Shown here: positions 1 through 64,000 of the stretch, piece by piece | Layout of the letters: every line of letters begins with the position of its first letter | Numbering within the stretch: position 1 is the stretch's first letter | Assembly: GCA_021325235.1 (NCBI GenBank) | Contig: JAJPHN010000013.1 | Location: 1 to 64,000 of the forward strand | DNA from: Terriglobia bacterium | Lineage (GTDB): Bacteria > Acidobacteriota > Terriglobia > Bryobacterales > Bryobacteraceae | DNA: 64,000 nucleotides | Direction of reading: 5' to 3' | Translations under genes and position numbers: made by a program | The notes under the pieces: generated by a model | Database searches by the model: none | Seen by the model: only the letters and a program-made list of their open reading frames with translations | What the model was told of the DNA's origin: nothing

Positions 1-106
1 CCGTACGCCGCTTTACTCATGGATTGCTCCACTTTCTCGCTCGACTTGCATGTGTTAAGCGCGCCGCCAGCGTTGATTCTGAGCCGGGATCAAACTCTCG
101 TTTGAT
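1..106 (-). rRNA. rrs: 16S ribosomal RNA, 5' end (partial)
   Basis: Read on the minus strand, positions 98 to 81 give the universal 16S 5' primer site (AGAGTTTGATCCCGGCTC), followed by the conserved text for AACGCTGGCGGC and for ACACATGCAAGTCGAGCGAG. This is the first ~100 nucleotides of a small-subunit rRNA whose body lies left of the window. The mature 5' end is placed near 106 by analogy with E. coli and could be off by several bases. The gene is transcribed leftward, away from rpsT. Confidence 0.96.
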
Positions 107-884
107 CTCATTAAATCGCGCACAACGGTCAGCGAACCGACCCGTGCGCTTTAACTGTTAGAGTATTGGCCCCTCCCCCGAAGCATATTGCCTGCTTTAC
201 GCTCAGCAACTCCGAGTTCAGGACGCTGATTCACTCCGGCTTTTACTCAAAAAGTCTGACGAATTACTTCATTGCGTCCAACCAGATTGTCAAACAACTG
301 CGCAGACCGCCCGGCGAATACTGATTACTCAGCAAAGCTTAACGACTGCCGGCCTCGAAAGCCGTTTGAGGTCACGCCCTCTCCGCCTCATCTTTGAAGC
401 CAAAGAGCCGTTTACCCCTCAAAACCTTTGGGATAAACCCTTGAATTTACGGTAGCTTGGTTTACTTCAGGACTGCTTGAGAACCGCTATGGAGTCCGTA
501 TCGAGCTCGCCATACGTCTTATCGACCGCAGCCCGATTACCTGCCCGCTGGACGACAGCAACATCGCCCATCTGTTAATCTATCAAACTGTCGCGATCTT
601 TGCAAGCGTCTGACAAAAATTTCTTTGCCAGCCTTGCCGGCCGTGCTTTCCCGCCAGCCTCGTGATCGGCGCCGCTTGCTCTCGCTTGCGGCGACTCGTT
701 CAGAATATCAGGACAGAGGCCCCGGCGCAAGGGGTCTTCGCCCGGTTTTTGTGGAATACCCGCCGAACACCCGCTCAGCCGCTCTCGCCCAGCCTATTTC
801 CACGCCTTTTCCACACCCGCTTACACTTTTCCCGGAAAATTGCCTTCCACCCGCCCTTTCCGCTATTCTAAAAGGGTTCTTTTC
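107..884. other. rRNA leader and rpsT upstream region, no gene seen
   Basis: This 778-base stretch lies between the divergent 16S rRNA gene and rpsT. I see no tRNA and no convincing protein gene; the short reading frames across it are shadows with arginine- and proline-rich translations. The left two thirds should be the transcribed rRNA leader on the minus strand. One promoter-like pair at 577-605 could drive it. A TTGACA on the minus strand at 293-288 has no good -10 at the right distance. For rpsT, a weak pair (TTGCCT at 840-845, TATTCT at 864-869) would give an almost leaderless transcript. Confidence 0.6.
577..605 (-). promoter_or_regulatory. Candidate rRNA operon promoter
   Basis: On the minus strand TTGCAA (605-600) is followed after exactly 17 bases by TAGATT (582-577). 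Each hexamer matches the sigma-70 consensus at 4 of 6 positions. It points toward the 16S gene and would give a leader of about 460 nucleotides. Spacing is ideal but the match is moderate, so this is a candidate only. Confidence 0.35.
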
Positions 885-1154
885 ATGGCAAACACAGTTT
901 CCGCTTTGAAGCGCGTGCGCATGACCGAGCGCCGCACCGCTATCAACCGCATGCGCAAGACCCGCCTGCGGCACCAGATCCGCGCCATGCGCCGCGCGCT
1001 CGAGCAGAAGGACACGGCCAACGCCACCAAGCTGCTGCCCGAGACCTTTTCGCTTGTCGACCGCGCCGCCAAGTGGGGCATCATCGGCAAAAACACCGCT
1101 GCCCGCTATAAGAGCCGCCTCACCCTGCGCGTCCGCAAAATCGCCGCGGCTTAA
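885..1154 (+). CDS. rpsT: 30S ribosomal protein S20
   Basis: An 89-residue, strongly basic protein starting [17 protein letters not shown], the typical S20 layout of two long basic helices that bind 16S rRNA early in small-subunit assembly. The ATG at 885 is preferred over an in-frame ATG at 840 because S20 proteins begin with M-A-N-x-x-S-A and the extra 15 residues have no counterpart in the family. It stands alone, head-to-head with the rRNA operon and tail-to-tail with the Uma2 gene 10 bases downstream. The ribosome-binding site is weak (AAAGGG about 8 bases upstream). Confidence 0.95.
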
Positions 1155-1164
1155 GCCTCGACAG

Positions 1165-1677
1165 TTAATCGACCAGGCTCGCTATCTCGCGGATCGGGAA
1201 GGAAATGCCTTTTCCGGGCACTTCGAAGTGCTCCTCGCGCCGTAGTTCGCCCTCGCGATAGCGGCGAAACGCCCCATTCTCGGGATCCACGACCCAGATC
1301 TGCGGGATGCCCATCGCGGCGTAGTCTTCCAGCTTCCGGTTCAGCCTCTTCACGGTATCCTCCGGCGATAGCACTTCAAAAACGGCCAGCGGCGGATGCG
1401 TGATGATCTGCTCCACGGGTCGGTCGGCATCGACCAGAGTCACGTCCGGCACCCGAAAACGAGATGGTGCCACCCGTACCCGCAATTCTGGTCGGACGCG
1501 CACGCCCCATTGAAGCTCGCGAGCCCAGAACCATTTCTGAATGGCCTGCTGCCAGCTTGCATGGTCCCATTGCCCCATCGGCCGTTCCTCGATCTCCCCA
1601 TCCACATACTCCGCGTCCGGTTCGTAATCGGAACTCTTCAGATAAACTTCAACCGGCACATGCGTGGTCGTTGACAC
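1165..1677 (-). CDS. Uma2 family endonuclease (DUF820)
   Basis: A 170-residue protein with the restriction-endonuclease-like fold core of the Uma2/DUF820 family. Visible motifs are the N-terminal Y-x-x-S...D-A-E-Y-V-D-G-E-I segment, the VPDVTLVD aspartate near residue 97, the AVFEVLSPEDTVKRLNRK segment holding the glutamate and lysine of a PD-(D/E)xK site, and the following Y-x-x-x-G-I-P-x-x-W-V-V-D strand. The family is common and multi-copy in cyanobacteria, Chloroflexi and Acidobacteriota. Its biological role is not settled. It is a single gene between rpsT and ggt with no partner. Confidence 0.85.
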   Translation of the reverse strand: MSTTTHVPVEVYLKSSDYEPDAEYVDGEIEERPMGQWDHASWQQAIQKWFWARELQWGVRVRPELRVRVAPSRFRVPDVTLVDADRPVEQIITHPPLAVFEVLSPEDTVKRLNRKLEDYAAMGIPQIWVVDPENGAFRRYREGELRREEHFEVPGKGISFPIREIASLVD

Positions 1678-1727
1678 GGCGCACCCTCTCTGCTTCCGAG
1701 CATACCTTGCATCAAGCTCTGCGGGAG

Positions 1728-1759
1728 CCCGCTTGCGTATAGGCCCGCTTGCGTATAGG
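1728..1759. repeat. Perfect 16-bp tandem duplication upstream of ggt
   Basis: The 16-mer cccgcttgcgtatagg occurs twice head-to-tail (1728-1743 and 1744-1759) without mismatch, 19 bases before the ggt start codon. It could be a replication-slippage duplication in the ggt promoter or leader, or a paired regulator site. Confidence 0.85.
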
Positions 1760-1778
1760 TTAGACTGGCTCCAGAAAC

Positions 1779-3470
1779 ATGAACATCCGCGCCGCAGTCT
1801 GTGCGCTGTGCCTGGCCACCGGCGCCCTTCCAGGCTCCGCCAAAGAACCTGTTCGCGCGCAGCACGGCATGGTCGTCGCGCAGGAGCCGCTTGCCGCCGA
1901 TGTCGGCCTCGCCGTTCTCAAAAACGGTGGCAACGCCATCGACGCTGCCGTCGCCGTCGGCTTTGCGCTCGCCGTCACCCATCCCTCCGCCGGCAACATC
2001 GGCGGCGGCGGCTTCTTATTAGTCCGGCTCGCCAATGGCCAAACCGCGTTCTTCGATTTCCGCGAAGAAGCACCCGCGAAAGCCACCCGCGACATGTATA
2101 TCGGCCCGGACGGCAAAGCCACCGAGGACAGCATCTATGGCTGGCGCTCCTCCGGCGTGCCTGGTTCCGTTGCCGGTTTCGATCTCGCCGCGAAAAAGTT
2201 CGGCTCCAGGCCCTGGCGCCAGCTGCTCGAGCCCGCCATCCAGCTCGCCCGCGACGGCTTTCCCGTCTCGAAAACGCTGGCCGAATCGCTCCAGGAAGAA
2301 AAACATCTCGCCACCGATCCCGAATCGAAGCGCATCTTCCTCCACAACGGCAGCTATTTCCACCCCGGCGACACGCTGAAACAGCCCGAGCTCGCCGCCA
2401 CGCTTGAGCGCATCGCGCGTGACCGCTCGAACGGTTTTTACGAAGGCGAAACCGCGCGCCGCCTCGCCGAAGCCATGAAAGCCCACGGCGGTCTCATCAC
2501 CGAGAACGATCTGAAAAACTATCGCGTCAAAGAGCGCGCCCCGCTCACCGGGACCTATGAAGGCTACGACATCCTCACCGCGCCTCCTCCCAGCGCGGGC
2601 GGCGTCGGCCTGCTCCAGATCGTCGGCATTCTCGCCGGCACTCACTATCAGACCGATGGCCCCGACTCGCCCAAAGCCGTGCACTGGGAGGCCGAAGCCA
2701 TGCGCCGCTTCTACGCCGATCGCAGCGAATACCTGGGCGATCCCGATTACTACAACGTCCCGCTCAAAATGCTGCTCGATCCCGGCTATCTCGCCCGCCG
2801 CCGCGCCTCCATCGATCCCGACCACGCCACCCCCAGCGACCTGGTCGAACCCGGCCTGCCTAAAGCCATGGCCGCCCATATCGACATCCGCGAGAGCACC
2901 GAAACCACCCACTTCAACGTCGTCGACCAGCAGGGCAACGCCGTCGCCGTTACCTACACCCTCAATAATTCCTACGGCAACGGCATCACCGTCCCCGGCC
3001 TGGGCTTCCTGCTCAACGACGAGATGGACGATTTCTCCGCTCAGCCCGGTGTTCCCAACATGTTCGGCATGGTTGGCGGCGACGCCAACGCCATCGAACC
3101 CGGCAAACGCCCGCTCTCTTCCATGACGCCCACCATCGTCACCAAAGACGGCAAGCTCGTCATGGCCGTCGGCGCGCCCGGCGGCTCCCGCATCACCACC
3201 GGCGTCACCGAAGTGATGCTCAACGTTCTCGATTTCCACCTCAACGCGCAGGACGCCGTCGACCTCCCGCGCTTCCACAATCAATGGAAGCCCGATTATC
3301 TCAACTTGCAGCGCGGCTTCAATCCGCAATCCGCCAAAATACTGGAACAGATGGGCTATCGCATTCAGCCCACCGGCGGCGTCGCGCGTGTCGAGCTGAT
3401 CGTCGATAACAACGGCACCCTCGAAGGCGGCACCGAATCACGGCTCAACGGAAAGGCTGCAGGCTACTGA
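1779..3470 (+). CDS. ggt: Gamma-glutamyltransferase precursor
   Basis: A 563-residue secreted N-terminal-nucleophile enzyme that transfers or hydrolyses the gamma-glutamyl group of glutathione and related compounds in the periplasm. Residues 1 to about 21 form a signal peptide (short basic start, hydrophobic core, G-S-A-K). The autocleavage site and nucleophile are Thr376 in ETTHFNVVD, matching E. coli Thr391, followed by the conserved G-N-A-V-A-V-T-Y-T-L-N. The oxyanion-hole PLSSM lies at 445-449, and MDDFS and PGGSRI are also present. Length is normal for the family. The next gene begins 9 bases downstream, so the two are probably co-transcribed. Confidence 0.95.
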   Translation: MNIRAAVCALCLATGALPGSAKEPVRAQHGMVVAQEPLAADVGLAVLKNGGNAIDAAVAVGFALAVTHPSAGNIGGGGFLLVRLANGQTAFFDFREEAPAKATRDMYIGPDGKATEDSIYGWRSSGVPGSVAGFDLAAKKFGSRPWRQLLEPAIQLARDGFPVSKTLAESLQEEKHLATDPESKRIFLHNGSYFHPGDTLKQPELAATLERIARDRSNGFYEGETARRLAEAMKAHGGLITENDLKNYRVKERAPLTGTYEGYDILTAPPPSAGGVGLLQIVGILAGTHYQTDGPDSPKAVHWEAEAMRRFYADRSEYLGDPDYYNVPLKMLLDPGYLARRRASIDPDHATPSDLVEPGLPKAMAAHIDIRESTETTHFNVVDQQGNAVAVTYTLNNSYGNGITVPGLGFLLNDEMDDFSAQPGVPNMFGMVGGDANAIEPGKRPLSSMTPTIVTKDGKLVMAVGAPGGSRITTGVTEVMLNVLDFHLNAQDAVDLPRFHNQWKPDYLNLQRGFNPQSAKILEQMGYRIQPTGGVARVELIVDNNGTLEGGTESRLNGKAAGY

Positions 3471-3479
3471 CCGCCCTCG

Positions 3480-4316
3480 ATGCAGCAGCTATTGCTCTCC
3501 ACTCATCTCTTCGTGCGCCATCGCCTCACCAGCGTCTGGCTCGATCGCGTCTGGAATGCCGGCTTTCCCGCCGTCGAAATCTTCTGCGCCCGCCAGCATC
3601 TCGACTATCGCGACAAAGCCCAGATCGCCGAGCTCGGCCACTGGTTTCGCGACTCCGAGCTCAAGCTCCACTCCCTCCACGCGCCCATGTATACCGATGA
3701 GGTCTGGGGCCGCTCCGGACCGCAGGCCGTCGTCAACATCACCGAAACCGCCAAAGCGCGCCGCATCGCCATGGTCGATGAGATCAAGCGCGCCATCGAA
3801 GTCGCCGATACCATCCCGTTCCGTTACCTGATCCAGCACATCGGCGTCCACGGCGAAGAGTACGAAGAGCGCAAGCTCGACGCCATTTTCTCCTCGCTCG
3901 AAGAATTGAAAGTCTTCGCCGGCCAGCGCGGCGTCGAACTTCTGCTCGAAAACACGCCGAACCAGTTCTCCTCCGCCGCGCGCCTCAACGAGCTGCTCGC
4001 GCAGACACATCTCAATCTCAACTTCTGCTTCGATCTCGGCCACGCTCACATGACCGGCAACATCGCCCGCGAGTTCGAAGCCATGAAAGACCGCATCCGC
4101 TCCACCCATCTGCACGACAACAACGGAAGCGAAGATCAGCACCACTTCCCCGGTAAAGGCTCGATCGACTGGCCTGCCGCCATGCAGCTGCTCGCCTCCC
4201 CCAGCAATCCATTCCCCCTGATGCTCGAACTCCGCGAAGATCCGGCCATCGAACAACCGCTCCAGGAAGCCAAACGCATCCTCGACAAACTCGCCCACCA
4301 CACGGTCCCCTCGTAA
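3480..4316 (+). CDS. Sugar phosphate isomerase/epimerase family protein (AP endonuclease 2-type TIM barrel)
   Basis: A 278-residue TIM-barrel protein of the xylose-isomerase-like/AP-endonuclease-2 superfamily. Metal-binding positions expected for the fold are visible: a glutamate in LLENTPN near residue 158, FCFDLGHAH with Asp and His near 182, HLHDNNG near 205, and a C-terminal LMLELRED glutamate. Family members act on sugars, keto-sugars or inositols, or are endonuclease IV-like; the substrate cannot be read from sequence. It lies 9 bases after ggt and 60 bases before asnS. Confidence 0.8.
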   Translation: MQQLLLSTHLFVRHRLTSVWLDRVWNAGFPAVEIFCARQHLDYRDKAQIAELGHWFRDSELKLHSLHAPMYTDEVWGRSGPQAVVNITETAKARRIAMVDEIKRAIEVADTIPFRYLIQHIGVHGEEYEERKLDAIFSSLEELKVFAGQRGVELLLENTPNQFSSAARLNELLAQTHLNLNFCFDLGHAHMTGNIAREFEAMKDRIRSTHLHDNNGSEDQHHFPGKGSIDWPAAMQLLASPSNPFPLMLELREDPAIEQPLQEAKRILDKLAHHTVPS

Positions 4317-4376
4317 TACGAACGTTCACCTCCATCTCCGTGCGTGCGCTTTACCGCATGGCAGCATGAAAAAGAC

Positions 4377-5681
4377 GTGACCACCATTTCCATCAGCGAA
4401 GCCAGCCAGCACGAAAACCAACCGGTCGAACTCCACGGCTGGCTTTACAATCTCCGCAAATCCGGCAAAATCGTCTTTCCGATCCTGCGCGACGGCACCG
4501 GCCTCATGCAATGCGTTGCCGTCAAAGCCAATCTCCCCGAGCAGGTTTTCGAATCCTTAAAAGGCGCCACCCAGGAGAGTTCTCTTATCGTCCGCGGCAC
4601 CGTTCGCAAAGAGCCGCGCGCACCCGGCGGCTACGAGCTCGACGTCACCGATGCCCAAATCGTCCAGCGCGTGCCCGAAGAGCACCCATACCCCATCACG
4701 CCCAAGGATCACGGCGTCGACTTCCTGATGGACCACCGCCATCTCTGGCTCCGCAGCCGCCGCCAGCACGCCGCCATCCGCGTGCGTCACGAAATCATCC
4801 GCGGCATCCGCGACTACTTCGATTCGCACGGCTTCACACTGGTCGACACGCCGATCTTCACGCCCGCCGCCTGCGAAGGCACCACCACGCTCTTCGAAGT
4901 CGATTACTTCGACGACGAAAAGGTCTATCTCACGCAATCCGGCCAGCTTTATAACGAAGCGAACGCCATGGCTTTCGGCAAGGTCTACTGCTTCGGCCCC
5001 ACCTTCCGCGCCGAAAAGTCCAAAACCCGCCGCCATCTCACCGAGTTCTGGATGGTCGAGCCCGAGATGGCCTGGGCCGATCTCGAAGAAGTGAAGCGCG
5101 TGGCCGAAGAGCTCGTCGTTTCGCTCGTCCAGCGCGTGCTCGAAAACCGCAAAGAAGAACTGAAAACGCTCGAGCGCGATACCAGCAAGCTCGAAAAAGT
5201 CGCCTCACCCTTCCCGCGCATGAGTTACGACGAGGCCGTCAAAATCCTGCAATCCAAAGGCAGCGAAATTCAATGGGGCGGCGATTTCGGCAACACCGAC
5301 GAAACGCTTCTCACCCAGGATTTCGACCGCCCCGTCATCGTCGACCGCTTCCCCACCGAGATCAAAGCCTTCTATTTTCAGACCGACCCGCAACGCCCCG
5401 AAGTCGCACTCGGCGTCGATTTCATCGCGCCCGAGGGTTACGGCGAAATCATCGGCGGTGGCCAGCGCATCCACGATCTCGCGCTGCTTGAAACTCGCTT
5501 GCAGGAACATAACCTGCCGCGCGAAGCCTTCGAGTGGTATCTTGATCTGCGCCGCTTCGGCTCGGTGCCCCACGGCGGCTTCGGCATGGGAGTCGAGCGC
5601 TTTGTCGCCTGGATGTGCGGTCTCGAGCACGTGCGCGAAACCATCCCTTACCCGCGCATGCTCTATCGCACCCGCCCCTGA
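4377..5681 (+). CDS. asnS: Asparagine--tRNA ligase
   Basis: A class II aminoacyl-tRNA synthetase of 434 residues from the GTG at 4377. It has an N-terminal OB-fold anticodon-binding domain ([16 protein letters not shown] onward, about residues 15-105), motif 2 ([16 protein letters not shown]) and motif 3 (GFGMGVERF) near the C-terminus. GGGQRIHD is the AsnRS/AspRS signature before motif 3. The in-frame ATG at 4344 would add 11 residues with no homology to the usual N-terminus, so the GTG is preferred although its ribosome-binding site is poor. The AsnRS assignment rather than AspRS rests on the short form without the GAD insertion domain. The window also carries gatCA, so an indirect amidation route may coexist. 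Confidence 0.93.
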
Positions 5682-5793
5682 TTTCGCGTTCACAGTCGAA
5701 GCACAAAAATCGACTGAGTATTTTCAGCCATTTAGTCGCGGTTTCGCCAGGTCTTCGCTTTTCGCCATGCTACTTCTGTGCGCGAGGTAACTT

Positions 5794-6429
5794 ATGTCCA
5801 CGCCAGCTCAGGTCAGCGCCAATCGCGCGAATTCCCAACTCTCCACCGGCCCCAAAACCGTCGAAGGCAAAGCCAAGATTTCCCACAACGCGGTAAAATC
5901 CGCGCTCACGGGAGCAACTGTTCTGTTGCCCTCCGATGACGCCGCGCTCTACGAACAGCACGTCGCCAACACCTTCGCCGTTTGGGCGCCCGCCGATCAT
6001 CGCGAGAAACTTCTGGTGCAATCCATCGCCGATACCCAATGGCGCCTGCATCGCATCCCCGCGCTCGAAGCCGCCACGCTCGCCCTCGCCCGTATCCAGA
6101 ATGCCGATCTGTTCCCGGACAACCCCCTGCTGCTCGAGGCTCACATTCTCGAACTCAAGTCCCGCGAACTCCGCAATCTGCACCTGCAGGAGCGCCGCCT
6201 GCGCAGCTATCTCGACAAGAACATCAGGGAACTGAAAGAACTCCAGTCCGAACGCCGTAAACAGCGCGAAGAAGAACTCACCCGGGCCGCCCGCCTTCTG
6301 GAACGCTGCAGCGAAAAGAAAATCGACTTCAACCCATCCGAATTTGGCTTTGAATTTTCACTTCCCGAAATCGAGGAGCGCCTGATGACTCTCTGGGACC
6401 GCAGACCCGCCGAAAGGAAAGCCGCCTGA
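5794..6429 (+). CDS. Hypothetical protein of an acidobacterial paralogous family (SANRANSQLSTGPKT N-terminus)
   Basis: A 211-residue protein with no assigned function. The N-terminal ~45 residues (SANRANSQLSTGPKT... GKAKISHNAVKSALTG) are a signature I recall from a multi-copy family in Acidobacteriota and Planctomycetota. The middle is helical and charged, with a probable coiled coil around residues 125-175 (LKSRELRNLHLQERRLRSY... RRKQREEEL). No signal peptide or membrane segment is seen. GAGG upstream of the ATG supports the start. It is a single gene between asnS and the convergent lepA. Confidence 0.75.
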   Translation: MSTPAQVSANRANSQLSTGPKTVEGKAKISHNAVKSALTGATVLLPSDDAALYEQHVANTFAVWAPADHREKLLVQSIADTQWRLHRIPALEAATLALARIQNADLFPDNPLLLEAHILELKSRELRNLHLQERRLRSYLDKNIRELKELQSERRKQREEELTRAARLLERCSEKKIDFNPSEFGFEFSLPEIEERLMTLWDRRPAERKAA

Positions 6430-6516
6430 CGATAGATAGGAGATGACCACGCTGTTGCGTTGCGCGCCCCGAAACCGAGCCGCGACCAGAGGGAGCGGTA
6501 AGACGGATTCGCAGAT

Positions 6517-6535
6517 CCGGCCAGTTTTTGGCCGG
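6517..6535. terminator. Hairpin between convergent genes, candidate terminator
   Basis: CCGGCCA (6517-6523) pairs perfectly with TGGCCGG (6529-6535) around a GTTTT loop. It sits in the 153-base gap between the end of the 5794-6429 gene and the end of lepA, where a bidirectional terminator is expected. No T-tract follows on either strand, so the assignment is tentative. Confidence 0.4.
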
Positions 6536-6582
6536 AGCCGAAGTGGCGCTTTAGCGCGTGAGCGGTCTGCTACGTGAGCGCC

Positions 6583-8394
6583 TTACTCGCCCGACTCCCC
6601 GCTCACCTTCAACACCGCCAGAAACGCTTCCTGCGGGATTTCCACCCGGCCCACGCGCTTCATCCGCCGCTTACCCTCTTTCTGCTTCTCGAGCAGCTTG
6701 CGTTTGCGCGTAATATCGCCGCCGTAGCACTTCGCCAGCACGTTCTTGCGCATCGCCGAGATCGTCTCGCGGGCGATAATCTTGTTCCCGATCGCCGCCT
6801 GCAGCGCCACTTCGAACATCTGCCGCGGAATCAGCTTGCGCAGCCGCTCGATGAGTGCCTTCCCGCGCTCGTACGCGAAGTCCCGGTGCACAATCATGGA
6901 AAGCGCATCCACCGGTTCGCCTGCCACCAGCACGTCCAGCTTCACCATCGGCGAAACGCGATGTCCCGAAAGATGATAATCGAGCGAAGCATAGCCGCGC
7001 GAGGCCGATTTCAGCCGGTCGTAGAAATCGAGCACGATCTCGTTCAGCGGCAGTTCGTACAGCAGCAGCACGCGCCCGCCGCCGATGTACTCGAACTTCT
7101 TCTGCACCCCGCGCTTCTCTTCCACCAGCTTCAGAATCTCGCCCAGATATTCTTCGCGCGTGATCACCGTCGCGTCGATAATCGGCTCTTCGATCTTTTC
7201 AATCGCCGAAGGCTCGGGAAACTTCTGCGGATTGTCGACCTCCAGCACTTCGCCGCCCGTCGTCGTAATCCGATAGCGCACGCCCGGAGCCGTCGTAATC
7301 AGATCGATCTGAAACTCGCGCTCCAGCCGCTCCTGAATAATCTCCAGATGCAGCAGCCCGAGAAATCCGCAGCGAAAACCAAACCCGAGCGCGGCCGAAT
7401 GCTCCGGCTCAAAGTTAAATGCGCTGTCGTTCAAGCGCAGCTTTTCGAGCGCATCGCGCAGCAGCCCGTGCTCGTGCGATTCCACCGGATACAAGCCCGC
7501 GAACACCATCGGCTTGATCTCCTGAAAACCCGGCAGCGGCTCCTCGGCAGGATTCGCGTCGTCCATGATCGTGTCGCCGATCTTGGCATCCGAAACAGTC
7601 TTGATATTCGCGAAGACAAATCCCGCTTCGCCCGCCGTGAGTTCGTCCGTCGGCACCGGCTTCGGCGATTGAAAGCCCAATCCTTCGATCTCGTACGAGC
7701 GGCCGTTCGAATACAGCCGAACTTTCTGACCCTTGCGCAGCGTGCCGTCCACAATGCGCGTCAGAATGATCACGCCCCGATACGGATCGAACCAGGAATC
7801 GAAGATCAGCGCCCGCAGCGGTGCATTCGGATCGCCTTTGGGCGGCGGCACGCGCTCGACCACCGCTTCCAGAATCTCCTTGATCCCGATGCCATTCTTC
7901 GCGCTCGCCAGAATCGCATCCGAAGCGTCCAGCCCGACCACCTGCTCGATCTGCTCGCGAATGCGCTCGGGCTCGGCCGATGGCAGATCGATCTTGTTGA
8001 TCACCGGAATGATTTCCAGATCGTGATTGATCGCCAGATACGTGTTGGCCAGCGTCTGCGCCTCAACCCCCTGCGACGCATCCACCACCAGCAGCGTCCC
8101 TTCGCAAGCCTGCAGACTGCGCGAAACTTCGTAAGTGAAATCCACGTGCCCTGGCGTGTCGATCAGGTTCAGCTCGTACAGGTTGCCATCGTCGGCCTTA
8201 TAATTCAGCCGCACCGCATGCGCTTTGATCGTGATGCCGCGCTCGCGCTCCAGATCCATGCTGTCGAGCACCTGGTCCATCATTTCGCGCTGCGAAAGCG
8301 CGCCGGTATATTCGAGCAGCCGGTCGGCCAGCGTGGATTTCCCGTGGTCAATATGCGCAATGATGGAGAAATTTCGAATAAACCGTGGATCCAT
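6583..8394 (-). CDS. lepA: Elongation factor 4 (LepA), ribosome-associated GTPase
   Basis: A 603-residue translational GTPase, full length for LepA/EF4. G1 is [10 protein letters not shown] (13-22), G3 is DTPGH near 79, G4 is NKID near 134. The EF4-specific C-terminal half includes [14 protein letters not shown] and the arginine/lysine-rich tail ([20 protein letters not shown]) typical of LepA. The protein acts on the ribosome in elongation and subunit biogenesis. It is encoded leftward and divergent from ribH-nusB, so the 119-base gap at 8395-8513 should hold both promoters. Confidence 0.97.
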
Positions 8395-8513
8395 TTAGAA
8401 CGCCTTCGCCTCGCCGGTAAAACGCGGGCTCATCCTGCGCTAGACTTGAGGGAGTTTAAACCGAATTATCCCATAGCGCTACGTGTGTCCTTTCGCACCA
8501 GGCGCGTGCGTTC

Positions 8514-8987
8514 ATGGCTATTCCTTCCTTTCAAGGCTCGCTCGAAGCGGCCGATCTGCGGATCGGCATCGTCGTCAGCCGCTTCAATTCCTTCATCACC
8601 GAAGAGCTGGCCAGCGGCGCACTCCGCGTGCTCGCCGAGCGCGGATGTCCGGAGAAAAACATCCTGTTGGTAAAAGTGCCGGGCGCCTGGGAACTGCCCG
8701 TTGCCGCCAAATTTCTGGCATCCACCTGCGACGCCATCATCGCCATCGGCGCCGTCATCCGCGGCGATACCCCGCATTTTGAATATGTCGCCGGAGGTGC
8801 TGCCGACGGCCTCAATCGCGTCAGCCTCGACACCGGAGTTCCGATCGCCTTCGGCGTGCTCACCACCGACGATATGCAGCAGGCCATGGATCGCGCTGGC
8901 GGCAAAAGCGGCAATAAAGGCGCGGAAGCTGCTGAAGTCGCCATCGAACTGGCGAATCTGGTGCGCCAGCTGAAAGCGGGTCGTTGA
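8514..8987 (+). CDS. ribH: 6,7-dimethyl-8-ribityllumazine synthase
   Basis: A 157-residue lumazine synthase, which condenses 5-amino-6-ribitylaminouracil with 3,4-dihydroxy-2-butanone 4-phosphate in the penultimate step of riboflavin synthesis. Family marks are RIGIVVSRFNSFITEEL near the N-terminus, VPGAWELPVAAKFLA in the middle, IAIGAVIRGDTPHFEYV (substrate phosphate loop and catalytic histidine), and GVPIAFGVLTTDDMQQA. It is followed after one base by nusB, the common ribH-nusB pair. Confidence 0.97.
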   Translation: MAIPSFQGSLEAADLRIGIVVSRFNSFITEELASGALRVLAERGCPEKNILLVKVPGAWELPVAAKFLASTCDAIIAIGAVIRGDTPHFEYVAGGAADGLNRVSLDTGVPIAFGVLTTDDMQQAMDRAGGKSGNKGAEAAEVAIELANLVRQLKAGR

Positions 8988-8988
8988 T

Positions 8989-9429
8989 ATGGCCGCCAGA
9001 CATCGCTCCCGCCGCCGCGCCCTGCAGGTACTCTTTGAATGGGACATGCGCGGCGATTCCGTCGACGCCGCCATTCAGCACTACTACGACACGCTCTATT
9101 CCGAAGAAAGCGAGCACAAGCCCAAGCCCGACCGCTTCATGGAAGAGCTCGCTCGCGGCACTGTTTCCAAAGCCGCCGAGATCGACGCCCGCATCCAGGA
9201 AACTTCACAGAACTGGCGTCTCGAGCGCATGCCGGTCGTCGATCGCAACATCCTGCGCCTCGCCATCTACGAGCTCGGTACAAAAACGCTGCCCGGCCCG
9301 GTCGTGATCGACGAAGCGCTCGAACTGGCCCGCCAGTTCGCGGGCGACGAATCCATCGCCTTTATCAACGGCGTGCTCGACGCTGTGCGCCGCGGCAGCG
9401 AAGAGCAAACCTCCAGCGCCGCCGGCTGA
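8989..9429 (+). CDS. nusB: Transcription antitermination factor NusB
   Basis: A 146-residue, all-helical NusB with the basic RNA-binding start (RHRSRRRALQVLFEWD), the central RLERMPVVDRNILRLAIYEL helix pair, and FINGVLDAV at the end. NusB works with NusE/S10 on boxA RNA in rRNA antitermination. It starts one base after ribH stops. The stop codon (9427-9429) lies inside the first unit of a 7-bp tandem repeat array, so the array abuts the gene exactly. Confidence 0.96.
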   Translation: MAARHRSRRRALQVLFEWDMRGDSVDAAIQHYYDTLYSEESEHKPKPDRFMEELARGTVSKAAEIDARIQETSQNWRLERMPVVDRNILRLAIYELGTKTLPGPVVIDEALELARQFAGDESIAFINGVLDAVRRGSEEQTSSAAG

Positions 9430-9494
9430 AAGCTGATAGCTGAAAGCTGAAGGCTGAACGCTGACGGCTGAAAGCTGAACGCTGACCGCTGACA
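9425..9494. repeat. Tandem heptamer array, ten GCTGANN units
   Basis: Ten consecutive 7-base units run without interruption from 9425 to 9494. Every unit begins GCTGA and differs only at the last two bases (AA, TA, AA, AG, AC, CG, AA, AC, CC, CA). The first unit contains the nusB stop codon. A shorter array of the same heptamer in opposite orientation occurs at 35807-35841. Confidence 0.95.
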
Positions 9495-9517
9495 ACTCAT
9501 CGATAAACTCGGAGCTA

Positions 9518-10642
9518 ATGGCGCTCGGGCGGGCTTTCGTACTCCTGGTGTGTCTGGCAGCACTCGCCGCCTCTGCGGACCATCCCACCATCGCCATCCC
9601 GCCCGGCCTCAAACTCGCCAGCGGCAAACGAATCTGGGAAACCGCCTGCGCCGCCTGCCACGGCTCCGATGGCAAAGGCACGCCCAAAGCGCTCGCCGGA
9701 TTCGATCAGCCGCGCACCTTTCCCGATTTCACCCGCTGCGATCAGACCACCTCCGAGCTCGATAACGACTATCGAGCCATCATCACCAACGGCGGCCCGT
9801 TCCGCGGTTTCTCGCAGATCATGCCCGCCTTTCGCCAGGCCCTCACGCCGAAGCAGATCAACCAGCTCATCGAGTATCTGCGCGGCTTCTGCGATGCCAG
9901 CGGCTGGCCCCGCGGCGAACTCAACCTCCCGCGCGCGCTGGTCACAGAAAAAGCGTTCCCGGAAAACGAGACGGTTCTTACATCTGCGCTGAATGCCGGC
10001 GGCGCGCCGGGCGTCGCCAACGACATCATCGAGGAAAACCGCTTCGGCAAGCACGACGAAATCGAGATCGACGTGCCCGTCAATTTCATACATCCCGAGC
10101 ACACCTGGTACGGCGGCTTCGGCGATGCCTCGCTCGGCTTGAAGCATGAGTTTTTTTCGAATTCGCGCACCGGCTCGATCTTCGCGGCGCAGGGCGAGAT
10201 CATTCTACCCACCGGCAGCACCGCCCACGGCATCGGCTCGGGCACGCCGTCGTTTGCAACCTTCGCCGCATTCGATCAGCTCTTCCCGACGAATACGTTC
10301 TTCCAGGTGCAGGCCGGAACCCAGCAGCCCTTTGATACTTCGAAGGCGCCGCGCACTTTTTTTTGGTACAACGCCGTCGGCCAGGAGCTCTATCAATCGC
10401 ACGGGCTGGGCAGAATGTGGTCACCGATGGTGGAATTCCTGGCGGACCGGGATTTCCTGCCGGGCGCGAAGATGAACTGGGATGTGATGCCCGAAATGCA
10501 GGTGACCGTCAGCCGCCGCCAACATATCCGCTTCGATGTGGGCGTGCGGATTCCGGCCACCAACACCGCCGGGCGCGATCCGCAGGTTTTGTTTTACGTG
10601 CTCTGGGATTGGCAGGACGGCCGTCTGACGGAGGGCTGGTGA
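9518..10642 (+). CDS. c-type cytochrome domain fused to a beta-rich, probable outer-membrane barrel domain
   Basis: A 374-residue exported protein. Residues 1-20 are a signal peptide. A monoheme cytochrome c domain (about 30-125) carries Cys44-x-x-Cys47-His48 (CAACH) and a possible distal methionine in FSQIMPAF. From about 160 to the end the sequence becomes strand-rich with alternating hydrophobic residues and aromatic girdles (HTWYGGFGDASLGLKHEF, IFAAQGEIILPTG, FFWYNAVGQELY, HIRFDVGVRIPA, VLFYVLWDW), like the outer-membrane transporter/phenol-degradation barrels. The stop overlaps the GTG of the pentaheme cytochrome (GTGA), so the two are translationally coupled. Function is inferred to be electron passage at the outer membrane. 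Confidence 0.75.
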   Translation: MALGRAFVLLVCLAALAASADHPTIAIPPGLKLASGKRIWETACAACHGSDGKGTPKALAGFDQPRTFPDFTRCDQTTSELDNDYRAIITNGGPFRGFSQIMPAFRQALTPKQINQLIEYLRGFCDASGWPRGELNLPRALVTEKAFPENETVLTSALNAGGAPGVANDIIEENRFGKHDEIEIDVPVNFIHPEHTWYGGFGDASLGLKHEFFSNSRTGSIFAAQGEIILPTGSTAHGIGSGTPSFATFAAFDQLFPTNTFFQVQAGTQQPFDTSKAPRTFFWYNAVGQELYQSHGLGRMWSPMVEFLADRDFLPGAKMNWDVMPEMQVTVSRRQHIRFDVGVRIPATNTAGRDPQVLFYVLWDWQDGRLTEGW

Positions 10643-12228
10643 AGAAACTGCTCTCTCTCGCACTACTCGCGACAAGCGCGCTCGCGGCCCGCCACCCGCA
10701 AGTGGATTTTCAGACCTCCGACCGCTGCGTGGCCTGCCACAACCAGCTCACCACGAGTTCCGGCCAGGATGTTTCCATCGGGCTCGACTGGAGCGCCAGC
10801 ATCATGGCGAATTCCTCGCGCGATCCCTACTGGCAGGCCAGCGTGCGCCGCGAGACCATCGATCACGGCAGCGCGCAACCCGAGATCGAAGATGAATGCT
10901 CGGTGTGCCATATGCCGGTGACGCGCTATCGAGCGAAGCTCAAAGGCGAGCTGGGCGAAATTTTTTCGCATCTGCCGTTCCAGGCGGATAAGAAGCAGGG
11001 CAGAGAGGCCGAAGATGGCGTAACCTGCACTGTCTGTCATCAGATCGGGCGCGAGAAGCTCGGCACGCGCGAGAGTTTCAACGGCGGATTCGTCATCGAC
11101 GCGCCGCCCGGCACCGATGAACACCGCGAGTACGGGCCGTTTCATATCGAAGACGGTCTGAAACTGGTGATGCGATCCTCCACGGGCGGATTTGTGCAGC
11201 AGCAGGACGATCATATTCGCGATTCAAAGCTGTGCGCCACCTGCCATACCTTGTACACCGAGGCGCGCGGCGAAGGCGGCAAAATCGTCGGCGCGCTCCC
11301 GGAGCAGATGCCCTATCTCGAATGGCTGGCAAGCGATTATCGCGACAAGCAGAGCTGCCAGGAGTGCCACATGCCCGAGGTCAAAGAGCCTGTGCCGATT
11401 GCCCATGTACTCGGCATTCCGCGGCAGGGATTGCATCAACATGTCTTCGTGGGCGGCGACTTCTTCCTGCAGGGCATGCTGAATCGCTATCGCGATGAGC
11501 TAAGCGTAAGCGCAATGCCGCAGCAATTGAGCGCGGCTCGCGAGAATACGATCTCCTTTCTGAAACAGAAAACGGCCCGGCTGAAGATCGAATCGGCGTC
11601 GGTGGAAAACGGGCAGCTCACCGCGGATGTTTCGGTCGAGAATTTAACCGGCCACAAGTTTCCGACCGCGTTTCCATCCCGGCGTGCCTGGCTGCATGTC
11701 CTGGTGCGCGATGCGAACGGCCGCGTGCTCTTCGAATCCGGCGCATTGCACCCCGATGGATCGATTGCGGGTAACGACAACGACGCCGATGCTTCCCGCT
11801 ACGAGCCTCATTACCGCGAAATCACGGGCAGCGATCAGGTCGAAATTTACGAAGACATTCTGGGCGATGCCGGCGGCCGCGTCACAACCGGCTTGCTGGC
11901 CGGAACGCATTATTTGAAGGACAATCGCCTGCTGCCGCATGGATTCAACAAGCAGTGCGTCGACAAAGACATTGCTGTCGAAGGCGAAGCCGCAACCGAC
12001 GACAGCTTCAATGGCGCCGGAAGCCGCGTTCGTTATCGAATCGATCTGCACGGAGCGAGCGGCCCGTTCCGGATCACGGCTGAGCTCTGGTATCAGCCGA
12101 TCGGCTATCGCTGGGCGAACAATCTGAAGGCGTATAAGACCGCCGAGACGCAACGTTTCAACGGCTTCTACGATTCCATGAGCGCTGAAACCGCCGTGCT
12201 GATCACAACCGCGGAGGTTACGCGTTAG
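10639..12228 (+). CDS. Pentaheme c-type cytochrome, secreted
   Basis: A 529-residue protein from a GTG that overlaps the upstream stop; GAGGG lies 5 bases before it. The first 17 residues are a signal peptide (KKLLSLALLATSALAA). Five heme sites are seen: CVACH at 30, CSVCH at 87, CTVCH at 130, CATCH at 199 and CQECH at 240. The C-terminal ~230 residues contain no heme motif and include NLTGHKFPTAFPSRRAWLHV, a segment often found after heme regions in multiheme cytochromes. A longer in-frame reading from 10363 is a shadow of the upstream gene. It ends convergently with gatA, overlapping by 4 bases. Confidence 0.9.
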   Translation: MKKLLSLALLATSALAARHPQVDFQTSDRCVACHNQLTTSSGQDVSIGLDWSASIMANSSRDPYWQASVRRETIDHGSAQPEIEDECSVCHMPVTRYRAKLKGELGEIFSHLPFQADKKQGREAEDGVTCTVCHQIGREKLGTRESFNGGFVIDAPPGTDEHREYGPFHIEDGLKLVMRSSTGGFVQQQDDHIRDSKLCATCHTLYTEARGEGGKIVGALPEQMPYLEWLASDYRDKQSCQECHMPEVKEPVPIAHVLGIPRQGLHQHVFVGGDFFLQGMLNRYRDELSVSAMPQQLSAARENTISFLKQKTARLKIESASVENGQLTADVSVENLTGHKFPTAFPSRRAWLHVLVRDANGRVLFESGALHPDGSIAGNDNDADASRYEPHYREITGSDQVEIYEDILGDAGGRVTTGLLAGTHYLKDNRLLPHGFNKQCVDKDIAVEGEAATDDSFNGAGSRVRYRIDLHGASGPFRITAELWYQPIGYRWANNLKAYKTAETQRFNGFYDSMSAETAVLITTAEVTR

Positions 12229-13670
12229 CGCGACTGTTCGTAGTTATACGCCACGCGGAACATGGTCGCTTCATCGAAGTGTTTGGCGAAAATCTGCAGA
12301 CCGACCGGCAGGCCGTCTTTCGTTTCGCCGCACGGCACCGACATGCACGGTACTCCGGCCAGGTCGCCCGTCAGGGTGTAGACGTCCGACAGGTACATGT
12401 TCAGCGGATCATCGATTTTCTCGCCGATCTTGAACGCCGGAAACGGCGACACCGGCGCCACGATCGCATCCACGTGTGCAAACGCGTCGTGAAAATCGCG
12501 CGCGATAAGATTGCGCACCTTCTGCGCTTTGAGATAGAACGCGTCGTAATAGCCGTGGCTGAGCACATAGGTGCCGAGCATGATACGTCGCTTCACTTCG
12601 GCGCCGAAACCGCAGCCGCGCGTGTTGCGGTACATGTCGGAAAGCGTTTCGGCATCGTCGCGCACCGTGTAACGCACGCCGTCGTAGCGGGCCAGATTAG
12701 AGCTCGCCTCGGCAGTGGCGATGATGTAGTAGCAGGAGAGCGCGTATTTGGTATGCGGCAGACTGATCTCGCGCACTTCGCAGCCGAGTGTTTCAAGCTG
12801 GCGCACAGCGGCCTGAATCACGTCGCCGGTCTCCGAGCCCAGGCCCTCGAAATATTCGCGCGGCAGGCCGATTTTGAGGCCGCGCGCCGGTTCGCGCATC
12901 ATCGCCTGGTAATCGTCCACCGGCGCAAAGGCCGAAGTCGAATCCTGTTCGTCGCGCCCGGCGATCACGCGCAGAATGGCCGCGGCATCCGTGACATTTG
13001 TCGCAAACGGACCGATGTGGTCGAGCGAGCTGGCAAACGCCACCAGCCCGTAGCGCGAGACGCGTCCATAAGTGGGTGTTACGCCGACCACGCCGCAGAA
13101 GCTGGCGGGCTGGCGGATCGAGCCGCCGGTATCGGAGCCGAGCGAAGCTGTGACGCTGCCCTGCGCCACAGCGGCCGCTGAACCGCCGCTCGAGCCGCCC
13201 GGAACGCGATCGAGCGCTCGCGGATTGTGCACCGGGCCGAACGCCGAATTTTCGTTCGATGAGCCCATCGCGAACTCGTCGCAGTTGCACTTGCCGATGA
13301 TGACCGCGCCCTGCTCTTCGAGGCGAATCACCGCCGTGGCATCGTAGGGCGGAATGTAGCGCTCGAGCATGCGCGAAGCGCAGGTGGTGCGCAGGCCTTC
13401 GGTGACGATCACGTCTTTAATCGCGACGGGAACGCCCGCCAGAGCGCCCGCAAACTGATCACGCGCCAGAGCCTGATCGACGCGTTCCGCCGTGCGCAGC
13501 GCACGCTCGGGCGAGAAAGTGAGAAACGCGTTGGTCTTTTCGTTTGCGGTTTGCGCGTGCTGCAGAGCCTGCTCGGCGAGCTCTTTGGCGCTGAACTTTT
13601 TGGCGCGCAGGCCCGCCTGGATTTCGGAGATCGTGAGCGCGCTCATTTTGCTATCCACTGGTCCGCTCAT
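12225..13670 (-). CDS. gatA: Asp-tRNA(Asn)/Glu-tRNA(Gln) amidotransferase subunit A
   Basis: A 481-residue amidase-signature enzyme that releases ammonia from glutamine for transamidation of misacylated tRNA. The catalytic Lys is in VAIKDV near 84, and the Ser-cisSer pair lies in GGSSGGSAAAVA and GSDTGGSIRQPA (about 155-185). The start ATG at 13670 overlaps the gatC stop as ATGA; a second in-frame ATG lies 24 bases downstream. It forms an operon with gatC and a DciA-like gene. gatB is not in the window. Confidence 0.96.
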   Translation of the reverse strand: MSGPVDSKMSALTISEIQAGLRAKKFSAKELAEQALQHAQTANEKTNAFLTFSPERALRTAERVDQALARDQFAGALAGVPVAIKDVIVTEGLRTTCASRMLERYIPPYDATAVIRLEEQGAVIIGKCNCDEFAMGSSNENSAFGPVHNPRALDRVPGGSSGGSAAAVAQGSVTASLGSDTGGSIRQPASFCGVVGVTPTYGRVSRYGLVAFASSLDHIGPFATNVTDAAAILRVIAGRDEQDSTSAFAPVDDYQAMMREPARGLKIGLPREYFEGLGSETGDVIQAAVRQLETLGCEVREISLPHTKYALSCYYIIATAEASSNLARYDGVRYTVRDDAETLSDMYRNTRGCGFGAEVKRRIMLGTYVLSHGYYDAFYLKAQKVRNLIARDFHDAFAHVDAIVAPVSPFPAFKIGEKIDDPLNMYLSDVYTLTGDLAGVPCMSVPCGETKDGLPVGLQIFAKHFDEATMFRVAYNYEQSR

Positions 13671-13966
13671 CGCTCAATAACTCGCGGAACTTTGTAGTAA
13701 CCCGCACCGCTCTCGGCCGCGTTGGCCAGCGCTTCTTTGTTCGAGAGCGGCTGGTGCGGCACATCTTCGCGCAGCGTGGCGGTTTCGTCCGCGTCGTAGA
13801 GCACCTGCGCCATGGGCGCGACTTCGGCGGTGTCGAGTGCGTTGAGCTGCTCGATGTGGGTCAGAATTTCGCCCAGATCGTGCGACATGCGCTTCACTTC
13901 GTCATCGGAGAGGCGCAGATTCGCCAGGTCGGCGACATAGCGCACCTCGTCATCAGTCAATTTCAA
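13667..13966 (-). CDS. gatC: Asp-tRNA(Asn)/Glu-tRNA(Gln) amidotransferase subunit C
   Basis: A 99-residue GatC, the small subunit that holds GatA and GatB together. Family features are the start KLTDDEVRYVADLANLRLSDDEV, HIEQLNALDTAEVAPMAQV, and LREDVP followed by the A-x-x-x-G-Y-Y-K-V-P-R-V-I-E end. It overlaps gatA by ATGA at its 3' end and the DciA-like gene by 4 bases at its 5' end. Confidence 0.96.
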   Translation of the reverse strand: MKLTDDEVRYVADLANLRLSDDEVKRMSHDLGEILTHIEQLNALDTAEVAPMAQVLYDADETATLREDVPHQPLSNKEALANAAESGAGYYKVPRVIER

Positions 13967-14361
13967 GCAGTAGCCTTCTTACGGGAGAGTCGATATACCT
14001 TCTTTAGCACAGGATCGCGAATGGTTTCCGCTTCGTCGGCTGGGGCGCTCTCGGGCGTTTCCGCGCGCATGGGCCGGCGGCGCGGCACGGCCACCCGAAA
14101 TTCGACGTCCTCGATAAGGTCGCTGTTCGTGACCTGGCGAATGCGGGCCACAATTTGTGAGGTGAGCGGGAAAAGCTGTTTCTGCCAGACGCTGTCTTCG
14201 ACTTCGACCAGCAGCTTGTTGCGCACCAGGCGCACGCGCGACGTATGAGCGGCGACAGCCTTCCCGACCGCTGCCGGCCAGATGGCGCGGGCGTAGTCTT
14301 CGTCGGTGAGAACTTGTTTGGAAAGCGAATTTCGGCGGATCAGTTTAGCTGCGCGTTCCAT
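13963..14361 (-). CDS. DciA-like DUF721 protein
   Basis: A 132-residue basic protein. The first ~95 residues match the DUF721/DciA fold, including the A-I-W-P-A-A-V-G segment, RNKLLVEVEDSVWQKQL and a following L-x-x-x-x-x-x-x-I helix. DciA loads the replicative DnaB helicase in most bacteria that lack DnaC. The C-terminal ~35 residues look disordered and charged. It overlaps gatC by ATGA, so it is the first gene of a dciA-like/gatC/gatA operon. Assignment as the actual helicase loader is inference. Confidence 0.8.
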   Translation of the reverse strand: MERAAKLIRRNSLSKQVLTDEDYARAIWPAAVGKAVAAHTSRVRLVRNKLLVEVEDSVWQKQLFPLTSQIVARIRQVTNSDLIEDVEFRVAVPRRRPMRAETPESAPADEAETIRDPVLKKVYRLSRKKATA

Positions 14362-14517
14362 GGTCGAGTATTTTGGAGAGCTCGGCCGGGGGAGGAAGGC
14401 GAACCGGAATAGAAGTTTAACATGCGAGTCGGGACAACTCAGTCACAGCCATTGGTCTTTTTCCTTCCCGCATTGGACCTGCTAGAATCCGGCTCTGGAC
14501 AGATCGGCGGAGGTCCG

Positions 14518-14950
14518 ATGAGATATTACATTTACATCTCGGACGCAAAGATCGATATGTTGTGGCCGCAGGTGCCGCATGCCGTGAAGAAGAAGGTAGC
14601 GAACGAGTTCAAAATCGATCTGAAGGCCTTCTCGGCATCCCGAAAAGTCGAAACGGAGGCGGAAGACAGCAGGATCGCCAGGCCCGAAGCGGGCCCAAAT
14701 CCGAAGAAGAAGAGAGGGAAAGTCTCCGAACCGAAGAAGAGTGGGCACTCAGGGCGGTAGAACTCGCGACCACGCAAATGCAGGGTCCGGCGCAGACGCT
14801 CACATTTATGGCGAAGCGCCTGCTGGAAGGCCGGCAAAGATTGCCAGCGTTGGTTGAAGATTCGGATCCGGCGAAAATATCCTTCTTGGTACGCCGCTCT
14901 ACGCCGCGATGGCCGATTCCGCTTTCGACAAACTGGGCAAACGCGGCTAG
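14518..14950 (+). pseudogene. Decayed DUF7019-like gene in three frames
   Basis: The first frame starts at 14518 with MRYYIYISDAKIDMLWPQVP and FKIDLKAFSASRKVE, the N-terminus of a small family I recall as DUF7019 (SAVMC3_10250-like). After about residue 55 this frame becomes lysine-rich and ends at 14760. The second frame gives LATTQMQGPAQTLTFMAKRL around 14768-14830. The third, from 14876, gives NILLGTPLYAAMADSAFDKL and stops at 14948-14950. All three pieces are in family order but the middle (~100 residues) is missing. The gene therefore has an internal deletion and at least two frameshifts. Intact members are reported near conflict or signalling loci; here it is clearly dead. Confidence 0.75.
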
Positions 14951-14954
14951 AACG

Positions 14955-15542
14955 CTATTTCATGCCGCGCTTTTGTGCGTGGCCCGTGTCGTCTCCGAGA
15001 AGCGATTTGACGAGATTGGTCAGCGCGGGTTCAACGCGGATCGCGTCGGAGCCTTGCAGCTGGTCGCCTTTCACGCTGGTCTGAGCGCGGATATACCCTT
15101 TGCGGTCGATGACGACGATCTGCGGAATCACATAGCGATCGGAAGGCGAGAATTGCAGGAACGCGACGGCCTGATCGGCGTTGGTCCAGCCGACCGGGAA
15201 GTTCAGGCCGAAGTCTTTAACGAAGTTCTCGACCAGCAGATCGGCGTTCGGATTGATGGCGACGTCGAGCGCCTGGAAACCCTGTGAGCCGTAATCTGCC
15301 TGCAGCCGCTTCTGAACCTGCGAAGCATGCTGGCAATGAACACAGGTGGTGTAAATGAACTCGAGCGAGATGACTTTGCCGCGATAGGAGCTCAGCAGCT
15401 GCTGACCCGACCCGGGAATGTTGAAGGCGAGTTCGGGCGCCTTACGCTGCGGAGGATTAAGGGTTGCGGTTTGAGCGGCGCCGACAGTGACGGCGCAGAG
15501 TGCCAGAGCAAGCAGATGGAAAGAGGCGCGGAACGTTCGCAT
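14955..15542 (-). CDS. TlpA-like thioredoxin-fold protein, exported
   Basis: A 195-residue protein with a signal peptide (residues 1-23) and a TlpA/ResA-type redoxin fold. The redox pair is Cys67 and Cys70 (TTCVHC), with the cis-proline region in RYVIPQIVVIDRKGYI. Such proteins reduce or oxidise thiols in the periplasm, often in cytochrome c maturation, which fits the nearby cytochromes. It is a single gene facing away from the PEP-CTERM gene. Confidence 0.85.
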   Translation of the reverse strand: MRTFRASFHLLALALCAVTVGAAQTATLNPPQRKAPELAFNIPGSGQQLLSSYRGKVISLEFIYTTCVHCQHASQVQKRLQADYGSQGFQALDVAINPNADLLVENFVKDFGLNFPVGWTNADQAVAFLQFSPSDRYVIPQIVVIDRKGYIRAQTSVKGDQLQGSDAIRVEPALTNLVKSLLGDDTGHAQKRGMK

Positions 15543-15655
15543 GACGGGTTAGGGCGGAGTGGGCCGTGATTTCAGTCTAGCGATTTTGCCGGATGAGCGA
15601 GTGAGGGAATCGTGTGACGAACGTCGCTTTTAAGAGTAGAGGAGATGATGCACTC

Positions 15656-16321
15656 ATGAAAATTTTGCGAACGGCACTCGTACCGCTCGTACTGGCGTCG
15701 TCGTTGTGCGCCACCACGATCTATACCTACGACTTCAGCCAAGGCGGCTACCAGAACGGCCCGCTCACGGGAGAGTTCACCGCTACCGCCGACGCGAGTG
15801 GCATAATTTCGCGGTCGCAATTGCTCAGCTTCAGTCTGTTTGGGGGTTTACCGCTGCCGTCACCGCAGTTCTTTTCCTTTCTCACCAATGGGGGATCCAG
15901 CAGCCTTGCGATTGCGTGGGAGTCCGCGGATGGACGATTCGGCGTCTGCGTCGGTGCACCGGCCGCTTTTGGGGGTAACATCGACGGCGCGAATTGCGGA
16001 CCAGGACAAGTGAACGGCTATTTCTTCAACCAGAACGGCTTCGTCTACACCACAGAGCAGTTAGCGGTTGTCACGCTGGTCAGTGCTGTTACAACAACAA
16101 CGGCACCCGAACCAGAAGCTGTCGGCCTCATGGTTTTGGGGATCGGGCTCGTCCTCTTGACTGCTCTGTGGGCCAGATTGCGATCTGCGAGTATGGTTAC
16201 AGCAGTAACGTATGTTGTTTCACATTGGCTCGCGGCGACTTCGCTGCGCGAGTTTCCTTACCGGCGTCCTCCTGTTCGGGGGCGCTTTTTGCGGCAGGCG
16301 TCTGGACGCTGCTTCTTCTGA
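15656..16321 (+). CDS. PEP-CTERM sorting-domain protein with an abnormal C-terminal extension
   Basis: A secreted protein of 221 residues from the ATG at 15656; the in-frame ATG at 15614 lacks a signal-like start. Residues 1-20 are a signal peptide (KILRTALVPLVLASSLCA). The middle is low-complexity and beta-rich. Near residue 157 comes APEPEAVGLMVLGIGLVLLT followed by ALWARLR: a PEP-like motif, a membrane helix and a basic end, as used by the exosortase system. A normal family member would stop here. This one continues for about 45 residues into a frame that overlaps the first 110 bases of the next gene. No exosortase gene is in the window. Confidence 0.7.
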   Translation: MKILRTALVPLVLASSLCATTIYTYDFSQGGYQNGPLTGEFTATADASGIISRSQLLSFSLFGGLPLPSPQFFSFLTNGGSSSLAIAWESADGRFGVCVGAPAAFGGNIDGANCGPGQVNGYFFNQNGFVYTTEQLAVVTLVSAVTTTTAPEPEAVGLMVLGIGLVLLTALWARLRSASMVTAVTYVVSHWLAATSLREFPYRRPPVRGRFLRQASGRCFF

Positions 16322-17030
16322 GAACCCGGAACAGTTTCGTATCGAAGTGACCGGGTCCGCCTGGATCGTGAATACGACCGGGAGCATTCAATCGAGCGGA
16401 ACGCCCGTCGATCTGGTGAGCGATCTGGGCGCGGCTCAGCAGCAGCCGACTTTCTTTGGCAGGCTGGTTTTCAAACCCGGACGGAAGCATCGCATTGTGG
16501 TCGAAGGCATGCCGTTCACGGTGGACGGCTACAACGTGGTCAATCGGACGATCGTGTATCGCGGGCAGACCTTCGATGTGCACGAGACGGTGCGCTCGGC
16601 TGCCAGCTTCAATTACGTCTTTGCCGGTTATCAGTACGATCTGTTGAGCGGTGTGATGGGCCATCTGGGGCTTTCGGCGGGCGGTGCCTATGTGGATGCG
16701 GGCGGACGGATCACGAGCGTGGAGACGGGCAACACCGGCGCGAAGACCGAAACGCTTGGACTCCCGCTGGCCGGGATCGAGGGGCGCCTGTTTCCGCTGC
16801 CCGGTCACAGGATTCTGACCGTCGAAGGCGGATTGCGCGGCATGAGCGTGGGCTCCTACGGCAGCTATTTCGAGGCGCAGGGGAGCGGGGGCGTCAACCT
16901 CGGACATTTTGCATTGCTGGCTGGCTATCGCAGCATGCATCCCGACTTGCATGCCTCGAGCGGCGCGAATCCTTCGGGCGTCGATGCGCATCTGCGCGGG
17001 CCGATTTTCTCCGTGCAATGGAGATGGTGA
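16212..17030 (+). CDS. Outer-membrane beta-barrel family protein
   Basis: A 272-residue protein with a signal peptide (to about residue 35, ending C-G-R-R-L-D-A-A) and a body of alternating hydrophobic strands, with repeated F-x-Y/V-F-A-G-Y-Q-Y-D-L-L-S-G-V-type segments and a final aromatic FSVQWRW. This is the pattern of a small (8-10 strand) outer-membrane barrel. The substrate is not known. Its 5' end overlaps the extended PEP-CTERM reading frame by 110 bases. It ends 27 bases before the GH127 gene. Confidence 0.65.
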   Translation: MLFHIGSRRLRCASFLTGVLLFGGAFCGRRLDAASSENPEQFRIEVTGSAWIVNTTGSIQSSGTPVDLVSDLGAAQQQPTFFGRLVFKPGRKHRIVVEGMPFTVDGYNVVNRTIVYRGQTFDVHETVRSAASFNYVFAGYQYDLLSGVMGHLGLSAGGAYVDAGGRITSVETGNTGAKTETLGLPLAGIEGRLFPLPGHRILTVEGGLRGMSVGSYGSYFEAQGSGGVNLGHFALLAGYRSMHPDLHASSGANPSGVDAHLRGPIFSVQWRW

Positions 17031-17057
17031 AGCGAATGCGCGAGAAAATAGGGCCGT

Positions 17058-18863
17058 ATGAGCGAAGCGTTCAGCCGGCGCGAGTTTCTGGGCTCGCTGG
17101 CGGCAGCGGCGGCGGTGTCTTCGAAGGCGCAGGCGAGCGAATCCGGCGCTGAGCCAAAAGTCGAAACCTTTGAATACGCGAACGTGCGACTGCATGCAAG
17201 CCAGTTTCGTTCGCATTATGAAGCAACGCGCGATTTCTATTTCGCCTTGAACGACGATGACCTGGTGCATGGCTTTCGGGCGGAAGCGGGACTGCCGGCG
17301 CCGGGCAAAGGGCTCGACGGCTGGTGCCGTAAGGATTCAAGCGTTGTCTTCGGGCAATGGCTGAGCGGGATGGCGCGCATGGCCAAAGCGGGCGAGGACG
17401 ATGGTATGCGCGATAAAGCCGCCCGGCTGGTGGATGCCTGGGGCAAGACGTTTGCCGCGCGGCCCAATGCGGGCGGGCATTACGCCTTCGACAAGATGGT
17501 CTGCGGGCTGCTCGATATTCATCTGTACACGGGCAATCCGGATGCACTGCCGCTGCTGAAACAGCTGACCGAAACCGGGCGCAAGCAACTCAGCCGCACG
17601 CGGACGCTGGCTTCGGCAAAAGATCCGCAGGCTTCGGCGGGCGATTGCCTGGAGTGGTACACGCTTTCCGAGAACCTGTATCGCGCGTTTCTGGCGACCG
17701 GCGACGCACTGTACAAGGACTTCGGCGATGTCTGGCGTTACGAGGCGTACTGGTCGCGCTTTGCCGATACTGCAAAGCCCGCGCCGCTGCGAGCACATGC
17801 GTATAGCCATGTGAACTCGTTCAGCAGCGCGGCCATGACGTATCGCGCGACGGGCGACGAACGGTATCTGAAGATTGCGCGCAATGCCTACGATTTCATC
17901 CGCCAGTCACAGATGTTTGCGGCGGGCGGTTATGGGCCGGGCGAACGGCTGGTCGGCTATGACGGCGAACTCGGGCGCTCGCTGGAATTGCATGCCGATA
18001 CAGCGGAGATCGGCTGCGGCACGTGGTCGGGATTCAAGCTGTCCCGCTATCTCACGAGCTACACGGGCGAGGCGCGCTACGGCGACTGGATCGAGCGGCT
18101 GTTGTACAACGGCATTGGAGCGGCGCTGCCGATGGCCGGTGCGGGCGACACGTTTTATTACTCCGATTACCGGATCGGGAGCGGCACCAAGTATTATCTG
18201 TGGGATCACTGGCCGTGCTGCTCGGGAACGCATATACAGGATGTGGCGGATTATTACAACATCCTGTACTTCCGCGATCATGCGGGATTCTATGTGAATC
18301 AGTTTGTGCCTTCGGAAGTGACGTGGCAGCGCGGTGCCGATCGATTGCGGCTCACGCTGAGCACCGAATATCCGGCGAGCGATCGGATCGAAATGCAGAT
18401 TGCGGCGGAGAAGCCGGTGAGCGCGGCGATTCGTGTGCGCGTACCGGACTGGGCGGAGCGCTTCACCATGGCGGTGAATGGGAGGGCGGCGAGCAGCGAA
18501 GCGAAGGCGTCCAATTGGGCCGTGATCGAGCGCGAATGGAGCGACGGCGATCGCATCGAGCTGCGCGTGCCGATGACGCTGCGCGCGGAAACGGTGGACA
18601 CCGAACATCCGGACCGGTTTGCCGTTCTGTACGGGCCGCTGGTGCTGGTGGAAGACATGCGGTTCAATCTGGGGCTGCAGATGCAGCCGGGACATCACAG
18701 CGCCGAGGAATTGCGCGAGCGCCTGCGGCCGGCGGATGAGCCGCTGCATTTTCGCGTGGTCGATCCGCCCGGGCAGGTGGTGCATTCGGGCGTGTTTTAT
18801 CCGTACTGGGAAGCGAAGCGGGATGTGCCGTATCGGATGTATCACGATTTTTCTAGATCGTGA
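17058..18863 (+). CDS. Glycoside hydrolase family 127-like protein (beta-L-arabinofuranosidase, DUF1680)
   Basis: A 601-residue exported enzyme with a twin-arginine-like leader (SRREFLGSLAAAAAVSS). An (alpha/alpha)6-barrel segment (about 40-420) carries the family marks GWCRKDSSVVFGQWLSG, HAYSHVNSFSSAAMTYRATGD and WPCCSGTHIQDVADYY. The adjacent cysteines match the zinc-binding Cys-Cys pair of GH127, and AEIGCGTW may supply the other Glu and Cys. A C-terminal beta-sandwich follows (RVRVPDWAERFTMAVNG). Known members remove L-arabinofuranose from plant glycans. With the GH51 gene at 54.8 kb it points to arabinan or arabinogalactan use. Confidence 0.82.
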   Translation: MSEAFSRREFLGSLAAAAAVSSKAQASESGAEPKVETFEYANVRLHASQFRSHYEATRDFYFALNDDDLVHGFRAEAGLPAPGKGLDGWCRKDSSVVFGQWLSGMARMAKAGEDDGMRDKAARLVDAWGKTFAARPNAGGHYAFDKMVCGLLDIHLYTGNPDALPLLKQLTETGRKQLSRTRTLASAKDPQASAGDCLEWYTLSENLYRAFLATGDALYKDFGDVWRYEAYWSRFADTAKPAPLRAHAYSHVNSFSSAAMTYRATGDERYLKIARNAYDFIRQSQMFAAGGYGPGERLVGYDGELGRSLELHADTAEIGCGTWSGFKLSRYLTSYTGEARYGDWIERLLYNGIGAALPMAGAGDTFYYSDYRIGSGTKYYLWDHWPCCSGTHIQDVADYYNILYFRDHAGFYVNQFVPSEVTWQRGADRLRLTLSTEYPASDRIEMQIAAEKPVSAAIRVRVPDWAERFTMAVNGRAASSEAKASNWAVIEREWSDGDRIELRVPMTLRAETVDTEHPDRFAVLYGPLVLVEDMRFNLGLQMQPGHHSAEELRERLRPADEPLHFRVVDPPGQVVHSGVFYPYWEAKRDVPYRMYHDFSRS

Positions 18864-18885
18864 ACAGATCGCAGAAAGTCATCCA

Positions 18886-21546
18886 TCACTCAGCGCGAAC
18901 AGCGGTCGCGGGGTCTACGGTCATCGCGGACCGCGCAGGAATTAGGGTCGCTGCGAGAGCAACAAGAACAAGAAGCAGCGTCACTGCAACGAAACTGACG
19001 GGATCGTATGGTCCGACCTGAAAGAGCAGACTCCGGAGCACACGTGTTAAGGCGAGGGCTGCTATCAGCCCCACGACACCACCGAGTGCTGTTAGGCGCA
19101 GACCTTCGCACAGAACCAGTCGCAGGATGTCGATGCGGGTTGCTCCTATAGCCATACGCACTCCGATTTCCGTCGTACACTGCGCAGTCATAAATGCGAC
19201 TACCCCGTAAAGCCCGATTGCGGCCAGTGTCACACCAGCGAACGCGAAGAAACCAAGGAGGGCAGTCTCAAAGCGCGGACGATCGGCAAGCCTGCTCACA
19301 TAGTCTTTGATAGGTTCGATTTGGATCGGAACTCTGGGGTCGAGTTCCGCAATTCGGGATCGCAGGGAGGGCGCAACGACCTGCGGCGGCAGAACCGAAT
19401 CGACGATCGCCAGCGGAGCTCTTCCGCTTGTCCAGTCTTCGGGAATGTTGCGGCGGAGAAAATAAATCTCGGGATCGGCCGGCTTGTTGAGCCCGTCGTT
19501 CTTTACATTTTCAGCTATCCCAACGACCGTGTACCAGGGACCGTCTGTCGCAGCGCCCACTTGTATGCGCTGCCCGACCGGATTGGAGCCAGGAAACAGG
19601 CGTGCGGCCAGCAGACGATTTAGCACCGCGAAGTTTTGGCTGGAGTTGCGATCAGCTCCGTCGAAATTCCGGCCCCGAATAATCGGGATATTGAGCGCGC
19701 GGAAGAAATCCGGCGTAATCCTACGGCAAACCACCACGTTGCCAACTGTCGCTGTCGTGCGCGGTCTTCCGGCAACAGCGAAATCGGACAATCGGCGCCC
19801 ATCGTGCCAGCCGCCGGGAGGTAGCGAATCGGTCCATGCCACTGCGCTCACTCCTGGCAATTGGAGCATGGCCGCCTCGGCGTCTAAATAAAATCGCATC
19901 TTTTTCTGCCCAGTCGGGAAAAGGAAATCCGGTAGCGCAACGGTTGCAGAAAGGACCCCGCGTGTCTGGATTCCGAGCGGCTGATTCTCCATGCCCACGA
20001 AGCTGCGGAGCAACAGAGCCGCGCCGGAAAGCAGAACCATGCTGATAGCAATCTGCGCGACGACAAGACCGCGCCGAACGACGGCATGTGTACTGGAATA
20101 GATGCTTCGAACAGCCAGCATCATTGCGCGCGGCTTTTCCAGCGCGGGTAGCAGGCCGAAGGCTACTCCACAGGCCAGTGAAACCAAAATCGTGAACGCC
20201 GCGATGCGCGAATCCAGATGGGCTTTGCTCAGGAACGGGATTCCGGTGGGTGCGAGAGCAACAAAGATTCTCAATAACCCGACCGCGACTGCGATACCTG
20301 CTCCGGCGCCCGCCATTGAGAGCAGCAGCGCTTCCGTGAGACTTTGGCGGATGAGCCGGGCACGACTCGCACCCAGCGCGGTGCGCACCGCCAGTTCGTG
20401 TTGGCGCGCCGAGCCTCGCGCCATCAATAAGCTGGCAACATTTGCACAGGCAGTGAGCAACACTGCCAATACAGCGCACAGCAGTATCCAGGAGGCTAGT
20501 TGTGCCCCCGCCGTCTCGCGATCACGCAGCGAGCGGATGCTCAAATGGAAATCCTTACGGAAATCCTGACGCATCGATGTTGGAATCTTTTGCTCTGTGC
20601 GCAGGAAGAGGGGCTCCATCTCGGCTTTTGCCTGGGCGATGCTCACGCCCGGCCTTAGCCGCGCAAAGGTTCGCATTGGAGTTCCTGGGAAGGCATTACG
20701 CTGCGCTTCTTCATCCAATTGAAAGGGAAGAAACACATCCGCCGCCTGCAGAGTGGGTGTTTCGAAGTCCTGGGCCAGGACGCCAACCACACGGACTGAC
20801 TTGCCTCCAAGATTGATCAGGCGGTTGAGGATACTCGGATCGCCGCCAAATCGGTTGCGCCAGAGCCCGTATGAAATGAGTGCAACAGGAGGCTCGTGCG
20901 GCCGGTCTTCTTCCGGCAGGAAATTACGCCCGAGCAGCGGACGGATACCCAACATTGGCAGAAAGCCAGCCTGCATACGGATACACAAGAGTTGGACTGA
21001 GTTCGATCCGATCAGATCGCACGCATAAGGACCGGCTTGCTGCGAGGCGAAACCAGCAAACGGCTTTTGATTGTCTCTCCAGTCGAAGAAAAAGCTGCCC
21101 AACGTGAACTCCTCGGTCTCGAGCGACTGAACCAGTCCAACGGAGACGATCCGGTCTGCACGTGCATAGGGCAATGCGCGGAAGAGAATCCGGTCCACCA
21201 CGCTGTAGACCGCGGTAGTCGCTCCGATTCCCAGCCCGAGGGTCATCACCACCACCAGCGTGAAAACCTTAGACTTACGCAGCATGCGAATGCTGTAGCG
21301 GAGATCCTGGCGCAGTTCATCGATCCCCGTCCAGCCCCGTGCCTGATGAACCTCTTCTCGGAACCGCAGAGTGTTCCCAAACCTTCTCTGCGCTGCATAG
21401 CGCGCCTCCTCTGCGCTCGCGCCAGCGGCCTGGATAGCCCGCGCGCGGAGTTCGCGATGCAGGAACATCTCTTCTTCCATGTCGCGATCAAACCGCTCAC
21501 GGCTCGCAAAAAGCCCAACGAATCGCCTAATTAGCTCGCCCAGCAT
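18886..21546 (-). CDS. ADOP-type ABC transporter permease (MacB/FtsX-like)
   Basis: An 886-residue membrane protein of the acidobacterial duplicated orphan permease type. The N-terminal ~75 residues form the soluble prefix (RDMEEEMFLHRELRARA ... RRFGNTLRFREEV). Then RQDLRYSIRMLRKSKVFTLV opens the first MacB periplasmic core plus FtsX unit, and a second unit repeats this layout after about residue 430. The end is an FtsX domain with E-I-G-V-R-M-A-I-G-A. No ATPase gene is adjacent, as usual for ADOP. The transported or sensed molecule is unknown. A PadR-like remnant overlaps its start. The coding region looks lower in GC than its neighbours. Confidence 0.9.
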   Translation of the reverse strand: MLGELIRRFVGLFASRERFDRDMEEEMFLHRELRARAIQAAGASAEEARYAAQRRFGNTLRFREEVHQARGWTGIDELRQDLRYSIRMLRKSKVFTLVVVMTLGLGIGATTAVYSVVDRILFRALPYARADRIVSVGLVQSLETEEFTLGSFFFDWRDNQKPFAGFASQQAGPYACDLIGSNSVQLLCIRMQAGFLPMLGIRPLLGRNFLPEEDRPHEPPVALISYGLWRNRFGGDPSILNRLINLGGKSVRVVGVLAQDFETPTLQAADVFLPFQLDEEAQRNAFPGTPMRTFARLRPGVSIAQAKAEMEPLFLRTEQKIPTSMRQDFRKDFHLSIRSLRDRETAGAQLASWILLCAVLAVLLTACANVASLLMARGSARQHELAVRTALGASRARLIRQSLTEALLLSMAGAGAGIAVAVGLLRIFVALAPTGIPFLSKAHLDSRIAAFTILVSLACGVAFGLLPALEKPRAMMLAVRSIYSSTHAVVRRGLVVAQIAISMVLLSGAALLLRSFVGMENQPLGIQTRGVLSATVALPDFLFPTGQKKMRFYLDAEAAMLQLPGVSAVAWTDSLPPGGWHDGRRLSDFAVAGRPRTTATVGNVVVCRRITPDFFRALNIPIIRGRNFDGADRNSSQNFAVLNRLLAARLFPGSNPVGQRIQVGAATDGPWYTVVGIAENVKNDGLNKPADPEIYFLRRNIPEDWTSGRAPLAIVDSVLPPQVVAPSLRSRIAELDPRVPIQIEPIKDYVSRLADRPRFETALLGFFAFAGVTLAAIGLYGVVAFMTAQCTTEIGVRMAIGATRIDILRLVLCEGLRLTALGGVVGLIAALALTRVLRSLLFQVGPYDPVSFVAVTLLLVLVALAATLIPARSAMTVDPATAVRAE

Positions 21547-21623
21547 GTTGCTTCTCCGGTACTCTGGATCACTCGCGTCACTGCTTCCATGACCTGGCGC
21601 AATTTCGTCGCGCGGTATATCCG
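21531..21623 (-). pseudogene. 3' remnant of a PadR-type regulator overlapping the ADOP start
   Basis: On the minus strand a frame ending at TAA 21533-21531 reads RIYRATKLRQVMEAVTRVIQ then STGEATC. This resembles the last helix of the PadR regulators that normally precede ADOP permeases. No upstream DNA encodes the winged-helix domain, so only the last ~30 codons survive. The frame overlaps the permease start codon, the arrangement expected for the lost operon partner. The match is short, so this is tentative. Confidence 0.45.
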
Positions 21624-21631
21624 CCTGCTTG

Positions 21632-21646
21632 CATAGCCTGGCTATG
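21632..21646. promoter_or_regulatory. 15-bp palindrome, possible operator
   Basis: CATAGCC-T-GGCTATG is a perfect palindrome with a single central base, about 85 bases upstream of the ADOP start and just beyond the PadR-like remnant. Size and symmetry fit a dimeric winged-helix regulator site. No regulator is encoded next to it now. Confidence 0.35.
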
Positions 21647-21786
21647 TCAGTCTTAACCTACACCACTGGTTCGGGTTTTGCAAACGGTCATGTCGCCTGG
21701 GCAAAACTCGGAACGCGGATTTGCACCAGAGGAGTTGCTGATGACCACTACAGAGCGTCCGGCGGCTGTAGTTCGCCGGATGTGAG

Positions 21787-24285
21787 ATGGCTGGGGAACC
21801 CTTTTGGGGGCCGCTCGAAGTTATAATCAGGTCACAAGGTGTATCCATTTCGCCGCATTCGAATCCTCGACGTTTTCGCCTGGTAAGACGCCTGATTCGT
21901 CCGCTGATTGCGGCGCTGATCCTGCTGGTTGCGGCCGGTTTTGTAGCGCCGATGATCAATGCCGCCCGCTTCAGCGGACGCATTCGGGAAGCGCTGGAAT
22001 CGTCGCTGGGACGTAAGGTCACCTTCGAAAAAGCCTATTTCAATGTTTTCAGCGGGCCCGGTTTTTCGCTGGAAAATGTGACGATTGCGGAGGATCCTCG
22101 CTACGGGATCGAGCCGTTTGCGTATGTACCGGTCGCGCATGCGCGGCTGCGGATTGACAAGCTGCTCACCGGCGAGATGCGCTTCGCGAGTTTGCGGCTA
22201 GAAGGCCCTTCGCTCAACCTGGTGAAGAGCGACAACGGCAACTGGAATGTGCTGGATCTGATGCAGCGGCTGAGCACGAGCCGCGGGATGCCACTGAACC
22301 TGTTTCCGGCGCTCGAGATCTCCGACGGGCGGATCGATTTCAAGCTGGGCCTGCGCAAGACGACGCTTTACATACTCGATACGGATCTATCCATTTATCC
22401 GCAACGCTCGGGCAAGCTGTACATGCGCTTTTCGGGCTCGCCGGCGCGGACCGATCGCGCCGGGATGGGATTCGGGCACATGCGCGGCGATGTGAACTGG
22501 TATCGGGATGCGGGGCCGGACGGTAAGCAACTCGAAGCCGACGTCTGGCTCGAGCCGAGTAATCTGAGCGAGATCACGACGCTGATCGAAGGGCACGATG
22601 CGGGCGTGCATGGGACGCTCAGCTCGCATCTGCAGATGGCAGGACCGGCATCCGATCTGGCGGTTTCGGGCGATCTGCGATTGAATGACGTGCACCGCTG
22701 GGATTTGATGCCGGCGAGCGGCGAAGAATGGTCGGTGCATTATGCGGGGACGGCGGATCTGGTCGGGCACCGCGTCGATCTGAAGACGTTTTCGCCAGAA
22801 GGGAAGCCAACGCCGCTCGCGGTGCGGTTGCGGGTAGAAAATTTTCTGGCGCAGCCGCGCGCGTCGGTTGTAGCCGAACTGCGGGATGCGCCATTAGCGC
22901 AGTTGCTGCCGCTCGCGTCGCGGCTGGGAATGACGCTGCCAAAAGGCGCGGATCTGCACGGACTGGTGAGCGGAGCGGTCGGTTATGCGAAAGAGAGCGG
23001 ATGGTCGGGCGGAATTGCGATCAAACAGGCCGAGGCGGTGCTGCCTGGTGTGCCCGCGCTGCATGCGGGGGAAGCGGATCTGACGCTTTCGAACGGCAAC
23101 ATTCACCTCGATCCAGCGACGCTCAATTCGGGAAGCGGAACGCTGAAGCTGAGCGGCGACTATTCGTTTCCGAACGAGAGCGGCACGGCGGCGTTTACGG
23201 CCACGGCGGTCCCGATTGATGAATTGAAGATGCTGAGCAACTCCTGGCTGGGCGGCGCGGGGCCGCTGGGTGCGATGAGCGACGGCATGGTGAGCGGCCA
23301 ATTGAACTATAGTTCGCAACCTGCGGGCGCCGAGACCGCGGAGCGGCCAGCGGAATCGTGGTCCGGGCAGCTGCTGGTGACGGGCGCGACGATTTCGGTT
23401 CCGGGAGTGACGCTGCCACTGCAGGATGTGCGCGGGCGGCTCACGTTTCGCGACGGCGGCTTCGAGTTCGATCATCTGACAGCGAGTCTGGGTGGCCAGA
23501 CGCTGCGCGCGACGTATCATTACAACCCGCTGGCGAAGAGAACGGAGCGGGCGCACGTGGAGTTATCGCGCGCCGATCTTTCGCAACTCGAGGAAGTGCT
23601 CGGCGGCTCGAATGCGGGCGAGAGCTTCTGGTCGCGATTGCGGCTGGGCGGGAGACCGGCGAGCGATCTGAGCAAGCGGAACATCGAGGGCGATCTGACG
23701 GTGGATCAGTTTTTCGCGGAAGGGCAGCCGCTGGGCGCGCTGAATTCGCATTTCATCTGGCAGCACGCGAATCTCGACATTACGAAGCTCTCGCTGCAAC
23801 TCCCGCAGGGGCGGATTGATGCGGAGGGCAATGTGGATCTGAGCTCGGCGGCGCCGCGCTGGAAGTTTTCGGGCGTGGCGGAGAACTATCCGTGGGCAGG
23901 CGGATCGCTGAATGCCAAAGGCGAGTTTACCAGCGCGGGGGCAGGGAAGGATCTGCTGCGGAATCTGATTGCGACCGGATCGTTCAGCGGAGAGCAGCTG
24001 GCGCTTACCTCGGACGACACGTTCGACAGCGTGAGCGGGACATTTCAGATTTCATTTGCCAATGGCTGGCCGGAGCTGCGCGTAACGGATGTGCAGGCGA
24101 TCGAGAATGGCGACGAGTGGACGGGCGATGCATTGAGCGACAGCGATGGAAAGCTGCTGATCAACCTGGCGCACGGCAATCAGAAGCTGCACCTGGTGAG
24201 TTCGCTGGCGGGAGAAGCAGTGACGGCTTCGCCGGTTTCTTCCTCCGAATCCGGGACTGCACTCGAACGCGGGCTAAAATTCTGA
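21787..24285 (+). CDS. AsmA-like family protein
   Basis: An 832-residue protein with one N-terminal membrane helix (about residues 34-57, PLIAALILLVAAGFVAPMIN) followed by a long periplasmic, strand-repeating body. The opening RIREALESSLGRKVTFEKAYF ... LENVTIAEDPR is the AsmA N-terminal signature; SLRLEGPSLNLVKSDNGNWN follows. AsmA-like proteins are thought to bridge inner and outer membranes and move phospholipids. The start is uncertain: a TATAAT at 21822-21827 lies inside the first codons, yet no good in-frame start is visible downstream of it before the membrane helix. It is 15 bases from the next gene, so a three-gene operon through 27412 is likely. Confidence 0.8.
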   Translation: MAGEPFWGPLEVIIRSQGVSISPHSNPRRFRLVRRLIRPLIAALILLVAAGFVAPMINAARFSGRIREALESSLGRKVTFEKAYFNVFSGPGFSLENVTIAEDPRYGIEPFAYVPVAHARLRIDKLLTGEMRFASLRLEGPSLNLVKSDNGNWNVLDLMQRLSTSRGMPLNLFPALEISDGRIDFKLGLRKTTLYILDTDLSIYPQRSGKLYMRFSGSPARTDRAGMGFGHMRGDVNWYRDAGPDGKQLEADVWLEPSNLSEITTLIEGHDAGVHGTLSSHLQMAGPASDLAVSGDLRLNDVHRWDLMPASGEEWSVHYAGTADLVGHRVDLKTFSPEGKPTPLAVRLRVENFLAQPRASVVAELRDAPLAQLLPLASRLGMTLPKGADLHGLVSGAVGYAKESGWSGGIAIKQAEAVLPGVPALHAGEADLTLSNGNIHLDPATLNSGSGTLKLSGDYSFPNESGTAAFTATAVPIDELKMLSNSWLGGAGPLGAMSDGMVSGQLNYSSQPAGAETAERPAESWSGQLLVTGATISVPGVTLPLQDVRGRLTFRDGGFEFDHLTASLGGQTLRATYHYNPLAKRTERAHVELSRADLSQLEEVLGGSNAGESFWSRLRLGGRPASDLSKRNIEGDLTVDQFFAEGQPLGALNSHFIWQHANLDITKLSLQLPQGRIDAEGNVDLSSAAPRWKFSGVAENYPWAGGSLNAKGEFTSAGAGKDLLRNLIATGSFSGEQLALTSDDTFDSVSGTFQISFANGWPELRVTDVQAIENGDEWTGDALSDSDGKLLINLAHGNQKLHLVSSLAGEAVTASPVSSSESGTALERGLKF

Positions 24286-24300
24286 TATAGCCCACGCGCC

Positions 24301-25209
24301 ATGCACGTTCTCGACTCCGCATGGGAGACGCTTAAACGCGAATTTGAATCGGCCTCCGAAGAAAAGCAGCGGAAGGCGCGCCGCAATGCGACGGGCGAGC
24401 TGAACCGGCTGTTCCGAAGATTCCGGCAATACGAAAACGGCGAGCAATGGATCGCGGCGGTGCGCGATGGAGTGGCGCTGGCCGCGCGCGAATTCGCGAT
24501 TTACACGGTGAGCGGAGGCGAATTGCGGCTGCGCGCACAGCAGGGGTTGGGGCTCGAAGAATACGCGAGTATGGCGGCTGCCTCGGCGAGCGCGTTCCGC
24601 TCGGCGATCGAGACGCGTGAACCAGTGGTAACGCTGCGGCGGGCGAGCGATGTGGGTGAGGCACTGGCGCTGGGCGAGGCGCCCGGACGCGCGCATTTGG
24701 TGCCGATACTGAACGGGGAGCGCGTGGTGGCGATCGTGTTTGCGGCGGACGGGCCGGAACTGGATATGGATGCGCTCGAGCTGGTGGCGAGCATGGGGTC
24801 GGCGGTGCTGGAAAGGCAGTCGAACCTCGGGATTCATACGCAGATTGCACCGGCAAAGACGGCCGGGACGCCCGAAGCGGAGCCGCCTGCGAAGGCCGCG
24901 CCCGAAATGCCGGCCTGGGCACAGTTGAAAGAAGAGGACCGGCGGCTGCATGCGCGTGCGCAGCGATTTGCGCGAGTGGCGGTGGCCAAGATGCAGCTGG
25001 CGCGGCCGGAAGCTTGCCGCGCAGGGTTAGAACAAAGTAACCTATATATGTTTTTTCAAGCGGAGCTCGATAAAGCGCGCGAGAGCTATGCGAAGCAGTT
25101 TATGACGATTCCCTCGATGGTCGATTATCTGCATCTGGAGCTGCTCGAATCGATGGCAGCGGGCGAGGAGCGAAATCTGGGAGCGGATTATCCGGGCCAC
25201 CTGGTTTAG
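24301..25209 (+). CDS. GAF-like domain hypothetical protein
   Basis: A 302-residue cytoplasmic protein without signal or membrane segment. An N-terminal helical region (LKREFESASEEKQRKARRNA) precedes a GAF-like module around residues 45-175 (QWIAAVRDGVALAAREFAIY ... RAHLVPILNGERVVAIVFAA). The C-terminal ~90 residues are helical and charged (EEDRRLHARAQRFARVAVAK). Ligand and partners are unknown. It sits between the AsmA-like gene and the lytic transglycosylase, 15 and 13 bases apart, so a link to envelope maintenance is possible. Confidence 0.6.
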   Translation: MHVLDSAWETLKREFESASEEKQRKARRNATGELNRLFRRFRQYENGEQWIAAVRDGVALAAREFAIYTVSGGELRLRAQQGLGLEEYASMAAASASAFRSAIETREPVVTLRRASDVGEALALGEAPGRAHLVPILNGERVVAIVFAADGPELDMDALELVASMGSAVLERQSNLGIHTQIAPAKTAGTPEAEPPAKAAPEMPAWAQLKEEDRRLHARAQRFARVAVAKMQLARPEACRAGLEQSNLYMFFQAELDKARESYAKQFMTIPSMVDYLHLELLESMAAGEERNLGADYPGHLV

Positions 25210-25222
25210 CGGGCGGGCGGCC

Positions 25223-27412
25223 GTGCTGGGAACGGCCGTGTTGCTGGCAGCGACAATCTCCACGGGCGCGGCAGTCAGCGCCGCGAAGAAGAAAACAGCA
25301 GCGACGAAACCGCAGCCGCCGAAAGCGGTGGGTGCGGCCGCGTTGCTGGCAGTGGCGCAGCATCAGCTCGAGGCGAATAATCTGCAGGCCGCGGCCGATT
25401 ACGCGACTTCGGCCTCCTCGAAAGCGCCGCAGCTGGTGGATTATGCGCAGTATGTGCGGGCGCAGGCCGAGTATGGGCTGAAGAATTATACGGAGGTGGG
25501 GAAGTCGGCGGCGCGTGTGTTCGATGCAACGCCGCTATCACCGCTGACGGGTCCGGCGGCTGCGATTGCAGTGCGCGCGGAACTGGATTCGGACGATCCG
25601 AAACAGGCGCTGCTGCTGGTGAAGAAATATTACGACCGCATTCCGCAGCCGGAAGGCGATCTGCTGCTGGCGCGCTCGTATCAGGCGACGGGCGATCTGG
25701 CGCAGGCCGCGGAGTATTTTCAGCGCGTCTATTACAACTACCCGAGCGCGAAAGAAGCGACCGATGCGGCGAATGCGCTGGTGGATGTAAAGCAGCGCCT
25801 AGGCGATGCGTATCCGCCGCCGATGCCGAAGGCGATTCTGGGGCGCGGCGAAAAATTGATTGCAGCGCATAATCCAGAAGCGGCGCGCATTGAATACGAA
25901 GCGGCGATTCCGCAGCTGGGCGGAGTGGAGCGCGATCAGGCGCGGGTGCGGCTGGGCGAAGTGGACTTTTTGAGCGGCAAAGCGGATGTCGCGTTTCAAT
26001 ATCTGACACAGCTGAAAGTGGACGAGAGCGAGGCCGACGCGGAACGGCTCGACTACATTATTCGCTGCGCGCGCAAGCTGAACAAGCAAGCGGATGTGAA
26101 GGAGTATCTGACGCATCTCGAACAGGCGCATCCGAACTCGACGTGGCGGCTGGATGCGCTGATCTTCGTGGCGGATCAGGCGCGCATCGATCATGATCCG
26201 AATACGTATCTGCCGCTGTATCGGGCGTGCGCGGCGACGTTTCCGCAGGATGCTCGAGCGGCGTGGTGCAGCTGGCGAGTGGCGTACGAGAGTTACCGGA
26301 CGGATGCGGCGGATACCTACGATCAGCTGCGCAACTACATTGCGCATTATCCGGCGTCAACGGATGTGAACAATGCGCTGTATTTTCTGGGGCGGTTTGA
26401 AGAGCGGCGCAATCAGCTTGGAGCCGCGCGCGCGTGTTACGACCAGCTGCTGGCACGTTTTCCGAACACGTATTTTGCGGTGGTCGGGCGAGAGCGGCTG
26501 AAGGATCCGGGCATGGAGGCTGCGACCGCAGATGCGGCAATGGTCGAGTTTCTGCGGGGGGTTGCGTGGCCGCCGCGTCCGGAGTTTCCAAGCTTTACGC
26601 CGGGGCCGCTGGCGAGTAAACGCATTGATCGCGCGCAACTGCTGGAACTGGCCGGACTGACGGACTGGGCGGACGGCGAGCTGAAGTTCGGAGCGTTGAA
26701 CGATGGCGCGCAGGAGAATGTCTACGCGTATTATCTGGCGAAGGCAGCGGCCGGGCGAGGCGCGCCGGATCAGGCCTTGCATTACATCAAGACGTACGCG
26801 CCGAATTACCTCTTCATGCCGCTGGATCAGGCGCCGGCGACATTTTGGACGCTGGCGTTTCCGATGCCGTATCGCAATCTGATTGATCGGTACAGCCGGA
26901 ACCAGAGTCTGGATCCGTTTCTGGTGGCGGCGCTGATCCGGCAGGAGTCGGAGTTCAATGTGCGCGTGATTTCATATGCGAATGCGTACGGGCTGATGCA
27001 GATTCTGCCGACGAGCGGGCGAGAGCTGGCGCGGCATTTCGGGATACGGCGTTTTCGTTCGAGCGAGCTGCTGACCGCGGAGCGCAATCTGCAGCTGGGG
27101 ACGTATTACTTTCGGAATCTGCTCAACAGCTATGGCGGGCAGGTCGAGTTAGCGCTGGCTTCGTATAATGCGGGACCGAGTCGCGCGAATCTTTGGCGCA
27201 CGTGGGGGCCGTTTCGCGAGCCGGCCGAGTTCATCGAAGCGGTGCCATTTCATCAGACGCGCGGCTACATACAGATTGTGTTGCGGAACGCGGATGTGTA
27301 TCAGAAGCTGTATGCAGGAAGAGTGCCGGATGTGCCGGTGTATCATCCGAAGCCGGCGCCGAAGACGAAGGTGAAGCGGAAACGCCGCGTAAGTACCGGA
27401 GCCGGCCGGTAG
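25223..27412 (+). CDS. Lytic murein transglycosylase (Slt70-like, TPR plus SLT domain)
   Basis: A 729-residue exported protein from a GTG at 25223. The start reads LGTAVLLAATISTGAAVSAA, a signal peptide. A long helical solenoid with TPR-like units (about 40-560) precedes a C-terminal SLT domain (about 560-690). The catalytic glutamate is Glu575 in LIRQESEF, followed by NAYGLMQILP and ALASYNAGPSRANLW. These enzymes cleave the MurNAc-GlcNAc bond of peptidoglycan to give anhydro ends. The basic tail after residue 700 is typical. It is the last gene of the AsmA/GAF/SLT run. Confidence 0.92.
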   Translation: MLGTAVLLAATISTGAAVSAAKKKTAATKPQPPKAVGAAALLAVAQHQLEANNLQAAADYATSASSKAPQLVDYAQYVRAQAEYGLKNYTEVGKSAARVFDATPLSPLTGPAAAIAVRAELDSDDPKQALLLVKKYYDRIPQPEGDLLLARSYQATGDLAQAAEYFQRVYYNYPSAKEATDAANALVDVKQRLGDAYPPPMPKAILGRGEKLIAAHNPEAARIEYEAAIPQLGGVERDQARVRLGEVDFLSGKADVAFQYLTQLKVDESEADAERLDYIIRCARKLNKQADVKEYLTHLEQAHPNSTWRLDALIFVADQARIDHDPNTYLPLYRACAATFPQDARAAWCSWRVAYESYRTDAADTYDQLRNYIAHYPASTDVNNALYFLGRFEERRNQLGAARACYDQLLARFPNTYFAVVGRERLKDPGMEAATADAAMVEFLRGVAWPPRPEFPSFTPGPLASKRIDRAQLLELAGLTDWADGELKFGALNDGAQENVYAYYLAKAAAGRGAPDQALHYIKTYAPNYLFMPLDQAPATFWTLAFPMPYRNLIDRYSRNQSLDPFLVAALIRQESEFNVRVISYANAYGLMQILPTSGRELARHFGIRRFRSSELLTAERNLQLGTYYFRNLLNSYGGQVELALASYNAGPSRANLWRTWGPFREPAEFIEAVPFHQTRGYIQIVLRNADVYQKLYAGRVPDVPVYHPKPAPKTKVKRKRRVSTGAGR

Positions 27413-27421
27413 TCAGGATGT

Positions 27422-28111
27422 TTACGCGACCGGAATGCGCAGGCGTTCCCAGAGCTGGCGCTTGCCGTCGAGCGTAACTCGCAGCCCGCGCGTGTTGCGA
27501 ATGGGGGCGATCCAGCGAAGCGCGGCAAATCGTTTGCATAAAGCGACGCCGAGCGTACCCGCGATGTGGGGACGGCGTTCGGTCCAGTCGAGGCATTGCC
27601 GGGCCAGTTTGTGGCGTTTCTTTTCGTCGGCGTGCGGCAAGGATATACCCAGCTCCGCAAACCAGGCACGTCCGCGTTCCGTGACGTCGAAGGCCTTGCC
27701 ATCCAGCGCTGAGATCAAACCATAGGACTGCAGCGCGTCCGTAATGCGAACCCCCAGCCAGCCGGCGATGTGCGCATAGCACGTGCGTGCGTGGGCCAAA
27801 CTGCCGGGCTCGGGAACGGCGGCGGCTCTGCGGCTCTCGTCGCAGGGCGTGAGCACGAGCAGAGACTCCAGCGCATCCGCCACGTCCGTCCCGGACAGGC
27901 GGTAGTAGCAATGACGGCCCTGCCGCTCGACCAGCAGAAGGCCGCTTTGCACCAGCTTCGCCAGATGCCCGCTCGCCGTCTGGGGGCTGACATTTGCGGC
28001 CATCGCAAGCTCGCCCGCCGGAAGTGCCAGGCCGCTCATGAGCCGCAACAGCATCGCCGCCCTGCCCGGCTCGCCGATCAGACCTGCTACCCGGGCAAGA
28101 TGCTCGCTCAT
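27422..28111 (-). CDS. ArsR-type winged-helix transcriptional regulator
   Basis: A 229-residue regulator. Residues about 1-95 form an ArsR-like winged helix (EHLARVAGLIGEPGRAAMLL ... VSPQTASGHLAKLVQSGLL ... GRHCYYRL). The C-terminal ~130 residues form an extra helical domain with several cysteines (PCDES, ARTCYAHIAG, ARQCLDW) that could sense a metal or redox signal, but no classic ArsR metal box is seen. The ATG at 28111 is preferred over an upstream in-frame start at 28144, since the family begins M-x-x-x-x-x-V-A-x-L-I-G-E-P and the upstream start would overlap the probable operator. It diverges from the NIPSNAP-protoglobin pair and likely controls it. Confidence 0.8.
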   Translation of the reverse strand: MSEHLARVAGLIGEPGRAAMLLRLMSGLALPAGELAMAANVSPQTASGHLAKLVQSGLLLVERQGRHCYYRLSGTDVADALESLLVLTPCDESRRAAAVPEPGSLAHARTCYAHIAGWLGVRITDALQSYGLISALDGKAFDVTERGRAWFAELGISLPHADEKKRHKLARQCLDWTERRPHIAGTLGVALCKRFAALRWIAPIRNTRGLRVTLDGKRQLWERLRIPVA

Positions 28112-28142
28112 GCCATCAGTATCGCGATTCGCTGAGCAGAAC

Positions 28143-28168
28143 ATTTCGGCCCTGAACGAAATATTCAG
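28143..28168. promoter_or_regulatory. Overlapping inverted repeats, candidate operator of the ArsR-type regulator
   Basis: Two small dyads overlap in the divergent gap: ATTTCG (28143-28148) with CGAAAT (28157-28162), and CTGAA (28152-28156) with TTCAG (28164-28168). They lie between the regulator and the NIPSNAP gene, where an autoregulatory operator is expected. Confidence 0.4.
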
Positions 28169-28206
28169 CGGCCAAGCGCGCTTACTATCGCAATCGAGGA
28201 ACCATT

Positions 28207-28524
28207 ATGTACACGTTATATCTGCGATACACCATCGATCCAAACAAGATTGCTGCCTGGAGAACGTACGCTGAAGCTGAGCTGGAGCCGATTGCCGAGA
28301 GCGGCGGCAGAGTGGTTGGCTACTATGCGCCGACGGATTTCGCCGGCGCCACGAGCGAGGCCTTCGCCCTGATCGATGTGGGCACCATGGCCGAGTACGA
28401 GAAATATCGCGCGCGGCTGGCCGCTCACCCGAAACATCAGGAGAACGCGGCGCGAGTGGCACAGGAGGGCGCGATTCTCAGCGTCTATCGGGCAATCATT
28501 CAACGGATTGAAGCGGGCAAATGA
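28207..28524 (+). CDS. NIPSNAP family protein
   Basis: A 105-residue protein with a single ferredoxin-like (dimeric alpha/beta barrel) NIPSNAP domain: YTLYLRYTIDPNKIAAWRTY, then VVGYYAPTDF and FALIDVGTMAEYEKYRARLA. Bacterial members are small, of unclear function, and structurally near heme-degrading and quinol monooxygenases. GAGGA about 7 bases upstream supports the start. Its stop overlaps the protoglobin start as ATGA, so both are one transcript facing the ArsR-type gene. Confidence 0.82.
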   Translation: MYTLYLRYTIDPNKIAAWRTYAEAELEPIAESGGRVVGYYAPTDFAGATSEAFALIDVGTMAEYEKYRARLAAHPKHQENAARVAQEGAILSVYRAIIQRIEAGK

Positions 28525-29132
28525 AAGAGGGCATGGCCGACAGCATGACAACTCGCGACCTTGCCGGCTACGATTTTGGGAAGGCCGCGAGCGCCGTCTC
28601 GCCAGTGTCAGATGATGCTCTGCGGCAGCTGGAGCAAACAGTCGAGTGGACTGAGGCCGATGCTGCGCTCCTGAACAAGCACCTGCCTCTTTTTCGCGAA
28701 AGGGCAGAGTCTATGGTCGAAAGCTGGCGCGCAGTGATTTCGGCCCAGCCGCACCTGGCCGAATGGTTCCGCGGCCCCGACGGCGCACCGGATGACGACT
28801 ACAAGGCGCGCGTAAAAGCTCGCTTTGTGCAGTGGGTAATCGACGTGGCATCGCGTTCGCACGATCGCGACTGGCTCAATTACCAGGAAGAGATTGGACT
28901 GCGTCATACGCCAGCCAAAAAGAATGCGACGGATCACAAGCACACGCCCCCGCTTGTTCCTTTTCGATACTTGCTGGCGTTCGTCGCGATCGTATTGCCG
29001 GTGCGGAAGTTTTTTGCCGCCGCGATCCACAGCCCAGACGAACTCGATGGCGTTGAAATGGCCTGGAGAAAGGCTGCCTGCCTTCACATCGCGCTATGGG
29101 CTCGCCCGTACACGATCGAGGGCCTCTGGTAA
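28521..29132 (+). CDS. Protoglobin-type single-domain globin
   Basis: A 203-residue protein that matches the protoglobin branch: YDFGKAASAVSPVSDDALRQ at the start, a helical globin core, HDRDWLNYQEEIGLRHTPAK carrying the probable proximal histidine, and PLVPFRYLLAFVAIVLPVRK near the end. There is no transmitter domain, so it is a stand-alone heme protein rather than a globin-coupled sensor. Protoglobins bind O2, CO and NO. It overlaps NIPSNAP by 4 bases upstream and the convergent methyltransferase gene by 39 bases at its 3' end. Confidence 0.82.
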   Translation: MKEGMADSMTTRDLAGYDFGKAASAVSPVSDDALRQLEQTVEWTEADAALLNKHLPLFRERAESMVESWRAVISAQPHLAEWFRGPDGAPDDDYKARVKARFVQWVIDVASRSHDRDWLNYQEEIGLRHTPAKKNATDHKHTPPLVPFRYLLAFVAIVLPVRKFFAAAIHSPDELDGVEMAWRKAACLHIALWARPYTIEGLW

Positions 29133-29957
29133 ACGGTGGCGGGCGACCAGGACAATACTCGTGCCCGAACGCAGCGGATGCTGCCGCTTCATTGCAGCGA
29201 GCTCGCGCTGCATGAGCCGGTTTAGCAGGGCGCGTCCGACGCCGCGCGGAGTAGCGTGATCCGCGCGCACTCCGGCCTCAGTTTCTCGCCTGCGCCGAAT
29301 CCCCAGGCGATAGGGAATCGTGCGCAGGGCGAGCACAGGCAGCACAAGAAACTCGAACAGATAACTGCTGAACTCGATCTCGTAACCAGCCGCTTCGAGC
29401 AACGCAATGAGCTCGGCTCTTCGATAACGCCGGTAATGCCCGGCGAGCTCGTCTTCGCCCGACCAGAGCAGTTGAAAGGCGGGCACGGTGAGATACAGAC
29501 GCGCGCCGGGTGGCTGCAGAGAGCGGCAGAGTTGGAGGAAGGCGCGATCGTCTTCGATGTGTTCGAGGACATCGAAGAGGCCGATGGCGGGAAGCGTTGC
29601 GGGTTGGAAGCCGGCATCTTCGAGACGGCCGCACAGGATGTGCTGAACACCACGGGTCTGCGCATTGCGCGCACCGTCTTCGCCGGGTTCGATGAGAACG
29701 ACCTGGCGACCTGCGTTCTGAACGGCGGAAGAGAGGTAACCGTTGCCGCCGCCAACGTCGAAGAATGTGCCGGGCGGCGGAAAACGTTCGAGCAGCGCGA
29801 GCAGGCAGTTGCGGCGGTGTCTGAACCAGAACGAGGAGTCTTCGATGACGAAGCAGAGGCGGTTGCCATCGTCAGGGAACGAAACGCGAGCCGAGGCGGA
29901 GGTGCGCCAGATGCCGTCGGGCGATAACTCTATATGGCGCGCGAGGTCGGAGAGCAC
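29094..29957 (-). CDS. Class I SAM-dependent methyltransferase
   Basis: A 287-residue protein with a Rossmann methyltransferase core: motif I TFFDVGGGNGYLSSA (about 65-79), VVLIEPG as motif II, and IGLFDVLEHIEDD as motif IV, followed by RLYLTVPAFQLLWS. The start is a GTG. An N-terminal ~50 residues (RLCFVIEDSSFWFRHRRNCL) and an SAM-binding layout resemble methyltransferases of glycan or lipid-head-group clusters, but the substrate is unknown. It begins 6 bases after the alpha-galactosidase-like gene stops, so the two may be co-transcribed. Confidence 0.85.
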   Translation of the reverse strand: MLSDLARHIELSPDGIWRTSASARVSFPDDGNRLCFVIEDSSFWFRHRRNCLLALLERFPPPGTFFDVGGGNGYLSSAVQNAGRQVVLIEPGEDGARNAQTRGVQHILCGRLEDAGFQPATLPAIGLFDVLEHIEDDRAFLQLCRSLQPPGARLYLTVPAFQLLWSGEDELAGHYRRYRRAELIALLEAAGYEIEFSSYLFEFLVLPVLALRTIPYRLGIRRRRETEAGVRADHATPRGVGRALLNRLMQRELAAMKRQHPLRSGTSIVLVARHRLPEALDRVRASP

Positions 29958-29963
29958 GTGAGA

Positions 29964-32291
29964 TCAGCGGAACGCGATCTTCCAGGAGACCGGCGCCGCA
30001 GTTCCGTTGAAGCGCACAGTGAGCAGATGGCCGGAGACGGTTTGCTGCACCGGGACAGCGGCGCTGACGCCGGCAACCTGGACGCCGGTAGGCAGATAGA
30101 TCCAGAGCTCGTAGGGCCTGGAAGGAATGGTTTGCGAAATGCCGGCGAGTGTTTGCGTCTGCGGATCCCAGTGGACATTCGAGAGCGAGAACGAGCCGGA
30201 GATGTGTCGTGAGGTGCCGAGCAGTTCGGGATGTCCGGCGAGCGGATGGATGAGAAGCACGCGCGTGTCGTGGGACGAGACGTCCAGATCGACGGCGTTC
30301 TTAAATTCGCCGATCAGTTTTTCGTTCCAGAAATCGAAGACGGCGTAGGAGGCGGCATTCGGCAGACCTAAATCGCCGGCAAAATCGAGATGGCGATGGA
30401 GCGTGCCGGCACGCCAGTTGGTGACACCGACGACGTCGTAAGCGCCAGCGGCGGCGTTCACCTTGAGATCGAGAATTTCGGGGTAGTTGTGCAGGTAGTC
30501 GTTGGCGGTTACGTGTCTAAAGGTGGGCCAGTCGATATCGGTCCCGCGGCTGAAGAGATCCATGGGGAGAATGGGCAGAGTTGGCATGGTCTTCTCGAGC
30601 AATTCGACGCGATCGGGCGGCAATTCGGGCATGACGCTGGCGAGCGGATAAGCAACGCCGGTAAGGGCGACGTAGCTCACGAGTGTGCGGGCTTCGGCAT
30701 CGGTAACGCCGAAACCGGTCATGGGATCCTCGCGGTCGCGTTCGGTGTCAATGACGATTTTGGGGCGCTTTTTCGCGGCTTCCGCGACGGTCATGGGCTT
30801 CTCGAGCTCGAGGCCTTCGCCCGGCATGATGTAAATCGCGAGATGGTTGAGAAAACCGTTGGCGGTGATGGAGCTGAAGAGCGGATACATGCCCTGCCAG
30901 TCGTTGTAGAGATCGTGGCCGTTGAAGTAGGAATTGAAATAGCCGATGCCGTTGAGCGGCGTTCCGGCGGGGCAGCCTTCGATGAAGCGATTGGGGCCGA
31001 GGGTATCGCGAATGATGCGCAGGCGATCGCGATAGTTGGCGATGAGATCGGCGCCGGGATTGTAGAGCTTTGAGTGGTCGACGGAAGGAATGTATTTTGC
31101 GGCGGCATGTTCGCCGTCGAATTTGTAGTAATCGAAGCCCCAGCCGTCGAGTGTTTCGAAGAGGTGCCTATCGAAGGCGAGCACCTGCGGATTGGTGGAA
31201 TCGAGCGTGGGCGTGGAGTAATCGAGGATGAGGTTGCCGTTGCGGTCGCGCAGATACCAGTCGGGATGCGTTTTAACAGCACCGGCGTAGGCGTTCGGCA
31301 CAAGCCAGATGCCGGCGCGCAGACCTTTGGACTGGATGTAGTGTGTGAGCCACTCGGGGCCGTGCGGGAATTTTTGTTTGTCCCAGTTTTCGATCCAGTA
31401 GTGCTGGCCGCGCGCATCGCGATCGTAGCCGTCGTCGAGCTGAACGAACTGGAAGCCGTACGGCTTGAGATGTTCGGCAAGCCAGTCGGCGTTGCGCACG
31501 ATGTCGTGCTCGGTGACCGCCTCGTAGTAGCTGGTCCAGCTGGACCAGACCATGGGAGCGGTGTGAAAGACGGTGTCGTCGAAGGGTGTATAGAAGGGCA
31601 CGCCAAGCTCTTTGGTGAAGTAATCGGGGCGGGCGCGGAGGAGGGCGTTGCCGCGGACGGGAATGGTGAGTTCGCGTGGCGCGGTATCGAGTGCGCTGCC
31701 GATCCGTGAGCCGTCGGGCAGGTCCAGGGCGGTATCGGATTTGCGATTGAACAGGGCGTGGAAGTGTGAGCCGCTGGCAGGGCCGAGGGAAAAGTACATC
31801 ACATCCGGATTCTTTCGGGGCAGGAAGGACGGGTTGATGGTCATGGCGCCGCCATAGCTGGCCTTGACTTCGCCGGTGCCGGTCCACTGAACCGGAAACC
31901 CGGCGCGATCGAGCAGACGGGCGGCGATTTTGTCCTGCGGATCGGGACAGTTGCCGAGCAGTTCGGCGTCGAAGGATGTGCTGGAAATTTCGAGTGCATC
32001 GCCTGAGACGCGAAAACGCCAGGAAGATTCGGGATCGGCGGTTTTGAGGAGAAGCTCGGGGCCTTCGACGCGCGCGGCCCAGTTATGTAAGTCGCGGGTG
32101 CCAGCGGGGTCGTGAAGCGCGAGATGCCCGTTTTCCAGGAGTACACCGAATGCGGCGTGCGAGATGACGATCTGCTCGGGCGTGTTGGTGACCTTAATGG
32201 TCCAGGCGCCGGACTCGAGCGAAACCGGGGCCTGTGCCTGGACGAAGGCGGCATCGAGCAGGAGCGAACAGGCGAGCAGGGCGTATTTCAT
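29964..32291 (-). CDS. Alpha-galactosidase-like glycoside hydrolase (GH36/GH27 clan)
   Basis: A 775-residue exported enzyme with a signal peptide (1-19, AFVQAQA). An N-terminal beta-sandwich (about 20-250) is followed by a TIM barrel of clan GH-D: PMVWSSWTSYYEAVTEHDI, FQFVQLDDGYDRDARG, GLRAGIWLVP and WGFDYYKFDGEH, where Asp392 is the likely nucleophile. A C-terminal beta domain follows (about 640-775). The exact family between GH27, GH36 and relatives and the substrate need a search. It fits a plant polysaccharide degradation lifestyle. Confidence 0.82.
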   Translation of the reverse strand: MKYALLACSLLLDAAFVQAQAPVSLESGAWTIKVTNTPEQIVISHAAFGVLLENGHLALHDPAGTRDLHNWAARVEGPELLLKTADPESSWRFRVSGDALEISSTSFDAELLGNCPDPQDKIAARLLDRAGFPVQWTGTGEVKASYGGAMTINPSFLPRKNPDVMYFSLGPASGSHFHALFNRKSDTALDLPDGSRIGSALDTAPRELTIPVRGNALLRARPDYFTKELGVPFYTPFDDTVFHTAPMVWSSWTSYYEAVTEHDIVRNADWLAEHLKPYGFQFVQLDDGYDRDARGQHYWIENWDKQKFPHGPEWLTHYIQSKGLRAGIWLVPNAYAGAVKTHPDWYLRDRNGNLILDYSTPTLDSTNPQVLAFDRHLFETLDGWGFDYYKFDGEHAAAKYIPSVDHSKLYNPGADLIANYRDRLRIIRDTLGPNRFIEGCPAGTPLNGIGYFNSYFNGHDLYNDWQGMYPLFSSITANGFLNHLAIYIMPGEGLELEKPMTVAEAAKKRPKIVIDTERDREDPMTGFGVTDAEARTLVSYVALTGVAYPLASVMPELPPDRVELLEKTMPTLPILPMDLFSRGTDIDWPTFRHVTANDYLHNYPEILDLKVNAAAGAYDVVGVTNWRAGTLHRHLDFAGDLGLPNAASYAVFDFWNEKLIGEFKNAVDLDVSSHDTRVLLIHPLAGHPELLGTSRHISGSFSLSNVHWDPQTQTLAGISQTIPSRPYELWIYLPTGVQVAGVSAAVPVQQTVSGHLLTVRFNGTAAPVSWKIAFR

Positions 32292-32340
32292 GTGGTTTAG
32301 CTAACCGCGAAGGCTTTTGTCAGTCTAAAATGCCAACCGG

Positions 32341-32916
32341 ATGGAGTGGAGCGATCAGGCGGCGGCTGAGGCGGCGCGCAATGGCAACTCGCTCGCTTTC
32401 CGCGCGCTGGTCGAAAGGCATAGCCGAGGGGTTTTCCGGCTGGCGTTTCGCATGTGCGGCGATGAACAGGATGCGGAGGATATGGTGCAAGAGACGTTTC
32501 TGCGAGCGTACCGGCAATTGAGGCAATTCGACGGGCGCTCGGCGTTCGGGACGTGGCTGCATCGAATTTGTGTGAATTGCTGCCTGGATCTGCTGCGGTC
32601 GAAGAAGTCGCGGCGGGAGAGCAAGCCGGCGCTGGAGGAAGGGGAGCGGCACTGGCTGGATACGGTGGCGGCTCCGGCGCCCAATCCGGAGCGGCTGGCG
32701 GAGAGTTCGCAGATTGCGGCGATGCTGGCTCCGGCGCTGCGGGAATTGAGCGATATGGAACGGACGGCGTTTGTTCTGCGGCATTACGAAGGCTGCGAGA
32801 TTGCGGAGATAGCGCGCACGCTGGGTGTGCAGCACAATGCGGCGAAGCATAGTGTCTTCCGCGCGGTGCAGAAATTGCGGCGGGCGCTGGAGCCGGTGTG
32901 GGGAGCGGCGCGATGA
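32341..32916 (+). CDS. RNA polymerase ECF sigma factor
   Basis: A 191-residue sigma-70-family factor with only regions 2 and 4. Region 2 is RNGNSLAFRALVERHSRGVF ... DAEDMVQETFLRAYRQLRQF (about 13-65); region 4 is LRELSDMERTAFVLRHYEGC EIAEIARTLGVQHNAAKH (about 132-172), the latter the promoter -35 reader. It is the first of four genes whose ends all overlap by ATGA. The second gene encodes the probable anti-sigma factor. Confidence 0.93.
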   Translation: MEWSDQAAAEAARNGNSLAFRALVERHSRGVFRLAFRMCGDEQDAEDMVQETFLRAYRQLRQFDGRSAFGTWLHRICVNCCLDLLRSKKSRRESKPALEEGERHWLDTVAAPAPNPERLAESSQIAAMLAPALRELSDMERTAFVLRHYEGCEIAEIARTLGVQHNAAKHSVFRAVQKLRRALEPVWGAAR

Positions 32917-33599
32917 AGCACCTCACGGAAGAAGAACTGATCGAGGTTTACTATCGCGAGCCGGCGGAGCAGGCGGCGCGGCACGCGGAGGAATGCGCCG
33001 AATGCGCGAGGCGGCTGGCGGAGCTGCGGAGTATGCTCGATGCGTTTCGCGAGGTGGCGGTGCCGGAACGGGCGGAGTCGTACGGCACAGAGGTTTGGAG
33101 CCAGTTAGCGCCACGGCTGGAAAGACCGCGGCAAAGAATGCGCTTCTGGCTGCTTGCGCCGGCGCTGGCGGCGATGCTGGCGATTGCGTTTGGGGCGGGC
33201 GTGTGGCTGGAGCATGATCGTGCGGCGGCTCGCGAGCGGACGAGGGAGCGGGTGCTGCTGATGGCGATGAGCGATCATCTGGAGCGCTCGGAGATTATGT
33301 TGACCGAGCTGCTGCATGCGGATCCGGCGAGCTTCGATATTGCGGGGGAGCGCGAACGGGCGCGCGATCTGCTTTCGGAGAACCGGCTGCTGCGGCAATC
33401 GGCGCTGCAACTCGGCAATCGGCCGCAGGCGGCGGTGCTGGACGATCTGGAGCGGGTGCTGGTGAGCCTGGCGAATGCGCCGGAGAATCGTTCGGCGGAT
33501 GAGACGAAGATGTTGCAGGAACGGGTGGAGGATGGGCGGCTGCTTTGGAAGGTGCGCATTACGAGCACGAATGCGCGCGAAAGAGGACAGAAGTTATGA
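32913..33599 (+). CDS. Anti-sigma factor with zinc-binding motif and one membrane helix
   Basis: A 228-residue protein starting at an ATG that overlaps the sigma-factor stop. His24-x3-Cys28-x2-Cys31 (HAEECAEC) is the zinc-binding anti-sigma (ZAS) motif, with another histidine at residue 3. One membrane helix spans about 78-99 (FWLLAPALAAMLAIAFGAGV). The periplasmic part is helical and rich in charged residues. It should hold the ECF factor at the membrane until a signal arrives. Its stop overlaps the next gene (TTATGA). Confidence 0.85.
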   Translation: MKHLTEEELIEVYYREPAEQAARHAEECAECARRLAELRSMLDAFREVAVPERAESYGTEVWSQLAPRLERPRQRMRFWLLAPALAAMLAIAFGAGVWLEHDRAAARERTRERVLLMAMSDHLERSEIMLTELLHADPASFDIAGERERARDLLSENRLLRQSALQLGNRPQAAVLDDLERVLVSLANAPENRSADETKMLQERVEDGRLLWKVRITSTNARERGQKL

Positions 33600-34807
33600 A
33601 GATCGGTAAGGGATTTTTACTGGCGGCGATGGCCGTGAGCGTGTATGGGCAGAACTGGACGGCGGTGCCGGCTTTCAGTTTTCAATCGAAGGCGGACGCT
33701 TCCGATAGCGCGGATTACCGGGCGGGTTTGCGGGAGCTCGATGCGCGGCAGTGGGAGCAGGCGGTCCAGTCATTTACGGCGGCTGCGAATGCGCGACAGA
33801 ATGCGGATGCGGCCCTCTACTGGAAAGCGTATGCGCAGAGCCGGGGCGGGCATGCGGAAGCGGCGCTGCTGACCATTGCGCAGCTGAAGCAGAAATACGC
33901 GCAGAGCCGCTGGCTGTCGGATGCGCGCGCTTTGGAACTGGAGCTGCGTGCGCGGGCGGGCGCGCCGATGAAACCGAGCGCGGAACCGAACGATGAGCTG
34001 AAGCTGATGGCGATCAATTCGCTGATGCAATCGGATCCCGATCAGGCCTTTCCGGTGCTTGAAAAAGTAATCACGAGCGGTAATTCGGACAAAGTGAAGG
34101 AGCAGGCGCTTTTCGTGCTGGCGCAGAGCGGATCGCCCGAGGGCGAGAAGATGCTGGCCAATATTGCGAATGGGCGCTCGAATCCCGATCTGCAGATCAA
34201 AGCGATCCAGCTGATGGGGATGTTCGACGAAAATGCGCGCAAGACTCTGGGCGATCTGTATCGCACGAGCACGAATCTGCAGGTGAAGCGCGCGGTTCTG
34301 CAGAGTGCGATGCAATCGGGTTCGCGCGATCTGCTGCTCAATGCAGCGAAAACGGAGACGAACCCGGAACTGCGGCACGATGCGATCCGGCAGCTGGCGA
34401 TGACGGGCGGGGCGGATCAGCTGTGGCAGTTGTATGGAACGCTGAACTCGGTGGACGACAAAAAGGCCATTCTGCAATCGATGTTCATGAGCGGGGATTC
34501 CGGGCGGGTGGTCGAAATTGCACGGCGGGACAGCAATCCGGAATTGCGCGCGGCGGCAGTGCAGTCGCTCGGGATGATGGGCAATTCCGGAACAGGCGAC
34601 GCGCTGGTTTCGATTTTCGAGAACGACAAGGACGAGCATGTGCGGCAGGCGGCGCTGAACGCGCTGATGATGCAGCAGAACGGTAAGGCGCTGGTGGATC
34701 TGGCGCGGCGCGAGAAGGATCCGAAGGTGAAGGCGGAGATTGTGTCGAAGATGGCGATGGTGCATTCGCCGGAGGTGACGAATTACATGCTGGAGATCCT
34801 GAAATGA
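33596..34807 (+). CDS. Secreted HEAT-repeat protein, first of a pair
   Basis: A 403-residue protein with a signal peptide (KIGKGFLLAAMAVSVYGQN). Residues about 30-120 contain a TPR-like helical region (YRAGLRELDARQWEQAVQSF). From about 130 on, HEAT repeats of about 31 residues follow (SNPDLQIKAIQLMGMFDENA, TNPELRHDAIRQLAMTGGAD, DKDEHVRQAALNALMMQQNG). The start at 33596 overlaps the anti-sigma stop; a longer in-frame start inside that gene is a shadow. It is translationally coupled to the next HEAT protein. Confidence 0.82.
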   Translation: MKIGKGFLLAAMAVSVYGQNWTAVPAFSFQSKADASDSADYRAGLRELDARQWEQAVQSFTAAANARQNADAALYWKAYAQSRGGHAEAALLTIAQLKQKYAQSRWLSDARALELELRARAGAPMKPSAEPNDELKLMAINSLMQSDPDQAFPVLEKVITSGNSDKVKEQALFVLAQSGSPEGEKMLANIANGRSNPDLQIKAIQLMGMFDENARKTLGDLYRTSTNLQVKRAVLQSAMQSGSRDLLLNAAKTETNPELRHDAIRQLAMTGGADQLWQLYGTLNSVDDKKAILQSMFMSGDSGRVVEIARRDSNPELRAAAVQSLGMMGNSGTGDALVSIFENDKDEHVRQAALNALMMQQNGKALVDLARREKDPKVKAEIVSKMAMVHSPEVTNYMLEILK

Positions 34808-35805
34808 AAACGATTCTAGTGCTGGCGGCGGTTTCGGTGGCTTTCGCGCAGACGCAGCCCGAGGTGAAGAATGCGCAGTTTGAGACGCGCTCGCTTTCAG
34901 GGTCGCTGGATTCCGTGCTGCGCGCGAACGAGCCGGCGTGGTTCGGGTACGCGATCACGACGGTGCAGCGCGGCGACGATCATTCATACGGCGGCTGCGA
35001 ACTGGAAGATGGACACGCGCATGAGCGAGTGCGCCAGAGTTCGCCGGTGAAGCTGGAGGGCTCCCGCGAGGCGTTTCTGCTGTATCGCGTGGAGAACAAC
35101 GAGGTGAAGAAAATCCGGCTGTATTCCTCGAATTGCGCGTTCGACGCGGGCAGGAAGCGGTTTGTGTGGGTGAGTGGGGTGCCGATGCGCGAGAGTCTCG
35201 AGTATCTGGCTGGTCTCGTTCGCGGTGAGCGCACGCAGGGTGTTTCCGACAGCGCGATCTTCGCGATTGCGCAGCACGATGCAACACATGCCGATGAGTT
35301 ACTGGAAAAGTTTGCGCAGCCGGGTTCCTCGACGCATGTTCGAGAGCAGGCGATTTTCTGGATGGGAGCGAGCCGGGGCGCGCGCGGAGCAGCGGCGCTA
35401 CGGAACATCTTGCAGCGAGACAGCGATGACCAGGTTCGTGCGAAGGCTGTGTTTGCGCTTTCGATCAGTTCGGAGCCGGGGGTGATGAGTGCGGTAATAG
35501 AGGCGGCGGAACACGACCCCTCACCGCATGTCAGAGGGCAGGCACTTTTCTGGCTGGCGCAGAAAGCGGGCAAGAAGGCTGCCGGCACGATCGAGAACGC
35601 AATGGTGAACGATCCGGATCGCGCGGTGAAGCGGCAGGCGGTTTTCGCGCTTTCGCAGTTGCCGAAAGATGAATCGGTGCCGAAGCTGATTGAAGCGGCG
35701 CGCACGCAAAAGGATCCGGAGGTGCGCAAGCAGGCGTTCTTCTGGCTGGGACAGTCGAACGACCCGCGGGCGCTGGCGTTTTTCAGACAGGTGTTGAAAG
35801 AGTAG
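34804..35805 (+). CDS. Secreted HEAT-repeat protein, second of a pair
   Basis: A 333-residue protein with a short signal peptide (KTILVLAAVSVAFAQT). An N-terminal beta-rich region of about 130 residues carries two cysteines (GGCELEDG, SSNCAFD). HEAT repeats follow from about 150 to the end (STHVREQAIFWMGASRGARG, PSPHVRGQALFWLAQKAGKK, PDRAVKRQAVFALSQLPKDE, KDPEVRKQAFFWLGQSNDPR), each about 31-32 residues. It is the last gene of the sigma/anti-sigma operon and is followed at once by a heptamer repeat array. Confidence 0.82.
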   Translation: MKTILVLAAVSVAFAQTQPEVKNAQFETRSLSGSLDSVLRANEPAWFGYAITTVQRGDDHSYGGCELEDGHAHERVRQSSPVKLEGSREAFLLYRVENNEVKKIRLYSSNCAFDAGRKRFVWVSGVPMRESLEYLAGLVRGERTQGVSDSAIFAIAQHDATHADELLEKFAQPGSSTHVREQAIFWMGASRGARGAAALRNILQRDSDDQVRAKAVFALSISSEPGVMSAVIEAAEHDPSPHVRGQALFWLAQKAGKKAAGTIENAMVNDPDRAVKRQAVFALSQLPKDESVPKLIEAARTQKDPEVRKQAFFWLGQSNDPRALAFFRQVLKE

Positions 35806-35806
35806 C

Positions 35807-35841
35807 TATCAGCGGTCAGCTTTCAGCTTTCCGCTATCGGC
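35807..35841. repeat. Heptamer array, opposite orientation to 9425-9494
   Basis: Five 7-base units, read on the minus strand from 35841, are GCCGATA, GCGGAAA, GCTGAAA, GCTGACC and GCTGATA. The last three fit the GCTGANN consensus of the 9.4 kb array exactly; the first two carry one change each. The array begins two bases after the HEAT gene stop and lies between convergent genes. Confidence 0.85.
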
Positions 35842-35851
35842 TGTAGCGGCT

Positions 35852-37306
35852 TCAGAAGCGGTAGTTCAGTTCGATGAAGCCGAGCTGACCGTTCGCATTC
35901 TTGTAAATCGCGCGAATGACGTCGCCGCCCTGCGCGTATCCGTAATAGAGCCCGATGGAAGCAACTTTGCTGAAGTTCCAGTCGATGCTGGTGTCGTAGA
36001 GATTGGCGAGTTTCGATTTTCCGTTGCTGGGGCGCCCCTGATAGCCGAAGGTCCAGGGCTGATAGGCTCCGCCGCCGGTGTACCAGAGATCGTTCTTGTT
36101 GGCCAGCGAGATGTAATGCCCGTCTGTGCGAATGGTAACGGTCTTGCTCGGGCGCAGCATAAGCTCGCCGAAGGCATCGCGGTTATTCATCTGGTTGAAG
36201 AACGGGAAGCGGGTGTAGGTGCGCGGGGTATAGAGCAGCGTGAAGAACGTACCGTGGGTGCCGTCTTTGCTGTTGCCGTCGCCGCTACCGAAGTAGTAGC
36301 CTCCGCGGATCCAGGGGCGAACGGCTTTCCACGCTTTGGGCTGAATGCCGGCTTCGAGAGCGGCGGCACCGGCGCGTTGCGAGAGCGAACCCCAGGAGCC
36401 GGTCTGCGCGGCACCCCAGGCGAGCAGGTCGACGGTGGCGTGGTCGGATTCGATGGCCTGTATGTAGTGTCCTCCATAGGTTCCGATGTGGATGGGCTGG
36501 TTCAGATCCGCAGTGCGCGCGGGAACGGATCGATTGTCGGTTTTCAAAACGCTGCGGGGATCGTCGTAGTAGATGCCGAACAGGCGCCATTCGGCCGAAT
36601 TGCGCGCTGAGTAGGAAACCTGCCGGGTGGCGGCGAGATAGGCGAAGGGAGTTTTGACCCATCCCCAGCCATCGACCTGAAAGACGCCGCGGGTCGGAAT
36701 GGCTCCGACGGCGGTGATGTTCCACGGGCCGTTCGAGAACGAGAGATTGGCGCCATCGAAGCTGCGTTGCACGATGGCGTATCCGAAGATGCCGAGCAGG
36801 CGCTGGTTGATGCGCGTGTTCTTGAGCACAGAGAGTGTGGCATTCTGAGGCGTGACTTCGCCGCCATCTCCAAATTCGAAACGCCCCACCTGCAGTTTCG
36901 CGTGCTCGCCCTTGAAGCGCAGGTAGCCCTGCTTCGGGAAAATAAAACCGATTGCGCTCGCGTTGCGATTACTCGCGTAGTACGACCCGCCCAGACCGAG
37001 CTGGCCGAGCGGCGCGGGTTGCACGGCATGGTCCGGAAGACCGATCAGCGCGGGGATGGCGAAATCGAGCTTCCAATCGAAGGCGGACGAAGTCTGGCTG
37101 AAGGCAAACTGCGCCATGGTGCCGGAGAAGGTGTAGTTGTTCTGTCCCTTGCCGCCAAACCAATCCCAGAACTCGACGCGCTCGCGGAGGCTGCCGCTGA
37201 AATCGACCGAGCCCCAGTGAATATCGGGCGGAGCGTCGCCCGATTGGGCCAGCGAGGTAGCAATGGATACAGAAATCGCAAAGATTGCGAACGAGAATTT
37301 CCTCAT
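35852..37306 (-). CDS. Alginate-export-type outer-membrane porin
   Basis: A 484-residue protein with a signal peptide (1-20) and a barrel body of amphipathic strands ending in FIELNYRF, whose final Phe is typical of BAM substrates. The N-terminal segment VDFSGSLRERVEFWDWFGGK and the later GPWNITAVGAIPTRGVFQVD match my memory of the alginate_exp family. Despite the name, many members are general or sugar-acid porins. It diverges from the redox cluster at 37476 across a 169-base gap. Confidence 0.78.
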   Translation of the reverse strand: MRKFSFAIFAISVSIATSLAQSGDAPPDIHWGSVDFSGSLRERVEFWDWFGGKGQNNYTFSGTMAQFAFSQTSSAFDWKLDFAIPALIGLPDHAVQPAPLGQLGLGGSYYASNRNASAIGFIFPKQGYLRFKGEHAKLQVGRFEFGDGGEVTPQNATLSVLKNTRINQRLLGIFGYAIVQRSFDGANLSFSNGPWNITAVGAIPTRGVFQVDGWGWVKTPFAYLAATRQVSYSARNSAEWRLFGIYYDDPRSVLKTDNRSVPARTADLNQPIHIGTYGGHYIQAIESDHATVDLLAWGAAQTGSWGSLSQRAGAAALEAGIQPKAWKAVRPWIRGGYYFGSGDGNSKDGTHGTFFTLLYTPRTYTRFPFFNQMNNRDAFGELMLRPSKTVTIRTDGHYISLANKNDLWYTGGGAYQPWTFGYQGRPSNGKSKLANLYDTSIDWNFSKVASIGLYYGYAQGGDVIRAIYKNANGQLGFIELNYRF

Positions 37307-37475
37307 GAGTTGCTGAATCGTAGCATCCAGACGGCTCGCCGATCAACGGTTTTTCGATTGAAAAAGTTTATGAACTGAATAGGTGGAAACCGATCTACAA
37401 CTCTAGAACGATTGACAGCAACCGAGCGGTGATGATTCCATCGCAAAGAGCACCATATCGATTCCGGAGACAACG

Positions 37476-38069
37476 ATGGCCACTGCCAGCGCACAAGCTT
37501 TACACTCTTTCGAGCCGCATACAAGTTTTTACGAGAAGCTGAACACGGTCTGGCACGAACGCGCGCTGCAGATTTTCATGGCGATTGTGCTCGCGCACTG
37601 GGGCGAGCATCTGGTGCAGGCGTATCAGGTTTATGTGTTGCACTGGCCGCGGCCGAAAGCGGGCGGCATTCTGGGGCTGTGGTATCCGTGGCTCATTTCA
37701 TCGGAATGGCTGCATTACGGGTATGCAATCGTGATGCTCGCCGGGCTGTGGGTTCTGCGTCGCGGCTTTACGGGTACCAGCCGCAAATGGTGGACGATTG
37801 CGCTCGTGATTCAGTTCTGGCATCACATTGAACATCTGCTGCTGCTGATTCAGGCGATGACGCATCACAACTTCTGGAACAAGCCGGTGCCTTTCAGCGT
37901 TCTGCAGCTGGTGATCCCGCGCGTCGAGCTTCACCTGTTCTACAACACCATCGTTTTCATTCCGATGATGATCGGCGTCTGGTATCACATGTTTCCGCCG
38001 AAAGACGAAGTGTGCGAGGCGCAGTGCAGCTGTGCCTGGCATGCCAAACCGGAGCAGCAGGCGGCCTGA
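37476..38069 (+). CDS. Histidine-rich polytopic membrane protein, unknown
   Basis: A 197-residue protein with about four or five membrane helices (roughly 33-50, 74-94, 103-123, 143-165). Histidines cluster in and near the helices: IVLAHWGEHLVQAYQ, QFWHHIEHLLLLIQAMTHHN, VELHLFYN and VWYHMF. The tail has CEAQCSCAWH. This looks like a heme- or metal-binding membrane protein, but I do not recognise the family. A TTGACA at 37412-37417 may be part of its promoter; GGAG precedes the ATG by 7 bases. It is followed by a polyferredoxin 21 bases downstream. Confidence 0.6.
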   Translation: MATASAQALHSFEPHTSFYEKLNTVWHERALQIFMAIVLAHWGEHLVQAYQVYVLHWPRPKAGGILGLWYPWLISSEWLHYGYAIVMLAGLWVLRRGFTGTSRKWWTIALVIQFWHHIEHLLLLIQAMTHHNFWNKPVPFSVLQLVIPRVELHLFYNTIVFIPMMIGVWYHMFPPKDEVCEAQCSCAWHAKPEQQAA

Positions 38070-38090
38070 ACCCAAGGTTGCGCGGTAAGC

Positions 38091-39503
38091 GTGGATTTAC
38101 TGCAGTGGCCCGTTGTCGGGCGCATTTTCGGGTGGCGGCACGCGCGGCGGCTGTTTCAATTGCCTGCTCTGGCGCTGGCGCTGATCATGATCTGGGACGG
38201 ACTCACCGGTCCCGCTTTCGCGCCTAAGAATCTGGTTACCACGCTCGGCTGGATACACCTGCGCGGCTTGCTGGCCGTGGTGCTTCTGGGCGCGGGCAAC
38301 TTTTTCTGCTTTGCGTGCCCATTGGTTCTGGTACGCGATTTCGCGCGGAAATTCTGGACGCCGCGCCTCAACTGGCCGCGCCCGCTGCGTACGAAATGGC
38401 TCTCGATCGGGCTGTTTGCGCTGGTTCTGTTCGTGTACGAAGCGTTTCACTTGTGGGCCAGCCCGCCTCTTACGGCGTGGCTCATTCTGGCCTACTTCGC
38501 GGGCGTTGTCGTGATCGATGCGCTCTTCAAGCACGCGACCTTCTGCAAATTCATCTGCCCGATCGGGCAATTCAATTTCGTTGCATCGACGCTTTCGCCG
38601 CTCGAAGTGCAGGTGCGCGAGCCTGCTGTCTGTAGCGGGTGCGCGACGAAGGATTGCATTCGGGGGCGCCGCGGGGAAGACGATGTTGTGGTGCAGCGCG
38701 GCTGCGAGCTTGCGTTGTTTCAGCCCGTGAAAGTGGGAAATCTGGACTGCACGTTCTGCCTCGATTGCGTGCACGCCTGCCCGCACGATAACGTCGGGAT
38801 TCGAAGCCGTGTTCCGGCAGAAGAGCTGCTGATCGATTCGGTTCGCTCGGGCATTGGGCGTCTGGCGCGGCGGCCGGATTTGTCAGCTCTCGCGATTCTC
38901 TTCACCTTTGGCGCGCTGATGAACGCGTTCGGTATGGTGAGTCCGATTTATACGCTCGAGCGCGGGCTGGCGGCGGTTACGGGCGTCAATAGCTCGACCG
39001 GCATTTTCGCTTTGATCTTCACGCTGGTGGTGATCGTCGAGCCGGTGGTGCTGCTTGGACTCGCGGCGGCTGTGGCGCGGGGATGGGGAGGTCTGCGCGC
39101 GAGCTTGCCGGGAATCGCGACGCGCTACAGCTATGCGCTCGTTCCGTTCGGCTTCGGATTATGGCTGGCGCATTACGGTTTTCATCTGCTCACGGGACTT
39201 TACACGATTGTGCCGCTGGTGCAGAACGCGGCGCAGCAGTATGCCGGTTCAGCTGTGCTCGGGCCGCCGCGCTGGAACTGGGTGGGCGTTCCGGTGCGCT
39301 TCGTGCAGCCGATCCAATTTGGGTTTGTGGTGCTCGGATTCCTTGCGTCGCTCTTTCTACTGCGTGAGTTCGCCGAAGAAGATGCGGGACCCAAATGGTT
39401 GCGGGCATTCGCGCCATGGGCGGCGGTTTGCCTGGTTCTGTTCGGTTCGGGCATCTGGCTGATCCTGCAACCGATGGACATGCGGGGAACGTTTCTCGAA
39501 TAA
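38091..39503 (+). CDS. NosR-like membrane polyferredoxin
   Basis: A 470-residue membrane protein starting with GTG. About eight membrane helices surround cysteine motifs: NFFCFACPLVLV near 73 and HATFCKFICPIGQFN near 155 (the paired CxxCP and CxxxCP of NosR, NapH and CcoG-type proteins), then CSGCATKDC and CTFCLDCVHACP, which fit 4Fe-4S clusters. Such proteins pass electrons across the membrane to periplasmic copper enzymes or assembly reactions. Target unknown here. The stop overlaps the next gene (taATGATG). Confidence 0.85.
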   Translation: MDLLQWPVVGRIFGWRHARRLFQLPALALALIMIWDGLTGPAFAPKNLVTTLGWIHLRGLLAVVLLGAGNFFCFACPLVLVRDFARKFWTPRLNWPRPLRTKWLSIGLFALVLFVYEAFHLWASPPLTAWLILAYFAGVVVIDALFKHATFCKFICPIGQFNFVASTLSPLEVQVREPAVCSGCATKDCIRGRRGEDDVVVQRGCELALFQPVKVGNLDCTFCLDCVHACPHDNVGIRSRVPAEELLIDSVRSGIGRLARRPDLSALAILFTFGALMNAFGMVSPIYTLERGLAAVTGVNSSTGIFALIFTLVVIVEPVVLLGLAAAVARGWGGLRASLPGIATRYSYALVPFGFGLWLAHYGFHLLTGLYTIVPLVQNAAQQYAGSAVLGPPRWNWVGVPVRFVQPIQFGFVVLGFLASLFLLREFAEEDAGPKWLRAFAPWAAVCLVLFGSGIWLILQPMDMRGTFLE

Positions 39504-40075
39504 TGATGCGCTGGTTAGCATTCTTTGCCGCAGTTGGAGCGGCGCTCGCGCACAATGGCCCGCCGTTTCCGATACTGTCCGACTACCGGATGGGGCCGTG
39601 CGTGATCTCGCTCTGGACGCATCCCGACGTGGGCACGGGAACGTTTTTTGTGCTGGTGGGTGCAGCGCCGGGGCAGCAGATTCCAAAAGATCTGACGTTC
39701 GAGATCGGCGTGCTGCCCGTAAGTGGACGTCTGAAAGAGCAGCGTTATCCGACTGAGCGCAGCGTCGAGAATGGTGAACTGCGCTACGATGCCGCGATTC
39801 CATTCGACAGACAGGAGAAGTGGCGCATCCATCTTTACCTGAAGAGCTCGGTTTCGAGTGAGATGGCCACCACGACCGTGGAAGTGACACCGCCGGGGCT
39901 CGGCGCCTGGGACCTGCTGCTTTTTTCCTGGCCCTTCTTCGGCTTTGGAGCGATCTGGCTGCTGGTGCTGAAGAAGCGGCGCGAGAAGCGCTTGGTGTTA
40001 AAGGGCGGAGCTCGGCGGGCGAGCGCTGTCGAGAGCGCCACGGCAACGCGTGGTTGTGCGGATCCGAACTCCTGA
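39503..40075 (+). CDS. Exported protein with predicted N-terminal histidine and C-terminal membrane helix
   Basis: A 190-residue protein from the ATG at 39503, overlapping the polyferredoxin stop; a longer in-frame reading from 39395 is a shadow. MMRWLAFFAAVGAALA is a signal peptide whose A-L-A end predicts cleavage directly before HNGPPFPI, leaving His as residue 1. The middle is an Ig-like beta domain (about 20-135). One membrane helix is near 137-157 (DLLLFSWPFFGFGAIWLLVL) with a basic tail. An N-terminal His could bind copper as in His-brace proteins; this is inference. Confidence 0.6.
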   Translation: MMRWLAFFAAVGAALAHNGPPFPILSDYRMGPCVISLWTHPDVGTGTFFVLVGAAPGQQIPKDLTFEIGVLPVSGRLKEQRYPTERSVENGELRYDAAIPFDRQEKWRIHLYLKSSVSSEMATTTVEVTPPGLGAWDLLLFSWPFFGFGAIWLLVLKKRREKRLVLKGGARRASAVESATATRGCADPNS

Positions 40076-40182
40076 TCGCGATTTCGGACAGCAATTCTCG
40101 ACCCGCGAGTAACTTTTCCACTGAAAATCCGGCGCTTACGGCCACCTAGTTACTGGCCGAGGAAGTGCATCAGGAGGGCTAA

Positions 40183-42699
40183 ATGGGTCCGTCCGCGTTT
40201 CTGGAGAGTGCCTGGCGCGATTTTGTGTACGCCAGCCGTACGTTCGGGAAGAACAAAGGCTTCTTCGCGGTTGCGGCGCTGTCGCTCGCTCTCGGCATCG
40301 GCGCGAATACCGCGATATTCCAGCTACTGAACGCAGTCCGACTGCGCACGCTGCCCGTGCCGCATGCCGAGCAACTTGTGCAACTGCAGATTGCGAAGAA
40401 CGAGCACTGCTGCTCCGGCAATTTTTCAAACCGCCATCCCGATTTCACGTATGCGCAATGGGAGCAGATCCGGGCTCAGCAGCAGGCGTTCTCGAGTCTG
40501 TTCGCGTTTGGCGATGAGCAATTCAACCTGGCGGAGTCGGGCGATTTCCGGTTTGCCAATGCGCTGTTTGTGAGCGGCGATTTCTTCAAGACGCTCCAGA
40601 TCCGGCCGCTGCTGGGACACCTGCTCACTTCGGCGGACGATCATGTGGGGTGCGGCGCTGATGCGGCAGTGATCAGCTACGGTTTCTGGCAGAAGCAGTT
40701 GGCCGGGGATCCGAATGTGCTGTCGAAGCAGGTCTCGCTGGATGGGCACCGGTTCGACATTGCGGGCGTTACGCCGGCCGGCTTTTTCGGCGTGGAAGTC
40801 GGCAAGAGCATGGATGTGTTTATCCCGTTGTGCGTGGAGCCGGTGATGAATGGAGAAAACAGCCATCTCGACAAACGGCATCACTGGTGGCTCTCGATTA
40901 TCGGACGGCTGAAGCCGGGCTGGACGGTGGCGCGGGCCCGGGCGCAGGCGCAGACGATTTCCAGCTCCGTCTTTGGCAGCACAATTCCAGAGGTTTACCG
41001 GCCCGAGCAGGTGAAATGGTACACGCAATACAAACTGACAGCGCTACCGGCGGGCGGGGGCGTATCGTCGCTGCGGGAAGAGTATGAGCAACCACTCACG
41101 CTGCTGCTCGGCATTGCGGGACTGGTGCTGCTGATTGCCTGTTCGAACCTGGCGAATCTGATGCTGGCGCGGGCCAGTGCACGCGAACGCGAGATGGCGG
41201 TGCGGCTGGCGATCGGAGCGGGGCGAGGCCGCCTCATACGCCAGTTGCTGGTGGAGAGCTTCGCGCTGACGCTCTGCGGCGCGGTGACGGGCGCGGTTCT
41301 GGCGCAATTTCTGACGTCCTATCTGATTTCCTTTCTAAGCACCAGCGGCAATCCGCTGTTTCTCGAACTGACGCTCGATTGGCGCGTGCTCGGCTTTACG
41401 GCGGCAGTGGCCGTCGTCACCTGCATTCTGTTCGGACTGACACCCGCACTTCGCGCAACGGGCACGGATCCGGCCTCGGCGATGAAGGCAACAAGCCGCA
41501 GCGTGACAGCCGATCGTCAGCGCTTCGGACTGCGACGCTTCCTGGTTGTGAGCCAGGTGGCGCTCTCGCTGGTGCTGCTGGTAGGCGCTTTGCTGTTTGT
41601 GCGCAGTCTGCGCAATCTGCTGAACCTGGACGCCGGCTTTAATCGAGACGGCCTGATTGTGATCAATCTTGACGCTTCGCGCTCCGGGTTCGGAGCCGCA
41701 CGGCGGGCGGTGCTGTATCGCGATGTGCTCGACAATCTGCGGCATGCTGCCGGCGTGCGCGATGCCGCTTCGGCGAGGATTGTGCCAATCAGCGGCGACG
41801 GCTGGCGCTCGAACGTGGAGATTCCGGGCGATCACGAAGGCACGCGGCGCATCACCTGGTTCGATCGAGTCAGCGACCGCTATTTTCGGACGATGGGAAC
41901 ACCGCTCATCGCGGGCCGTGATTTCAATGATCACGACACGGTGTCTTCTCCTAACGTTGCGATCGTCAACGAAGAATTCTGCCGGCGGTATCTAGGACGC
42001 TCCAATCCGATAGGAGCTGCGTTCCGCACCACACCGAACCGCGGCGAGCAGGCGGATGTTTATCAGATCGTGGGTGTCGTGAAGAACACGAAGTATCGCG
42101 ATATGCGCGCGCCGTTTGAGCCGGTGGCATTCGTGGCCGCCTCGCAGGACAAGGAAGCGGATATCAACATGAGTTATCTGATTCGCTCGAATGTGCCTCT
42201 AGGCGCGCTGTTGCCGGAGCTGCGGCGTACGATGCTCGAGACCAACGGCTCGCTTGCGTTCGAGTTTCAGGCATTCCGGAATGAGATCGAAGACTCGCTG
42301 CTGCGCGAAAGGCTGATGGCCCGGCTCTCGGGCTTTTTCGGATTCCTGGCGGCGGTGCTGGCGACGGTTGGTCTGTACGGCGTGATTTCCTACATGGTGG
42401 CGCGGCGGCAGAGCGAGATTGGCATTCGCATCGCGCTGGGCGCCGATCGATCGGGCATTGTGCGGCTGGTGCTCAAAGAGGCGCTGCTGCTGCTCGGCGC
42501 GGGACTAGGGGCCGGATGCGTCCTCACGCTGGCTGCTGCTCGCACGGCCAGCACGCTGCTGTATGGACTCAAGCCGTACGATCCGCTGGCGATTGCAGTG
42601 GCGATTGGCGGACTGGTGGCGATTGCGCTGATTGCGAGCACGGTTCCGGCGTGGCGTGCGGCTCATGTGGAACCGGTGGAGGCGCTGCGTCAGGAATAA
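40183..42699 (+). CDS. ADOP-type ABC transporter permease without the N-terminal prefix
   Basis: An 838-residue MacB/FtsX-type permease. It begins directly at the first membrane unit (FVYASRTFGKNKGFFAVAAL SLALGIGANTAIF), so it lacks the ~75-residue soluble prefix present in the permease at 18886. Two MacB-core plus FtsX units are recognisable; the ends of both FtsX parts read EREMAVRLAIGAGRGRLIRQ near residue 335 and QSEIGIRIALGADRSGIV near 740. CAGGAGGG is a strong ribosome-binding site 5 bases before the ATG. No ATPase or PadR gene is next to it. Pieces of this gene recur in the mosaic at 47.1 kb. Confidence 0.9.
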   Translation: MGPSAFLESAWRDFVYASRTFGKNKGFFAVAALSLALGIGANTAIFQLLNAVRLRTLPVPHAEQLVQLQIAKNEHCCSGNFSNRHPDFTYAQWEQIRAQQQAFSSLFAFGDEQFNLAESGDFRFANALFVSGDFFKTLQIRPLLGHLLTSADDHVGCGADAAVISYGFWQKQLAGDPNVLSKQVSLDGHRFDIAGVTPAGFFGVEVGKSMDVFIPLCVEPVMNGENSHLDKRHHWWLSIIGRLKPGWTVARARAQAQTISSSVFGSTIPEVYRPEQVKWYTQYKLTALPAGGGVSSLREEYEQPLTLLLGIAGLVLLIACSNLANLMLARASAREREMAVRLAIGAGRGRLIRQLLVESFALTLCGAVTGAVLAQFLTSYLISFLSTSGNPLFLELTLDWRVLGFTAAVAVVTCILFGLTPALRATGTDPASAMKATSRSVTADRQRFGLRRFLVVSQVALSLVLLVGALLFVRSLRNLLNLDAGFNRDGLIVINLDASRSGFGAARRAVLYRDVLDNLRHAAGVRDAASARIVPISGDGWRSNVEIPGDHEGTRRITWFDRVSDRYFRTMGTPLIAGRDFNDHDTVSSPNVAIVNEEFCRRYLGRSNPIGAAFRTTPNRGEQADVYQIVGVVKNTKYRDMRAPFEPVAFVAASQDKEADINMSYLIRSNVPLGALLPELRRTMLETNGSLAFEFQAFRNEIEDSLLRERLMARLSGFFGFLAAVLATVGLYGVISYMVARRQSEIGIRIALGADRSGIVRLVLKEALLLLGAGLGAGCVLTLAAARTASTLLYGLKPYDPLAIAVAIGGLVAIALIASTVPAWRAAHVEPVEALRQE

Positions 42700-42839
42700 C
42701 TGCTGTGCGCGCGGTTCGGTCCGGATGGTGGCGGCACGCCCGTGCGCCGATGATGGGATCCGATCGTTTATGGCGCCTGAAACCGGATAGAAGGAGACTT
42801 CTTTCGTCAGGCCCGCTGGTGTAATCCGGCGTGTTTCAT

Positions 42840-45053
42840 CTACTTGCACGTCCTCGGACCGCCAATGCCGAGCCACTGTCCCCAGCCCACCCCGTGGTCG
42901 GTTGCTCTTATCGTAAATCGATTCACCTCTGACGGCAAACGGATCTGCCAGAATGTCCAGTCCGTATCGTCCGGGCGGAGTGGAACCTCCTGCACTCCTC
43001 CCGAATACGCGATCCGCACGGATAAATTCACAATCGAAGGACCATGCACGATTGGGAGCACGACACAGCGATCGGCCGGAGCTGTGATTTCTGAAGATAT
43101 GATCTCGCCTGTACTTTGATCTGAACCATTCCAGCTTGAGAGAAACGGTCCGCCCGTAGCATTCGGCAGGTCAATCATAGGCGGCAACGCATTATCCTTC
43201 CATCCCGAACCGGTCCAATGAACACTCGCGATGGGAGTGCCTGTCTTTTCCGCCGTTGTCAGCATGGCAGTCGGAATAGAGCGTGATTCGGCGAGTGGAC
43301 AGAGATACTCATCCCTCACCAAATATGTCGAGAGTTTCCGGCTACCGAATTTCGCATTGACGAAGCCTGCCCACGGCTGCATCCGGTGCAATTCAGCCGA
43401 ACGGAGCACGGCAGGGACGCCAGCCGTAATTCTTTCTCCGATACCCACCACGCGCCCCGTTTCGTCCACAAAAACTACCCGGGTTCCGCCTGACCTGGAA
43501 GGCGTTACGCCTACTATTTCCGTTCCGCCCAGTACCGGATACATACCGGCTACATTCCCGGCCTGATGATCGTTGCAGCGCTTAAAAATTGTCCAGGCAT
43601 TCTTGCCGAGCCAGCTCATCGGTTCAAAACCCGAGTAAATCGCCAGATGATCGTGCTGCAGACGCGGCAGCATCAATGGAACAAAATGCGGATCGCCATA
43701 TAACTTGCCATCCAGAGCCGGATCGTCAAGGCCGTTCTCCACGCTTACGGTTGCGACCTGTTTATCCGCGTTAAACGATCCGTTTCCGCTTACCCAAGGT
43801 CGCAGGGCATGCGTCAATCCCAGAAGGCACAGGAAGGTCATAACGCCGAGCGCTTCCGGGGTCAATGTTTGCCATTTCAGCTTCGCCGAAAGCCATAGCA
43901 GCACGAGGACGAGTACTGCCCAGTTCACTAAGGGAAGCGACACATAGCGGGCTGCCAGTGCTGCCAGGAATTTGGGGTCCGCGGTATTCATGCGTCCGGC
44001 TGCGGTTAGCGCGGCGGTGGCCAAAGTAAAAAAGAAATAGCCGAAAAATGCGAGACCTGGTGTGGTCGCAATCAATTTGTTTCTGCAGGTTCTTTGAAAC
44101 GTAAATAGAAACAGCGCCAGATTGAAGGCACCAAAGCAGAGCGCGATATCGGGCTGTCCGAGCGCACCCGCCGGCATACTCAGGTAGGAGCAAATGAATC
44201 CCAGCGTATAAAACGGATGCTGAATGATCAACATCGGATTGATCTCGTGCAGCGAACGATACCCGATGAAATATGCCCCGATCGAGAAAGCTGCCGCGAT
44301 GCACAGAATGACCAGCGCGCGCACGCGCATGCGCAACAGAATGGCGCCAACGATCAGAATGGGCCAGATCGCCATGCCGTTGCCGCTTGAATACGTCGCG
44401 ACTACCGCCGCGGCAATCGTTCCCGAAAGAACAGAGGCCTTCGGCTTCGCTCCGCCCTGTGCCAGTAACCACAAGGCGAGCAGAACTGCGCACTGTGCCA
44501 TGGACCATTGCAATAAGAACGTGTTGCCGAGCGAAACTGAACTGCCTTCCCAAAACATTACGACGGCGGCCAATAGAGGGCCAGCCACACGCAGCCGCTT
44601 CGACACGGAGGGATCCGACACAAAGCTGCTGGCGAGCAGCATCCACAACGCGGCATAGCAGAGGAAGCTCACCACAAGCGGCAAATATTGATGTCCGCCG
44701 AGCTTCGTCATGTCAAGCGCGAAAACAATCTCGGGGAAAACGATCCGATGCTCGTTATGTTGCTGCCAGAGAACTGATATATCAAGGGCTCGGTACTGCG
44801 GCAAGTGCTGCACAACCCGCCAGTAATCCCAAATGGGGAGTGGATTGTAATCTCGGATGATACGGCGAATTGTAAGCAGGCAATTGGCGACCGCCCACCC
44901 GCCAAGACCAAGCATCAGCAAGAGACCAAGGGGGTCTCTGCCGATCGCAGACGATTGATTAAAACGTTTCCCAAAAGCAGCAAGCCTCGCAGCGAACGCC
45001 TCGGGCTCAGTTTGCATATCGTGCTCGTGCCCAGACTTGGTTTGCCAACGCAT
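42840..45053 (-). CDS. Polytopic membrane protein with C-terminal beta domain, GT-C-like
   Basis: A 737-residue protein with about 10-12 membrane helices in its first ~420 residues and a soluble, probably extracytoplasmic beta domain after that (IASVHWTGSGWKDN ... GGVQEVPLRPDDTDWTFWQI). The segment IRDYNPLPIWDYWRVVQHLP after the first helix places an acidic residue in a periplasmic loop, as in GT-C glycosyltransferases that use lipid-linked sugars. No motif proves catalysis. GC content looks lower than in surrounding genes. It and the next leftward gene may be one acquired unit. Confidence 0.6.
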   Translation of the reverse strand: MRWQTKSGHEHDMQTEPEAFAARLAAFGKRFNQSSAIGRDPLGLLLMLGLGGWAVANCLLTIRRIIRDYNPLPIWDYWRVVQHLPQYRALDISVLWQQHNEHRIVFPEIVFALDMTKLGGHQYLPLVVSFLCYAALWMLLASSFVSDPSVSKRLRVAGPLLAAVVMFWEGSSVSLGNTFLLQWSMAQCAVLLALWLLAQGGAKPKASVLSGTIAAAVVATYSSGNGMAIWPILIVGAILLRMRVRALVILCIAAAFSIGAYFIGYRSLHEINPMLIIQHPFYTLGFICSYLSMPAGALGQPDIALCFGAFNLALFLFTFQRTCRNKLIATTPGLAFFGYFFFTLATAALTAAGRMNTADPKFLAALAARYVSLPLVNWAVLVLVLLWLSAKLKWQTLTPEALGVMTFLCLLGLTHALRPWVSGNGSFNADKQVATVSVENGLDDPALDGKLYGDPHFVPLMLPRLQHDHLAIYSGFEPMSWLGKNAWTIFKRCNDHQAGNVAGMYPVLGGTEIVGVTPSRSGGTRVVFVDETGRVVGIGERITAGVPAVLRSAELHRMQPWAGFVNAKFGSRKLSTYLVRDEYLCPLAESRSIPTAMLTTAEKTGTPIASVHWTGSGWKDNALPPMIDLPNATGGPFLSSWNGSDQSTGEIISSEITAPADRCVVLPIVHGPSIVNLSVRIAYSGGVQEVPLRPDDTDWTFWQIRLPSEVNRFTIRATDHGVGWGQWLGIGGPRTCK

Positions 45054-45119
45054 TAAGGACAGGATCGCATCTCTTCGCTGAATTTCCAGCGCACGCGCGT
45101 GCGTGGAGATTTCGACAAA

Positions 45120-45148
45120 CCTCCCTCGAGCCAGCCGCGCGAGGGAGG
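45120..45148. terminator. 9-bp stem hairpin between the two polytopic membrane protein genes
   Basis: CCTCCCTCG (45120-45128) pairs with CGAGGGAGG (45140-45148) around an 11-base loop. It lies in the 157-base gap between the end of the 45211 gene and the start of the 42840 gene, both leftward. It may end transcription of the first or act as an mRNA processing signal. No T-tract follows. Confidence 0.4.
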
Positions 45149-45210
45149 GTCCATAGCGTCACGTTAATCAAAGCCAGAAAGGGCTGAGTGAACGCGCCAA
45201 TCGGTGGGAT

Positions 45211-46884
45211 CTAGGGCGAGGAGCGCAGGGCGGCCGCGGACCATTCGCCAAAGGAGGAGCTTTTGTCGGAGAAGACGACGGTGAATTCATCCGGAAGCAA
45301 ATCGTTCGAAAATTCCAGAAGGATCCAGTCCGGTGCGCTCGGGGCGTAATCGAAAAACCCACGGACGTTCCGGACTGAGATATTTTGGTGCGCTACGGCC
45401 GGTCCTGTGCGGAACAAGACGCGGTCGCCGCGATGTAAGCGAACGGTTAACGTTCCCTGGTCAGCATCTCCTGTGCGTACGGAGCCGATCACCGTTAAAC
45501 CAGGATACTTGCTGCGGTCATAGTCTTTTCCGCGCCAACTGTCGTCGACGATACAGGAAGTGGAAAGTAGGCGCTTGTCTACGGAGCTCAAAGTTGCGAG
45601 TGCGTTTGCATCAACCGAGATGATTCGGTATGGAAATGTCTTCTTTGGCGCTGGCCAAGAGTGCGCGTTGATGAGACCCCAGTTCTGAAGCTTCTGCGAT
45701 TCAGCGCGATCAAGGAACAAGTACCAAGTGTTATATCCGTTGGAGGTAAACGGCAATTGGTAGTGATCGAAATGGCTGCTACTTACCAGATGATCGGCCC
45801 ACCGGAAATCGCTGTGCTTGCGCGATAACACAGGCAAAGTGTTCAGAAGTGCAGCTGTAAGCAGGGCAGCGCAGGCCAACTGGAGCGGTTTGGAATCGCA
45901 TTCAAAGAGAACTGAGATGACGAACCAGGATAGAAGTACGAAGGGAAAAAAGAAATACCTAGGGCCAGCAAGCTGCGGGTGTATGACATTAAGATCGACG
46001 CGCGCCGCTGAGAAGAACATCGCTCCCAGCCATAGACCGAGAAGAAACCAGTACTTGAGTTGTCTCGCAACGAAAGGCAGAGTGGCGAGCAGTAAAGATA
46101 GTACGATCCCAGCGGTGAACCACAGGGTTTTGTCCGAGACGTGATGAATGTTGCCGGCGATATACGAGCCCAGGAATTTAGGCAGAATCAGACGGAGACT
46201 GGAGAGCTTTGTGATTCCTCTGACGTCGGTTTTACGGAGCATGAGGCTTTGAATGAAACAACAGATCACGGCAGCTGCCAGGATGACCCGTTCTCGCCTC
46301 TTAGGCGTCAGTACCAGAGATCGAATGAGGAGGAAAGGAGTGATAAGGAAAATAATCGGACTAGAAAGGCCTCCTACGAGGACAAATGTCAGTCGCCACT
46401 TGATGTCGGAAGACTTCTCACTCCATAGAACGACGAGAAACAATAACAGACTGGCCCACCAGAACGCGTAAAGAGGGATGCCGAACACTTCTGGATCGCA
46501 AGGGACAAGCAGCGTCGCAATAGCGATGAGAGGGCGCGCGGGCAGCCAGGTTGGGCACAGGGCAATCGCGCAGCAGACGCCTATGATGAACAGCCATACG
46601 AGCAGTGTGCTGACGAGGGGACAGTAGAGGCTGCTCAGCATGAGCGATGAGCCCATGATGAGTTTGGAACTGGTATTCAAATAACCGTTGACCGGGAGCG
46701 CAAACGATCTCCAGCCATGTTGAATGAAGCCTAGGATGACTTGGCCGCCGTCTTCAGCCCAAATCTGCGGATGAAACAGCTGAGCTGAGCGGCGCACCAG
46801 CAGAAGCGCGAAAAAGAGCGCCGCCAAGCCCATAGGTTGGAAAAACGCGCGGCTTTTAAGACCACGCAGGAAACTGTTGAGCAT
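45211..46884 (-). CDS. Polytopic membrane protein, GT-C-like
   Basis: A 557-residue protein from the ATG at 46884. About ten membrane helices occupy residues 15-355 and a soluble region follows. The loop after the first helix reads FHPQIWAEDGGQVILGFIQH; an acidic W-A-E-D-G at this place is typical of GT-C type glycosyltransferases and related O-antigen or teichoic-acid-type membrane enzymes. The C-terminal ~180 residues form a beta-rich domain. Base composition is clearly less GC-rich by eye than the flanking genes, suggesting transfer. The mosaic fragment begins just behind its start. Confidence 0.6.
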   Translation of the reverse strand: MLNSFLRGLKSRAFFQPMGLAALFFALLLVRRSAQLFHPQIWAEDGGQVILGFIQHGWRSFALPVNGYLNTSSKLIMGSSLMLSSLYCPLVSTLLVWLFIIGVCCAIALCPTWLPARPLIAIATLLVPCDPEVFGIPLYAFWWASLLLFLVVLWSEKSSDIKWRLTFVLVGGLSSPIIFLITPFLLIRSLVLTPKRRERVILAAAVICCFIQSLMLRKTDVRGITKLSSLRLILPKFLGSYIAGNIHHVSDKTLWFTAGIVLSLLLATLPFVARQLKYWFLLGLWLGAMFFSAARVDLNVIHPQLAGPRYFFFPFVLLSWFVISVLFECDSKPLQLACAALLTAALLNTLPVLSRKHSDFRWADHLVSSSHFDHYQLPFTSNGYNTWYLFLDRAESQKLQNWGLINAHSWPAPKKTFPYRIISVDANALATLSSVDKRLLSTSCIVDDSWRGKDYDRSKYPGLTVIGSVRTGDADQGTLTVRLHRGDRVLFRTGPAVAHQNISVRNVRGFFDYAPSAPDWILLEFSNDLLPDEFTVVFSDKSSSFGEWSAAALRSSP

Positions 46885-46970
46885 CAAAAGGAGGTGCGGG
46901 GCGCGGCTGCTGATGTCTTTGCCAGATTACCAAACGAGGATTGTGATGCGGTTGCGTAAATCGAAGGTGA

Positions 46971-47226
46971 CCTACGAAGTTGGATACGAGAGCGTAAGCA
47001 GTTCAGCCGCGAGTACAGCCGGTTTTTCGGTCACCCGCCGATACGGCGCACGGAGAAAGCTTCACCCAGTGCAGCGGATCGATGGGTTCGCCGCTGGCTG
47101 GCGATCGGGGCGGGGCCGCCTCATACGCCAGCCCATGGGCCAGCAGTTCGGACTACGAGGCGTACTGCTGGTGAGCCAAGTGGTGCTCTCGCTGGTGCTG
47201 CTGGTAGGCGCCTTGCTGTTTGTGCC
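46971..47226 (+). pseudogene. Mosaic of fragments from three neighbouring genes
   Basis: Three pieces are joined here. Positions 46971-47042 copy 50261-50333 of the AraC-type gene with one base deleted and two substitutions. Positions 47044-47098 copy 50461-50515 (antisense 3' end of the M23 peptidase gene) with four substitutions. From 47094 to about 47130 the text matches the ADOP permease near 41205-41244 with a few bases lost, and 47140-47226 matches about 41517-41603 of the same gene. An open frame crosses the region only by chance; no functional protein is expected. The preceding MRLRKSKV-like text at 46948 may be yet another permease scrap. Confidence 0.85.
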
Positions 47227-47228
47227 GC

Positions 47229-48816
<1,588 letters not shown>

Positions 48817-48823
48817 ATCGTTC

Positions 48824-49282
48824 TCAGTAGCGCTGCCAAGCTACTCGCCAGTGCTCCTCGGGGCGAGTTGACTTGACGATCAGTTCGTTGCCTGTCAGCT
48901 GGTAGGCGCGCGGGAGGTCTTTTCCAATGAGAGATCGCACGAGTGCGCCCTGAATGTGAAAGGTGAATGTGTGAGCACGCTCGTCGACGGTGTAAGTGCC
49001 CCAGGATGCTTCGTAACCGCCGGCCGAATATTGCTGGGGCGAGGAAGAGGGCTGGGCTTCGGGACGACGCTCCATGACCTGAACGGACGCGTGACCATCC
49101 GGCGTGAAGATGAAGATTCCGCTGCAATCGATCCTTTGCACCTGACCATCGGGGGTGGGCCGCTCGAGCCAGGAGAGCCGCCATGCGCCGGCGAGCTTGT
49201 TCGCCCCGACGGAGGCTTGCTCCTGAGCGGAAGACATTGCGGCGATGAGCAGCAGTACAGAGATCGCAACGCTGATTTTCAC
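48824..49282 (-). CDS. Lipocalin-like domain protein, exported
   Basis: A 152-residue protein from a GTG at 49282 with AGGA about 10 bases upstream; a TTG at 49291 is the alternative start. Residues 1-20 are a signal peptide (KISVAISVLLLIAAMSSAQ). The body ANKLAGAWRLSWLERPTPDG ... GIFIFTPDGHASVQVMERR ... YEASWGTYTVDERAHTFTFH is the lipocalin-like DUF family often found beside AraC regulators and reductases. Ligand unknown. Confidence 0.8.
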   Translation of the reverse strand: MKISVAISVLLLIAAMSSAQEQASVGANKLAGAWRLSWLERPTPDGQVQRIDCSGIFIFTPDGHASVQVMERRPEAQPSSSPQQYSAGGYEASWGTYTVDERAHTFTFHIQGALVRSLIGKDLPRAYQLTGNELIVKSTRPEEHWRVAWQRY

Positions 49283-49440
49283 CTGCTCCAAGTCCTCGCG
49301 TTTCCAACGTAACGGTAAACGGTACGCTCGCGCTTATCTGATCCTGCCGATTGTTTGCCTGATCCTGCCCGGAGGCGCTATTCCAGGCACTCTTGGAGGA
49401 GTTCGGGGAGTAGTCTGAAAAAGAAGCCCGAAAAAAGCCG

Positions 49441-50448
49441 ATGGCGACAACAAGACCGGCGCAGATACCGGAGCAGAGCGTTAGCGAAATGCGAATGGCG
49501 CTGGCGCAGGGGATCGCCGCGCATGCGCCGACGCATGGTGAACATCGGACGGGGATTGCCGGCCTCCTGCTTTTCCGGCGCACGGCTCCGAGCGTCTGCT
49601 ATCGCGCGACGTACGAGCCCAGCCTGACGGTATTTGTGCAGGGCCGGAAGCTGATTCAGCTCGGCGGGCATGAGTACCTTTGCGACGAATCGTCGTTTCT
49701 TCTCTCGTCGATTGATGTTCCGGTGCAAAGCCAGATCGTCGAGGCATCGGAACAGAAGCCGCTGCTTTCGATGCTTCTGCGGCTTGATATGTCAATGGTG
49801 CAAGAGGTCCTGAGCCGCGAAGACCTGCCGGAACCCGAACGCTTGTCGGATTCGAGGGGCCTGGCGATCGGCGAGACCAGCATCGGATTGCTAGAGGCAT
49901 CTCTACGGTTGATCAAACTTGTCGATACGCCGGAAGACATACCGTTTCTGAGCCCTTTGATCCAGCGCGAGATGATTTATCGCGTGCTGCGGACGCCGCA
50001 GGGAGAGCGGCTTCGAGCAATTGCCACCAGAGGCGAACTCAGCAATCGAACGGCGCGGGCCATCGCGTGGCTGCGAGCAAATTACACCAAGCCGCTGCAC
50101 ATGCAGGAACTGGCGAACGTGGCGCGCATGGGCGTTTCGACGCTGCATCATCAGTTCCGGGCCTTAACAACGATGAGCCCGCTGCAATATCAGAAGCAGC
50201 TTAGGCTGCAGGCAGCACGGCAGCGCATGCTGATGGAGGGCATCGATGCCACGAACGCAGCCTACGAAGTTGGCTACGAGAGCGTAAGCCAGTTCAGCCG
50301 CGAGTACAGCCGGTTTTTCGGTCAACCGCCGATGCGGGATGTGAAGACACTGCGCGACGGAAAACGGATCGAGCCGGCGACCGCTTTTGAGCGCAAGGTG
50401 ACGACCGGGCAAGGACGTACTACTAGCGGGATGGCGAGCCCCGTCTGA
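49441..50448 (+). CDS. AraC family transcriptional regulator
   Basis: A 335-residue regulator. The N-terminal ~165 residues match the AraC_N ligand-binding type (TAPSVCYRATYEPSLTVFVQ GRKLIQLGGHEYLCDESSFL). Residues about 205-310 form two helix-turn-helix units (MQELANVARMGVSTLHHQFR, AAYEVGYESVSQFSREYSRF FGQPP). It diverges from the lipocalin-like/CMD/aldo-keto reductase run and likely controls it; with the reductase dead, the regulon may be decaying. Its end overlaps the convergent M23 gene by 26 bases. A copy of its second HTH sits in the mosaic at 46971. Confidence 0.92.
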   Translation: MATTRPAQIPEQSVSEMRMALAQGIAAHAPTHGEHRTGIAGLLLFRRTAPSVCYRATYEPSLTVFVQGRKLIQLGGHEYLCDESSFLLSSIDVPVQSQIVEASEQKPLLSMLLRLDMSMVQEVLSREDLPEPERLSDSRGLAIGETSIGLLEASLRLIKLVDTPEDIPFLSPLIQREMIYRVLRTPQGERLRAIATRGELSNRTARAIAWLRANYTKPLHMQELANVARMGVSTLHHQFRALTTMSPLQYQKQLRLQAARQRMLMEGIDATNAAYEVGYESVSQFSREYSRFFGQPPMRDVKTLRDGKRIEPATAFERKVTTGQGRTTSGMASPV

Positions 50449-51283
50449 TACTGCTGGTGGCGGGGCACGGAGAAAGCTTCACCCACTGCAGGGGATCGAT
50501 TGGTTCGCCGCTGGCGTAAAGCGTCCAGTGGAGGTGAGGACCTGTAGAGCGGCCCGAAGAGCCGATGTAGCCGATCACATCTCCTTGTCTGACCTGCTGG
50601 CCCTGGCTGACGGCGAAGCGCGAAAGATGGAGGTAAATGGACTCGAGACCCTGGCCGTGGTCGAGGGCCACCGTGCCGCCTCGCAGACTAAATGGCTCGG
50701 CGATTTTCACGGTTCCGGCAGCGATGGCGTGCACCGGGCTGCCGAAAGCGCCGCGCTGATCGAGTCCGGCATGGTAATCACCTGTCGGCTTGCCGTTGTG
50801 CAGGCGCATGACGCCGAAGGGCGAAGTCAGACAACCCGGAACAGGCGGCTCGAGCGGCTCGTGCCAGAAGCGCTCGGCGGAAACGGTATCGAGAAACGCG
50901 GCTACGGCGCTGCGCTCTTCGGGAGTCGCGTGCAGCTTCGAGAGTGTCTGGTTCAGAACGATGTTCTGTTTTCTGAAATGTGCGCTGGCGACGGTTAGGC
51001 TCTCGCGATGAATTGAAGCGCCATTCTCATCGAGCCATTCGAGCTGGTAAACACCCGGTCTGGTCAAAACGCCGACGGGCATGAGGCCGAAAGAGCGCCC
51101 GTCGGGCTGCGGAAAGAGGCGAATGGTCTTGCTGTTGAGACGCGCGCTGCCGGGCGCATCCGGCCCGTAGACTTTCAGTACTTCGCCCTGGAGGGGCCGG
51201 GCAGGCTCGAATGAGAAAGTCTGAGCCAGCGCGCTCGCCGCCAGCAACGCAATCGCCCACCGCATGGATCTTGTGACAAGCAT
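50423..51283 (-). CDS. M23 family metallopeptidase (LytM-like), exported
   Basis: A 286-residue protein with a signal peptide (SMRWAIALLAASALAQT). A beta-rich N-terminal region (about 20-115) precedes the M23 peptidase domain with GDYHAGLDQRGAFGSPVHA (zinc His and Asp) and TGPHLHWTLYA (His-x-His). These enzymes cut peptidoglycan cross-links or, when inactive, activate amidases. All expected ligands seem present. The start among a TTG at 51295, ATG at 51283 and ATG at 51265 is unclear, and none has a good ribosome-binding site. Confidence 0.88.
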   Translation of the reverse strand: MLVTRSMRWAIALLAASALAQTFSFEPARPLQGEVLKVYGPDAPGSARLNSKTIRLFPQPDGRSFGLMPVGVLTRPGVYQLEWLDENGASIHRESLTVASAHFRKQNIVLNQTLSKLHATPEERSAVAAFLDTVSAERFWHEPLEPPVPGCLTSPFGVMRLHNGKPTGDYHAGLDQRGAFGSPVHAIAAGTVKIAEPFSLRGGTVALDHGQGLESIYLHLSRFAVSQGQQVRQGDVIGYIGSSGRSTGPHLHWTLYASGEPIDPLQWVKLSPCPATSSIRRGSPSR

Positions 51284-51357
51284 AACGATCAGCAAATGAA
51301 AGATTCGCGCGCCGGCAACGATCTATATTCGGACGGCCCACAAAGGAGGCGTTTCTC

Positions 51358-52047
51358 ATGAAATTCTTTTCAAAATGTTTGATTCTGGCGGGTTTGGGAG
51401 CGGGATTGCTTTCGGCGGCGGCGACCGACGAAGCGACGGCGCGATTGAAGGCATCGGCGGACGTGCTCACCGAGATTATGGCGGCTCCCGACAAGTCGAT
51501 TCCGAACGATCTCTTTCACAAAGCGTATTGCGTGGTGGTGATACCGAGCATGAAGAAGGCCGGGTTTGTGTTCTCAGCGAAATTCGGCCGCGGATTTGCT
51601 TCGTGCCGGAAGGAGGCGGGCGGCTGGACTGGGCCAGCAGCACTGCGCGTGGAAGGCGGCGGATTTGGGCTGCAGATTGGCGGGGCGGAAACCGACCTGG
51701 TGATGCTCGTCATGAGCAAGAAAGGCATGGACGGTTTCCTGGCGAGCAAGTTCACGCTCGGCGGCGAGGTTTCGGCGGCGGCGGGTCCGGTGGGCCGCGA
51801 CACCACGGCGCAGACGGACGCGACCATGCGCGCCGACATTCTTTCGTGGTCACGCTCGCGCGGAGTATTTGGTGGCATTTCGCTGCAAGGAGGGACGCTG
51901 CGTGCCGATACCGATGTGGATAAGGCGCTGTATGGCAGCGACGTTACGAGTAAACAGATTCTGACCGGAGCGGTGCCGGCGCCGGCGGGTTCGGATGTTT
52001 TCACCAGCAAACTTAGCGAATACGGCGGCGATACTCAGACCAAGTAA
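51358..52047 (+). CDS. SYLF (Ysc84) lipid-binding domain protein, exported
   Basis: A 229-residue protein with a signal peptide (KCLILAGLGAGLLSAAA) and a SYLF domain: VVVIPSMKKAGFVFSAKFGR GFASCRK ... GGFGLQIGGAETDLVMLVMS ... LGGEVSAAAGPVGRDTTAQT ... SRSRGVFGGISLQGGTL. In eukaryotes the domain binds phosphoinositides; bacterial periplasmic forms are poorly understood. AAAGGAGG lies 9 bases before the ATG, the strongest ribosome-binding site in the window. Single gene. Confidence 0.9.
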   Translation: MKFFSKCLILAGLGAGLLSAAATDEATARLKASADVLTEIMAAPDKSIPNDLFHKAYCVVVIPSMKKAGFVFSAKFGRGFASCRKEAGGWTGPAALRVEGGGFGLQIGGAETDLVMLVMSKKGMDGFLASKFTLGGEVSAAAGPVGRDTTAQTDATMRADILSWSRSRGVFGGISLQGGTLRADTDVDKALYGSDVTSKQILTGAVPAPAGSDVFTSKLSEYGGDTQTK

Positions 52048-52174
52048 GCGCCCGGAACGCGAGGAGAAGGACGGCTGAGCGACCGAACAAGGACGGTCGC
52101 CAGCCGGGATTGAGCAGGAATTGACGGCATTTCGGGTGGGCCGTCCGGTACCATAAAGGTATCTCGCTTCCTGT

Positions 52175-53290
52175 ATGAGTGTTTCCGCTTCCGAAATGTG
52201 GACCATGGTGAGCTACGTGCTCCGCCAGAGACTGAGCGGCCGTAAGCGCTATCCGCTGGTACTCATGCTCGAGCCGCTCTTTCGCTGCAATCTGGCATGC
52301 GCGGGATGCGGAAAGATTCAATACCCGGCACATGTGTTGAAGCGCCAGCTGACGCCCGAAGAGTGTTTCAAAGCGGTGGAAGAATGCGGCGCCCCGTCGG
52401 TTGCGATTCCTGGCGGCGAGCCGCTGATGCATCCGCAAATTGCAGAGATCGTCGAGGGGCTGATCGCGCGCAAGAAGTACATTTATCTTTGCACCAACGC
52501 GTTGCTGCTCGAAGAAAAACTCGACCTGTTCAAACCGAGTAAGTATTTTGCGTTTTCGGTCCATGTGGATGGCGAGCGTGAACACCACGATTTTTCGGTG
52601 TGCCGGGAGGGTGGCTACGATGCGGCCGTCCGAGGCATCAAGGCAGCCATTGCGCGGGGCTTCCGGGTTACGACGAACACTACGCTTTTCGACGGCGCCG
52701 ACCCGAACAGCGTGCGCAAGTTCTTCGATGAGATGATGTCGCTCGGAGTGGAGCGCATGATGATTGCGCCCGGCTACTCCTACGACAAAGCGCCCGATCA
52801 GCAGCACTTCATGGGACGCGCCCGGACGCGGCGTCTCTTCCGCGCCATCCTCTCCAATCGTAAGAAGCACTGGAAGTTCAACATGTCGCCGCTATTCGGC
52901 GAATTCCTCATGGGTAAGCGCAACTTCAGCTGCACGCCGTGGGGCATGCCGACTTACAACGTGTTCGGATGGCAAAAACCATGCTATCTGCTGCAGGATG
53001 GTTACGCCGATACATTCCAGGAGCTGATGGCGGAGACGAACTGGTCCGGCTATGGCGCCGAATCGGGCAATCCGAAATGCGCGAATTGCATGGTGCACAG
53101 CGGTTACGAGGCTTCGGCAGTGAATTACGGCTTTGGCTCGCTGAAAGGCTTCTTCGCGATGGCCAAGGCTTCGCTCTTCAGCACGTATAGAGACGAAGAT
53201 GCGAAGGCTCTGCTGAACGAAGAGTACAAGCCGGTGCACTCCTACAATCCGCTGGTGCAGATCAAGACGGCCGACGAGACGCGCGCATGA
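52175..53290 (+). CDS. hpnH: Adenosyl-hopene transferase HpnH (radical SAM)
   Basis: A 371-residue radical SAM enzyme. Cys38-x3-Cys42-x2-Cys45 (RCNLACAGCGKIQYP) binds the 4Fe-4S cluster. The HpnH-type text EECGAPSVAIPGGEPLMHPQ, YIYLCTNALLL and FSVHVDGEREHHD follows, and further cysteines near the end (CTPWGMPTYN, CANCMVHSGYE) match the family. HpnH joins the adenosyl radical to diploptene, the first step toward bacteriohopanepolyols. Squalene-hopene cyclase and the other hpn genes are not in the window. Its stop overlaps the next gene (ATGA). Confidence 0.95.
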   Translation: MSVSASEMWTMVSYVLRQRLSGRKRYPLVLMLEPLFRCNLACAGCGKIQYPAHVLKRQLTPEECFKAVEECGAPSVAIPGGEPLMHPQIAEIVEGLIARKKYIYLCTNALLLEEKLDLFKPSKYFAFSVHVDGEREHHDFSVCREGGYDAAVRGIKAAIARGFRVTTNTTLFDGADPNSVRKFFDEMMSLGVERMMIAPGYSYDKAPDQQHFMGRARTRRLFRAILSNRKKHWKFNMSPLFGEFLMGKRNFSCTPWGMPTYNVFGWQKPCYLLQDGYADTFQELMAETNWSGYGAESGNPKCANCMVHSGYEASAVNYGFGSLKGFFAMAKASLFSTYRDEDAKALLNEEYKPVHSYNPLVQIKTADETRA

Positions 53291-53697
53291 ACGCTGCGGG
53301 TTCGAATTTTGAAGAGCTGGAAGTTGTTCCCGGCTTTACGCACGAACAACTGCAGGGCTGGGTTCCGGAGCTTGCGAGCGAGACCGAGATCCGCGAGGCG
53401 CTCGAAAAGGCGTTTGATTATCGCGGCGATGTAACGATTACGCGCAAGGACGGCCGTAAGGTTGAGGGTTACGTCTTCGATCGCAAGCAGGGCGCGAGTT
53501 TAGAGGCATCGCTGGTGCGGATTCTGCCGGCGGATGGCTCGCCGCGGCAGAGCATTCCGTTTTCTGAGATCGCCGGACTAGTTTTCAGCGGGCGCGATAC
53601 AGCGGCCGGCAAGAGCTGGGAAGCCTGGGTTCGCAAATACTGGCAGAAAAAGCAGAGCGGGCAAGCCGCTCGCATTGAGCCGGAAGCACTCGATTAG
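53287..53697 (+). CDS. Small protein coupled to hpnH, possible SH3/LSm-like fold
   Basis: A 136-residue cytoplasmic protein with no signal or membrane segment. Residues about 15-45 are helical. A strand-rich core follows (DVTITRKDGRKVEGYVFDRK ... VRILPADGSPRQSIPFSEIA GLVFSG) like a small barrel, and the end is SWEAWVRKYWQKKQ. I do not know its function. The ATGA overlap with hpnH suggests that it assists hopanoid synthesis or is regulated with it. It converges on the dehydrogenase gene with a 4-base overlap. Confidence 0.7.
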   Translation: MNAAGSNFEELEVVPGFTHEQLQGWVPELASETEIREALEKAFDYRGDVTITRKDGRKVEGYVFDRKQGASLEASLVRILPADGSPRQSIPFSEIAGLVFSGRDTAAGKSWEAWVRKYWQKKQSGQAARIEPEALD

Positions 53698-54704
53698 CCG
53701 CCGGGGCGGATCAGGAATTTACAGCCTTCGCCCGCTGCAAAACGCGCGTACGCTTCGCTGACCTGCTGCAACGGAAAACTGTTGCTGATCAGTTTCTGAA
53801 GCGGCAGATCCTTTGCGAGCGCGATGGCGGTCTCGAAATCACGGCGCTCATAGACACGAGTCCCGGCGAGCGTCAATTCCTTGAAATTGATGGCCTGCAG
53901 ATCGACTTCGGCGGGCTTCTTGAAGACGCTCACGTTGACAACGGTTGCGCGAGGACGGGCGAGGTCCGTCATTGTACGGGCCGTAGCAGCGGTTCCGGCG
54001 CATTCGAGGACAAGCTCGACACCTTCGCCGTTGGTGAGATCGTCGACTGATGCTTTGAGACTGCGGGCGGGCAGCGCTTCGAGACCGATGTCGCGCGCTA
54101 ATGCAAGACGCGAATCGAGCACATCGCTGATCAACACGCGCCGGATGCCGCGCGCACGAGCCACGAGTGCTGTAAGAAGACCGATGGGTCCGGCGCCAAT
54201 CACAACAGCCAGCGCGCCTTCCGTCCAGGAGGCACGATTCAGCCCATGAACGGCTACGGCGAGCGGCTCGATCAATGCACCGATTTCATGCGGCATGTCG
54301 CGCGGCAGCTTGAGGAGACTCGCGGAGGGCACTCGCAGAAATTCGGCCATGCCGCCTTCTGCATCGAACCCATAGAGCCGGAGACGGCTGCAGACGTGTG
54401 AAAAGCCGGTCCGGCAGGCGTTGCATTGGCCGCAGGTGATGAGTGGAAAGACCACCACGGAATCCCCGGGCGCGAGATCGGTTCCGGGCGCGGCGATCTC
54501 GGCGACTATGCCCGAGCATTCATGGCCGATCGTGAGCGGTGCTCTGGCACGCGGATGAACGCCGGAAACGATGCCGATATCGGAGCCGCAGAAGCCGCAC
54601 GCCTTAATTCGGACGAGCGCATCTCCGGTCTCGATCGAGGGAGCGGGAACCTCGACCGGCTCGAGCCGGTTCGGACCTAAATAGCGAGCTGCCAGCATTG
54701 TCAT
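53694..54704 (-). CDS. Zinc-dependent medium-chain alcohol/polyol dehydrogenase
   Basis: A 336-residue MDR dehydrogenase. Cys39 (CGFCGSD) and His-Glu in TIGHECSG near 60 hold the catalytic zinc; CGQCNACRTGFSHVC near 90-105 holds the structural zinc. VVIGAGPIGLLTALVARARG near 165 is the NAD(P)-binding fold. Relatives act on sorbitol, threonine or other sugar alcohols; substrate cannot be told. It diverges from the GH51 gene, so a role in pentose or polyol metabolism is possible. Confidence 0.88.
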   Translation of the reverse strand: MTMLAARYLGPNRLEPVEVPAPSIETGDALVRIKACGFCGSDIGIVSGVHPRARAPLTIGHECSGIVAEIAAPGTDLAPGDSVVVFPLITCGQCNACRTGFSHVCSRLRLYGFDAEGGMAEFLRVPSASLLKLPRDMPHEIGALIEPLAVAVHGLNRASWTEGALAVVIGAGPIGLLTALVARARGIRRVLISDVLDSRLALARDIGLEALPARSLKASVDDLTNGEGVELVLECAGTAATARTMTDLARPRATVVNVSVFKKPAEVDLQAINFKELTLAGTRVYERRDFETAIALAKDLPLQKLISNSFPLQQVSEAYARFAAGEGCKFLIRPGG

Positions 54705-54785
54705 CCTTGTGCTCGATGGGCGCGGGTTCGGAACGTTTCCGCGTTAAAAAGTGCTTGTGAAATGCTACGGGTTATAAATACCAGC

Positions 54786-56387
54786 ATGCTACGTCGCGAT
54801 TTTCTCCACACCATGGCGGCCGCGGGCGCCGCGTTACTAACTCGCATTCCCGCACGCGCCCAACAGGCGGACAGCTCGATCGAGGTCTTTCCGAATGAGC
54901 CGCTCGGCGAGATTTCACCGAATATCTACGGCCATTTTACGGAACACATCGGCGGCGTGATTTATGACGGGGTCTGGGTGGGACGCAATTCGCGGATTCC
55001 GAATACAGATGGCATCCGCAATTCGCTTATCGACGCGCTGAAGCGAATCAAGGCGCCTGTCATTCGCTGGCCGGGCGGGTGTTTCGCGGATAGCTACGAC
55101 TGGAAGGACGGAATCGGGCCCGCTGGTAAGAGACCGGCGCGAACGAATTTTTGGGAGGTGGATCCGGATCTGAAGCGGCTGCACGAAAAAGGCGTGCAGG
55201 TTTTCGAAACGAACGAATTTGGCACGAACGAATTCGCGCATTTCTGCAAGCTTGTCGGAGCGGAACCTTATCTGGCGGCGAATCTGCGCAGCCTGCCGGC
55301 GCTTGATTTCGACCACTGGGTTGAATATTGCAACTCGCCCGCGGGTTCGACGAGTTATGCGCGCATGCGCGAAGCGGCCGGTTACACTGAGCCGTTTCAT
55401 GTTCGCTACTGGGGCGTGGGCAACGAGAGCTGGGGATGCGGCGGGAACTTCGCGCCAGAGGATTACGCCTCGGAATTTCGTCGCTTTACGACCTGGGTGC
55501 CGGAATATGGTCAGGACCTGTGCTTCATCGCAGCCGGTCCGAACGATAATGACATGAACTGGACGCGTCGATTCTTTTCCCAGATCTTCACCCCGCCGCG
55601 GGCTTATCATAATCCGCATTTTCGGGGCTGGTCGGTTCACCACTATTCGCGTGTTTCTAAAGGCGGAGCGCTCGAGTTTGGGCCGGCAGAGTGGTACGAG
55701 TTGTTGCGCAGCGCGAATTTCATGGAGCAGATCATTCTCGATAACTGGGCCATTATGGGCGAATACGATCGCGTGCACCGCGTGAAGCTGGTAGTGGATG
55801 AATACGGACCCTGGTACCGGGCTGGTACGGAAATCGATCCGACTCACTTATTCGGCCAACAGATCACGATGCGCGACGCGGTGGCGACGGCGCTGACCCT
55901 CGATTGTTTCAACCGGCATCCGGAGAAGGTCATGATGGCTAACTGCGCACAGTTGATTAACAATATCAATACGCTGTTTCTGGCGCACGAAGATAAGTTC
56001 TGGGTGACGCCGAACTATCACGTATTTGAGATGTATGCGGCGCATCAGGGCGCCCAGGCGGTACGCGCGAATTTCTCGGCTCCGCGCGCGGCCGAAGGCT
56101 TGTGGGGGTTGAATGGATCTGCTTCTCTTAAGGGTAAGGCGCTGACGCTGACCGTGGTCAATTCGAGTGTCGATGCGCCGCGGACGAGTCAGATTTCAGT
56201 CAATGGCGGGCGCATTACATCGGCGCAGGGTATGGTTCTGCATGCCTCCGACATTCACGCGCACAATACGTTTGAAGATCAGAAAGCGGTAGTGCCGAAT
56301 AAAATTTCGGTACAGGTGCAGGATCGTTCGTTTCAAACTGAGTTCCCGGCCGCTTCCGTTACAAAGATTGAGTTACAGCTCGGCTGA
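54786..56387 (+). CDS. Alpha-L-arabinofuranosidase (GH51)
   Basis: A 533-residue exported enzyme. The start at 54786 is preferred over the ATG at 54762 because LRRDFLHTMAAAGAALLTRI is a twin-arginine-like leader that should be near the N-terminus. The acid/base is Glu214 in GVGNESWG and the nucleophile Glu339 in VVDEYGPWY; IYGHFTEHIGGVIYDG and RWPGGCFADSYDWKDGIGP are family marks. A C-terminal beta domain follows. It releases arabinose from arabinoxylan or arabinan and complements the GH127-like enzyme at 17 kb. A strong hairpin ends the gene. Confidence 0.94.
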   Translation: MLRRDFLHTMAAAGAALLTRIPARAQQADSSIEVFPNEPLGEISPNIYGHFTEHIGGVIYDGVWVGRNSRIPNTDGIRNSLIDALKRIKAPVIRWPGGCFADSYDWKDGIGPAGKRPARTNFWEVDPDLKRLHEKGVQVFETNEFGTNEFAHFCKLVGAEPYLAANLRSLPALDFDHWVEYCNSPAGSTSYARMREAAGYTEPFHVRYWGVGNESWGCGGNFAPEDYASEFRRFTTWVPEYGQDLCFIAAGPNDNDMNWTRRFFSQIFTPPRAYHNPHFRGWSVHHYSRVSKGGALEFGPAEWYELLRSANFMEQIILDNWAIMGEYDRVHRVKLVVDEYGPWYRAGTEIDPTHLFGQQITMRDAVATALTLDCFNRHPEKVMMANCAQLINNINTLFLAHEDKFWVTPNYHVFEMYAAHQGAQAVRANFSAPRAAEGLWGLNGSASLKGKALTLTVVNSSVDAPRTSQISVNGGRITSAQGMVLHASDIHAHNTFEDQKAVVPNKISVQVQDRSFQTEFPAASVTKIELQLG

Positions 56388-56402
56388 TGCGGGATGGCGG
56401 AA

Positions 56403-56431
56403 AGCCGGAGCTTGGTTCGTAAGCTCCGGCT
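56403..56431. terminator. 11-bp perfect stem-loop between convergent genes
   Basis: AGCCGGAGCTT (56403-56413) pairs perfectly with AAGCTCCGGCT (56421-56431) around GGTTCGT. It sits in the 61-base gap between the ends of the GH51 gene and the copper-radical-oxidase-like gene. It is the best terminator in the window, probably bidirectional, though the T-tract is weak. Confidence 0.75.
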
Positions 56432-56448
56432 CTATCCAGGGCTGCCAG

Positions 56449-59400
56449 TTAGTTTCCGGCGAAATGCACGAACGGAGCTACCGACGGGACACCCGCGTTA
56501 TTCACGATGAATAACATGTAGTAGCCGGGAGGTGCCAGATACGCGTTGGCTGGCGCAGTAACAGTAAGTTGCCCGCTGCCGGCCTGGAAGGATAGCGGCA
56601 GGTAGCGCTCATTTTCATCGAAGAAGTGAGTTACTGCTCCGGTGCGGATTAGAGCCACTTTCGCGATACTGGCAGCATCGGGAGTAACTACGGTGAAGTT
56701 GCTTCCGTAAGTCCACTCGGTGGGCGCTGACGTAATTGTCGGACGCGCACCTTTGAAGAGATAGGGCGGGGAGAAGAATTCTGCGCTCAATTCGTTGGGG
56801 ACGTTGCCAAAATCGGCACCCATACCGGATTCGAGAACACGGCCATCGGGAAGAAGGAGCGCCGTTCCATGGTACTCGCGCGGCGTATGCATCGAAGCTA
56901 GTGTGCTCCATGTCATAGTCTGTGGATTCCAGAGTTCAGCGGCGTAGACGGCGTTGGCAATGTTGCCGCCATTGCGGTCGGTTTCGCCGCCGGTGGCCAG
57001 CACTGTACCGTCGGGAAGCATGGTGAGATTCAGGAAGCTACGGTTATAGGCCATCGAGGCAGTCTGCTTCCAGGCGGGCGAGTTCTGGGTCATATCGAGT
57101 ACATAAGTGGTATTAGTGACCGGTCCCGAACCGCCCTGACTGTCAGTTGCCGTACCTGCCTTCATAAATTTGCCCGGAGCATACATGGTTGCGCTGGCGC
57201 CATCTACAACGTTCGAGTCGACGACAGTCCAGGTTTGGGCGTTGATGTCGAGAATGTCGGTATCGGTCGCGTATTCCGAGCCGCCAATGTGGATCACACG
57301 TCCATCCGGCATTTGATACAGGAACGGGTAAGTCTCAAACGGGTTATTGGCGTTTGTAAGTTGCGTCCAAGTATTTGTCGAAGGATTGTAAATTTCCGAA
57401 ATCCCGGCATTGCTGTGAGCGGTTGTTTGCCAGCCGGCGGTAACCATCATGCGCCCATCGGATAAAGTCAGCACATTTGGATACCAGCGCTTGTATTTCA
57501 TGTTCGGAACGACTGTCCAGGTATTATTACTCGGGTCGAAGATTTCGGCGTTGGCGATCCCGATTGGATCGGACTGATCGCTGTAACCGCCGGCTACGAA
57601 TACCCGGCCATCGGCGAGCAGAGCGGCGCCCGAGCAGAAAAGATCGGCATTGTTGAAGGGTACGCTGGTGAATGTGTTGTGGATGTAGTCCCAAACCGTG
57701 GGGGTCTGCCCATCCTGATAGAAGAGGATCGTGTTGTTATGCAGCAGAATAAGATTGACCGCAACGGCGGGCAAAGAAACTGGAGAAGACCAGCTGCCAA
57801 TAAGCGATCCGCTGCCGGAGTTATTCACCGTGATATTGACTGGCGAAGAGGTCGTGCCCTGATTCGCACTGTTTACGGCCTGAGCGGCTAGCGTATGACT
57901 TCCATCGCTTACTGTCGCGCTGTTCCAGCTCATCGAATACGGCGCAGTGGTGAGCGCCGAACCAAGCGGGGAACCGTCCAGCAAGAATTGAACGCTGGTT
58001 ATGGCGACATTATCGGTGACATTGGCTGAGACGGTTACGGTTCCCGCAACCGTACCGGAACTCGGCGAAGTCATTGTCACGGTGGGCGCCACGGGAATAA
58101 CGCCCGTGCCGGAGCCGGCGATTATTTCACAGATGGTGAGATTGTAGCGATCCGTGGTAGGAGCGGTGTCGTTGATGGTAACTTTCGTTCCGCCCGCGGG
58201 AACCGGGTTGTTCAGCTTCTGCACCCAATAGGTGTCGCCGGCCGAGCTCAAATACTGATGCACGAGCGTCTGGTTTGCGCCGGGTGTGCGAGCAATCGCG
58301 TTATCAAAATCATTGCCCACGCCGAAGATCATGGAGTTAGAGTCGAGCGTGGTCAGGCTGGCACTTGGTGCTCCGGTTGTCGCACTGGCGCTTGCGACGG
58401 CGCCAATTGCGCCGGAACCGTTGCTTCCCGACGTGTTGACACCGGAAAAACTCACCACGGTGATTGAGGACATGACGGATTGCGATAGCGTCGCGCTGAC
58501 CGATATTGAGCTCAGCGGCACTGCGGAAAAGGCGCGCCAGATCTCCGAATCTCCGCTTTGCACGTTGGTTCTTCCGACGAGCACCCAGGTGAGACCGCCG
58601 CCGGTGACGGACTGGACGGAGGTATTCGCACCTCCGAGATAGTCCGTAGCAACGAACGCCAGCAATAATTCGTTGCCAGCACTGGTAGAAAAGCTAGGTG
58701 TAGTTACGGTGGCGCTTGCGCTGGTCTGATCTTTACTCACCTGGGCATCGATTGTAATCAGATTGGAAGAAGCCGAGGCGCTGAAGTTCACGCCGGTTAC
58801 ATTCGCGCTATTGACAGTAACTCCCTGCTGAGTCGGCGTGAAGGTATAGCCGCCCTTACTCGGGGTGACGGTGTAACTTCCATTTGTCAGCCCGGTGAAC
58901 GAGTAATTGCCGGAGGAATCGGCGGTAGCCGCGGCGCTCGAGGCTCCGGTCAGCATCATCGTTGTACCCGACCCGCTCGCAGCCGGCGAGACGGTACCGG
59001 AAACGCTCCAGGTGGGAAGAGGCTGCGCCGCGAAGTCAATGCCGGTCTGGTTAGCTCCGCTGATCGTAATAGGCTCGCTAGCGGGCGAAAACGTAAATCC
59101 GGACTTCGAGGGCGTGATGGTGTAACTGCCGTTGGAGAGCCCGCTGAAGCTATAGTTGCCGGAGCTATCCGCCGTTACGGTGGCGCTGGCTGCTCCGCTC
59201 AGTGTAAGAGTCGCGCCGCTTCCCGAACTCGCCGGAGTGATGGATCCGGAAGCGCTCCAGGTCGGAGTGGTCGTGGTATTTGCCAGGATTTCGCAAATCT
59301 CGAGATTGTAGCGGTCACCTGTCGGTGCCGTATCGTTAATCGAGACGCTGGTCGCGCTGGCGGCAATGGCACTGTTCTGCATCTGCACCCAATAGGTGTC

Positions 59401-59982
59401 TCCGGCGGAGGTCAGAAACTGGTGAACCAGGCTCTGATTCGTACCCGGGGTTCTGGCCGTGGCGTTGTCGAAATCGTTCCCGACACCGAAGACCAGCGAG
59501 CCGTTCCGAGTCGTTTTGAGAGTGGCCGAAGGCGCTCCTTTGGTCGCGTTTGCGCTGGCGACGGCACCGATTGCACCCGAGCCGTTCGTGCCGGTGGTAT
59601 CCACACCCGCGAAACTAACCACGGTGATCGACGAGATGACAGATTGCGAAAGAGTGGCCGTGACGTAGACAGCATTCAGCGCGCTCGGGGCAAAGGCGCG
59701 CCAGATCTCGGAATCGCCGCTTTGAACATTTGTACGCCCGACAAGCTGCCAGGTCAGGCCGCCGCCGCTCACGCTGGTAACAGTCGTATTCGCACCTTGT
59801 AAGTAATCTGTCGCAATAAACGCCAGAAGTAACTCCTGGCCGGAGGTGGTCGAAAGAGCCGGAGAAGTTACTGTGCTGCTGGCCGACGACTGATCGGTTG
59901 CGACCTTCGCATCAATTGTGATGGCGGCCTGGACGGTATGAGTCAAGCCAATCAGGGCAAGTAAGAGCGCACGAATTCTCAT
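56449..59982 (-). CDS. Secreted copper-radical oxidase-like protein (galactose/glyoxal oxidase fold) with duplicated N-terminal modules
   Basis: A 1177-residue exported protein from the ATG at 59982 (RIRALLLALIGLTHTVQA is a signal peptide; a 61-residue upstream extension is not credible). Layout: a ~210-residue beta module at 20-235 repeated at 408-622 (both carry LVGRTNVQSGDSEIWRAF); between them two ~80-residue SdrD/CNA-B-like repeats (TWSASGSI at 241, TWSVSGTV at 323); an Ig-like domain about 627-715; then a seven-blade kelch region and DUF1929-type end, 722-1177. The active-site set of galactose oxidase is complete: Cys783 (DLFCSG), Tyr834 (RWYP), Tyr1037-His1038 (REYHG) and His1119 (VTHFF), corresponding to Cys228, Tyr272, Tyr495, His496 and His581. 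It likely oxidises an alcohol or aldehyde and produces H2O2. The substrate is unknown. The two large modules may bind carbohydrate or the cell surface. Confidence 0.88.
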   Translation of the reverse strand: MRIRALLLALIGLTHTVQAAITIDAKVATDQSSASSTVTSPALSTTSGQELLLAFIATDYLQGANTTVTSVSGGGLTWQLVGRTNVQSGDSEIWRAFAPSALNAVYVTATLSQSVISSITVVSFAGVDTTGTNGSGAIGAVASANATKGAPSATLKTTRNGSLVFGVGNDFDNATARTPGTNQSLVHQFLTSAGDTYWVQMQNSAIAASATSVSINDTAPTGDRYNLEICEILANTTTTPTWSASGSITPASSGSGATLTLSGAASATVTADSSGNYSFSGLSNGSYTITPSKSGFTFSPASEPITISGANQTGIDFAAQPLPTWSVSGTVSPAASGSGTTMMLTGASSAAATADSSGNYSFTGLTNGSYTVTPSKGGYTFTPTQQGVTVNSANVTGVNFSASASSNLITIDAQVSKDQTSASATVTTPSFSTSAGNELLLAFVATDYLGGANTSVQSVTGGGLTWVLVGRTNVQSGDSEIWRAFSAVPLSSISVSATLSQSVMSSITVVSFSGVNTSGSNGSGAIGAVASASATTGAPSASLTTLDSNSMIFGVGNDFDNAIARTPGANQTLVHQYLSSAGDTYWVQKLNNPVPAGGTKVTINDTAPTTDRYNLTICEIIAGSGTGVIPVAPTVTMTSPSSGTVAGTVTVSANVTDNVAITSVQFLLDGSPLGSALTTAPYSMSWNSATVSDGSHTLAAQAVNSANQGTTSSPVNITVNNSGSGSLIGSWSSPVSLPAVAVNLILLHNNTILFYQDGQTPTVWDYIHNTFTSVPFNNADLFCSGAALLADGRVFVAGGYSDQSDPIGIANAEIFDPSNNTWTVVPNMKYKRWYPNVLTLSDGRMMVTAGWQTTAHSNAGISEIYNPSTNTWTQLTNANNPFETYPFLYQMPDGRVIHIGGSEYATDTDILDINAQTWTVVDSNVVDGASATMYAPGKFMKAGTATDSQGGSGPVTNTTYVLDMTQNSPAWKQTASMAYNRSFLNLTMLPDGTVLATGGETDRNGGNIANAVYAAELWNPQTMTWSTLASMHTPREYHGTALLLPDGRVLESGMGADFGNVPNELSAEFFSPPYLFKGARPTITSAPTEWTYGSNFTVVTPDAASIAKVALIRTGAVTHFFDENERYLPLSFQAGSGQLTVTAPANAYLAPPGYYMLFIVNNAGVPSVAPFVHFAGN

Positions 59983-60096
59983 AAGTCGGAACTTCGCCCG
60001 GACCGCAGCATTCTTATGGCCAATCAGTTGCTGTCTACTAACGCGAGCTCCTAACGAGTTACGGCGAGGGTGTGGCTGCGGGGGTAATGCGAACTT

Positions 60097-60678
60097 ATGG
60101 GATGTTTTCCGACGAATTGGAAATGCATATCGGCGCTTTGCCTGGCAACTGTTCTGGTTGCACAAACGAAACGAGAGCTGGTTAACGGATTTTCCCTTGA
60201 GGCGCCCGCGGGCAATCTGGTGTCGATCAGCTCAGCTGCGGGACGACCAACGGTGGTCATTTTCGTATCGGCGCGCTGCCCGATTTCGAATGCGTTCAAT
60301 GCTCGAATCAACACACTGTACGAACAATTCGGTAAACAAGTGAACTTCATTGTGCTGGATTCGAATGTGAATGAATCGGCTGCCGAGATCCAGGCGCACG
60401 CCAAGGCCATGGAGTACGATTTTCCGGTGTACCGGGATCGAGAAAACAGAGTCGCGGATCTGCTCGGGGCGGTAGCGACTCCCGACAGCTTTGTCATCGA
60501 TAAGCACGGGATGATCAGTTATCACGGATACATCGAAGACGCTCCGAATCCGGCCCGGAGCAAAGATCCCGCTCTGCGGCTCGCGATTGAAGCGGCGTTA
60601 CACGAGCGTCCAGCGCCGGTGCCCGAGACGCATGCTCGCGGCTGCGCGATCCGGCGCACAGTCGATTTACGTCCCTGA
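60097..60678 (+). CDS. Redoxin (AhpC/TlpA-like) protein, exported
   Basis: A 193-residue protein with a hydrophobic leader (WKCISALCLATVLVAQT). The thioredoxin-like core has VVIFVSARCPISNAFN with Cys61 and no second CxxC cysteine, then ATPDSFVIDKHGMISYHGYI with the cis-proline. A further cysteine near the end (HARGCAIRR, about residue 184) is conserved in this group in my memory. It resembles the peroxiredoxin-like exported redoxins of Acidobacteriota and Planctomycetota. It diverges from the copper-oxidase gene and could guard against its H2O2; that link is inference. Confidence 0.8.
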   Translation: MGCFPTNWKCISALCLATVLVAQTKRELVNGFSLEAPAGNLVSISSAAGRPTVVIFVSARCPISNAFNARINTLYEQFGKQVNFIVLDSNVNESAAEIQAHAKAMEYDFPVYRDRENRVADLLGAVATPDSFVIDKHGMISYHGYIEDAPNPARSKDPALRLAIEAALHERPAPVPETHARGCAIRRTVDLRP

Positions 60679-60736
60679 CCACATCTGTACCGAACTCAAC
60701 AGCTGAGTCTCGCGCTGAGTGCTATTCTGCTGGCGC

Positions 60737-62122
60737 GTGCCGGGGACCAAAAGACACTTCGATGCAATCGTAATCGGTGCCGGACAGGCGGGTCCATCGC
60801 TTGCCGGACGTCTTAGCGCAGCGGGCATGCAGGTCGCGGTGATCGAGCGGAAGCTCTTCGGCGGCACCTGCGTGAACACCGGTTGTATTCCGACCAAAAC
60901 GATGATCGCGAGCGCCTACGCCGCCCAGCTGGCACGGCGCGCAGCCGGATATGGCGTGAGTGCGGGCCCGATCGCGGTGGACATGAAGGCCGTGAAGAAG
61001 CGCAAGGACGAGATCTCCGGCAAATCGCGCACCGGGATCGAGAGCTGGCTGCGCGGCATGAAAAACTGCACGGTTTTCACCGGACAGGCGCGCTTCGAAT
61101 CGGCCCGCGAGGTGCGCACGGGAGATGATGCACTCACGGCCGATCGTATTTTCCTCAATGTAGGAGGACGCGCGAGCGTCGGGGGGATCGAAGGCGTGGA
61201 TCAGGTGTCCTACCTGACGAATAGCTCGATGATGGATGTCGACTTTCTTCCGGAACACCTGGTTGTAGTTGGCGGAAGTTATATCGGCGTCGAGTTCGCG
61301 CAGATGTTCCGGCGCTTCGGCAGCGAAGTGACAATCGTGGAGCGCGGTGAGCGCCTGGTCGGACACGAAGATGAGGATGTTTCGCGCAGCATTTCGGAGA
61401 TCCTCGAGGCGGAGGGCATTCGGATTCGCACCGGCGCGAACTGTCTGCGGCTCGAGCGCGATGGGAGTGGTGTCCGGGTGCATGTGAACTGTGCCTCCGG
61501 CGAACCGGAAATTCGCGGCTCGCATGTGCTGCTCGCGATTGGCCGCCGGCCGAATACGGACGATCTCGGGCTTGATCGCGCCGGGGTTGAAACGGACGAG
61601 CGCGGCTACATCCGCGTCAACGACCGGCTCGAGACAAACGTGGAGGGAATCTGGGCGCTGGGCGACTGCAACGGGCGCGGTGCTTTTACTCACACCTCGT
61701 ACAACGATTTCGAGATCGTGGCGGGCAATCTGCTCGACGACGAAACGCGGCGGGTGACCGATCGCATTCCCGCCTACGCGATTTACACTGACCCACCGCT
61801 GGGCCGCGCGGGAATGACCGAACACGAAGTGCGCGCCGCGGGGCGACGTGCGCTAATCGGTACGCGCCCGATGTCGAAGGTGGGGCGGGCAGTGGAAAAA
61901 GGCGAGTCGCAGGGTTTTATGAAGATCCTGGTGGACGCGGAATCGCAGCACATCCTGGGGGCCTCGATTCTGGGCGTGGGCGGCGACGAGGCGATCCACT
62001 GCATTCTCGACACCATGTATGCCGGGGCGCCCTTTGAAGTGCTCAAGCGGGCGGTGCACATCCACCCGACAGTTTGCGAGCTCATTCCGACCGTGCTGGG
62101 CGAGCTCAAACCGTTGTCGTAG
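60737..62122 (+). CDS. Pyridine nucleotide-disulfide oxidoreductase, mercuric-reductase-like
   Basis: A 461-residue class I flavoprotein disulfide reductase from a GTG at 60737 (another GTG at 60719 is possible). FAD binding is FDAIVIGAGQAGPSLAG (8-24). The redox disulfide is Cys45/Cys50 in GGTCVNTGCIPTK. NAD(P) binding is LVVVGGSYIGVEFAQMF and the second FAD site EGIWALGDCNGRGAFTH. The C-terminal dimer domain has HIHPTVCELIP with the catalytic His-x-x-x-Glu. MerA would need a C-terminal cysteine pair and often an N-terminal HMA domain; neither is present, so mercury reduction is doubtful. Related acidobacterial proteins are annotated simply as FAD-dependent oxidoreductases. Confidence 0.9.
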   Translation: MPGTKRHFDAIVIGAGQAGPSLAGRLSAAGMQVAVIERKLFGGTCVNTGCIPTKTMIASAYAAQLARRAAGYGVSAGPIAVDMKAVKKRKDEISGKSRTGIESWLRGMKNCTVFTGQARFESAREVRTGDDALTADRIFLNVGGRASVGGIEGVDQVSYLTNSSMMDVDFLPEHLVVVGGSYIGVEFAQMFRRFGSEVTIVERGERLVGHEDEDVSRSISEILEAEGIRIRTGANCLRLERDGSGVRVHVNCASGEPEIRGSHVLLAIGRRPNTDDLGLDRAGVETDERGYIRVNDRLETNVEGIWALGDCNGRGAFTHTSYNDFEIVAGNLLDDETRRVTDRIPAYAIYTDPPLGRAGMTEHEVRAAGRRALIGTRPMSKVGRAVEKGESQGFMKILVDAESQHILGASILGVGGDEAIHCILDTMYAGAPFEVLKRAVHIHPTVCELIPTVLGELKPLS

Positions 62123-62151
62123 CGTACCCGCCGCGCTAACCTGAAGGTGCA

Positions 62152-62577
62152 ATGGAGTTACCCCAAGGCACTTTGCCGAATGGGCCGCAGGATGCACGCG
62201 GGAGGCTGAAGGAAGTTCGCGACGTGCTGCTTGCGCTGCACAAAGCGTTGCTCGATTCGGAGCGAACCGCTTACGAGATCGTGCATGGCAAAGTCTCCTC
62301 GCCGAGCGCTTTTCTCCAGCTATTGATCAACGACGCGCGCTTTGCGTGGCTGCGGCCGATTACGACGCTGCTGGTGCAGATCGACGAAACACTGGCGGCG
62401 AAGAACCCGCCGGCAGAGGAAAAAGATTTCGAGCAGCTGATCACTGACACACGCGCCTTGCTGTCGCCTTCACGCGAAGCGAACGGCTTTTGGAAGCATT
62501 ACGAGACAGCGGTCGAGCGCGATCCGGGCGTTGCGGTGTACCACGACGATCTGACCCGGCGATTGGGCGGTCTATAG
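62152..62577 (+). CDS. Conserved hypothetical protein, helical
   Basis: A 141-residue protein without signal peptide or membrane segment. It is mainly helical, with the recurring text LKEVRDVLLALHKALLDSER and FLQLLINDARFAWLRPITTL LVQIDE. I recall similar small bacterial proteins with no assigned role. It begins 30 bases after the flavoprotein gene and may be co-transcribed with it. Confidence 0.65.
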   Translation: MELPQGTLPNGPQDARGRLKEVRDVLLALHKALLDSERTAYEIVHGKVSSPSAFLQLLINDARFAWLRPITTLLVQIDETLAAKNPPAEEKDFEQLITDTRALLSPSREANGFWKHYETAVERDPGVAVYHDDLTRRLGGL

Positions 62578-62612
62578 CGTTCCATTGACGTTTTCGGCTA
62601 TGCTGTTTCGCA

Positions 62613-63788
62613 ATGCCGGAGCAGCCTTCCTATACGCCCATTCTGGATCTGGAAAGCGAACCGCCTGCGCTACGCAAGCCGAGTCTCTGGTTCAGGCTCA
62701 TATTGTGGCTCGTTTGCGTGGCGATCGGGACTGGAATCGGCTACGGGGAAGATCATAAGATTTTCGGTAAGTGGCCGGCTCTCAATCCGCTTCTTTTCTT
62801 CGTGGGTTTGTACCTTTCGCTTGCGGTGCATGAAGCGGGCCATCTAATCGCAGGAGCATTTGCCGGACTTGAGTTGGGCGGCATCAAAGTGGGTCCGGTG
62901 CTGCTCATCAAGCTTTCCGGACGCTGGGTATTCCGTCTGGAATGGCGAACTTTCGGCGGCGGCTTCTATCTACCGCATGTCTCGTCAGAACAGCTGAGCC
63001 GTACCCGGGCAGCTGCCATGATTGCCGGCGGGCCGCTTGCGAATCTACTTCTTGCGATCGGGTGTCTGTCTCTCGCCCGCAACTCCGCAGGCCTCACCGC
63101 AACGGCAACGGGCTCGCTTTTCTGGACCTCGCTTCTACTCTTCGTTGGGTCGATCGTTCCATACCGCAGCGGCATTACGCGCTCCGATGGCGCGCGGCTG
63201 CTGCAGATTCTTTTCGATCCCGAGCAAGCGCGCACCTGGTTCGCGCTGCTCGCCGTGCAGACGGAAAATGCGCAGGGCGTGCGTCCACGCGATTGGAATG
63301 CCGACCTCTGCACGATCGCTTTCCGCGCAAATGCAGATACGCCGGAGTACGCGTACCGGCAGTATCTGGCGAGTTACCGGGCACTGGATCAAGGCTCAGA
63401 AGAGTCGTTTTTGACACATCTGGAAAACGCGCTTGCGGCATCGAGCAAATGCGGGAAAGCCTTCCGGCACTGTCTTTTTCTGGAAGCGGCTTCGGCTTCG
63501 GCCAGTCTGCGAAATCGCGCTGCACAGGCCGCGAGCTGGTATCAACGCGCCTGTGCGATACGGAAACCGGAACTCGCCGCACCGGTCGAGGCCGCTATTG
63601 CGATGGCCGAAGGACGCTACGGGGATGCGATCCCACTCTGGCGAGCCGCGAAAGCCTATGTCGAACGGCGAGAACTCGACCACGGCATGACCCGGCTCGC
63701 CAGAGAGAAATGGGCAGAACGGGAAGCGATCTGCATTCGCGCATTGCAGCAGCCGGTTCAAGAAGTCGCACTCGGAACTCAGCGATAA
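62613..63788 (+). CDS. M50-type membrane zinc metalloprotease with C-terminal TPR-like tail
   Basis: A 391-residue membrane protein. His73-Glu74-x-x-His77 (AVHEAGHLIAGA) in the second helix is the site-2 protease zinc motif, and ITRSDGARLLQIL near 190 supplies the third ligand Asp in place of the usual NPxPxxDG. GGGFYLPHVSSEQLSRTRAA is a beta-hairpin-like region between them. The C-terminal ~170 residues are soluble and helical with TPR-like pairs (AAQAASWYQRACAIRKP). No PDZ domain is seen. Substrate unknown. Confidence 0.8.
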   Translation: MPEQPSYTPILDLESEPPALRKPSLWFRLILWLVCVAIGTGIGYGEDHKIFGKWPALNPLLFFVGLYLSLAVHEAGHLIAGAFAGLELGGIKVGPVLLIKLSGRWVFRLEWRTFGGGFYLPHVSSEQLSRTRAAAMIAGGPLANLLLAIGCLSLARNSAGLTATATGSLFWTSLLLFVGSIVPYRSGITRSDGARLLQILFDPEQARTWFALLAVQTENAQGVRPRDWNADLCTIAFRANADTPEYAYRQYLASYRALDQGSEESFLTHLENALAASSKCGKAFRHCLFLEAASASASLRNRAAQAASWYQRACAIRKPELAAPVEAAIAMAEGRYGDAIPLWRAAKAYVERRELDHGMTRLAREKWAEREAICIRALQQPVQEVALGTQR

Positions 63789-64000
63789 GCCGGAATGCCC
63801 GTCACGCGTTCTCCGATGACGAGCGTATGAATGTGGTCGGTACCCTCGTAGGTCTTCACCGTTTCGAGATTGCACATGTGGCGCATGATTGGATATTCGT
63901 CCATGATGCCGTTGGCGCCGAGCAGATCGCGGCTTAAACGCGCGCACTCGAGCGCCATCGCGACGTTGTTGCGCTTGAGCATCGAAATGTGCGCGGCTTC
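63779..64000 (-). CDS. Acyl-CoA dehydrogenase, C-terminal part (runs off the window)
   Basis: The leftward frame covers at least 73 residues, entering from the right edge (EAAHISMLKRNNVAMALECA) and ending GERVTGIPAYR. RDLLGANGIMDEYPIMRHMC NLETVKTYEGTDHIHTLVIG is the last helical domain of an acyl-CoA dehydrogenase; YEGTDHIHTL is closest in my memory to glutaryl-CoA dehydrogenases. The catalytic glutamate region lies outside. It overlaps the protease gene by 10 bases, tail to tail. Confidence 0.88.
   Translation of the reverse strand, partial: EAAHISMLKRNNVAMALECARLSRDLLGANGIMDEYPIMRHMCNLETVKTYEGTDHIHTLVIGERVTGIPAYR

Follow-up and report, generated by a model that had tools for sequence, protein, structure and literature searches.

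The window, a stretch of 64,000 nucleotides from a Terriglobia bacterium, holds near its end an open reading frame on the minus strand (positions 56449-59982) that starts with an ATG at 59982 and encodes 1177 residues. A redoxin gene lies next to it in divergent orientation. The features of the locus are as follows, with the basis of each assignment in brackets.

56449..59982, minus strand: multi-module copper-radical oxidase gene (AA5), 1177 aa (ORF, Pfam, structure-sequence matches)
59926..59982, minus strand: signal-peptide-like start, residues 1-19 (by eye)
59278..59925, minus strand: module 1, residues 20-235, unnamed family, all-beta, pLDDT 97.3 (self-comparison, model)
59023..59262, minus strand: prealbumin/CNA-B-like repeat 1, about residues 241-320 (Pfam)
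58768..59013, minus strand: prealbumin/CNA-B-like repeat 2, about residues 324-405 (Pfam)
58105..58761, minus strand: module 2, residues 408-626, 72% identical to module 1 (self-comparison)
57883..58086, minus strand: Big_7 Ig-like domain, residues 633-700 (Pfam)
56746..57810, minus strand: kelch beta-propeller, about residues 725-1079 (Pfam, sequence match, model)
57634..57636, minus strand: Cys783, presumed thioether partner, corresponding to GlxA Cys121 (alignments)
57481..57486, minus strand: Trp833-Tyr834, a Trp of the GlxA Trp288 type adjoining the cofactor Tyr (alignments)
57430..57432, minus strand: Trp851, near the galactose oxidase Trp290 position (alignments)
56869..56874, minus strand: Tyr1037-His1038, axial Tyr and copper His (alignments)
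56626..56628, minus strand: His1119, second copper His (alignments)
56464..56745, minus strand: GO-like E-set domain, residues 1080-1173 (Pfam)
60097..60678, plus strand: redoxin of the AhpC-TSA/thioredoxin fold, divergent, 114 bp from the oxidase gene (neighbourhood comparison)

A kelch propeller followed by an E-set domain is the layout of AA5, and both Pfam and superposition on AA5 structures recover it here. Pfam scores exceeded their cut-offs for GO-like_E_set (93.4 bits, cut-off 25) and Kelch_6 (69.8 bits, cut-off 25.3), and Glyoxal_oxid_N also matched above cut-off. An earlier sequence-only reading of this DNA had placed CNA-B-like repeats and an Ig-like domain in front of the propeller. 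These are fair labels, as Pfam gives Big_7 and two repeats of the CarboxypepD_reg/SdrD_B/SpaA type at about residues 245-400; the two repeats are 63% identical to each other. The signal-like start indicates that the protein is probably secreted. A consensus scan returned a single promoter-like site ahead of the oxidase gene, and nothing is built on that match.

The predicted model of residues 628-1177 (pLDDT 85.4) superposes on both GlxA and galactose oxidase, the comparison that the sequence-only reading had proposed. The best match was GlxA from Streptomyces lividans (4unm, AA5 without subfamily; Z 47.3, 2.3 Å, 448 residues aligned), with galactose oxidase 1gof at Z 44.6, and we regard the GlxA-like fold of this model as established. 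The likeness to GlxA by chance is not an issue at the sequence level, because the window protein matches the NCBIfam GlxA model NF052501 at E 1e-77 and the solved GlxA chain at E 2.2e-55. It is nevertheless no GlxA equivalog: identity is about 29%, the score of 261.9 bits does not reach the equivalog cut-off of 800, and in our tree the module-bearing oxidases form a clade that is not joined to GlxA, itself a long branch.

All five residues that the sequence-only reading had assigned to the cofactor and the copper (Cys783, Tyr834, Tyr1037, His1038 and His1119) are where it placed them, and they align with those of GlxA (4unm) and of the Pseudoarthrobacter galactose oxidase (9g8h). Cys783 is the sole Cys of the catalytic part. 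Before any counting we dropped three duplicates (L105, L106 and L075), rows shorter than 400 residues, and AA5 matches that did not span profile positions 118-540 or scored 150 bits or less; two genes joining the module to AA5 (G960 and G995) stand outside all counts, and row L102 of alignment A5, a wrong-strand translation, carries no information. The five residues are kept in 15/15 module-bearing rows, the window included (14/14 in a smaller alignment), and in 51 of the 52 other AA5 rows. Given its size, its repeat-rich make-up and its signal-like start, the protein could also be a catalytically dead kelch adhesin that has only retained the motif. We consider this highly improbable, since loss of these residues would be expected in dead copies and they are instead kept across three phyla. 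The sequence, its conservation and the fold superposition of the predicted model together support a copper-radical site.

As to the type of site, a Trp directly precedes the cofactor Tyr in all 15 module-bearing rows (Trp833 in the window), within an RWYP motif identical to that of GlxA; entries for the GlxA W288A variant show A at this position. Moreover, the Arg-bearing segment of galactose oxidases, which we take to be the galactose-binding Arg330 site of AA5_2 in both number and role, is gapped out in the window protein, with TYP in its place as in GlxA. Because Trp833 precedes Tyr834 and the galactose-binding segment is missing, the site is, as read from the alignments, GlxA/glyoxal-oxidase-like. 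The same Trp-next-to-Tyr arrangement has been reported for GlxA and for the fungal AA5_1 glyoxal/aldehyde oxidase FgrAldOx (9n3u) (PMC13094651). The fungal enzyme differs in its weaker superposition on the window model (Z 40.4, 25% identity) and in the WSC domains described in front of it (PMC13094651), where the window protein has modules.

A true galactose or primary-alcohol oxidase, similar to the Pseudoarthrobacter siccitolerans enzyme (9g43, 9g8h) and acting on the sugar C6 hydroxyls of a polymer bound by the modules, would share several of these traits. The solved Pseudoarthrobacter enzyme is likewise bacterial, has the same ligands and superposes on the window model about as well as GlxA does (Z 47.0, 33% identity). 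It also has a Trp near the position of Trp851, a residue absent from GlxA that lies near the galactose oxidase Trp290 position and is found in 10/15 module-bearing rows; the five members without it are L050 and L052-L055. A module-bearing protein that contains GH10 would also fit such a polymer-directed role. However, the Pseudoarthrobacter enzyme has RGYQ where the window has RWYP, so that its Gly before the cofactor Tyr is replaced by Trp; the Arg-bearing segment, present in that enzyme, is missing from the window oxidase; and the window's loop carrying Trp851 is one residue shorter than that of 9g8h. We therefore regard a galactose oxidase of this kind as unlikely. Still, since 10/15 members of the clade also possess the galactose-oxidase-like second Trp, the substrate class cannot be read from one residue. 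We rejected the two-Trp pattern as unique to this clade: row L109, outside the clade, shares the Trp of that column, and RWY is combined with a Trp two residues earlier in 11 rows from a different lineage.

The catalytic part is preceded by the duplicated module, whose copies the sequence-only reading had called near-identical and had suggested might be a carbohydrate- or surface-binding unit of an undescribed family. The two copies of roughly 215 residues are indeed alike, but 72% identity over 218 columns is not near-identity. The family is undescribed insofar as no Pfam or NCBIfam entry scored above cut-off in 61 scanned members (best E 0.0018 and 0.015, respectively), and the module profile matched no PDB chain, GlxA and the Pseudoarthrobacter galactose oxidase included. 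With the module model as query, the best Foldseek match in the PDB had E 8.2e-3 and the best Z was 4.6 over 96 residues, which is not proof of a new fold. As the earlier reading had guessed, the module recurs in other proteins; we found it at 38 loci in four phyla. At 13 of these it is joined to this AA5 oxidase, in three phyla and in differing domain orders. A division of the module into two halves of about 107 residues by internal duplication is not claimed, as the halves' profile score of 12.1 equals that of a reversed half (12.1) and 100 column shuffles score up to 20.4.

At E<=0.001, the predicted fold of the module has 69 matches among predicted viral proteins. Nine of the 50 listed matches are named minor tail proteins, such as A5YJY9 of Mycobacterium phage Tweety, and most are listed with no named function. 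E-values among these 50 run from 3.1e-10 to 5.9e-5, with TM-scores (by query) of 0.57-0.84 in 49 and 0.37 in one. The likeness to phage tail proteins extends over the whole domain, with predicted models on both sides, whereas identity is 11-23%. Sequence kinship with the Tweety tail-protein family is not claimed, given a profile score of 13.3, which the reversed profile (18.8) and the best of 60 shuffles (20.8) both exceed. Furthermore, tblastn with three module sequences gave no match in phage records at E 1e-5 or at E 1, tblastn of the module gave none in plasmids, and a PHROGs search returned nothing below E 0.05. The fold match hints that the module may bind surfaces or glycans.

The redoxin adjoins the oxidase at 5/15 module-bearing loci examined, the window included, and is absent beside the other ten, and it was seen at 0/17 loci whose AA5 genes showed no module. 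It is a conserved neighbour in one branch of the module-bearing clade. We compared neighbours at 14 loci, covering frames of up to 900 residues and genes within about 6 kb. Matches on other frames within the oxidase genes are artefacts of coding sequence and were set aside. Beyond the oxidase genes and the redoxin, this comparison gave two other pairs (L047-L051 and L050-L055, 34% identity), and for the window's GH51-like gene no counterpart turned up at any of the remaining 13 loci (E 1e-15). These neighbourhoods bear on another possibility, a structural or morphogenetic surface protein whose oxidase helps to build an exopolysaccharide. Its precedent is the cellulose synthase complex reported to be formed by GlxA and CslA (PMC11022532), and the adhesin-like, repeat-rich architecture would suit it. 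That the redoxin is the only widely shared neighbour within the scope above argues weakly against such a role, which we judge quite improbable.

We favor, with a probability of about 0.7, a secreted AA5 copper-radical oxidase with a site of the GlxA/glyoxal-oxidase type, putative surface-anchoring modules and, less surely, a redoxin helper. Export would follow from the signal-like start, and copper loading would then form the Cys783-Tyr834 thioether, leaving one copper bound by Tyr834, Tyr1037, His1038 and His1119. Oxidation of the substrate, a small aldehyde (in gem-diol form) or a primary alcohol that may sit on a glycan, would deliver two electrons to O2 and yield H2O2. The paired modules, with the prealbumin-like repeats as spacers, may anchor it to the cell surface or to a polysaccharide. 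In Streptomyces, maturation of GlxA at scarce copper is reported to need the chaperone Sco and the peroxidase DtpA, and added copper to compensate for their loss (PMC4736821). By analogy with Sco, the redoxin might assist site maturation through copper or thiol handling; alternatively, it might remove H2O2.

The sequence directly shows the gene and the order of its domains, the complete set of ligands, the Trp beside the cofactor Tyr and the missing Arg segment. Three points go beyond the sequence-only reading: a site of GlxA/glyoxal-oxidase character, a second Trp and a conserved redoxin neighbour. The oxidase belongs to the known AA5 family and very likely uses a copper- and tyrosine-radical centre to oxidise sugars or small molecules. 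It is rather doubtful that three further claims would all hold jointly: that the module is a new surface- or glycan-binding superfamily shared by phage tails and secreted bacterial oxidases, that the two-Trp site merges the galactose- and glyoxal-oxidase arrangements, and that the redoxin is a dedicated maturation factor of the radical site.

To our knowledge, characterised copper-radical oxidases from bacteria are few. The module, for which we found no solved structure, would be a new domain family, and the redoxin is a candidate partner for the maturation of such sites outside Streptomyces. Finally, a clade in which Trp occupies both positions offers a natural test of how a second-sphere Trp relates to radical stability and substrate class.

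The acidobacterial oxidase of the window is a genuine and conserved variant within a known enzyme family, the AA5 copper-radical oxidases, and is present in three phyla; its enzymatic function is predicted from sequence. The gene, its placed Pfam domains and the neighbouring gene are as follows.

56449-59982, minus strand: oxidase reading frame, ATG at 59982, 1177 residues
Residues 633-700 of the oxidase: Big_7 (Pfam)
Residues 1080-1173 of the oxidase: GO-like_E_set (Pfam)
60097-60678, plus strand: redoxin gene, divergent, 114 bp from the oxidase start

The residues assigned to cofactor and copper in the sequence-only reading (Cys783, Tyr834, Tyr1037, His1038 and His1119) were all found where it had placed them. 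The only cysteines are 230, 618 and 783, and since the first two occupy matching places in the two copies of an unnamed module (residues 20-235 and 408-626), Cys783 is the sole cysteine of the catalytic part. Pfam also returned Glyoxal_oxid_N above cut-off, several kelch models and, between the modules, carboxypeptidase-regulatory/SdrD_B/SpaA repeats; module 1 is 72% identical to module 2, and repeat 1 63% to repeat 2. Tail to tail with the oxidase lies a gene that by eye resembles a GH51 arabinofuranosidase (54762-56387, plus strand), with no counterpart adjoining the oxidase in the 13 other loci compared.

The top phmmer match was GlxA of Streptomyces (2.2e-55), followed by the Pseudoarthrobacter galactose oxidase and fungal AA5 enzymes. 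In the printed alignments DLFC, RWYP, R-x-YH and TH align with the corresponding GlxA stretches, and the alanine of the W288A GlxA entries faces Trp833, which fixes the latter as the counterpart of GlxA Trp288. A model of residues 628-1177, built from 14 sequences, reached a mean pLDDT of 85.4 and a pTM of 0.85. Superposition on GlxA and galactose oxidase, proposed earlier as a check, supports the assignment (GlxA: Z 47.3, 2.3 A, 448 residues, 29% identity; galactose oxidase 1gof: Z 44.6). The Pseudoarthrobacter enzyme tied with GlxA (Z 47.0), the fungal aldehyde oxidase 9n3u scored Z 40.4 and the best non-AA5 structure Z 24.1; the same AA5 enzymes ranked first by Foldseek.

A 2026 study (PMC13094651) describes the stacking Trp290 of galactose oxidase as supplied from another chain region; in GlxA and the fungal AA5_1 aldehyde oxidase, by the same account, the Trp directly precedes the cofactor Tyr and is flipped. 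With Trp833 before its cofactor Tyr, the window oxidase resembles the latter enzymes. Moreover, it shares with GlxA a TYP at the place where galactose oxidases, in contrast, have a segment with the galactose-binding arginine, Arg330. Trp851 is also present, near the position of galactose oxidase Trp290, in a region where the loop of the Pseudoarthrobacter enzyme differs in being one residue longer.

We surveyed these residues in 67 AA5 rows (65 from genomes and two solved references), 15 of them module-bearing. The five cofactor and copper residues are complete in 15/15 module-bearing rows and 51/52 others, and Trp is found at 833 in 15/15 and 48/52, respectively. Within columns 849-853 Trp occurs in 10/15 module-bearing rows and 15/52 others, the latter comprising three of galactose-oxidase type (Gly before Tyr), eleven with the Trp two residues earlier and a single row without module, L109, with Trp at the column of Trp851. 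The only incomplete ligand set among the 67 rows belongs to L077, which has Tyr (CYYYH) where the others have their first copper His. The window's family includes a second AA5 lineage (L080, L082-L085, L087-L091, L093), whose frames span 914-2247 residues and show weak Big_7-type matches behind the oxidase; it combines RWYN with TMWGR or TWWGR and is a further two-Trp candidate.

In the midpoint-rooted tree of the 67 rows, the 15 module-bearing oxidases fall within one starred set of 17 (SH-aLRT 99), together with L073, whose front is cut by a contig edge, and L108, a 1665-residue frame without module. The starred branches are compatible with a single origin of the fusion; the tree as drawn needs two changes. 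Both modules precede the oxidase in the Acidobacteriota and the Burkholderiales MAG, one stands on each side in Micrococcaceae, and one precedes it in a gp6 MAG. In the module tree the two copies of a protein are sisters in the window (support 94), L038 (86) and L046 (83), and are not sisters in L028, L041, L045, L047 and L051, a hint that copies may have been homogenised within some proteins. A module-AA5 gene of Arthrobacter (L055:3239-6633) is broken into overlapping frames by a frameshift or sequencing error.

Literature searches, with coverage mostly without subscription journals, gave no title on the module-oxidase architecture among the matches listed for copper-radical oxidases, AA5 and acidobacterial, Edaphobacter or modular bacterial forms, and none for galactose oxidase with Acidobacteria and kelch; galactose oxidase or AA5 with Edaphobacter matched one paper, in a reference only. 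PMC11267884 cites a fusion between a bacterial AA5 and a CE3 domain.

Across 61 members scanned, the module matches no Pfam or NCBIfam model (best E 0.0018 and 0.015, respectively), and it matches no PDB sequence (best E 0.11). The predicted model of module 1 (pLDDT 97.3, 13 strands) found no clear match in the PDB (best Foldseek E 8.2e-3, best Z 4.6). Comparison of predicted structures on both sides gave 69 viral proteins at E<=0.001, the best at E 3.1e-10 and TM 0.80 across the entire module; nine of the best 50 of these carry the name minor tail protein and come from Mycobacterium or Gordonia phages, the remainder being mostly uncharacterised or unnamed. Sequence comparison did not demonstrate kinship with phage tail proteins. 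Since phage tail proteins commonly face the host surface, surface or glycan binding would be the likeliest role of the module. A viral contig from IMG/VR encodes a stand-alone 269-residue module protein (L194:436-1245, 46% identity); by eye, the part of the contig examined ends in a tyrosine-recombinase-like frame.

Whether the module occurs elsewhere had been left as a question, and a pattern-based scan of genome contigs answered it with 38 loci in Acidobacteriota, Actinomycetota, Geobacter relatives (Thermodesulfobacteriota) and one Burkholderiales MAG, possibly a misbinned contig. Thirteen of the 38 join module and AA5 domain in one open frame, some other loci being cut by contig ends, and six carry a whole or partial N,N-dimethylformamidase-like domain (L030, L032, L036, L037, L040, L042). 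Fourteen carriers, including 12 of the 38 loci, were put through Pfam, which gave as enzyme partners AA5 (three), formamidase-like, GH10 and lysyl-oxidase-like (one each); one carrier had RCC1/TIG, and the seven others gave non-enzyme matches such as Ig-like or fn3, or no match at all. The distribution of the module is sparse (3/60 genomes and 4/297 of the phylum, own genome included in both; 7/197 in the Paenarthrobacter family; 3/60 in the genus Edaphobacter, one match weak). All matches were confined to one module-AA5 protein in the five genomes searched whole (Edaphobacter lichenicola, KBS 83, Paenarthrobacter, Arthrobacter terricola and Sinomonas); the genome of the window has a module in a formamidase-like protein as well.

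Among other carriers, giant acidobacterial proteins (L009:6052-11595, L030, L036, L040, L042) combine the N,N-dimethylformamidase-like domain with prealbumin-like repeats and C-terminal modules; Big_7 was seen in L009 and L030, and both L009 and L040 have DUF4082-like stretches. In genome G001 a gene that joins the module to a formamidase-like domain (L024:3251-6782) is broken into overlapping frames, by frameshift or sequencing error. Pfam joins a lysyl-oxidase-like domain to the module in L048:5581-9276 and L186:217-3027, the latter resembled by eye by L187 and L188; of these copies, that of Geomesophilobacter (L048) has retained a copper-type HAHFH motif, and the three from Micrococcaceae are without HxH.

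The redoxin fits Pfam AhpC-TSA, and ResA weakly. The same gene follows the oxidase immediately downstream, on its strand, in L031, L046 and L047 (45-57% identity to that of the window) and likewise in L134 (50%), so that 5/15 distinct module-AA5 loci examined, window included, have one adjoining. All five oxidases group in a single five-row branch (SH-aLRT 92, not starred), in which L107 is the oxidase of L134. Beside AA5 genes without a seen module it was present at 0/17 loci (L135-L151; flank lengths vary, and the front of L136 is cut), and the three other redoxins that a search of the own genome found are at most 32% identical to it. Four aligned copies share a Cys in R-C-P-[IL]-S and another in a C-terminal G-C-[AS]-[IV]-R. 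In Streptomyces, according to PMC4736821, GlxA requires both Sco and the peroxidase DtpA to mature when copper is low; DtpA in the authors' view probably also removes H2O2. By analogy, the redoxin could be either a maturation factor for the oxidase or an H2O2 guard.

In conclusion, the new elements are an unnamed module, with a predicted fold also seen in phage tail proteins; the unusual second sphere of the oxidase site; and the redoxin gene, a neighbour that one branch of the module-bearing oxidases conserves.
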